Below the pieces are notes generated by a model. The model did no database searches and had not been told where the DNA came from. It saw only the letters and a program-made list of their open reading frames with translations. 32,724 bases of DNA from an uncultured Clostridia bacterium. Lineage in GTDB: Bacteria; Bacillota; Clostridia; TANB77; UBA1234. Below are positions 1 to 32,724 of the stretch, piece by piece (position 1 is the stretch's first letter; each line of letters starts with the position of its first letter). A program made the position numbers and the translations under genes. Location: the NCBI GenBank assembly GCA_944393265.1, contig CALXZO010000015.1, positions 1-32,724 of the forward strand, given 5' to 3'.

Positions 1-2
1 AT

Positions 3-128
3 AATGACGTAAAAGAAATTATTATAAAAATAGATGATGACAAAGAATATTATTATTTATATGATTCAGAAAATGGCGTACCTTTTGGCAATGATAAAAC
101 ATGCTATAAAAGAGAAAATGTAGAATGA
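3..128 (+). CDS. C-terminal fragment of an unrecognised cargo gene (left element)
   Basis: An open frame enters from the left window edge and ends at a TGA at 126-128, giving 41 residues. The fragment is acidic and tyrosine-rich (IDDDKEYYYLYDSENG) with no recognisable motif. It sits on the plus strand just before the hairpin and terminator block that is shared with the right element, which is the place held there by the four-helix membrane protein gene (4390-5331). The two C-termini are not alike, so the left element appears to carry different cargo. Function unknown; with only the tail visible, even its being a real gene is moderately supported. Confidence 0.4.
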   Translation, partial: NDVKEIIIKIDDDKEYYYLYDSENGVPFGNDKTCYKRENVE

Positions 129-174
129 AAAATATAAGTGAAATTTTAGGGGATTGGGGATTTTGCCCCATATT

Positions 175-209
175 CTGAATTTGAAGTATTACAAATTCAG
201 TGCTTGCTA
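175..209. repeat. Hairpin plus TGCTTGCTA module, left element copy
   Basis: The arms CTGAATTTG and CAAATTCAG (175-200, with an interior mismatch) are followed directly by TGCTTGCTA at 201-209. The same module occurs at 5428-5462 with a perfect 11-bp stem. It lies between the cargo tail and the terminator. Its role is unknown. Confidence 0.6.
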
Positions 210-235
210 TGTAGTAAAAATCGCAAAATTAAAAA

Positions 236-286
236 GAGCTGATTTTTTGAGGTTAAAAATTTCTTCAAAAATTCAGCTCGTTTTTT
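236..286. terminator. Bidirectional terminator between cargo and cassette, left element
   Basis: The stem GAGCTGA/TCAGCTC (236-242 and 273-279) extends inward through TTTTTTGA/TCAAAAA. It is followed by a T run on the plus strand and preceded by an A run, so it could end transcripts converging from the plus-strand cargo and the minus-strand cassette. A homologous copy is at 5533-5586. Confidence 0.75.
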
Positions 287-325
287 ATCTCAGTTCACAA
301 AATTTTCACTAAAAATTTTTGTGAT

Positions 326-649
326 TTACTCTTTTAAAATTCCAATGTTTTTAAAATAAAAGTAGGCTTCTCGACCTCCTAAAAAGAAGATTGCTTGCTC
401 TTCAAAATTTTTAATTTCGAGGTTTAAATTGAAAAGTTTTTGAAGCATCTTGCTATCATTTTTATTTAAAGTTATGTCTTCGTCATCTTCGCAAATTAAT
501 TGCAAATTTGGATGACTATCCATTATTTTTGCCACTTCATTTTGCAATTTTTTATACTCGAGATTCTTGTTTCGCAAGGCAACTTTTGCCTTATCAATCA
601 TCTCACTAAAATCTATATTTTCTATATTAAACAATTCAAATTCATTCAT
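326..649 (-). CDS. Small acidic protein of RepA/TnpV cassette (DUF6664-like, tentative), left copy
   Basis: The product has 107 residues, the same length as its homologue at 5624-5947, with which it shares a near-identical C-terminus ending EAYFYFKNIGILKE. The start at 649 is preferred over an in-frame ATG five codons upstream because TGAGGT sits at the right distance before it and because the homologue starts there. The protein is mostly helical and charged, with no signal or membrane segment. Position after tnpV, length and the C-terminal pattern recall the DUF6664 proteins of Clostridia mobile elements, but that match is from memory. It is the last gene of a three-gene minus-strand unit. 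Function unknown; a helper role in replication or maintenance of the element is only an inference from its neighbours. Confidence 0.8.
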   Translation of the reverse strand: MNEFELFNIENIDFSEMIDKAKVALRNKNLEYKKLQNEVAKIMDSHPNLQLICEDDEDITLNKNDSKMLQKLFNLNLEIKNFEEQAIFFLGGREAYFYFKNIGILKE

Positions 650-677
650 TTGTTTATACCTCATTTCTTTTGAAATT

Positions 678-1031
678 TTAATTATAAATTAGTTCGTTGA
701 GCACAATTTCTTCAGCTCGATTTTTAATATTGTTCATCTTTTGCACCCATTCAAGTTGGTTAGTAGCTTTTAAATTTTCTGTAACATTTTCTTCTTCAGC
801 AAGTTGTTTTATAAGTGTTTCTAAATAGCTACAAGCTTGATTGTTTATTTCGATTAAGTGATCAATTAATTCTTCTTTCATTACCAAGTGATTAAAAAAT
901 CCAGGTTTTGAATTTCTTAAATAGTTTTCTCTTAACATTGCATATTTTCCCCAATTTACTCTTTTATTATTGTTTTGTAATTCAATATTAGGTAAGTAGT
1001 AATCGCCTTTTTTTACATATTCTAAATCCAT
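678..1031 (-). CDS. tnpV: TnpV-family protein, left copy
   Basis: The 117-residue product shows the pattern of the transposon-encoded TnpV family (PF14198): an N-terminal GDYYLP, a central RENYL, and a C-terminal stretch around WVQKMNNIKNRAEEIVLNE. It matches the copy at 5974-6327 in length and along its whole extent. The start at 1031 is chosen over an ATG six codons upstream because AGGAGG lies just before it and the homologue begins there. That AGGAGG is inside the last codons of the upstream repA gene, which suggests translational coupling. TnpV proteins travel with Clostridia transposons and conjugative elements; their biochemical role is not established. Confidence 0.88.
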   Translation of the reverse strand: MDLEYVKKGDYYLPNIELQNNNKRVNWGKYAMLRENYLRNSKPGFFNHLVMKEELIDHLIEINNQACSYLETLIKQLAEEENVTENLKATNQLEWVQKMNNIKNRAEEIVLNELIYN

Positions 1032-1032
1032 T

Positions 1033-1620
1033 TTAAAGTCCTCCTTCATTTTTTATAAAATCATTTGCATTTGCAAGGAATCTATCTAAGTTTTCATATT
1101 GAGCTGTGGTGTCTCTAAATCTATTATCGAAATTTTTAAAGTTAAAATTATTATCTATATTAGTTTTATTATTATTAGTCTTATTAGGTCGTAAATTTTC
1201 CGACTCTGGAGTCGTAGAATTTCCGTGTTCAGAATCGTAATTTTTACGACTCTGAGCAGAATTACCAAAATAAGGGTTTATTTTACCTATGTAAATAATG
1301 TTTGGCTTTGAAGATTGCTGTCTTTTCTCATAGATTAGCTCGCAAGCTTTTAGTTCTTTAAACGCTTTTGTAACGGTCTTATCTGATAAATGTAGCAATT
1401 CTTGAATTTTCTTTCTTGCGAAAATTAGATAAACATTGCCAGTTTTTTCATCTATCCAATTATTTTTAATAGATAAGCTAAGTCTATCTAGCAAAAAGCC
1501 ATATATTATCTTGCTATCTGAATTTAAATGTTTATAAAGTGGGTTAATGAATAGGTCTTTTGGGATTTTGATATATTGATGGTTAAAGCATTCATTTGCT
1601 TTATAGGCTAGAAATGCCAT
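1033..1620 (-). CDS. repA: RepA_N-type replication initiator, left copy
   Basis: The 195-residue product carries the RepA_N domain (PF06970), a winged-helix DNA-binding fold found in plasmid and conjugative-element initiators. The signature is IPKDLF near residue 20, SDSKIIYGFLLDRLSLS, then a WVDE-like turn (WIDE), VYLIFARKKIQELL and the ELIYEKRQ wing. The asparagine-rich tail after about residue 120 is low complexity and differs from the right copy, as is normal in this family. The start at 1620 follows GAAAGGA at good spacing; an ATG six codons upstream lacks this. It is the first gene of the cassette. It probably initiates replication of the excised circle, but it is shorter than full-size plasmid RepA proteins, so a regulatory role is also possible. 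Confidence 0.85.
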   Translation of the reverse strand: MAFLAYKANECFNHQYIKIPKDLFINPLYKHLNSDSKIIYGFLLDRLSLSIKNNWIDEKTGNVYLIFARKKIQELLHLSDKTVTKAFKELKACELIYEKRQQSSKPNIIYIGKINPYFGNSAQSRKNYDSEHGNSTTPESENLRPNKTNNNKTNIDNNFNFKNFDNRFRDTTAQYENLDRFLANANDFIKNEGGL

Positions 1621-1674
1621 ATTTATTGTTCCTTTCAATTAGCTTAAAGAAGCATAAATACTTAGATTTGATGA

Positions 1675-1728
1675 TTCGTGAAATTTCGTGAAATTCTACT
1701 TCGAAATTCGTGAAATCAATTCGTGAAA
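1675..1728. repeat. Four direct TTCGTGAAA repeats
   Basis: TTCGTGAAA occurs at 1675, 1685, 1707 and 1720, between the left repA and the att copy. These may be iterons bound by the RepA_N protein or arm-type sites for this element's own integrase. The right element has a different repeat (TTTCCGAACA) in the same place. Confidence 0.7.
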
Positions 1729-1770
1729 CAAAATTGATATTTTGCGGAATTTTTAGATATTTATAGAAAT

Positions 1771-1818
1771 TAAAAAATACCACCATAATCAACTTAATTC
1801 CTTGATTATAGCGGTATT
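1771..1818 (-). terminator. Terminator near right end of left element
   Basis: On the minus strand, the arms AATACC...TTGATTAT and ATAATCAA...GGTATT form a long imperfect stem (1776-1818) followed by a T run. The right element has a structurally equivalent but unrelated hairpin at 7065-7105. When an element sits beside the tRNA-Pro gene this hairpin would end its transcript. Confidence 0.65.
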
Positions 1819-1874
1819 CATGTTTTTAGAATTTTCTCAAATTCTTATCCGTACCCTTGAAAAAGGGTAAAAAA

Positions 1875-1888
1875 TGGTCGGGGTGACA
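1875..1888. repeat. Attachment-site copy of tRNA-Pro 3' end (element junction)
   Basis: The 14 bases TGGTCGGGGTGACA are identical to the last bases of the tRNA-Pro gene at 7154-7167 (CCA end, acceptor strand and start of the T stem, read on the minus strand). Outside these bases the flanks diverge on the right side, as expected for a core crossover site. The integrase gene begins about 90 bases further on. Confidence 0.85.
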
Positions 1889-1944
1889 ATTTCACATGTT
1901 TCCAAAGTTTCCTTTGATTTCAACCTTTTCCTTATTTATTTTCT

Positions 1945-1973
1945 TTTTCCTGAACATTTTTTCCGAACTTTTT
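1945..1973. repeat. Putative integrase arm sites, left end of right element
   Basis: Two neighbouring copies, TTTTCCTGAACATTTT and TTTTCCGAACTTTT, lie between the att core and the integrase stop codon. Matching copies occur near the other end of the element at 6966-7035. Placement near both ends is typical of arm-type sites bound by the integrase N-terminal domain. Confidence 0.55.
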
Positions 1974-1979
1974 CTCATT

Positions 1980-3290
1980 TTATTTATTATTTTTTATTAG
2001 TTCAACGAACTTTTTAGTTTCTTCTTTTTGATAATATGGGTAGATATCTCCATAAGTATTTATGGTAGTTGCTATATCTGCGTGACCCATTAGTTTTTGT
2101 AATACAGCAGTTCCAACACCAGCTTCTATACAACGAGTAGCGAATGTATGTCTTAACATATGCGTATTTACAGCTTTTGTTATACCTGCATTTTTACAAA
2201 TTCTTTTGAAAGCTGAATTAACAGTATTATCTGCATATAGTTGTCCATTTTCTTGACAGAAAAGTACGTTGTTACTGTTTTTTATTACTTTACTTAAAGA
2301 ATCATTTAGAATAGGTTCTATTAGCTCATTTATTTGAATGGTTCTTTTTCCATTTTTTGTTTTAGTTGGTCCAATTATTATATTTTTCTTTTTATCTTTA
2401 GTTAAGGTTTTGTTTATGAATATTATTTTATTATCTAGATCAATATCTTCTTTATAATTCAAAGCTAGAAGCTCTCCTATACGAATACCAGTGTATAAAC
2501 ATAGAAGGATTATGTTTTTATATTTGCAAGGGTGCATTTCTAAATAATCTTCTAGTTTCTTTTGTTCTGTTAAAGTAAGAGCGACAATATCTTTATCTTC
2601 CTTTATGCTTTTTGGCTTTTCAATGCGATTAATTCCTTCAAAGAAGTTATTTGCGATATATAGCTGATGACTTGCATATTCATAAACATATTTAAGCATT
2701 CTATAATCTTTTTTTATTACAGAGTTTGATTTAACTCTTTCTTTTTCTAAGAAGTTTTCGATTTGTTCCTTTGTAACTTTCTTAATTGGAATATTAGCAA
2801 ATTTGTGTTTCTTAATTCTTTCTAAAGTAGCCATATTAGTGTTGTACGCATTTGCTTTAGTTTTTCCCATTCTAAATTTTGAATCTTCAATTTCTTGAGC
2901 TATAATAGCAATAGTTTTTTCAGTTTTTCTTAATTCCGTGCTTACACCAGACTTTTTCATTTCAAGTTTATATTGAAACATTTTGTCTAGTGCATCATCA
3001 ACAGAGTTTCCAAGAAAAGGCTTTCTAATATTTTTACCAGTTTCAATATCTTTACCTATTGTGAGAAGTGCACGATGTTCAATGCTAATGTAGAACTTAT
3101 CGCAATTTTCTTTGTCTGTACATTTTTTGCATTTATTACAGTTGCTCATAGTTTTCTTGTTTTTACGGTTTTCACATAAAGCTTTATTCTTACACTTTTT
3201 ACAAGTAGGGCAAATAGGTAAATTAGAAGTCTTCTTTTCTTTTTTGTTTATGTATGTTCCTGCACTGTAACCTTTCTTAATGATAATCAT
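1980..3290 (-). CDS. int: Tyrosine site-specific integrase with double Cys4 N-terminus
   Basis: The 436-residue product catalyses integration and excision at the tRNA-Pro 3' end. The catalytic set is complete: R270 in YTGIRIGELLAL, a lysine near 310-316 in TKTKNGKR, H377 and R380 in HMLRHTFATR, H403 in MGH, and nucleophile Y413 in NTYGD. A SAM-like core-binding domain spans roughly 120-225. The N-terminus has two C-x2-C-x2-C-x5-C motifs exactly 24 residues apart (C27, 30, 33, 39 and C51, 54, 57, 63), probably binding zinc and perhaps arm-site DNA. The annotated ATG directly abuts AAAGGAG with no spacer; ATT or ATC codons 2-4 would be better spaced, so the true start may be non-canonical. It lies beside the att core with the excisionase gene upstream, as in Tn916-type modules. 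Confidence 0.95.
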   Translation of the reverse strand: MIIIKKGYSAGTYINKKEKKTSNLPICPTCKKCKNKALCENRKNKKTMSNCNKCKKCTDKENCDKFYISIEHRALLTIGKDIETGKNIRKPFLGNSVDDALDKMFQYKLEMKKSGVSTELRKTEKTIAIIAQEIEDSKFRMGKTKANAYNTNMATLERIKKHKFANIPIKKVTKEQIENFLEKERVKSNSVIKKDYRMLKYVYEYASHQLYIANNFFEGINRIEKPKSIKEDKDIVALTLTEQKKLEDYLEMHPCKYKNIILLCLYTGIRIGELLALNYKEDIDLDNKIIFINKTLTKDKKKNIIIGPTKTKNGKRTIQINELIEPILNDSLSKVIKNSNNVLFCQENGQLYADNTVNSAFKRICKNAGITKAVNTHMLRHTFATRCIEAGVGTAVLQKLMGHADIATTINTYGDIYPYYQKEETKKFVELIKNNK

Positions 3291-3347
3291 CTCCTTTCGT
3301 TTTATTTTTACTTGGCTTTAAATAAGCACTTTTTAAATAAAATTAAA

Positions 3348-3414
3348 GGAAATACCTTGTTTTTTATACTAATTTTTTATATAATACATTTGAACAATTT
3401 AAACAGGTATTTCC
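3348..3414. repeat. Inverted repeat between int and xis
   Basis: GGAAATACC-TTGTTT (from 3348) and AAACAGGTATTTCC (3401-3414) are inverted copies with one extra T, separated by about 38 AT-rich bases. It lies in the 149-base gap between the xis stop and the int start. It may be a terminator-attenuator for the xis transcript or a protein-binding site; the sequence does not decide. Confidence 0.55.
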
Positions 3415-3439
3415 CTGTAAGTTTGGAAGATTTAATGTG

Positions 3440-3656
3440 CTAGATTAAGTCTTCTTTTTTATTTGTCAGTATTCTTTTTTGACTTAAATATTCATTTAGG
3501 CAATCTTCTTTTACCCAGTATTTTCTGCCTATTTTAATACTAGGAAATTCATCAGAATGAAAGAGCTGCAAACATTTCTTTTTGCCTATCCTTAAGAGAG
3601 CACAGACCTCATCAGTTCCGATATAATTTGATTTTTAATTCTTTTGTACCTTCCAT
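3440..3656 (-). pseudogene. xis: Excisionase (MerR-type helix-turn-helix), frameshifted
   Basis: An ATG at 3656 follows AAGAGGTG and opens MEGTKELK, but this frame stops after 14 codons. The next frame (+1) then runs from 3628 to a TAG at 3440 and encodes NYIGTDEVCALLRIGKKK, ending in an IGRKYWVKEDCLNEYL wing, which is typical of short excisionase-like winged helix proteins. Removing one A from the A5 run near 3632-3636 joins the two parts into a 70-residue protein with the expected layout. It is therefore a one-base insertion in a homopolymer: a real mutation, a sequencing slip, or less likely recoding. If real, the element may be unable to excise. Its position just upstream of int fits the role. 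Confidence 0.75.
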
Positions 3657-3671
3657 AAAATCACCTCTTTC

Positions 3672-3700
3672 TTGACAACTTTATAATTATGGAGTATCAT
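3672..3700 (+). promoter_or_regulatory. Promoter of the cutA-like gene
   Basis: TTGACA (3672-3677), a 17-base spacer and TATCAT (3695-3700) form a near-consensus sigma-A promoter pointing to the gene at 3801. The -10 hexamer lies inside one arm of an inverted repeat, which suggests repression. Confidence 0.75.
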
Positions 3701-3730
3701 AAAATTACGATGTGAGCAATTTTACGATAC
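3694..3730. promoter_or_regulatory. Putative operator (13-bp inverted repeat) between xis and cutA-like gene
   Basis: GTATCATAAAATT (3694-3706) and AATTTTACGATAC (3718-3730) are inverted copies with one mismatch and an 11-base spacer. The left arm covers the -10 box of the plus-strand promoter, and the site sits upstream of the minus-strand xis/int genes. A dimeric repressor could control both directions, but no repressor gene is visible in the element. Confidence 0.6.
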
Positions 3731-3800
3731 TTCGTGTCATTGTTATTATATAGATAGCATTTTACTATGTCTAAGAAAGAGATATAGAGAGGTGTTTGAT

Positions 3801-4118
3801 ATGAGTGATTATTGTATGATAGAAACAGCATTTGATAATAAAAAGGAATTAGAGCAAGCCGTAAATGAATTATTGAATTTTAAACTGGTTTCAAGTTGCC
3901 AAGTAATTGAGAGCTCTAGTAAGTGGAACTGGAAAAATGAACGAGAAGAGGCAAAAGAGTATTTAGTATTTATGAAAACTAAGAAAGAACTAGTAAATAA
4001 TGTTTTTGATACGATAAAACATATTCATTCTTATGAATGTTTTGAATTTGCAATTTTTGACTTAACCAGTTGTAATAAGGAATATTTAAAATGGATAGAT
4101 GAAGAAACAGACGGATAA
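3801..4118 (+). CDS. cutA: CutA1-like protein carried by the element
   Basis: The 105-residue product has the CutA1 divalent-cation tolerance fold pattern: an N-terminal beta strand with IETAFDNKKELEQA, the segment SSCQVIESSSKWNWK, the core EEAKEYLVFMKTKK, H76-S-Y78 in IKHIHSYE, E82, and a C-terminal YLKWIDEET. CutA proteins form PII-like trimers; roles in copper tolerance have been proposed but remain unsettled. His and Glu equivalent to metal-site residues are kept, while the usual Pro before Glu is replaced by Phe. The ATG at 3801 is preferred over a GTG at 3792 because AGAGAGG overlaps that GTG and is well spaced for the ATG. It has its own promoter and terminator. CutA is normally a chromosomal housekeeping gene, so it is unusual cargo. 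Confidence 0.85.
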   Translation: MSDYCMIETAFDNKKELEQAVNELLNFKLVSSCQVIESSSKWNWKNEREEAKEYLVFMKTKKELVNNVFDTIKHIHSYECFEFAIFDLTSCNKEYLKWIDEETDG

Positions 4119-4122
4119 TAAA

Positions 4123-4148
4123 AAAAGCCATTCGAACGAATGGCTTTT
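4123..4148 (+). terminator. Terminator of the cutA-like gene
   Basis: A 12-bp perfect stem, AAAAGCCATTCG/CGAATGGCTTTT, starts four bases after the stop codon and ends in a T run. The flanking A run makes it usable in both directions. Confidence 0.85.
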
Positions 4149-4207
4149 GCTGACGCTTAGCATCAGCTCGGGTCAGGTCCTAATATAGTAAACTATTTCA
4201 GACCCGA
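4149..4207. other. Two consecutive stem-loops after the terminator
   Basis: GCTGACGC/GCATCAGC (4149-4167, one mismatch) is followed directly by TCGGGTC/GACCCGA (4168-4207), whose loop holds a second stem TATAGT/ACTAT. Neither ends in a T run, so they are not ordinary terminators. The remaining stretch to 4389 is AT-rich with no gene visible. A single-strand origin, transfer origin or small RNA are possible readings. Confidence 0.5.
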
Positions 4208-4389
4208 TAGAATAATATCTATACTCTATATTATTCAATTTGTATAATAAATTATACACGAAATTTGTGAAAAAGTACAGATTTTTTGCAAAAAAATTAT
4301 ATTTAGAAGGAAAATCTTTTAACTATTATACAAGACATAACTAAATTTATAGCTTTAGAAAGATAAATAATGGAAATAGGTGATAAATA

Positions 4390-5331
4390 ATGAACAATGA
4401 TTCTCGAAAAGAGGAAATAGAAAGACTAAAGAAAATAGATTTAATTAATTTAAAAATAAAAAGAAATAAGACGATACAAAAGATCCCTAGCATAATTTTA
4501 ATAATTTCTGTAGTATTATATATGGTAATGTTTGATAAGAGGTTGCCAAATACATTTGGTGGGATAGAATTATGGGAAAACATACTTATCTCCATAGCCA
4601 TACTATCAGTTATTCTTATTATAGTTCTTCAAATTTATCATAGATATTTAAGAAATAAAATCATAAAAGTTAGTATGAATAAAACAGATATGAAAAAAGT
4701 TAAAAAAGTAAGTCTTACCAAAGCTGGTATGAAAAAAATGTTTTTGACAATGTTGATTTTTACAGCTATTTATTGTTTGTTATCATACTATTTCTTTGAT
4801 ACTAATGCAATAAATGAAGTAAAAACTGATATATATATAACAACAATACCTATAATTTATATATTAAGCATTTTATTAATTTTCATTTACTACAGTATAT
4901 TTTATATTGATGAAGAAAATTTATTTAATAAAGAATTTGTACTTAAAGAACAGAGAAAAGAAATAGTTGAAATTTCCTTAGGGTATATGCATCACAGAAT
5001 ATATAAAAATTTTCAAGGAAGAATAGATAAATATGATGCCCAGTTCGTTATAGAACATAATATACATCACTATAATCGTTATAGTAAAGAAGATATTAAA
5101 TTAGCTATGTTTATTGAAACAAAAGATTTTGATAAGAATATTTTTATAACGAATAAAGGAGACGTTGAAAAAGTATTTATTAATGAATGTGGGCAGTTAG
5201 AAATAGCAGGTGATAATATTAAAATTGATAGTGGAAAAGAATATCGTTTTTATGTAATGAATGAATATACAAAGATAAAAAATATTGCAAAGGAAGTACT
5301 TGATAATATAAAAAATAATTATAATTTTTAA
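4390..5331 (+). CDS. Four-helix membrane protein of unknown function (element cargo)
   Basis: The 313-residue product starts with a charged amphipathic stretch (1-30), then has four hydrophobic segments at about 33-48, 62-83, 117-136 and 149-172, and ends with a soluble region (173-313) that is likely cytoplasmic. The region between helices 2 and 3 is lysine-rich. I do not recognise the family; the C-terminal half faintly recalls DUF3137-type proteins, which is only a lead. AGGTG precedes the ATG at 4390. It stands alone on the plus strand in the slot where the left element has a different gene, so it is accessory cargo. An antiphage or ion-related role would be speculation. Confidence 0.85.
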   Translation: MNNDSRKEEIERLKKIDLINLKIKRNKTIQKIPSIILIISVVLYMVMFDKRLPNTFGGIELWENILISIAILSVILIIVLQIYHRYLRNKIIKVSMNKTDMKKVKKVSLTKAGMKKMFLTMLIFTAIYCLLSYYFFDTNAINEVKTDIYITTIPIIYILSILLIFIYYSIFYIDEENLFNKEFVLKEQRKEIVEISLGYMHHRIYKNFQGRIDKYDAQFVIEHNIHHYNRYSKEDIKLAMFIETKDFDKNIFITNKGDVEKVFINECGQLEIAGDNIKIDSGKEYRFYVMNEYTKIKNIAKEVLDNIKNNYNF

Positions 5332-5341
5332 AAGAGATTTT

Positions 5342-5509
5342 GCATTTTGGTGTGGCACAAATGCGTTGCTTGCTAGGACAAAAAATTCAACTAAAAAATC
5401 GAGGGTTTGGGAGAATTCCATAATTTTCTGAATTTGTAGTATTACAAATTCAGTGCTTGCTACGACGAAAAAAGAAATTACGAAGTAATACTTTTTTCAT
5501 TGCTTGCTA
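5342..5509. repeat. Three hairpin plus TGCTTGCTA modules
   Basis: Three different hairpins are each followed by TGCTTGCTA: GCATTT/AAATGC (5342-5364) with the motif at 5367; CTGAATTTGTA/TACAAATTCAG (5428-5453) with the motif at 5454; and GAAAAAAG..ATTAC/GTAAT..CTTTTTTC (5467-5498) with the motif at 5501. The middle module is shared with the left element (175-209). The block sits between cargo and cassette. Function unknown. Confidence 0.6.
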
Positions 5510-5532
5510 AAACGATGAGATAAAAAATATAA

Positions 5533-5586
5533 CGAGCTGATGCTTGAAGATTAAAAATTTTCTTCAAAAATTCAGCTCGTTTTTTA
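5533..5586. terminator. Bidirectional terminator between cargo and cassette, right element
   Basis: CGAGCTGA (5533-5540) pairs with TTCAGCTCG (5571-5579), extended by TTGAAGA/TCTTCAA, followed by six T residues. It is homologous to the hairpin at 236-286. Confidence 0.75.
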
Positions 5587-5623
5587 ATTAAATTCACAAG
5601 ATTTTTAGTAAATTTTTTGTAAT

Positions 5624-5947
5624 TTATTCTTTTAAGATTCCAATATTTTTGAAATAAAAGTAGGCTTCTTTTCCACCTAAAAAGAAGATTTCTTGTTCTT
5701 CAAATTGGCTAATATCTAATTGCAAATTGAACAATTTTTGTAGCATTCGGCAGTCTGTTTTTGTTAAATTTATTTCTTTGTCATCTTCTAAAATCTGTTG
5801 CAAATTTGGATAAGATTCCATTATATTATCGACTTCTTCAAGTAGCTTTTTGTATTCTATATTTTTATTTTTTAGAGCAACTTTTGCATCACTTATTAGC
5901 TCGCTGAAGTCACAAAGTTCTAAATCATATAACCCATTTTCATTCAT
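5624..5947 (-). CDS. Small acidic protein of RepA/TnpV cassette (DUF6664-like, tentative), right copy
   Basis: The 107-residue product aligns end to end with the protein at 326-649; both end EAYFYFKNIGILKE and share a central LTKTDCRMLQKLFNL-like segment. It is predicted to be helical and soluble, with an acidic middle. AGAGGTC precedes the ATG at 5947. It is the third gene of the minus-strand cassette after repA and tnpV, with a terminator 38 bases downstream. Its conservation in both elements, whereas cargo differs, indicates that it belongs to the backbone. Function unknown. Confidence 0.85.
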   Translation of the reverse strand: MNENGLYDLELCDFSELISDAKVALKNKNIEYKKLLEEVDNIMESYPNLQQILEDDKEINLTKTDCRMLQKLFNLQLDISQFEEQEIFFLGGKEAYFYFKNIGILKE

Positions 5948-5973
5948 AAAATCGACCTCTTTTTGTTAGTATT

Positions 5974-6327
5974 TTAATTAAAAATGATGTCATTTAGCAC
6001 AATTTCTTCAGCCTGTTTTTTTATTGAATTCATCTTTCCAACCCAAGTTAATGGGTCTGTATTTTTCAAATTTTCATTTAAATTTTCTTTTTCTTTTAGT
6101 TGGTTTATTAAAAGTTCTAATTGCTCTTTTGCATTTTTGTCTGCCTGAATAATATCTTGTTGAAGCTTGCCAGTCATTAATAAATGATTATATATGCTAG
6201 GCTTATTTTCTTTTAAATAATTCTCTCTAAGCCTACCAAATCTTCCAATTTTATAGCTTGTATTATTAGCTGGTGCTTGTATATCTGGTATGTAATAATC
6301 TCCAATTTTGGTATATTTAAATTCCAT
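5974..6327 (-). CDS. tnpV: TnpV-family protein, right copy
   Basis: The 117-residue product shows the TnpV pattern (PF14198): GDYYIPDIQAP at the N-terminus, RENYLKENKP, and a C-terminal WVGKMNSIKKQAEEIVLND. AAAGGAGG precedes the ATG at 6327 with good spacing. It follows repA by 26 bases and precedes the small acidic gene by 26 bases, so the three are probably one transcript. TnpV is a marker of Clostridia mobile elements; its activity is not known. Confidence 0.9.
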   Translation of the reverse strand: MEFKYTKIGDYYIPDIQAPANNTSYKIGRFGRLRENYLKENKPSIYNHLLMTGKLQQDIIQADKNAKEQLELLINQLKEKENLNENLKNTDPLTWVGKMNSIKKQAEEIVLNDIIFN

Positions 6328-6353
6328 TTTAAATCCTCCTTTAATTTTTTAGA

Positions 6354-6899
6354 TTATATATAAAAGCTTTCTAAAAATTCTTTTGAATATGCGCTTCCAT
6401 TATTAAAACAGTTCTGAGGCTTATTTACTTTATTAGTATTAATATTATCAGTATTAGTTCCTCGTACATTCTCCGAGTCATTAATCGTAGAATCTCCGTT
6501 TCTAGAATCGTTAATTTTACGAATCAATGTTGGAAGTGAATCATCGTGTTCTATTTTTGCAACATAGATTTTGTTAGGTTGCCCTTTACCTTGCCTTTTT
6601 TCATATATCAGATTGCAGCTAGATAGTTGTTTGAAAGCTTTTGTTGCAGGTTTATCAGAAATATTTAATAACTTTTGCACTTCTTTACGAGTAAATATTT
6701 GATAAACATTACCATCGGGCTTATCCACCCATCCACTTTTTGCAGATAGGCTAAGGCGATTTAATAGAAAACCATATAAAATCTTACTATCAGAGTTTAA
6801 TTTCTTGCTATATTTATCATTTAGAAATAATTCTTGGGGAACTGGGAAGAATTTATGCTCCAGAACTTCATGTATTTTATAAAAATTAGTTTTTAACAT
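6354..6899 (-). CDS. repA: RepA_N-type replication initiator, right copy
   Basis: The 181-residue product has the RepA_N winged-helix domain in its first 115 residues: PVPQELFLN, SDSKILYGFLLNRLSLS, GWVDKPDGNVYQIF, a recognition-helix region ISDKPATKAFKQL, and NLIYEKRQGKGQPNKIYV. The tail is asparagine-rich and unlike that of the left copy. GAAAGGA precedes the ATG at 6899. Repeats of TTTCCGAACA lie just upstream (6966-7035) and could be its binding sites or integrase arm sites. It probably drives replication of the circular form; no separate origin could be fixed from the sequence. Confidence 0.87.
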   Translation of the reverse strand: MLKTNFYKIHEVLEHKFFPVPQELFLNDKYSKKLNSDSKILYGFLLNRLSLSAKSGWVDKPDGNVYQIFTRKEVQKLLNISDKPATKAFKQLSSCNLIYEKRQGKGQPNKIYVAKIEHDDSLPTLIRKINDSRNGDSTINDSENVRGTNTDNINTNKVNKPQNCFNNGSAYSKEFLESFYI

Positions 6900-6965
6900 A
6901 TATTTCCTTTCTAGAGAAAAAGCTTATTTAAAAGGATTTGAAGAATCAAAAGGATAAAAATTAAA

Positions 6966-7035
6966 TTTCCGAACTTTTCCAAACATTTTTTGAGGGATTT
7001 TAAATTTTCCCGAACATTGATTTCCGAACAATTTT
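6966..7035. repeat. Repeated TTTCCGAACA motifs, right end of right element
   Basis: Four related copies lie at 6966 (TTTCCGAACTTTT), 6975 (TTTTCCAAACATTTTT), 7005 (TTTTCCCGAACATT) and 7021 (TTTCCGAACAATTTT). The second and fourth are also followed by TTTTGAGG and ATTTT, so the repeat is longer there. Similar motifs occur at the opposite end (1945-1973). Confidence 0.6.
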
Positions 7036-7064
7036 GAGGATTTTTATAGAATTTTACGAAACTA

Positions 7065-7105
7065 TAAAAAAATACACATGACTCAAATTACTTTGATTCA
7101 TGTGT
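7065..7105 (-). terminator. Terminator at right end of right element, downstream of tRNA-Pro
   Basis: On the minus strand ACACATGAATCAAA pairs with TTTGAGTCATGTGT (one mismatch, four-base loop) and is followed by a run of seven T after an A. It lies about 50 bases past the tRNA-Pro 3' end and would end the tRNA transcript. Confidence 0.8.
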
Positions 7106-7153
7106 TTTCGTTACTTTGTAGTTTCCAAGATTTCTCTTAAATCTACTAAATAT

Positions 7154-7167
7154 TGGTCGGGGTGACA
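7154..7167. repeat. Attachment site inside tRNA-Pro 3' end
   Basis: TGGTCGGGGTGACA is shared with 1875-1888. It covers the CCA end, the acceptor 3' strand and the start of the T stem of the tRNA. Confidence 0.85.
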
Positions 7168-7229
7168 CGGATCGAACGTGCGACCTCATGGTCCCAAACC
7201 ACGCGCTCTACCAACTGAGCCACACCCCG
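7154..7229 (-). tRNA. tRNA-Pro (anticodon TGG)
   Basis: The 76-base gene includes an encoded CCA. Acceptor stem CGGGGTG/CACCCCG with discriminator A, D arm GGCTCAGTTGGTAGAGC, anticodon stem CGTGG/CCATG with loop TTTGGGA (anticodon TGG), and a T arm with GTTCGATC are all present. Its 3' end is the integration target of the element to its left, which restores the sequence exactly. Confidence 0.96.
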
Positions 7230-7323
7230 ATTACAAGAAAATATTCTAACATGTGTTACCAAAAAAAGCAACACTTTTTTAAAATTTGTTCGATAATTCT
7301 CGAAAGATTAATAACGAATAGAA

Positions 7324-7380
7324 AAGATTGACAGTTTTTTATTTGATAATAAAGCTCTTTTAGCCATTCCTGTCAATCTT
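7324..7380 (-). terminator. Long hairpin after the surface-protein gene
   Basis: AAGATTGACAG (7324-7334) and CTGTCAATCTT (7370-7380) form a perfect 11-bp stem around a 35-base loop, 22 bases past the stop codon at 7402. The minus-strand 3' side is T-rich (TTTTC), consistent with a terminator, though the loop is long. Confidence 0.6.
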
Positions 7381-7401
7381 CTCCATCATATTAATCTTTA
7401 T

Positions 7402-10400
7402 TTAATTCATAGATATGCCGTTACAAACTCTACAAGTCCAGCTGCCTGTTGTATGAGATCCATATTCTGCATTTCCTCCGCAATTAGTACATGTTCTTTT
7501 ATGTTGGGTTCTACTATGATAGTACCAACGTGACATGTTATGTCCTGTTGAGCTTCCGGATGTATATGTATAAGAGTTTCCACATCTTGTACAAGTTTTT
7601 CTATATGTTGCTGCCCTTGTACAAGTTGCACTGCTTTCTTGGCTAATTTCATAATCATGTCCCAATGCACCTGAACCATATTTTCCACAATATCTACAAT
7701 ATGAACCAGAAGTACATGTTGCACTTGTATAACTATGTTCACATATATTTGATATCGTAATTTGTGCCGTTCCTATTACTTTTCCATTATGTACACTTCT
7801 TGCATATATAGTACAATCGCTTGTAATAGTCAATGCTCCAGTATAATTTGTCCAACTCGAATTATTATAACTATATTGCAAAGTAGTAACAGGAATTGAC
7901 TTAGTTATAGTTACAGTTAGTGATGTTACGTAGCTCTCCGTACTTTTTCTAATTGAAATAACATCTGGTTTTATATTAAATGTTGTTGTTCTTGTTCCAG
8001 TATAATTTCCTCTTCCAGTCATTGTTATCGTAGCAGTTCCAACATTTAAATTGTTGCTATGTGCTACTGTGTAATCCGTATTCTCAACTAATCTCCTTGA
8101 TAAATCCTGATCTTGTAATACTGGATATTGTACGATATTACTTCCTGTATATGATATATCACTAACATTACTTAAAACTATATTGTTTAAAATTGATTTA
8201 GGAGATATTATAACTGTAGCACTTCCATAATAATCATGGAAATTTGGATTTGTTATATAAAAATATGTTGTAGTTGATACAATATTTGTATATTTTATCG
8301 GTGTTGTTGTTCCCATTGTATAATTGCTACTTGTAAGCTGAGACGTGCTATAATATATTGTTGACCCTGTTGTTGGCCATTTCGATGTAACCGTTATACC
8401 ATGCGCGGCATTGTCATATACTCCACTATAACCACTTACCTCTACTTGCATATTTGCTTTATCTATCCTAAATGTGGTGCTATTTGTGCCGGCATAATTA
8501 TTTCTACCTGTAATTGTTACTGTTGCAGTACCTACATTTACGTTATTTGAGTACGAAACAGTGTAATCAGAATCTTTCGTTAATACTTTATTTAATACAT
8601 TATCTCTTACAATTACTTGCGGTGTAATTGCATATCCTGTATACACCACAGGTGAAATTCCTTGAATTACAACTGAATTTGTAGTAGCAATAGATCTTGT
8701 TTCAATTTTCCAAACTATATTAAGTGAAGCATTTGTTCCATCCGTCCACATATAATTGTGTGGATCTTTTAGTGTAGCTATCGCAGTATACGTTCCCGCA
8801 TTTACTTTTGAATAATTTCCTTCTCTTATATAGTACTCTCCTTCAGGTATACCATACTTTACTGTTCCATCATATATTTGTCCTGTTATTGCAGTTGGCA
8901 TAGTTGTAGGCTTCGGAGTTATTTTAAAATATTTTTTATTAGTACTAAGAGTCAAATAGTAATTGTCTTTTTTAAATGATCCATTATTAACTAATGCTAA
9001 CGTTCCTATTTTTATTTCATAATCCCCAACTGCTGCTACTGCCTCTCTCGTCAACTGTCCGGTAAATCCAGGAGTTTCACCATTCATAACACCATCGTAT
9101 GTATATGTTAATATTGGAGTAGAATTTGTTCCATCATAAACTTTTCCTTGTCCGTCATCTGGTGTAACAATAATTTCTTTTTTATTGACAGTAACTTTTA
9201 TTTCTGTCTTTTTTATAAAATACATATCATCTTCTGCAATCTCGAATGATATAATTGTCTCTCCAACATTTTTAGGCGTTATATCTATATTCTTTCCTCT
9301 TATAACAACAGTTGCAACATTTTCATTTAGGCTTTTCACCGTTTCTGTTGACGCATTTCCCGCATATGAGAATCCTATTGTTCCAACATTATCTCCATAT
9401 ATAAAGTTTTTTGAAGTTTCTGTTAATGTAAGCTCTCTTATTCCTTTATTTAAAATTACTTCTATAGTTTTAGTATTACCTTTTCTTGACTCCGTTACAG
9501 TTACATCAACAACTCCAATCTTCGTTCCAGGCGTTATCGTTATTACATTTCCATTTATTTCGGCGGTTGCAATTTCTTCATCTGCACTTGATACTGTTAT
9601 ATCTCCAGTGTATGGGCTTTTTATAACAGTTATATCTGTACTTTCTTCATCAACGGCTGTCCTCACTAAGTTTTTACTTAATTCAAATGCCGTTCTTCCC
9701 CATACTGCTGTTAATTTTGTATCAGAATTATTTACATAATATGAACCTGGAATATAATTTACACTTGATTCATTTTCCGCTGGTTCAGTTAGCAAAGACC
9801 AACCAAGAAAAATATATTCTTCTCTATCTGGTGTTTGAGATGTTATAGTCATTGGCAATACATCCGCTTTATATTGTTTTGAAATTCCCCCACTTCCACC
9901 ATTCGCATCATATATAATTTCATATGTGCGTATATTAGCATTTGCATAATTACCTGCTAAATCTCTAAACCATATATAATATGTTCCATTTTCTAATACT
10001 TCATTAATTACACTTACATTTACATTTTCCTGCAAAGATTCCCATATTGTAGGAACTGCATTTGTTTTTGTCCACGCATATTCAGCGATTATACCTTCAT
10101 CATGCCCGCTTGCTATTAGCATTAAACTATCTCCAGATTGCATTGGAGTAACCATAACTGTTGGTGCTACTTCATCTCTCCAAACTGCATATAATATAAC
10201 ATCCGCATCTCTATTATAAATATCACCAGGTCTATAAACTACATTCTTAGAAGTACTACTAAATGACCAACCGTCAAAAATCAAATCTGTTCTCGTTGGC
10301 TCATGAGAATGAAGTATAGTCGTTCCCCCTTGTACTTTAGTTTGTTCTACAAAGTTACCATCTCCGCCATTTAAATCATATTTTATATGATATACATTTA

Positions 10401-12096
10401 TATGGCTCGTCCAAACTGCATAAAATATCACATCTCCTGTAATATTAAACGTATCGCCATCAACAAAATCTGCTGCTATTGCATTTTCATCTAAAGACCA
10501 CCCTAAAAAATCATAACCTTCTCTAGTTGGAATAATACTTGTTATATTAATAGTATCTCCATAATTTACACTTACCTCTGTAGGTGCTCCAACACCACTA
10601 TTCGCATCATATTTTACATTAAATTTTTTTGCTTCAAACATTGCTACTATAGTAACATCTGTGTTTGGCATTTCCAAGCTCGTTGTTGCACTATTTATAT
10701 TACCTAAGCTTACATTACCTGCTGTTACTTCCCAATTTTTAAAACGATATCCTTCATTTGCTATAGCTGATATTACAACAACAGAACCTGGGTTTTTAGT
10801 CCCTGCCCCATTTACTGTACCATATCCCACAGGTTCTATACTTAAACTTAATGTATTCATTCCTTTTTGCCATATTGCATATAAAATGATATTAGATGTT
10901 ACATTTATTGTTTCACCCGCATGATACTCACCCGTTGTTGCATTTGCAGATAAACTCCAACCATCAAAAGCAAAACCTTCTCTTCTTGGAGTAACATTAC
11001 TTATTATAACCTCTCCTGAAACATTTGTAACCATGCTTGGTGCTCCGTCTCCACCATTTGCGCTATATGATAAGCTATATGTTCTATTATCTTCTTTACT
11101 CCATATAGCATATAACACCGTATCCTCATCCAAGAAAAACTCACTATTAGATCTATATGTAGGTATTGTTGCTGTCGGATTAGTATCCCACCCAATAAAA
11201 ATATAATTATCTCTAGTTGGCACTTCTTCACTTAATCTCATTATTACGCCCTCAGTTTTTATAGAATCTGCGGGAGGATTTTCTCCACCATTAGCATCAT
11301 ATGAAATCGTATATGTTTCAGCATTAATTTCCGTTACATCTACTGTTGTACTACTCGTGCCCGCACCAGTCTCTGATGCTCTTATAATATATGTCTTATT
11401 TTCATAAACTGTACACTCAAAAGTCTCTGTATCTCCATCTCCACCTACCTTATTAGCTGCAGTATCTCCCACTATTACTATTAAATCACCACTAGATATT
11501 TTCTTTACAACTATTTCAATTAAAACACTCTTTTCATCCATACTTAATGTTTTGTTTACTGATACTATCTCTGGACCATTTGCTTCTAAATCTGCTACAG
11601 TGTAATACTTTCCTCCGTCTACTTCATATCCTTTAGCATAAAAAACCTTTCCTTCAGCATCATATATATATACATCATCTCTCCCAAATACAACTAAATT
11701 ATTTTCAACATCACCAGAATATTTTGGGTACTCTAATCCTCTTGGATTATTTTCAAATGTAATAAGCTCCATGTTAACAACATATCCATATACCGAATCT
11801 TCGCTAAAACTAACAAATGTCTCAGGAGGATTTTGTACATATGATTTATAAAATCCCTTATTTTTTATTTCCTCACCTGTTCCTTCTGTTTGATTCATTA
11901 AACGTGTGGACGAAACGCGAATTTCAACGTCTTTTAACTCCTGTGCAAAATTTGATCTAGATGCATCATCTAACGATCGCGTACTCGCAGAATATACTAT
12001 AGCTGCCAATATAATTATTACTATAATTGTGACAACAAGTGTAATCATTGAAATTCCTTTTTCTTTTTTAAACTCAGATATCTTTAAATTATTCAT
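7402..12096 (-). CDS. Giant surface protein: prepilin-like leader, InlB-type repeats, Cys-rich tail
   Basis: The 1564-residue product begins with a prepilin-like leader: KKEKG14 followed by ISMITLVVTIIV and a hydrophobic helix to about residue 35. The usual Glu at +5 is Thr. Repeats of the Listeria-Bacteroides/InlB B type (YDANGG...GW...LYAIW) start near 262, 339, 490, 567 and 722; a divergent bacterial repeat is near 415. From about 800 come Ig-like and YDG/MBG-like domains (YDGTNSTP near 983), two similar units with YTVSYSNNVNVGTATVTITG, and a chitobiase-C-like unit. The last 114 residues hold CxxC pairs (CRYCG, CTRCG, CTNCG, CRVCN) likely to bind metal. No LPXTG anchor is seen. AGGGGAAG precedes the ATG. 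A large adhesin, anchored or assembled through its leader, is the likely role. Confidence 0.9.
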   Translation of the reverse strand: MNNLKISEFKKEKGISMITLVVTIIVIIILAAIVYSASTRSLDDASRSNFAQELKDVEIRVSSTRLMNQTEGTGEEIKNKGFYKSYVQNPPETFVSFSEDSVYGYVVNMELITFENNPRGLEYPKYSGDVENNLVVFGRDDVYIYDAEGKVFYAKGYEVDGGKYYTVADLEANGPEIVSVNKTLSMDEKSVLIEIVVKKISSGDLIVIVGDTAANKVGGDGDTETFECTVYENKTYIIRASETGAGTSSTTVDVTEINAETYTISYDANGGENPPADSIKTEGVIMRLSEEVPTRDNYIFIGWDTNPTATIPTYRSNSEFFLDEDTVLYAIWSKEDNRTYSLSYSANGGDGAPSMVTNVSGEVIISNVTPRREGFAFDGWSLSANATTGEYHAGETINVTSNIILYAIWQKGMNTLSLSIEPVGYGTVNGAGTKNPGSVVVISAIANEGYRFKNWEVTAGNVSLGNINSATTSLEMPNTDVTIVAMFEAKKFNVKYDANSGVGAPTEVSVNYGDTINITSIIPTREGYDFLGWSLDENAIAADFVDGDTFNITGDVIFYAVWTSHINVYHIKYDLNGGDGNFVEQTKVQGGTTILHSHEPTRTDLIFDGWSFSSTSKNVVYRPGDIYNRDADVILYAVWRDEVAPTVMVTPMQSGDSLMLIASGHDEGIIAEYAWTKTNAVPTIWESLQENVNVSVINEVLENGTYYIWFRDLAGNYANANIRTYEIIYDANGGSGGISKQYKADVLPMTITSQTPDREEYIFLGWSLLTEPAENESSVNYIPGSYYVNNSDTKLTAVWGRTAFELSKNLVRTAVDEESTDITVIKSPYTGDITVSSADEEIATAEINGNVITITPGTKIGVVDVTVTESRKGNTKTIEVILNKGIRELTLTETSKNFIYGDNVGTIGFSYAGNASTETVKSLNENVATVVIRGKNIDITPKNVGETIISFEIAEDDMYFIKKTEIKVTVNKKEIIVTPDDGQGKVYDGTNSTPILTYTYDGVMNGETPGFTGQLTREAVAAVGDYEIKIGTLALVNNGSFKKDNYYLTLSTNKKYFKITPKPTTMPTAITGQIYDGTVKYGIPEGEYYIREGNYSKVNAGTYTAIATLKDPHNYMWTDGTNASLNIVWKIETRSIATTNSVVIQGISPVVYTGYAITPQVIVRDNVLNKVLTKDSDYTVSYSNNVNVGTATVTITGRNNYAGTNSTTFRIDKANMQVEVSGYSGVYDNAAHGITVTSKWPTTGSTIYYSTSQLTSSNYTMGTTTPIKYTNIVSTTTYFYITNPNFHDYYGSATVIISPKSILNNIVLSNVSDISYTGSNIVQYPVLQDQDLSRRLVENTDYTVAHSNNLNVGTATITMTGRGNYTGTRTTTFNIKPDVISIRKSTESYVTSLTVTITKSIPVTTLQYSYNNSSWTNYTGALTITSDCTIYARSVHNGKVIGTAQITISNICEHSYTSATCTSGSYCRYCGKYGSGALGHDYEISQESSATCTRAATYRKTCTRCGNSYTYTSGSSTGHNMSRWYYHSRTQHKRTCTNCGGNAEYGSHTTGSWTCRVCNGISMN

Positions 12097-12360
12097 CCAT
12101 ATCTTCCCCTTTTATTTTTTACTACACTTCAAACATTCTTAAATAAGTAAGAAAAATAAATATTCCTATATTAATATTACTTAATTTTATCTTAAAAGTC
12201 CACAATTTGTATTTGGCAACACTTATATTACTTCACATAAAATCTTATAAAACTTACGGAAGATTATATTTAAATAAATATTACATTAATATTAAATTTA
12301 GATTACAAAACTATCATTGGACCAGTATTTTTAGCATAAATATATATATACTATATTATT
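12097..12360. other. AT-rich intergenic stretch upstream of surface-protein gene
   Basis: This stretch presumably carries the promoter of the surface-protein gene on the minus strand, but no pair of hexamers with good spacing stands out. A short plus-strand open frame here has no ribosome binding site and looks like chance. Confidence 0.5.
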
Positions 12361-12402
12361 ACAAAAAGCTGCCGATAAAACTAAACATTTTATCAACAGC
12401 TT
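12361..12402 (-). terminator. Terminator of the gyrB-phosphohexomutase run
   Basis: On the minus strand AAGCTG..GATAAAA pairs with TTTTATC..CAGCTT and is followed by TTTTTGT. It starts 17 bases past the stop codon at 12419. Confidence 0.85.
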
Positions 12403-12418
12403 AATAACTTATAACTAT

Positions 12419-13783
12419 TTACATTGCATCATCAATATGCTTCTTTATAATATCAATTATCTCATTAGATTTTTCAATTGTTTTTGACTCCGCCTTTATA
12501 GTTAGATTTGGTCCGGTATTAGATGCTCTAATAAGCCCCCAACCATCTTCGAAAACTACCCTGGCACCATCTACATCAATAACCTTTCTTCCTTCTTCAA
12601 TAAATTTTTTCTTAACATTTTCAACAATTATATTTTTTGTTTCATCTGTAACCTTTACTAATATTTCCGGAGTACTTGCATATCTGGCAAAACCATCAGA
12701 AAGTTCAGACATTTTCTTATCAGTATTAGACAAAATTCTAAGCATTCTAGCACCAGCGTACATAGCATCATCATAACCATAATGTTCATCGTTAAAATAT
12801 ATATGTCCAACATATTCTCCAGCAAACACTAAGTTTTCCTTTCTAATTTGTGCCTTAATTAACGAATTTCCTACCTTGCAAAATTCAGGAACACCGCCTA
12901 ATTTTTCAATTTCCTCATATAATGCCTGAGTACTCTTAACATCCATAATAGCCTTCGCCCCTGGATATTTATGAATAATGTCCCTCCAAATAATTGCCAT
13001 ATATTCGTCACCAAAAATTATTCTTCCATTTTCATCAAAACAAATTACTCTATCTGCATCACCATCAAAACCAAGACCAATATCGCACTTATTCTCTACA
13101 ACAAATTTTTCAAATTCAAGCATATTCTTCTCTTGAGAAGGATCCGGATGATGAATTGGAAAATCACCATCAGACTCACAACACATAGTAAAAGTCTCAA
13201 CACCAAGCTTATCAAATATCTCCTTCGCAAATAAAGAACCAACACCATTCCCACAATCAAGTGCTACTCTAAGCTTTCTATCTCCTAATTTTACTTTATC
13301 TACTATATATTTTATATATTCATCTCTTATACTTATCTCATTAACTTTACCAGGTACTTCTGAAGTCTCAAATTCACCTTTTTCAATAAATCTTCGTAAA
13401 TCTTGTATTTCTTCTCCATAAATAGAATCAGTACCCATTCCACAAATTTTAAAACCATTATACTCCTTTGGATTATGGCTAGCAGTTATCATAACAGATG
13501 GTTTTATATCTAAAAGAATTCTAGCAAAATACGTCATAGGAGTCATACAGAAACCTATGTCTACCACATCAAGACCAGTCGAAATTATTCCTTCGGTTAG
13601 ACCTTTATCTAATTCTTCATATGACTTACGATTATCATGTCCAACAATTATTTTCGTTTGCCCTTCTTTTTTCATAAGAGATGCAAAAGCTTGGCCAATC
13701 AATTTTGCATTCTCATAATTCAATTCTGTCGGATAGATACCCCTAATATCATACCCTCTAAAAATATTCTTTGGTATTTCCAT
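12419..13783 (-). CDS. manB: Phosphomannomutase/phosphoglucomutase
   Basis: The 454-residue product is an alpha-D-phosphohexomutase that interconverts hexose 1- and 6-phosphates for cell-envelope sugar synthesis. All four family motifs are visible: the phosphoserine loop TASHNP (S102), the metal site DGDADR (240-245), the sugar-binding loop GEYVGH (322-327; the common form is GE-x-SGH, with Ser here replaced by Val), and the phosphate-binding RASNTGPNLT (419-428). Whether mannose, glucose or both are used cannot be told from sequence. The ATG at 13783 follows AAGGAGGAG. It is the last gene of the minus-strand run after gyrB, 38 bases away, and is not part of the usual dnaA-gyrB cluster. Confidence 0.93.
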   Translation of the reverse strand: MEIPKNIFRGYDIRGIYPTELNYENAKLIGQAFASLMKKEGQTKIIVGHDNRKSYEELDKGLTEGIISTGLDVVDIGFCMTPMTYFARILLDIKPSVMITASHNPKEYNGFKICGMGTDSIYGEEIQDLRRFIEKGEFETSEVPGKVNEISIRDEYIKYIVDKVKLGDRKLRVALDCGNGVGSLFAKEIFDKLGVETFTMCCESDGDFPIHHPDPSQEKNMLEFEKFVVENKCDIGLGFDGDADRVICFDENGRIIFGDEYMAIIWRDIIHKYPGAKAIMDVKSTQALYEEIEKLGGVPEFCKVGNSLIKAQIRKENLVFAGEYVGHIYFNDEHYGYDDAMYAGARMLRILSNTDKKMSELSDGFARYASTPEILVKVTDETKNIIVENVKKKFIEEGRKVIDVDGARVVFEDGWGLIRASNTGPNLTIKAESKTIEKSNEIIDIIKKHIDDAM

Positions 13784-13821
13784 TAAAACTCCTCCTTATA
13801 ATATCTAGATTTAAACGTATA

Positions 13822-15780
<1,959 letters not shown>

Positions 15781-15784
15781 TTAG

Positions 15785-16042
15785 TTATTCATCAATTATA
15801 TTATTTATAAACTTTTTACTCTTTAATCTTTTGCTAATAGTATTAACTTTGACTTTAGAAAAAATAACTTCTCCATCTTTTCTTATTATCGCAGTCTGGT
15901 CGCCATCTTTGCCTCTTTCTTTATATAAATTTATAATTCTTAAATTTCCGCGTGTTGATTTTAGTGTTTCCATATCAAAAACACCAACCATATCTTCAGC
16001 ACGCATTATTACATTACTTCCTATATGAACGTACATATTCAT
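15785..16042 (-). CDS. remB: RemB/YaaB family regulator (DUF370-like)
   Basis: The 85-residue product matches the short RemB (YaaB) proteins encoded between recF and gyrB in many Firmicutes: it starts MYVHIGSNVIMRAEDMVGVFD and ends in a basic, Ser/Lys-rich tail (NTISKRLKSKKF). In Bacillus subtilis RemB takes part in control of matrix genes. RemA-type relatives bind DNA as ring-like assemblies; whether this one does is inference. GAAAGGA lies 4 bases before the ATG at 16042 and 10 before a second in-frame ATG at 16036, so either could be used; the B. subtilis protein begins at the equivalent of the second. Confidence 0.88.
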   Translation of the reverse strand: MNMYVHIGSNVIMRAEDMVGVFDMETLKSTRGNLRIINLYKERGKDGDQTAIIRKDGEVIFSKVKVNTISKRLKSKKFINNIIDE

Positions 16043-16062
16043 AGAATCCTTTCATATCACTA

Positions 16063-17133
16063 TCATTCAACATTACCGCCTACTATTTTATACAATTTAA
16101 CTTCATTTGTCAAACCTTCTAAATTTCTTATAATATTAGCATCCGTACACGTCACTATAACTTGATACCCATCAACTTTACTCAAAATTAAATTAATTCT
16201 TTCTAAGTCCAGTTCAGATGTTATATCATCAAGTAACAAAATAGGCTTCTCATTTTCTTCTTCTTTTATGATTTCCATTTCAGCAAACTTAAGACCTAAA
16301 ATAGCCGTCCTATGTTGCCCTTGTGAACCGTATAAATTAAGTTCCTTCCCATTTACCAAGAGCTCAAAATCATCTCTATGTATTCCCGTTCCAGTATATC
16401 CCTTTATTAAATCTATTTTTATACTCTGCTCTAATAGCTTCATATAAGAAGGTTTATCCTTAAATTGAGTCTTGTACCTCATTTCCAATGTTTCTTTTCC
16501 GTTAGTTAAATTTGGAACAATAACTTCTATTTTTACTTTCAACTTGTCTATATAGCACTTTCTATATGAGTAAATCCTTTCAGCATAATTTGCAAGTTGT
16601 TCATTCCAAATATCAATAGTATCAATATTTTTAGACTTCAACATAGAATTTCTCTGTTCAAGGACCTTATTATATTCGCTGAGTAAATGTGCATAATTTG
16701 GCCTAAGTTGACTTATCAAAATATCTAAAAATTTTCTTCTCGAAGACGGTGCTTCTTTTAATATAACCGTATCATCTGGTGAAAATAGTACCATATTGAC
16801 ATTTCCTAGAAGCTCGCTATTTTTATTAATTTTTATTCCATTAACTTTTACAATTTTTTTTTCTTTTTTATTTAAAGTAATATCTATATTTTGTTCCCTA
16901 TTATTTTTATCAAATTCAACAAATACTTTTCCACTAGAACTTTCAAAATTAATAAGCTCTGCATCTTTATATGTTCGGAAGGATCTCCCGAAAGCACAAA
17001 GATACAAAGCCTCCAAAATGTTAGTTTTTCCTTGGGCATTATTCCCATAAAAAATATTAACATCTTTAAATAACTTTATCTCTTGTTCTTTATAATTTCT
17101 AAAATTTTGTAATTTTATTTTTTTGATAATCAT
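16063..17133 (-). CDS. recF: DNA replication and repair protein RecF
   Basis: The 356-residue product is the SMC-like ATPase that helps load RecA at gaps and stalled forks with RecO and RecR. Visible motifs are the Walker A GNNAQGKTN (30-38), the ABC signature region YGSQGQHRT, and Walker B ILLLDDITSELD, with the typical start IKKIKLQNFRNY. Length is normal for the family. AAGGAG precedes the ATG at 17133. It sits between dnaN and remB; the small S4-domain gene (yaaA) found between dnaN and recF in Bacillus is missing, as the 35-base gap leaves no room. Confidence 0.97.
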   Translation of the reverse strand: MIIKKIKLQNFRNYKEQEIKLFKDVNIFYGNNAQGKTNILEALYLCAFGRSFRTYKDAELINFESSSGKVFVEFDKNNREQNIDITLNKKEKKIVKVNGIKINKNSELLGNVNMVLFSPDDTVILKEAPSSRRKFLDILISQLRPNYAHLLSEYNKVLEQRNSMLKSKNIDTIDIWNEQLANYAERIYSYRKCYIDKLKVKIEVIVPNLTNGKETLEMRYKTQFKDKPSYMKLLEQSIKIDLIKGYTGTGIHRDDFELLVNGKELNLYGSQGQHRTAILGLKFAEMEIIKEEENEKPILLLDDITSELDLERINLILSKVDGYQVIVTCTDANIIRNLEGLTNEVKLYKIVGGNVE

Positions 17134-17168
17134 ATATTACTCCTTAGATTACAAAAAGCTGTTCTCTA

Positions 17169-18290
17169 CTATTCTCCTCTTAATCTACGTGGCAATACCA
17201 TATATACGTACTTTTCATCAGCTAAAGGACGAATTACGCAAGGTGAAATTTCACTCTTAAAATACAAATATACTTCATCATCCTCTACAACTTTAAGTGC
17301 ATCTAGCAAAAACTTGGGATCAAATCCTATCTCTAATTCTTTTCCTTCAGTTTCTACAAGCACTTCTTCTTTCGCATCACCGACTTGAGAAGTACATGAA
17401 ATGATGATACTTCCAAGACTTATAAAAATTTTAATAGGATACTTTTCTTCTTTTTCTGCAGCAGAGCTTGAAAAAATTGAAGCCCTCTCTATCGCACTCT
17501 GTAATGCTCCTTTATTAACTTTTATTCTAGTTTCCCATTCATTTGGTATTGCATTATTATAATTAAAGAATTCCCCTTCTAATAACCTTGATACTATTTT
17601 GCAATTATTAATTTCAAATAGCGCTTGATTTTTAGATATACCAACTGTAACGACTTCATCAATGTCTTGCAAATTCTTAACTATTTCATTTAAATATTTT
17701 CCAGGAACTATTGCTGTAAATTTTTCACTAAATTTTCCCATCGAAGCTTTTCTAAGAGCTAATCTGTATCCGTCAACAGCAACAACATTAAGCGTTTCAT
17801 TTACAACTTCTAAAAAGCATCCAGTAAATATCGGACGATTTTCATCTGTACTTACAGCAAATATTGTCCTTTTTATCATATCTTTTAAAGCTCCTTGAGA
17901 AAGAGTTATACTCTTTTCCACATCTATTTTAGGTAATGATGGAAAATCATCTGCATTCATTGTAGAAAGTTTATAAACAGAACCTTCGCATTCTATAACT
18001 AATAAATCTTTATCATTAACATGTAAAGAAATTTGATCATTAGGTAATTTTTTAATTATGTCTACAAACATTCTACAATCAACAACAACTTTTCCTTCCT
18101 CCACAACATCAATATTTTCTAATAAATATTCTATACCTATATCTAAATCATTAGTTGTCAATATAATATGATTTTTCTTTACATTAATAAGAATACCTTC
18201 TAGTATAGGATCTGTCGTTCTTCCTACGGAACTACGACTTACAGCATTTAATCCAAGCATTAAATTTTCTTTTTGACAAATAAACTTCAT
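17169..18290 (-). CDS. dnaN: DNA polymerase III sliding clamp (beta)
   Basis: The 373-residue product is the ring-shaped processivity clamp of the replicative polymerase. It begins MKFICQKENLMLGLNAVSR, contains DENRPIFTGCFLEV and VAVDGYRLALRK in the middle domain, and ends MVLPRRLRGE in place of the usual MPMRL. The start at 18290 follows GTTGAGGT and gives the conserved N-terminus; an in-frame ATG 15 codons upstream would add a lysine-rich stretch not found in clamps. It is directly downstream of the origin-containing gap after dnaA, and probably co-transcribed with recF. Confidence 0.98.
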   Translation of the reverse strand: MKFICQKENLMLGLNAVSRSSVGRTTDPILEGILINVKKNHIILTTNDLDIGIEYLLENIDVVEEGKVVVDCRMFVDIIKKLPNDQISLHVNDKDLLVIECEGSVYKLSTMNADDFPSLPKIDVEKSITLSQGALKDMIKRTIFAVSTDENRPIFTGCFLEVVNETLNVVAVDGYRLALRKASMGKFSEKFTAIVPGKYLNEIVKNLQDIDEVVTVGISKNQALFEINNCKIVSRLLEGEFFNYNNAIPNEWETRIKVNKGALQSAIERASIFSSSAAEKEEKYPIKIFISLGSIIISCTSQVGDAKEEVLVETEGKELEIGFDPKFLLDALKVVEDDEVYLYFKSEISPCVIRPLADEKYVYMVLPRRLRGE

Positions 18291-18335
18291 AATAAAAACC
18301 TCAACTTTCTTTTTCTTTACAAAAAAACAGACCAA

Positions 18336-18373
18336 AAAATAAATTCGTTTTTTTTAATTAAAATAAATAAAAT
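18336..18373. other. AT-rich unwinding element of oriC
   Basis: A nearly pure A/T stretch lies between the upstream end of dnaN and the TAG repeat tract. In the Bacillus model this is where the strands first open, next to DnaA-trios. The assignment rests on position and composition. Confidence 0.6.
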
Positions 18374-18391
18374 TAGTAGTAGTAGTAGTAA
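18374..18391 (+). other. DnaA-trio tract (TAG)5TAA
   Basis: Five TAG triplets plus one TAA lie between the AT-rich element and a DnaA box at 18405. DnaA-trios (3'-GAT-5' repeats) guide DnaA from boxes onto single-stranded DNA in Bacillus. The order here (unwinding element, trios, short GC spacer, DnaA box at the 3' side) is the expected one. Confidence 0.7.
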
Positions 18392-18404
18392 GCGATGTTA
18401 GTAA

Positions 18405-18681
18405 TGTGGAAAACTAGTTAAAAGTATACTCCCGTAAGGTTTAAGTGATGTTAATAAAATGTTAAAATTCAACAAGAATAATTCACATTAACTAACAAAA
18501 TTTTGTGAAAAATGTTTTTTCAACAATTTTTTGCAAGTTTTTCACACTGGTATGTGGATATCTTATAAAAGTCTTAAGCGACAACAAGTTCAATGTTTTT
18601 TCATTAGTTATACAAAAATTATTAACTGCTTAAAAATAAACAAAAACGAGTTATTAACATTTATTAAGATTTTGTGAATAA
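18405..18681. other. oriC: DnaA-box cluster between dnaA and dnaN (oriC)
   Basis: Boxes or near-boxes of TTATNCACA are seen at 18405 (TGTGGAAAA), 18479 (TAATTCACA), 18504 (TGTGAAAAA), 18538 (TTTTTCACA), 18553 (TGTGGATAT) and 18673 (TGTGAATAA, a full match). Together with the trio tract this marks the main unwinding part of a bipartite origin. The stretch holds no gene. Confidence 0.75.
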
Positions 18682-18705
18682 CTTTCTTCCGTAAGTTTAC
18701 AACTG

Positions 18706-20019
18706 TTAATTAAGTATCATTTTTCTTATGTTATCTACGATCATTTTTGTATTTGGGTCGGTCTTAATAATAGATTCAATTTTATTTATTGCATATATAA
18801 CAGTTGTATGATCTCTTCCACCAAACTCTTTTCCTATTTCCACTAATGGTTGTCCAGTTAGTTGTTTAGACAAGTACATGGCAATTTGTCTAGGAAAAGC
18901 TATATCTCCAGAACGACGCTGTATTTTAAAGTCGTTTGGATCTAAATTATAATATTTAGCCACTACGTTTTGAATATATTCTATAGTAATAATCTTTTCT
19001 TTTGAGTGTTGCAAATCATTTAATGCTCTTTCAGCAAGTTGTAATGTTATAGGTGTATTAGTAAGTGAAGCCATTGCAACAATTTTATTAAGAGTTCCTT
19101 CCAACTCTCTAATATTTGATTCTACCTTTATAGCAATCGCTGAAAGAATTTCTTCATCTATAATAATATGATCTAATTCCGTTTTCTTTCTAAGAATAGC
19201 GTATCTTGTTTCATAATCTGGTTTACTAATATCTGCAATAAGGCCCCACTCAAAACGAGATTTAAGCCTTTCTTCAAGAGGATTCAAATCTTTAGGAGGC
19301 CTATCACTAGATATAACTAGCTGTTTATTATTTTCATAAAGCTCATTGAAAGTGTGGAAAAATTCTTCTTGGCTTCGCTCTTTTCCGCTTATAAACTGAA
19401 TGTCATCTACTAATAATAAATCTATGTTTCTATATTTAGTTCTGAACTCTTCATTTTTATTTGACTGGATAGAAAAAACTAATTCATTTGTAAATTTTTC
19501 TCCAGTTATGTAAAGCACTCTTGCATTCCTATTTTGTGATAATACATAATTACCAACAGCCTGCATAAGGTGAGTTTTACCAAGCCCTACTCCACCATAC
19601 AAAAATAAAGGATTATATGCATGGCCTGGATTTTCTGCAGTAGCAAGAGCTGCAGCATGTGCAAGCTCATTACTCTTCCCTATTACAAAAGAATCAAAAG
19701 TATATTTAGGGTTTAGCATTCCATTATTAGCTGTCAACTGATTATGCATACCATTAAATGTACTTTTATCGTGATCTTCTTCACATAATATTGTTAAAGT
19801 TATATCCCTTCCAGTAGTTATTTTAAAAGCTTCTTCTATTAAAGAAAGCTCTTTTTCAATGTATCCTTTTTGATAAGAAGTTTGAACTTTTAAAGTAGCA
19901 GACTTATCATCTAAGGAAACAATTTCAATAGGTCTAACCCATGTGTTAAATCTTAGCTCGGAAAACTCTTCCTTCAAAAGTTCTTTAACCCTAGCTAGTA
20001 CGGCTTCCATATCTTGCAT
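18706..20019 (-). CDS. dnaA: Chromosomal replication initiator DnaA
   Basis: The 437-residue product binds DnaA boxes, forms an ATP-dependent filament and opens the origin. Domain I (about 1-80) includes FNTWVRPIEIV; a short linker follows; the AAA+ core starts NPKYTFDSFVIGKSN with Walker A GGVGLGKT (142-149) and Walker B LLLVDDIQF; domain IV ends with the helix-turn-helix signature GGRDHTTVIYA. Length is normal for the family, with a short domain II. AGGAGG lies five bases before the ATG at 20019. DnaA boxes on both sides of the gene indicate autoregulation. dnaN follows across the origin gap. Confidence 0.99.
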   Translation of the reverse strand: MQDMEAVLARVKELLKEEFSELRFNTWVRPIEIVSLDDKSATLKVQTSYQKGYIEKELSLIEEAFKITTGRDITLTILCEEDHDKSTFNGMHNQLTANNGMLNPKYTFDSFVIGKSNELAHAAALATAENPGHAYNPLFLYGGVGLGKTHLMQAVGNYVLSQNRNARVLYITGEKFTNELVFSIQSNKNEEFRTKYRNIDLLLVDDIQFISGKERSQEEFFHTFNELYENNKQLVISSDRPPKDLNPLEERLKSRFEWGLIADISKPDYETRYAILRKKTELDHIIIDEEILSAIAIKVESNIRELEGTLNKIVAMASLTNTPITLQLAERALNDLQHSKEKIITIEYIQNVVAKYYNLDPNDFKIQRRSGDIAFPRQIAMYLSKQLTGQPLVEIGKEFGGRDHTTVIYAINKIESIIKTDPNTKMIVDNIRKMILN

Positions 20020-20080
20020 AATGTCCTCCTAACAAAATTTACAAAGTTATTAACATTTTACTAACAAATGTTAATAAAAT

Positions 20081-20348
20081 TGTGGATAAGTTTTATCAAA
20101 AGCTCAAAAGTGCTTATTTCCTCAAATAAAATAGTAACGAAAAATGTTAAAGCACTGAAACCTTGATATAAAGGCATTTAAAATATAATACCTATTTTAT
20201 ACACGTTTTTAATACGAACATGCATTTGTAAAATGTAAAAAGAATTATGTATACAATTCATAAAAACAATTATGTAAATTCTTTTTAAAAGTATTGATAT
20301 ATCAATACTTCTAAAAGTTACTCACATTATATCTTTTTATGTGGATAA
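20081..20348. other. oriC: DnaA boxes upstream of dnaA (second half of oriC / dnaA control region)
   Basis: Perfect boxes TGTGGATAA are at 20081 and 20340, with a near match TTACTCACA at 20318. The gap between dnaA and the next gene (20020-20619) also holds a 22-bp palindrome (20289-20310) and part of a dispersed repeat, and no supportable gene. These boxes probably regulate dnaA and form the second origin cluster. Confidence 0.75.
20289..20310. promoter_or_regulatory. 22-bp perfect palindrome near oriC
   Basis: AAGTATTGATA is followed directly by its reverse complement TATCAATACTT. It lies just before two DnaA boxes. A dimeric DNA-binding protein site is the likely meaning; which protein is unknown. 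Confidence 0.6.
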
Positions 20349-20447
20349 TTGCAAGAAATAAAAGAAAAAAACTAAAATGTGTACTTCCGTAGACATTTTC
20401 AAAAACTATGTATACTTTACATAAATATAAATTTTAGATACAGTGAC

Positions 20448-20615
20448 GCAGTTTTTGTCTATATAGTTACAAGGCACATAATAAAATTAAAAATATATGG
20501 TAATTTATATAATAGTCTATCATTAATTTTTTTGTTAAGACTGTCCTTGTTTATATTTAAAATTTGTGACATACTTCTTAAAATCGATTGGTTTAGTGTG
20601 ACAGGTTCAAACAGT
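20448..20615. repeat. Dispersed repeat pair (copy beside dnaA)
   Basis: GCAGTTTTTGTCTATA (from 20448) and AGGTTCAAACAGT (20603-20615) recur in the same order at 24218-24276, where they form part of a terminator hairpin. Here they are about 140 bases apart and the returning hairpin arm is absent. Confidence 0.45.
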
Positions 20616-20619
20616 ATAT

Positions 20620-20886
20620 ATGAAAATCAAAAAGGATAGAAGGAATATTGAAAATTCCATGAAATCTATGAGTAAGTATGTAAATGAACAAACGGTTGCT
20701 CTAGTCTTTATTGAATATGATGGTAGATTTTTAACTGCAAAAGATGTTATTGCATCAGCCGTTTATGAATTACTAAAGAAATTTAGACCAGAAAAATACA
20801 TAAAAGAACGAGTAGAAAAAATTTTATATTTTTGTTTATTTACCAAATATTATAAAATTCTTGACTTCTCTTTTAAATTATGTTAA
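20620..20886 (+). CDS. Small protein of unknown function
   Basis: This frame encodes 88 residues. The part from about 14 to 68 looks like a real protein (MSKYVNEQTVALVFIEYD, then helices ending YIKERVEKIL), whereas the last 20 residues are low-complexity and AT-driven, as if the gene had lost its original end. No clear ribosome binding site precedes the first ATG; AGAAGGA at about 20638 could serve later ATGs at 20659 or 20671. No family recognised. It may be a small gene or a decayed one. Confidence 0.4.
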   Translation: MKIKKDRRNIENSMKSMSKYVNEQTVALVFIEYDGRFLTAKDVIASAVYELLKKFRPEKYIKERVEKILYFCLFTKYYKILDFSFKLC

Positions 20887-20947
20887 CACACGGTTAGTGC
20901 TTTGTTGCCAATATGTATAACAATAATTTGTTTAGGAGGGGAACGCA

Positions 20948-21445
20948 ATGACTATCAATGACTACATGATTCCTATTTCGTGTGACGATGAACAGAACGG
21001 CATAGTACGTAAGTATCTTTTTCCAAATGGATATGAAGTACAAGTCATTGACTACACTATTCCTTGTGAGTTGGAAAGGTACGCAATATGTGTCTATCAC
21101 AATGGAGTCGAAGTCCGCGATCTGTACAAGTCTATTGACGATATGCGTGACATCGACGTGTTACTCGAAAATTATGCAAAGTTGCCTGCTCCAGATGCTT
21201 CCGGAGAAGGTGCAAATGGAAAAACAGTACACATCAAACCCTTAAACGATTACAACGTGCTTCAGTCTTATGGCCAGATTGACATCTACGAGCTACCCAA
21301 TAAGATACTTGTGGAAACTACATGGAGTCCCAATGATGAAGAATTAGAAAAAGTTCGGGTAAAAACGGGAAGTATCTGGATTGAGTTCCCAGCCAAAAAT
21401 TCCGTTGACCTGGAAATGTTACTTCATCTAATGGCAAAAGCCTGA
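20948..21445 (+). CDS. Unrecognised 165-residue protein with atypical base composition
   Basis: The product is soluble and acidic, with no signal or membrane segment, and I recognise no domain. A strong AGGAGGGG precedes the ATG and a terminator follows, so it is a genuine single-gene unit. Its codon use is unlike its neighbours: many C-ending codons (GAC, TAC, ATC) in a region where A/T-ending codons dominate. The middle has a flexible PAPDASGEGANGK stretch separating two halves. It sits between dnaA and rpmH, where Firmicutes usually have no gene. Recent acquisition is a reasonable inference. Confidence 0.8.
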   Translation: MTINDYMIPISCDDEQNGIVRKYLFPNGYEVQVIDYTIPCELERYAICVYHNGVEVRDLYKSIDDMRDIDVLLENYAKLPAPDASGEGANGKTVHIKPLNDYNVLQSYGQIDIYELPNKILVETTWSPNDEELEKVRVKTGSIWIEFPAKNSVDLEMLLHLMAKA

Positions 21446-21473
21446 AACTGACAATGTAACCAGAAACGACAGC

Positions 21474-21503
21474 CACGCTGATTAATTCAGTCGTGTTTTT
21501 TTT
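21474..21503 (+). terminator. Terminator of the 165-residue gene
   Basis: CACG-CTGA pairs with TCAG-T-CGTG (one bulge, five-base loop), followed by eight T residues. Confidence 0.85.
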
Positions 21504-21585
21504 AGCGTTAAATGTTAACTGTTGAATTATTTATCTCTATAATGCATAAAAACTCCGTCCTCATGTCTATTTGCATTAAAATATA

Positions 21586-21615
21586 TTGACAAAAATGGCA
21601 AAGGTAGTGTAAAAT
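21586..21615 (+). promoter_or_regulatory. Promoter of rpmH
   Basis: TTGACA (21586-21591), 18 bases and TAAAAT (21610-21615) lie about 75 bases before the rpmH start. Confidence 0.7.
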
Positions 21616-21688
21616 AGTCATGCTGTAATTTTTAGATTATTATATGAAATATAATATAAAAGATTTGTATAATTGGAGGTGCAAGACA

Positions 21689-21823
21689 GTGAAGAGAACA
21701 TTTCAACCAAAAAACAGACAAGAGAAGAGAGAACATGGCTTTAGAGCTAGGATGAGTACGCGTGGAGGAAGGAAAGTTTTAAAAAGTAGAATGTTAAAAG
21801 GCAGAAAAAAACTTTCTGCTTAG
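21689..21823 (+). CDS. rpmH: Ribosomal protein L34
   Basis: The 44-residue basic protein [20 protein letters not shown]...GRKVL...GRKKLSA is the standard L34 of the large ribosomal subunit. Translation starts at GTG, preceded by TTGGAGGTG at normal spacing. It heads the conserved rpmH-rnpA-yidC-jag group and is followed by a terminator that may set a higher level of rpmH than of the downstream genes. Confidence 0.97.
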
Positions 21824-21842
21824 TTTTCTATGCGTGAAGTAT

Positions 21843-21870
21843 AAAAATGCCCCAAAGATAGGGGCTTTTT
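21843..21870 (+). terminator. Terminator or attenuator between rpmH and rnpA
   Basis: The GCCCC/GGGGC stem with a seven-base loop is flanked by A and T runs. Partial read-through would feed rnpA and yidC. Confidence 0.8.
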
Positions 21871-21915
21871 ACTTATGTGCCAAAAGATATATATTGACTA
21901 ATATGAGGTGAAAAG

Positions 21916-22251
21916 ATGTTAACGCTAAAGAAAAACTATGAATTTCAAAAAGTATTAAAACATGGCAAATGGTACAGCTCAGAGAACTTGTCAGTATATG
22001 TAGCTAAAAATAATCACTGTGAGAATAAGTTAGGGATAGCAATAAGCAAAAAAGTAGCAAAGAGCGTAAAAAGAAATAGGATAAAAAGGTTAATACGAGA
22101 AGCTTATAGATTAAATGAAAAAAATATGCAAAAGGGATATAACATAGTGATAATAGTAAAGAAGAATATAATTATTGATGACATTGAGTTTCATACGATT
22201 TTTAATGAATTGAAAAAATCTTTAGAAAAAGCAAATTTAATTATGAATTAA
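21916..22251 (+). CDS. rnpA: Ribonuclease P protein component
   Basis: The 111-residue basic protein helps the RNase P RNA bind precursor tRNA and mature its 5' end. The family core is clear: LKKNYEFQKVLKHGK at the start, LGIAISKKVAKSVKRN, and the RNR signature RNRIKRLIREAYR near residues 54-66. GAGGTG precedes the ATG at 21916. It follows rpmH, the nearly universal arrangement. The yidD gene often found between rnpA and yidC is absent; only 36 bases separate them. Confidence 0.97.
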   Translation: MLTLKKNYEFQKVLKHGKWYSSENLSVYVAKNNHCENKLGIAISKKVAKSVKRNRIKRLIREAYRLNEKNMQKGYNIVIIVKKNIIIDDIEFHTIFNELKKSLEKANLIMN

Positions 22252-22287
22252 ATTATTATGATGCTTGGTGTAAATAGGAGGAGAGTA

Positions 22288-23433
22288 ATGTTAGAGGGAA
22301 TAGCTTCTATATTAGGATATTTAATGAACTTTATATACAGTATTGTTCAAAACTATGGATTAGCAATAATTTTATTTACTTTTTTGGTAAAATTGATTAT
22401 TTTGCCTTTTTCAATAAAGCAACAAAAGTCACTTGAAAAGGCTCAGGAAATACAGCCTCTAATGCAAGAATTACAAAGGAAATATGGTAATAATCAACAA
22501 AAATTTGCAGAGGAGTATCAAAAACTTTTAAAAGAAAAAAACATGTCATACTCATCTAGTATGGGATGTTCAGGCTGTTTATTAAGTTTAATACAGATCC
22601 CAATTTTGCTTGGGATGTTTTATATGATGGTAAGTCCACTTACGCATATCATGAAGATGGATCAAGACACAATTTTGGCATATAAAGATGAAATAAATAA
22701 TCAAAGAATGCAGGCTGCAATTCTTGAAATTCAATCAAATACCAATAGCGGGGATGCTGAAATAAATAAACTAGTAGAGGAAGCAAAAAGTAAAAGTTAT
22801 ATCTCAGAAAGATATTATGAAATAGACATAATTAATGAAAAAGGACTAATGGATATGGAGTTCTTAGGAGTTAATTTATGTGATGTAGCGATGCAAAACA
22901 GAGAAAATAAATATTTGCTAATAATACCGATATTATCAACAGTTTGTACATATTTATCATTAGCCATAAACACTATTATTAATAAGAGAAAAGGTATAAA
23001 ACAACCTAAATTAGAGGACTCTGAAATTCCAATGCCTAATATGACTTTGATGAATATAATGATGCCTCTTATGATGGGATATGTAGCATATTCTGTTCCT
23101 CAGGGAGTTGGATTATATTGGGCAACTAGCAATTTGCTTGGTGCTCTTCAAATATTATTGATTAGATTAGTATTTGATAGTAATAAAGAGGTAAAAACTT
23201 TAGAGGCGGGCAAAAAAATTGTTGAAAATAAAAAAAGTGATATTATTGAAGTAGATTATGAAAAAGTAGAAGATGAAGAAGAAAAAGAAGTAGAAAATAA
23301 AAATGAAAATAATGATAAAAAAGATATAGATTTAGACGCACGCAGTGATAAAAACTTGCAACAGAACAAAACATCAAATAATTATAATAAAAATTCTAGC
23401 AAGAAAAAGGGCAAGAAGAAAAAGAAAAAATAA
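22288..23433 (+). CDS. yidC: Membrane protein insertase YidC/Oxa1 family
   Basis: The 381-residue product inserts proteins into the cytoplasmic membrane. Hydrophobic segments lie near 5-40, about 95-120, 210-235 and 260-295, with MGCSGCLLSLIQIPILLGMFY and VPQGVGLYWATSNLLG as family landmarks. The residue equivalent to the conserved groove arginine before LPF (IRLLILP in Bacillus SpoIIIJ) is lysine here (VKLIILP, K35). The tail after about 310 is a long Lys/Glu/Asn-rich cytoplasmic extension, suited to ribosome contact. The start at 22288 follows AGGAGGAG; an ATG ten codons upstream lacks such a site. No lipoprotein cysteine is seen at the N-terminus. It precedes jag, its usual partner. Confidence 0.95.
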   Translation: MLEGIASILGYLMNFIYSIVQNYGLAIILFTFLVKLIILPFSIKQQKSLEKAQEIQPLMQELQRKYGNNQQKFAEEYQKLLKEKNMSYSSSMGCSGCLLSLIQIPILLGMFYMMVSPLTHIMKMDQDTILAYKDEINNQRMQAAILEIQSNTNSGDAEINKLVEEAKSKSYISERYYEIDIINEKGLMDMEFLGVNLCDVAMQNRENKYLLIIPILSTVCTYLSLAINTIINKRKGIKQPKLEDSEIPMPNMTLMNIMMPLMMGYVAYSVPQGVGLYWATSNLLGALQILLIRLVFDSNKEVKTLEAGKKIVENKKSDIIEVDYEKVEDEEEKEVENKNENNDKKDIDLDARSDKNLQQNKTSNNYNKNSSKKKGKKKKKK

Positions 23434-23490
23434 ATTGTGTTAAATAACTAGAAATTTGATTTTCTAGAAAAATATAAAGGAGGTTTTATA

Positions 23491-24195
23491 ATGGCTAGGG
23501 TCGCAGAAGGAATGGGAAAAAATTACGAAGAAGCTGTTAATGATGCACTAGGAAAAATAGGATTAAATAAAGATGAGGTTTTAATTGAATTAATAGAGGA
23601 ACCTAAAAAGAGAATTTTTAGCATATTAGAATCTAGGCAGGTTAAAGTCAAAGTTACTGAAATTGAAAAAAATGTTTCAAATGCAAAAACGAAAAATGTA
23701 AATGAATATGTTGAAAAGGAAATACTAGAAATTACAGAGGAAGATGCTAATATAGCAAAAGAAAAAGTGCTAAAATTTTTAAGTGAGTTTTCAGAAAAAA
23801 TGGGGCTAACATTTAATATAAATTCTTATATTAGTGATAATGCTTTAAAGTTTGATATAACAGGTGAAAATGCAGGAATTATGATAGGATATAGAGGAGA
23901 GACTTTAGAAGCTTTACAAATGTTAGCATCAACTATTGGAAATAAAAATTGTAAAAATTACGTTAGAATAATAATAGATATAGAAGGATATAGAAAAAAG
24001 AGAATAAGAGCTCTTGAAGAATTAGCATTAAAGAGAGCAAACTTAGTAGTAGCAAAGAAAAAAAGCATAACACTAGAGCCAATGAATCCATTTGAAAGAA
24101 AAGCAATTCACAAGGCATTGCAAAATCATCCAAAAGTAAAAACAGTAAGCACAGGAGAAGAGCCTTATAGAAAAGTAGTAATATCATTAAAATAA
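23491..24195 (+). CDS. jag: RNA-binding protein Jag (KhpB)
   Basis: The 234-residue product has the three Jag parts: the Jag-N domain (1-55, MARVAEGMGKNYEEAV...), a KH domain with IGYRGETLEALQML in place of the GxxG loop, and an R3H domain with FERKAIHKALQNHP near the end. In other Firmicutes KhpB pairs with KhpA to bind RNA and affects cell elongation. AAAGGAGG precedes the ATG. It directly follows yidC and is followed by a strong terminator, closing the rpmH group. Confidence 0.95.
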   Translation: MARVAEGMGKNYEEAVNDALGKIGLNKDEVLIELIEEPKKRIFSILESRQVKVKVTEIEKNVSNAKTKNVNEYVEKEILEITEEDANIAKEKVLKFLSEFSEKMGLTFNINSYISDNALKFDITGENAGIMIGYRGETLEALQMLASTIGNKNCKNYVRIIIDIEGYRKKRIRALEELALKRANLVVAKKKSITLEPMNPFERKAIHKALQNHPKVKTVSTGEEPYRKVVISLK

Positions 24196-24212
24196 TAAAG
24201 AACAATAGAAAT

Positions 24213-24300
24213 GGGGGCAGAGTTTTTGTCTATACTTTTTAAGAACAATTCGCTTAGGAGAATAGGTTCAAACAGTGTAGACAAAAACGCTGTCCTTTTG
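24213..24300 (+). terminator. Long terminator hairpin after jag (copy of dispersed repeat)
   Basis: GGGCAG-GTTTTTGTCTATAC (24215-24235) pairs with GTGTAGACAAAAACGCTGTCC (24275-24295) with a few mismatches, followed by TTTTG. The 39-base loop holds AGGTTCAAACAGT. The left arm and this loop motif also occur at 20448-20615. Confidence 0.75.
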
Positions 24301-24324
24301 TTTTTAATAAATTATGTAAATTCG

Positions 24325-24353
24325 TTGAATTATTAAAGAAAAAATAGTATAAT
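24325..24353 (+). promoter_or_regulatory. Promoter of mnmE
   Basis: TTGAAT (24325-24330), a 17-base spacer and a perfect TATAAT (24348-24353) lie 33 bases before the mnmE start. Confidence 0.8.
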
Positions 24354-24385
24354 ATCTTGTGGTTATCACAAAAGGAGGTTTTAAA

Positions 24386-25738
24386 ATGGATACAATAGCT
24401 GCAATATCTACTCCTACAGGAAATGGTGGAATAGGAATAATAAGAATAAGTGGTAATGATGCTAAGAAGATTATTAATAAAATTTTTGTTACAAATAAAA
24501 ATAAAGAGCTTATACCTAATTCTTTCAAGCTTGGTTATATAAGAAATATTAATAATGAGACAATTGATCAAGTTTTAGTATCATATTTTAAAGCTCCAAA
24601 ATCATACACAGGAGAAGATGTTTGCGAAATTAATTCTCATGGTGGAAGCGTGGTATTGAAGCAAATCTTAGAACTTGTTTTAAATAACGGTGCTAGACTT
24701 GCGGAGGCAGGAGAATTTACTAAGAGAGCTTTCTTGAATGGAAAGATGGATTTAACTCAAGCGGAATCTGTTATGGATATAATTAGTAGCAAAAGTGCGA
24801 AAGAGGAAAAGGCTTCAGCTGCTCAGCTTGAAGGAAAGCTTGGTAATGAGATAAGAAATATTAAAGATAATATAATAAGCTTGCTTGCTGATATCGAAGC
24901 AAATATTGATTATCCCGAATATGAAGATATTGAAGAGGTAAAAGAACAAAAGGTTTTATCTATTTTAAATACTGAAATAAATAGGTTGGATAAGCTTGAG
25001 AAATCTTTTGATGCTGGAAAAATTTTAAAAAATGGGATTTCTACTGCTATTATAGGAAAGCCAAACGTCGGCAAGTCTTCATTATTAAATGTATTATTAA
25101 AAGAGGAAAGAGCAATTGTAACTGATATACCAGGCACTACACGTGATACAATTGAAGAGATGGTTACTTTAAGTAATGGGATTACTTTAAAATTAGTTGA
25201 TACAGCTGGAATAAGAGAAACAACAGATATTGTTGAAAATATAGGAGTAGAAAAAAGCAAAAGAGCTTTGGATGAAGCTGAATTAGTTTTGTTTTTAGTT
25301 GATGGAAGTGCAGGTATTAATGATGAAGATAGGAAATTATATAACATGATTGTTTCTAAACCTCATATAGTAATTGTAAATAAAATTGATTTAGATTGCG
25401 TGAAAACTAATTTACAAGACAATAATATGGTGATGATCTCAACCAAGACAGGAGAAGGGATAGATAAATTAGAGGAGTGCATAGAAAAGGTATTTAATAT
25501 CGAAAAATTAGAAGATGAAAATCAATTTATTATTATGAATATAAGACATAAAGATTTGATTGCAAAGGCAAAATGTGGATTATTAAATGCGGTATCTACT
25601 GTTAATAGTAGTATGCCTATGGATATAATTTCTATTGATATAAAGGAAGCAATAGATTCTTTGGGAGAAATACTGGGAGAGAGTATTTCAGATGATATTT
25701 TAGAAAAAATATTTAAAAAATTTTGTGTTGGAAAATAA
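24386..25738 (+). CDS. mnmE: tRNA uridine-5-carboxymethylaminomethyl modification GTPase MnmE
   Basis: The 450-residue product works with MnmG to modify the wobble uridine of certain tRNAs. The N-terminal formyl-THF-binding domain starts [19 protein letters not shown] and includes [15 protein letters not shown]. The G domain has GKPNVGKSS (224-232), [13 protein letters not shown] and NKID. The C-terminal CVGK matches the conserved C-x-G-K. The start at 24386 follows AAAGGAGG; an ATG nine codons upstream lies before that site. The stop is 49 bases from mnmG, with a parS site in between. Confidence 0.98.
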
Positions 25739-25744
25739 AGATAT

Positions 25745-25760
25745 AGTTTCACGTGAAACT
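25745..25760. other. parS: parS site between mnmE and mnmG
   Basis: AGTTTCACGTGAAACT is a perfect 16-bp palindrome that matches the Bacillus consensus TGTTTCACGTGAAACA at 14 of 16 positions, differing only at the two outer bases. It would load ParB next to the origin. Confidence 0.9.
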
Positions 25761-25787
25761 TTAATAAAAATTAAGAAGGGATTTTAT

Positions 25788-27668
25788 ATGGAATATAATG
25801 CTGGAAGATATGATGTAATTGTTATAGGTGCCGGCCACGCGGGGTGTGAAGCAGCCCTTGCAGCTGCTCGTTTAGGTGTTAAGACTTGTATATTTACTAT
25901 TAATGCAGATAGCATAGCAAATATGCCTTGTAATCCAAGTATTGGAGGAACTTCGAAGGGACATCTTGTAAGAGAAATTGATGCATTAGGTGGAGAAATG
26001 GGGAAGAATATTGATAAAACTTTTATTCAGTCAAAGATGCTTAATACATCAAAAGGACCAGCGGTTTTTTCATTAAGAGCACAAGCAGATAGAAAAAAAT
26101 ACCATATTGAAATGAAACATACACTGGAATCTCAAGAAAATTTAGATGTTAAGCAGGCTGAAGTTACGGAATATATAGTTGAAAATAATGAAATTAAAGG
26201 AATAAAAACGCACACTGGTGCTGTTTTTGAAGCTAAAGCTGTTATTCTTTGTAGTGGAACATATTTACGTGGAAAAATACATATAGGTGAAGTAAATTAT
26301 GAAAGTGGTCCTGACGGTATTTTCCCTGCAAGATATCTTACTGAAAGCTTAAATAAGATAGGTATTACAACAAGAAGATTTAAGACTGGAACTCCAGCAA
26401 GAGTTAATAGAAGAAGCCTTGATTTTTCTAAGATGGAAATACAAAATGGAGATGAAGATATTGTTCCATTTTCTTTTGAAAATAAAGAACTAAAAATTGA
26501 TCAAAAGCCGTGCTATTTAACATATACGAATGAAAATACTCATAAAATTATAAGAGATAATTTACATCGTTCACCGCTTTTTTCTGGAGTAATAGAAGGA
26601 ACTGGGCCAAGATACTGTCCATCAATAGAAGATAAAGTAGTTAGGTTTGCTGATAAAGAAAGGCATCAAATTTTTATAGAACCGATGGGAGAAGATACAG
26701 AAGAAATGTATGTTCAAGGAATGTCAAGCAGTCTGCCAGAAGATGTTCAAATCGCTATGTATAGAACGATTGCAGGAATGGAAAATGTTGAATTTACAAG
26801 ACCGGCTTATGCTATAGAATATGATTGTATTGATTCTACAACTTTAAAGTTAACGCTTGAATCTAAACAAATAAAAGGAATGTTTTTTGCGGGACAAGTA
26901 AATGGTTCATCTGGTTATGAAGAAGCGGCTGCACAAGGCTTGATAGCAGGTATAAATGCGGTGCATATGATAAAAGGAAAAGAGCCTCTAATACTAGATA
27001 GATCAGATGCGTACATTGGCGTTTTGATAGATGATTTAGTGACAAAAGGCACTAATGAGCCATATAGAATGATGACTTCTAGAGCTGAGTATAGGCTACT
27101 TTTAAGACAGGATAATAGTGATTATAGATTGACTCCATTAGGTTATAAAATAGGCTTAATATCAAATGAAAGATATGCAAAATTCTTAAAAAAATATGAA
27201 AACATTAATAAGGAAATTAATAGAGTCAAGCGTACAAATATTAAGCCTTCAAAAGAGGTTAATGAAATATTAAGAAATGCTGGAACATCTGAAATTTCAA
27301 CAGGTGTAAAGCTTGCAGAGTTAATTAAAAGAACAGAATTAAATTATGATATGCTAGCTTCAATCGATTCTGAGAGAGGAAATTTAACAAAAGAAGAAGC
27401 AGAAGAAGTTAATATAGAGATAAAATATGAGGGATATATAAATTTGCAAATGGAACAGATAAACGAATTTAAGAAAATGGAACAAAAGAAGATTCCGGCA
27501 AATATTGATTATAAAAGCATAAAGGGAATTAGAATAGAAGCGTGCCAAAAATTAGACAAATTAAGACCAGAGTCAATAGGACAAGCGTCGCGAATTTCTG
27601 GTGTGTCGCCTGCTGATATAAATGTATTACTTATATATTTGAGCACAATGGAAAAAGGTAAACAATGA
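25788..27668 (+). CDS. mnmG: tRNA uridine-5-carboxymethylaminomethyl modification enzyme MnmG (GidA)
   Basis: The 626-residue FAD enzyme acts with MnmE at the wobble uridine. The FAD-binding start [59 protein letters not shown], and the [17 protein letters not shown] region are all typical, and the length is normal. The start at 25788 follows AAGGGA; an upstream in-frame ATG at 25725 overlaps the end of mnmE and would run through the parS site. It is probably co-transcribed with mnmE. The next gene, rsmG, is 160 bases on, across a gap with a short inverted repeat (AGCTATAC near 27686 and GTATAGCT near 27754). Confidence 0.98.
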
Positions 27669-27828
27669 TAAGTTTTTAGAATGAAGCTATACTCAGAAAA
27701 CGAGCCATTAGAATTCAAAATTAGACGATTTCATAATTAAACCTATTAGAGGTATAGCTCAGAAAAATTTTTTAAAATAGTAGGCGTTTCTAGCGAAATA
27801 ATCAAAACGCAATTAAAAGGAGAATGTT

Positions 27829-28533
27829 ATGGAAACTTTACTGTATGAAGAGTCGAAAAAACTAAATATAGAATTAACAAAGGAGATGCTTGAAAAATTT
27901 TTGTTATACAAAAATTTATTAAAAGAATGGAATGAAAAAATAAATTTAACTGCAATAACTAATGATAAAGACATAGTTATAAAGCATTTTATAGATTCAC
28001 TAACAATAGAAAAGTATATTCCAAGAGGCGCAAAATTGATTGATATTGGTACAGGGGCAGGATTCCCAGGTGTGCCATTAAAAATAGTTAGAAGTGATGT
28101 TGACGTCGTTTTGTTGGATTCTTTAAATAAAAGAGTAAAATTTTTAAAAGAAATTATTGATAGATGTGAGTTAAATAATATTATAGCAATTCATGGTAGA
28201 GCAGAGGAAATAGCTCATGAAGCTAACTACAGAGAAAAGTTTGATATAGTTACAGCTAGAGCAGTTGCAAACATTTCAACTTTATCTGAATATTGTGCAC
28301 CATTTGTAAAAATTGGAGGAAAATTTATTTGTATGAAAGCTGATGCTGATGATGAAATTAAAGCGTCTATGAAAGCAGTAGAAGAGTTAGGTATGAAAAA
28401 AATAAATGAGGAACAGTTTAAATTAAATATAATTGATTCTAAGAGAACCATTATTATTTACGAAAAAATAAAAATAACATCAAAGAAATATCCTAGGAAA
28501 GCGGGGATTCCTGCAAAATCACCAATTATATAA
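27829..28533 (+). CDS. rsmG: 16S rRNA (guanine527-N7)-methyltransferase RsmG
   Basis: The 234-residue product uses S-adenosylmethionine to methylate G527 of 16S rRNA. The SAM-binding motif is LIDIGTGAGFPGVPLK (70-85). NLTAITNDKDIVIKHFIDSL before it and TARAVANISTLSEYCAPFVK after it are family hallmarks. It ends with a basic KYPRKAGIPAKSPI tail, also normal. AAAGGAG precedes the ATG at 27829. Its place between mnmG and parA is the usual one. Confidence 0.97.
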   Translation: METLLYEESKKLNIELTKEMLEKFLLYKNLLKEWNEKINLTAITNDKDIVIKHFIDSLTIEKYIPRGAKLIDIGTGAGFPGVPLKIVRSDVDVVLLDSLNKRVKFLKEIIDRCELNNIIAIHGRAEEIAHEANYREKFDIVTARAVANISTLSEYCAPFVKIGGKFICMKADADDEIKASMKAVEELGMKKINEEQFKLNIIDSKRTIIIYEKIKITSKKYPRKAGIPAKSPII

Positions 28534-28550
28534 TATATATCAAAAGTGAT

Positions 28551-28623
28551 AAATCACATTAGGAGAGGGGAAAGCAAATTAGTATGAATAGCAAAATTAA
28601 AGTCACCTCATGTAATGTGATTT
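28551..28623 (+). terminator. Long hairpin after rsmG
   Basis: AAATCACATTA (28551-28561) and TAATGTGATTT (28613-28623) form a perfect 11-bp stem followed by a T-rich tail. The 51-base loop has a possible inner GAGG/CCTC pairing. It probably ends the mnmE-rsmG transcript. Confidence 0.6.
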
Positions 28624-28646
28624 TTAATAAAAATTTCAAAATTATA

Positions 28647-28675
28647 TATACAAAAAAAAGCTTAACAGATATAAT
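28647..28675 (+). promoter_or_regulatory. Promoter of parA
   Basis: A weak TATACA (28647-28652), a 17-base spacer and a perfect TATAAT (28670-28675) are followed by a parS-like site, so ParB could repress it. Confidence 0.55.
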
Positions 28676-28697
28676 ACAAATATGGTAAAGAAAAATA

Positions 28698-28713
28698 TGT
28701 TTCACATGAAACA
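28698..28713. other. parS: parS-like site upstream of parA
   Basis: TGTTTCACATGAAACA matches the parS consensus at 15 of 16 positions; the central C-to-A change breaks the palindrome. It lies 14 bases before the parA start, between promoter and ribosome binding site. Confidence 0.85.
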
Positions 28714-28727
28714 AACGGAGGATAAAA

Positions 28728-29498
28728 ATGGGAAAAATCATAGCAATAGCAAATCAAAAAGGTGGAGTAGGAAAAACCACAACAGCTGTAAATATAAGCG
28801 CTTGTCTTGCATTAGCAGGGAAAAAAGTTTTACTTATAGATTCTGATCCGCAAGGAAATGCTACTAGTGGTGTTGGCGGAACTAAAGACGTTGAAAAATC
28901 AACATATGACTTAATTATTAATAAGGAAAATATAAATAACGTTATTCAAAAGTGTGCTGTAAAAAATCTTGATTTATGTGCATCGAATATAAGTCTCGCT
29001 GGTGCAGAGGTAGAGCTAGTTTCACAAATCTCAAGAGAGACAAAATTAAAAGAGGCGTTAGCTACTTGTATAGGAGAATATGATTATATTATAATCGATT
29101 GCCCACCATCTTTAGGATTGGTGACAATAAATGCTTTCACGGCAGCAGACTCGGTTTTAGTTCCTATTCAATGTGAATATTATGCACTAGAAGGATTGGG
29201 ACAATTAATGAGTACAATAGATATAGTACAAAAACAGCTAAATAAGAAATTAGACATCGAAGGTGTCGTTTTAACGATGTACGATGCAAGAACTAAATTA
29301 TCTAAGCAAGTAATTGATGAGGTAAAAAAATATTTTAAAACAAAGGTTTATAAAACCATAATACCAAGAAACATAAGGCTTAGCGAGGCTCCAAGTTATG
29401 GATTACCAATATCTTTATATGATAAACGTTCTGATGGAGCGAAAGCGTATGAAGCATTAGTTAAGGAAATTATAAGACAAAACAAAATTAAAACATAA
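28728..29498 (+). CDS. parA: Chromosome partitioning ATPase ParA (Soj)
   Basis: The 256-residue product is a Walker-type ATPase that with ParB positions the origin region and, in Bacillus, also regulates DnaA. The deviant Walker A KGGVGKTTTAVN (10-21), the A' motif LLIDSDPQGNATSG and the B motif YIIIDCPPSLG are present, and the C-terminus has RNIRLSEAPSYGLP. Length is typical of chromosomal ParA without an N-terminal DNA-binding extension. ACGGAGG precedes the ATG. parB follows after 22 bases, forming one operon. Confidence 0.98.
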   Translation: MGKIIAIANQKGGVGKTTTAVNISACLALAGKKVLLIDSDPQGNATSGVGGTKDVEKSTYDLIINKENINNVIQKCAVKNLDLCASNISLAGAEVELVSQISRETKLKEALATCIGEYDYIIIDCPPSLGLVTINAFTAADSVLVPIQCEYYALEGLGQLMSTIDIVQKQLNKKLDIEGVVLTMYDARTKLSKQVIDEVKKYFKTKVYKTIIPRNIRLSEAPSYGLPISLYDKRSDGAKAYEALVKEIIRQNKIKT

Positions 29499-29520
29499 CA
29501 AGTAAAAAAGGAGGTTTAAA

Positions 29521-30402
29521 ATGGCAATAGGAAAGAGTGGGTTAGGGAAAGGTTTAGAGGCGTTATTCCCGTCAAATGTAGATATAGAAAAATTAGGGGA
29601 TACGCAATCGAATGAAGAAAAAATAATAGAAATGAAAATTAATAATATTGAACCTAATATAAATCAACCAAGAAAGATATTCGATGATGAAAAAATGCTA
29701 GAGCTTGCTGATTCGATAAAAGAGCACGGAGTGCTACAACCAATTATAGTTGCTAAAAAAGATAACTATTATCAAATAATTGCAGGAGAAAGAAGATGGA
29801 GAGCATCTAAACTTGCTGGATTAAAAACAATTCCGGCAATCGTAAGAGATTATGATGAAAAAAAGATTCGAGAAGTTGCATTAATAGAAAATATACAAAG
29901 AGAAAATTTAAATCCTGTTGAAATGGCGAAAGCATTAAAGGAATTGATGGAAGAACACAATTTGACACAAGAGCAACTATCTAAGACTCTTGGGAAAAGT
30001 AGAAGCGCTATTGCAAATACAGTAAGAATATTAAACCTGGATGAAAGGGTTATAAAACTAGTTAGCGAAGGAAAACTAACTGAGGGACATGCAAGAAGTC
30101 TGGTTACTATCCCTAGTCCGCAGAAGCAATATAAGATGGCGTTAGATATAGTGAATTTAGAGTTAAGCGTGCGAGATGCGGAAAGTTTAGTAAAAAATGA
30201 AAAGAAAGAAAAAGCAAAGACGAACAAAAAAGCAAAGCCAAGTAAATTCGATATTATTACAAAAGACATTGAAAATAGGCTTAAAAAATCTTTAGGCACA
30301 AAAGTTACATTTAATCCTACAACGAAATCAAAAGGAAAGATTATTATTGAATATTTTTCGGAAGAAGAATTGGAAAGAATATTAGAAAAAATTGATTGTT
30401 AG
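29521..30402 (+). CDS. parB: Chromosome partitioning protein ParB (Spo0J)
   Basis: The 293-residue product binds parS and spreads as a CTP-dependent clamp. The N-terminal LGKGLEALFPS is the ParA-contact motif. The CTP-binding part has GERRWRASKLAGL and ENIQRENLNPVEMA, and the helix-turn-helix has LTQEQLSKTLGKSRSAIANT. A lysine-rich linker near 225-240 leads to the C-terminal dimer domain. AAGGAGG precedes the ATG at 29521. Two parS sites lie within 4 kb upstream. Confidence 0.98.
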   Translation: MAIGKSGLGKGLEALFPSNVDIEKLGDTQSNEEKIIEMKINNIEPNINQPRKIFDDEKMLELADSIKEHGVLQPIIVAKKDNYYQIIAGERRWRASKLAGLKTIPAIVRDYDEKKIREVALIENIQRENLNPVEMAKALKELMEEHNLTQEQLSKTLGKSRSAIANTVRILNLDERVIKLVSEGKLTEGHARSLVTIPSPQKQYKMALDIVNLELSVRDAESLVKNEKKEKAKTNKKAKPSKFDIITKDIENRLKKSLGTKVTFNPTTKSKGKIIIEYFSEEELERILEKIDC

Positions 30403-30495
30403 AAATTCTAGACAATTAAATATGAGAGGAAAGGAGAAAATCTAATTTTAGAAAGAAGAAAAAATTAGGTTATAAAGGATGAGATGGAGGTGTTA

Positions 30496-31035
30496 ATGAA
30501 TTTTACTCAATCAGAAGAATTTGGAATTATAGTACTTACAATACTCACTATTAATATATTATTGCTTATATATAACCTGATTAAAACATTCCTACTAGAA
30601 AAAAAGTACAATGCTTTTATGAAAAATTTAAGTAATTCAGAAAACATAGAAGAATCTCTTAAAAATTTCTTTAAAAATATTCAATATGTGATGGATGAAA
30701 ATAAGGAGATAAAAAGAAATTGTAAAGAGATAGAAAAAAATTTACAACAGTGTATACAAAAGGTAGGATTAGTAAGGTATACTGCATTTCAAAATACAGG
30801 AAGTGATTTATGCTTTGCTCTTGCATTACTTGATTTTGAAGACAATGGGGTTGTTATAAACGGAATATATTCAAGAGAAAATACTACAAATACATATGCG
30901 AAACCTGTGGAGCATGGAGAATCAAAATATCCATTAGTAAAAGAAGAAATAGAAGCAATAAATCGCGCAAAACAGGGAAGCTACAAATATTATATAAATG
31001 TGGGTGAAGAAAAAAATGAAAAAAAAGGCAATTAA
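30496..31035 (+). CDS. DUF4446 family membrane-anchored protein
   Basis: The 179-residue product has one N-terminal membrane helix (about 10-30), a charged coiled stretch (40-85), and a C-terminal domain with QKVGLVRYTAFQNTGSDLCF, LALLDFEDNGVVINGIYSR and YAKPVEHGESKYPL, which is the DUF4446 pattern (PF14584) commonly found after parB in Clostridia. The start at 30496 follows TGGAGGTG; an ATG four codons upstream overlaps that site. Function unknown; placement suggests a link to chromosome or envelope processes, but nothing shows it. It overlaps the next gene by 20 bases. Confidence 0.88.
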   Translation: MNFTQSEEFGIIVLTILTINILLLIYNLIKTFLLEKKYNAFMKNLSNSENIEESLKNFFKNIQYVMDENKEIKRNCKEIEKNLQQCIQKVGLVRYTAFQNTGSDLCFALALLDFEDNGVVINGIYSRENTTNTYAKPVEHGESKYPLVKEEIEAINRAKQGSYKYYINVGEEKNEKKGN

Positions 31036-31720
31036 GATATTAATTATAATAGTAGTTGCGTGCCTAGTAATAGTAGGTGTTTTATGGATTAATAAAATGC
31101 GTATAGAAGAGAGAGAAAGAAAAAGAAGAGAAGAAGAAAGAGAGATGCGAGAAGCAATTGAAATTATAGCAAGCTCAAAAACTGTTTTAATACAAAGTGG
31201 AGAAAAAGGAGTTAAAGAATTTATTGAAATTGCAACAAAAGATAAAATTGATTTTGAATCGGAAGACATGGATGAATGTTATAACATTACACCAAGTTAT
31301 GTAGAAAAAAACTCAGAATATGAAATATATAAATTTGCTGATACAGCGGAAACATACTTATTGCATGATAATAATATTTATAAATTAGGAGAACATAAAA
31401 ATGGCTATGGAGTAACTAGTTTAGCGTTAATCAAGAATAACAAGACTGGCGAAAGCAAATTACTTTTTTCATATACATGGAATATAGGGGTATATAGGAC
31501 TAATTTTGGATATTTTGATTCCGAAAAAAAAGAAGTAATATTGTTCACCGAAAAACAATACAGAGATGAAGAAATGGTATTAGTAAAAAGAGATGATGTT
31601 TTATCAGTCTGCCATGCAAACTTTAATGAATTTAAAGATTTTACTAATTTCAAGTTAACAGCTGATATGGTAATAGAAGATGTAATAATAACATCAAATG
31701 AAGTTAAATTATCAAAATAG
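31016..31720 (+). CDS. Membrane-anchored protein of unknown function
   Basis: The 234-residue product has a lysine-rich start and a membrane helix (about 5-25, IKILIIIVVACLVIVGVLWI), then an Arg/Glu-rich helical segment (30-50) and an extracytoplasmic domain of mixed strands. No family recognised. The start at 31016 overlaps the DUF4446 gene, so the two are translationally coupled; an in-frame ATG at 30998 is possible, but GGGTGAAG lies between them and favours the later one. The helix may be an uncleaved anchor; the cysteine in VVACLV is not in a convincing lipobox. Confidence 0.8.
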   Translation: MKKKAIKILIIIVVACLVIVGVLWINKMRIEERERKRREEEREMREAIEIIASSKTVLIQSGEKGVKEFIEIATKDKIDFESEDMDECYNITPSYVEKNSEYEIYKFADTAETYLLHDNNIYKLGEHKNGYGVTSLALIKNNKTGESKLLFSYTWNIGVYRTNFGYFDSEKKEVILFTEKQYRDEEMVLVKRDDVLSVCHANFNEFKDFTNFKLTADMVIEDVIITSNEVKLSK

Positions 31721-31821
31721 ATAGACAGAAAAGATAGTTTTACAAAAAAAAGAGCGGGCAAAGCTAATATATGTGTTTTATGATAATTGACTTTAAAAGA
31801 AGAAATGTATAAATTTGTATA

Positions 31822-31850
31822 TTGACAATGGTCCGTTTAAATGTTAATAT
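31822..31850 (+). promoter_or_regulatory. Promoter of the tRNA-Ser genes
   Basis: TTGACA (31822-31827), a 17-base spacer and TAATAT (31845-31850) lie 29 bases before the first tRNA. GACAATG (31824) and CATTGTC (31854) make an inverted repeat around the core promoter. Confidence 0.8.
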
Positions 31851-31879
31851 AGTCATTGTCGAAAGTTTAATACAGGTAT

Positions 31880-31970
<91 letters not shown>

Positions 31971-31979
31971 AAAGAATAT

Positions 31980-32071
31980 GGAGACATACCCAAGCTGGTC
32001 GAAGGGGACAGTTTGCTAAACTGTTAGGGTTCGCAAGGGCCGCGAGGGTTCGAATCCCTCTGTCTCCGCCA
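31980..32071 (+). tRNA. tRNA-Ser (anticodon GCT)
   Basis: The 92-base gene starts nine bases after the first tRNA-Ser. Acceptor stem GGAGACA/TGTCTCC, encoded CCA, anticodon stem ACAGT/ACTGT with loop TTGCTAA (anticodon GCT), a long variable arm (AGGGTTCGCAAGGGCCG) and T loop TTCGAAT are visible. Its last 21 bases are the start of a 178-bp direct repeat. Confidence 0.96.
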
Positions 32072-32228
32072 AAGAAGGCGAAAACAGAAAAAGAGTAAAA
32101 CAAAAAGAAGCACCGAAGCATAAACGATTCGAACCCGGGAGGGCATCGAGCGTAAAGAAAATGCTTCGGTGAAGCATTTTTAGCGAGATGAACGAGAGAG
32201 CTTGCGAACGAGTTCTAAGACGAGAATC
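32051..32228. repeat. 178-bp direct repeat, copy 1 (includes tRNA-Ser 3' end)
   Basis: This copy starts in the T loop of tRNA-Ser(GCT) and runs past the gene. It is identical to 32235-32412. It contains a long stem CACCGAAGCAT/ATGCTTCGGTG around a 39-base loop, in which GATTCGAACCCGGGAG reads as an inverted tRNA T-arm. Base composition is clearly richer in G+C than the rest of the window. No protein gene is supportable from 32072 to the end. Confidence 0.95.
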
Positions 32229-32234
32229 GGATGG

Positions 32235-32412
32235 CGAATCCCTCTGTCTCCGCCAAAGAAGGCGAAAACAGAAAAAGAGTAAAACAAAAAGAAGCACCGA
32301 AGCATAAACGATTCGAACCCGGGAGGGCATCGAGCGTAAAGAAAATGCTTCGGTGAAGCATTTTTAGCGAGATGAACGAGAGAGCTTGCGAACGAGTTCT
32401 AAGACGAGAATC
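32235..32412. repeat. 178-bp direct repeat, copy 2
   Basis: Identical to 32051-32228 and separated from it by six bases. It begins with the T-loop and acceptor end of tRNA-Ser(GCT), so a 3' tRNA fragment ending in CCGCCA is repeated without a tRNA body. Confidence 0.95.
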
Positions 32413-32421
32413 ATCGTCGTC

Positions 32422-32498
32422 GTCAAATACGTGATACTAAAGTCCTGCTTCTGCAGGACTTTTTTGTATCACTTCTTTGCTCCTCCTCTTCCGCCAAA
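32422..32498. repeat. 77-bp direct repeat with terminator, copy 1
   Basis: Identical to 32648-32724, 226 bases apart. It holds a strong terminator (AGTCCTGC/GCAGGACT, then six T residues) enclosed by a second stem GTGATAC/GTATCAC, and ends in TCTTCCGCCAAA, which resembles the end of the tRNA-Ser genes. Confidence 0.95.
32441..32466 (+). terminator. Terminator of the tRNA-Ser transcript (first copy)
   Basis: An 8-bp perfect stem AGTCCTGC/GCAGGACT with loop TTCT is followed by a T run. The first clear terminator after the tRNA-Ser genes. Confidence 0.85.
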
Positions 32499-32510
32499 AA
32501 GCACGCTCGA

Positions 32511-32554
32511 AGAGACGGTGGGCTTGTAAACGCGCCCACTAGTCGTCTCTTTTT
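32511..32554 (+). terminator. Second strong terminator in the repeat region
   Basis: AGAGACG-GTGGGC pairs with GCCCAC-TAGT-CGTCTCT and is followed by five T residues. It lies between the two 77-bp repeats. Confidence 0.8.
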
Positions 32555-32647
32555 CTCGCTACCACTTTTTCGCGGGTGAATAAGGAGTTGAGGTAGAAAA
32601 TAGAAAGAGAAGAAAAAGATTTGATGAAGTTGATTATTAGTAATTGT

Positions 32648-32724
32648 GTCAAATACGTGATACTAAAGTCCTGCTTCTGCAGGACTTTTTTGTATCACTT
32701 CTTTGCTCCTCCTCTTCCGCCAAA
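32648..32724. repeat. 77-bp direct repeat with terminator, copy 2 (reaches window end)
   Basis: Identical to 32422-32498, including the AGTCCTGC/GCAGGACT terminator (32667-32692) and the CCGCCAAA end. The repeat may continue past the window. Confidence 0.95.

Follow-up and report, generated by a model that had tools for sequence, protein, structure and literature searches.

Relaxase-less MGIs and iOriTs (PMC5704250, PMC11389934) are already known, as are staphylococcal oriT mimics (PMC8136818). For the Vibrio MGIs the helpers are SXT/R391 ICEs (Daccord et al., reviewed in PMC5704250); these MGIs are gammaproteobacterial elements of 18–33 kb, mobilized in trans by the ICE relaxase, in a system with a MobH relaxase and MobI. 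The iOriT class was named for integrative elements with an oriT and without a relaxase (PMC11389934). In staphylococci, mimics of the pWBG749-type oriT are found on relaxase-less elements, where several oriT subtypes match different helpers, and some of these elements carry two or three mimics (PMC8136818, PMC4652767). Two further relaxase-less Firmicutes MGIs mobilized by ICEs, MTnSag1 and tISCpe8, are transposons of 1.7–2 kb that encode a DDE transposase and whose oriT shows no relation to the helper's (PMC5704250).

We analysed a window of 32,724 nucleotides, which is the whole of contig C15 in a 1.45-Mb assembly of an uncultured Clostridia bacterium (genome G000), and found two units in tandem at a tRNA-Pro(TGG) gene. 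We consider it likely from their sequences that both are oriT-only relaxase-less IMEs ('iOriT') mobilized in trans by ICE relaxases. Like the Vibrio MGIs, such units have their own tyrosine integrase and excision factor, an ICE-like oriT and no conjugation genes, and the matching oriTs suggest the same mobilization in trans. The family differs from them in its host (gut Clostridia), size (5–12 kb), MOBP/NikA-type oriT, RepA_N-TnpV-DUF6664 backbone, stacking at tRNA-Pro and variable defence cargo. The units share integration, an oriT and the lack of a relaxase with the iOriTs, which are a class by definition; the literature searched yielded no iOriT that has this backbone, site or cargo slot. 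The staphylococcal mimics differ in being on plasmids, not at chromosomal tRNA genes, and in having another oriT and the SmpO accessory protein, while MTnSag1 and tISCpe8 resemble the units in belonging to Firmicutes, in lacking a relaxase and in being mobilized by an ICE, which is predicted here for the units. Neither this backbone nor any oriT-only defence island of Clostridia was described in the literature searched, whose coverage was incomplete.

The 14-bp 3′ end of tRNA-Pro(TGG), TGGTCGGGGTGACA, occurs as exact plus-strand copies at 1875–1888, the att core between the outer and inner elements, and at 7154–7167, the tRNA-side core of the inner element; the tRNA gene used as integration site is intact (7154–7229, minus strand). 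The inner unit spans 1876–7155, about 5.28 kb. In the congener G005 the sequence at window position 1886 runs straight into the tRNA-Pro gene, giving the empty site of the inner unit, and three att cores are present in G004 (L035 1481, 12934 and 18915), so the repeat is not a chance match. GyrB, RecF, DnaN and DnaA are encoded at 13.8–20.0 kb of the window, which makes the wording 'next to oriC' in the preliminary description a fair one. Its proposal of a tandem array stacking at one tRNA, with an integrase beside the inner att copy, was borne out by these data, and the empty tRNA-Pro site that it sought in related genomes is the one in G005.

The inner tyrosine integrase (1980–3290, minus; PF00589 3.8e-35, phrog_1 2.6e-63) is intact at 436 aa. 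Translation revealed that the adjoining Xis-like HTH gene (3440–3656, minus) is frameshifted, with a start at 3656 in one frame and the HTH at 3634–3440 in another; its intact G005 homologue is an HTH_17 protein, and the inner unit may therefore not excise alone. The cargo comprises a CutA-like protein (3792–4118, plus; PF03091 1.8e-20) and a 313-aa membrane protein (4390–5331, plus) with no family match in Pfam, PHROGs or PADLOC, a single weak relative among 191 genomes and an uninformative AlphaFold model (pLDDT 44). No defence match was obtained for this cargo with Pfam or PADLOC. A minus-strand cassette follows, encoding DUF6664 (5624–5947; PF20369 1.2e-13), TnpV (5974–6327; PF14198 5.1e-38) and RepA_N (6354–6899; PF06970 2.4e-19). 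Among the inner-unit ORFs scanned with Pfam, PHROGs and NCBIfam, none encoded a relaxase, coupling protein, mating-pair or capsid protein, in agreement, for relaxase, coupling and capsid genes, with what had been read from the sequence before. TnpV accompanies a serine recombinase in Tn4451. We rejected a Tn4451-type IME here, where TnpV occurs together with a tyrosine integrase (PF00589). DUF6664 alone is no marker of these elements, being also present in ICEs outside the genus.

Only part of the outer unit is present, as the contig ends within it. A second, homologous minus-strand cassette lies to the left of the outer att core and ends at 1638, consisting of DUF6664 (326–664; PF20369 3.6e-9), TnpV (678–1049; PF14198 2.4e-38) and RepA_N (1033–1638; PF06970 2.7e-22), so that the two cassettes first noted as RepA_N, TnpV and a 'small acidic protein' are confirmed by Pfam, the last being DUF6664. 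Of the outer cargo, only the 3′ end of a DUF4236 membrane-protein gene remains (1–127, plus; PF14020 on the full L035 protein). Nothing lies further left because the window is the whole contig, and a search of the rest of the assembly for the remainder of the unit and its integrase found neither. The second integrase and third att copy that had been expected to the left were nevertheless found in relatives, among six genomes surveyed within the genus; these, like all genomes used, are MAGs wherever a title is known. The same element in both G004 and G005 has its integrase; in G005 it stands alone and complete at 10.66 kb (cores at L034 4086 and 14742), and in G004 it is 11.45 kb long with the third att copy, while the element in the G004 inner slot, 5.98 kb long, is unrelated and has a different integrase. 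A single relative, of 12.1 kb, occurs in G001. Window 1–1887 is 95.1% identical to L035 11059–12945, whereas the gyrB-dnaA segment of the window species is only 75–81% identical to those of G004 and G005; this comparison of sequences shows that the outer element spread horizontally between species, and recently. The chromosomal flanks of the window are unlike those of G004, G005 and G001; the flanks of G004 and G005 are 81–88% identical to each other.

The predicted conserved backbone with variable cargo was also seen in these relatives. When the G004 and G005 elements were aligned, int-xis and the cassette ends were 94–95% identical and the cargo between them was unrelated, so the alignment shows directly the exchange of a cargo slot, which we place between xis and the oriT. 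By PADLOC and Pfam, the slot in G005 contains IetAS and an NgoFVII-like restriction system, that in G004 a HaeIII-like restriction system and CBASS (SMODS/AGS-C plus SLATT_4), and that in G001 AbiP2, a type IIG enzyme, DolA/DolB (Dodola) and PDC-S01; a type II restriction system was found by the same means in the cargo of a relaxase-bearing element of the window's own genome (G000:C5). Since they lack a relaxase, carry an ICE-type oriT and, in the relatives of the outer unit, bring anti-phage genes, the window elements look like small defence islands hitch-hiking between species.

Both units carry a hairpin followed by TGCTTGCTA at the border of cassette and cargo (148–209 and 5401–5462). The outer oriT (148–209, plus) is of ICE type and consists of a GGGG-rich part, the hairpin, a GTATTAC loop and TGCTTGCTA; it scored 80.6 bits (E 2.6e-16 in its own genome) with R1, a covariance model built from 8 sequences, and is 82% identical to the oriT of an ICE in the same genome (G000:C4). 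The inner ICE-type oriT, site 2 (5401–5462, plus), scored 78.6 bits (E 8.1e-16). It is flanked by an IME-type oriT-like site with ACAAATGCGTTGCTTGCT (site 1; 5337–5375, plus; 14.6 bits), of which 18 nt recur exactly in the oriTs that precede nikA-relaxase in L037, L046 and L069, and by a hairpin plus TTGCTTGCTA (site 3; 5472–5509, plus; 16.4 bits) that has 15 nt in common with a relaxase-linked oriT of L107. The inner unit thus has three TGCTTGCTA sites within 143 bp; because the scores of sites 1 and 3 are weak, a function for these two is offered as a suggestion. In the window, TGCTTGCTA occurs four times, always inside the two units, against an expected 0.34, and at least four copies were reached in 0 of 100 shuffles. 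The hairpin covaries, with 4 of 9 pairs changed on both sides and 86% of cells paired compared with at most 51% when slid, and the TGCTTGC end outside it is near-invariant.

The motif of the window units matches the sequence upstream of nikA-relaxase in the G000:C4 ICE, which encodes NikA-like, Relaxase, DUF3801, VirD4 (8e-43) and TraG/VirB4-like ATPase proteins. Across the order, the covariance model found matches in 59 of 287 genomes at E<=1e-6, and a NikA or relaxase gene lay within 1.5 kb at 33 of the 48 non-seed match loci fetched, an approximate count because some of the 48 are seeds seen again or neighbouring matches at one place. When about 85,000 named genomes were scanned for the exact pattern, six places came up: three elements of congeners, two further ICEs that carry nikA-relaxase-VirD4, and a contig where a ParA gene but no recognised relaxase was present. 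Those two ICEs, from other genomes (L133, L135), have a nic-side 24-mer identical to the one in both window units, and the 24-mer of the G001 element is identical to that of the G000:C4 ICE. Relaxase-orphan oriTs were found by the model across the order, some of them adjoining AbiE and type I restriction genes, which makes the spread of relaxase-less defence islands in gut Clostridia directly testable.

Relaxase-bearing IMEs of the genus provide a further close comparison. They sit at tRNA-Gln (G000:C5, G005:C28 and one G001:C67 element) or at tRNA-Pro(CGG) (a second G001:C67 element). As in the window units, their RepA_N-TnpV-DUF6664 cassette adjoins the tRNA and, in the two that were completely read (G000:C5 and G005:C28), the integrase is at the far end. 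They differ in that the cassette is immediately followed by genes for a NikA-like protein and a MOBP relaxase, with a hairpin and TTGCTTGC upstream of these, an oriT of a different, IME type; at this place the relaxase-less elements have the hairpin with the GTATTAC loop and TGCTTGCTA. The complete G004, G005 and G001 elements contained no relaxase by our own relaxase HMM and a PF03432 genome search, the Pfam and PADLOC scans taking in most of their ORFs, and no PF03432 relaxase was found anywhere in the G004 genome. In the genus, a relaxase was present in 0 of 5 tRNA-Pro(TGG) elements, all five with the ICE-type oriT, and in 4 of 4 elements at other tRNAs (Fisher p 0.008, for elements that are not independent). 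We rejected a single relaxase-less clade in TnpV+DUF6664 (p-AU 2.8e-5), and this non-monophyly suggests either repeated exchange or cassette recombination. The inner integrase clusters (96/97) with the integrase of a MobV element that belongs to another family and occupies the same tRNA. The two units had been taken as related elements; they are not sisters of one clean lineage, since their integrases differ, each cassette clusters with relaxase-bearing relatives of its own and the G004 inner slot holds an unrelated element.

A different history would make the array a graveyard of decayed, CIME-like IMEs kept by chance, which lost nikA-relaxase after insertion and kept the oriT-like motif as a relic. 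The frameshifted inner xis homologue and the resemblance of inner site 1 to an IME-type relic fit such decay, and decayed tandem elements are common (PMC5704250), but the outer backbone was already relaxase-less when it was shared by three species with the same oriT at 94–95% identity. Moreover, the oriT that was retained is of the ICE type, not the IME type expected after simple deletion, and the integrases and RepA_N are intact, while a CIME has lost its integration genes. We regard decay as unlikely. We think it very improbable that the motif serves as a hairpin for regulation or termination, with the elements moving only by their integrase with natural uptake or by homologous recombination at the tRNA. 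The motif is intergenic and downstream of DUF6664, where a terminator could sit; however, it is not tied to DUF6664, being just upstream of nikA-relaxase in ICEs and other IMEs, and its near-invariant end lies outside the hairpin.

Phage satellites of the PICI type, with RepA_N and an integrase and packaged by a helper phage, would account for the size, the integrase and xis, the replication initiator with its DnaD-like PHROG matches, and the defence cargo, which is also typical of satellites. Yet no terminase, capsid, portal or other packaging or capsid-interference gene was detected in the ORFs scanned (Pfam, PHROGs, NCBIfam), an oriT is present and relaxase-bearing siblings have the same backbone; with no packaging genes we rejected this explanation, giving it scarcely any credence. 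Relaxase-less IMEs mobilized by ICEs remain our preferred reading: an integrase of its own, defined att sites, an empty site elsewhere and an oriT akin to one from a conjugative element were all found, and the relaxase of a canonical IME was absent from the ORFs scanned with Pfam, PHROGs and NCBIfam. Against this reading stand the frameshift in the inner xis homologue, the lack of a PF03432 relaxase in G004 and the absence of a defence match for the inner cargo. The units have a RepA_N domain and are integrated.

The sequences show that the tyrosine integrase places the circular form at the 3′ end of tRNA-Pro(TGG) while the tRNA stays whole, so that later arrivals stack on the tRNA side. After excision, the RepA_N cassette would probably replicate or stabilise the circle. 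A co-resident C4-type ICE, whose co-residence rests on binning because the genomes are MAGs, may supply NikA, a MOBP relaxase, a coupling protein and the pore. The ICE relaxase would nick the ICE-type oriT of the element, which would then be exported as a single strand. The three nic-like sites of the inner unit, of at least two types, may widen the choice of helper. The preliminary description saw a minimal integrate-and-replicate element but missed the oriT in each unit, and because of this oriT the likely route of movement is conjugative mobilization in trans. For many genomic and defence islands no means of movement is apparent; in this case the missing signal can be named as a 62-bp ICE-type oriT. 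Mimicry of oriTs, known on staphylococcal plasmids and in Vibrio MGIs, would then also occur on defence islands at tRNA genes of Clostridia. More tentatively, these elements may belong to a trafficking layer of gut Clostridia, in which small tRNA-stacked defence islands repeatedly swapped relaxase and oriT for mimics of resident-ICE oriTs, tracking their subtypes, and in which three oriT sites of different helper specificity would allow the inner unit to travel with several conjugative systems, bringing along exchangeable anti-phage modules. We hold this scenario to be possible and on balance doubtful; the rejection of a single clade supports repeated relaxase/oriT exchange, and cassette recombination could also cause that rejection.

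The inner unit also contains a conserved non-coding segment at 4118–4298 (minus). No Rfam family reached its threshold there, FasX (29 bits) and Plasmid_RNAIII (23 bits) being far below their curated cut-offs. A 7-sequence alignment with a consensus fold, a promoter-like box and a terminator mark the segment as a candidate small RNA.

The inner slot, the tRNA-side insertion place at tRNA-Pro, was occupied in the congener G004 (region L035, 12934-18915) by an unrelated element of 5.98 kb that encodes a DUF6291 protein and has an integrase of its own (395 aa). The tRNA-Pro slot is thus open to more than one family. The T-arm of the window tRNA-Pro(TGG) (7154-7229) was unlike those of the congeners G001, G002, G004 and G005, and was nearly or fully identical to those of other genera and families (G010, G012 and G052). 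Immediately to the right of the tRNA, a 1564-aa protein (7402-12096) carries a prepilin-like N-terminal segment and repeats.

Alignment and a consensus fold delineated a conserved non-coding segment on the minus strand of the window (4118-4298), with further copies in the fetched regions L070 (5660-5838), L071 (5814-5998), L039 (5903-6073), L040 and L044. About 150 nt are conserved in mobile elements from several families, comprising a TATAAT-like box, a GACGC/GCGTC hairpin with covariation and a strong terminator. When 4118-4298 was compared with Rfam, no family reached threshold. Genes resembling tnpV, part of the conserved cassette in both window units, adjoin the segment in L070 and L071.

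Relaxase-orphan matches to the oriT model, those with no recognised relaxase gene nearby, were found in other genera, where they adjoin genes for AbiEi/AbiEii and for a type I methylase resembling HsdM (L104, G008:C17; L177, G161:C10; L105, G027:C24). The 6.4-kb contig CAMNDS010000054 (L131), which is possibly an oriT-only plasmid, encodes ParA and carries the ICE-type oriT, with a second TGCTTGCT-like site close by and no recognised relaxase on the contig. We also observed a second type of small element without a relaxase (L111, L113, L160, L161, L162, L168 and L169). These encode a large serine recombinase (Resolvase/Recombinase) together with an ORF of ~100-130 aa, and their oriT matches the same model; several also carry a KilA-N or similar gene.
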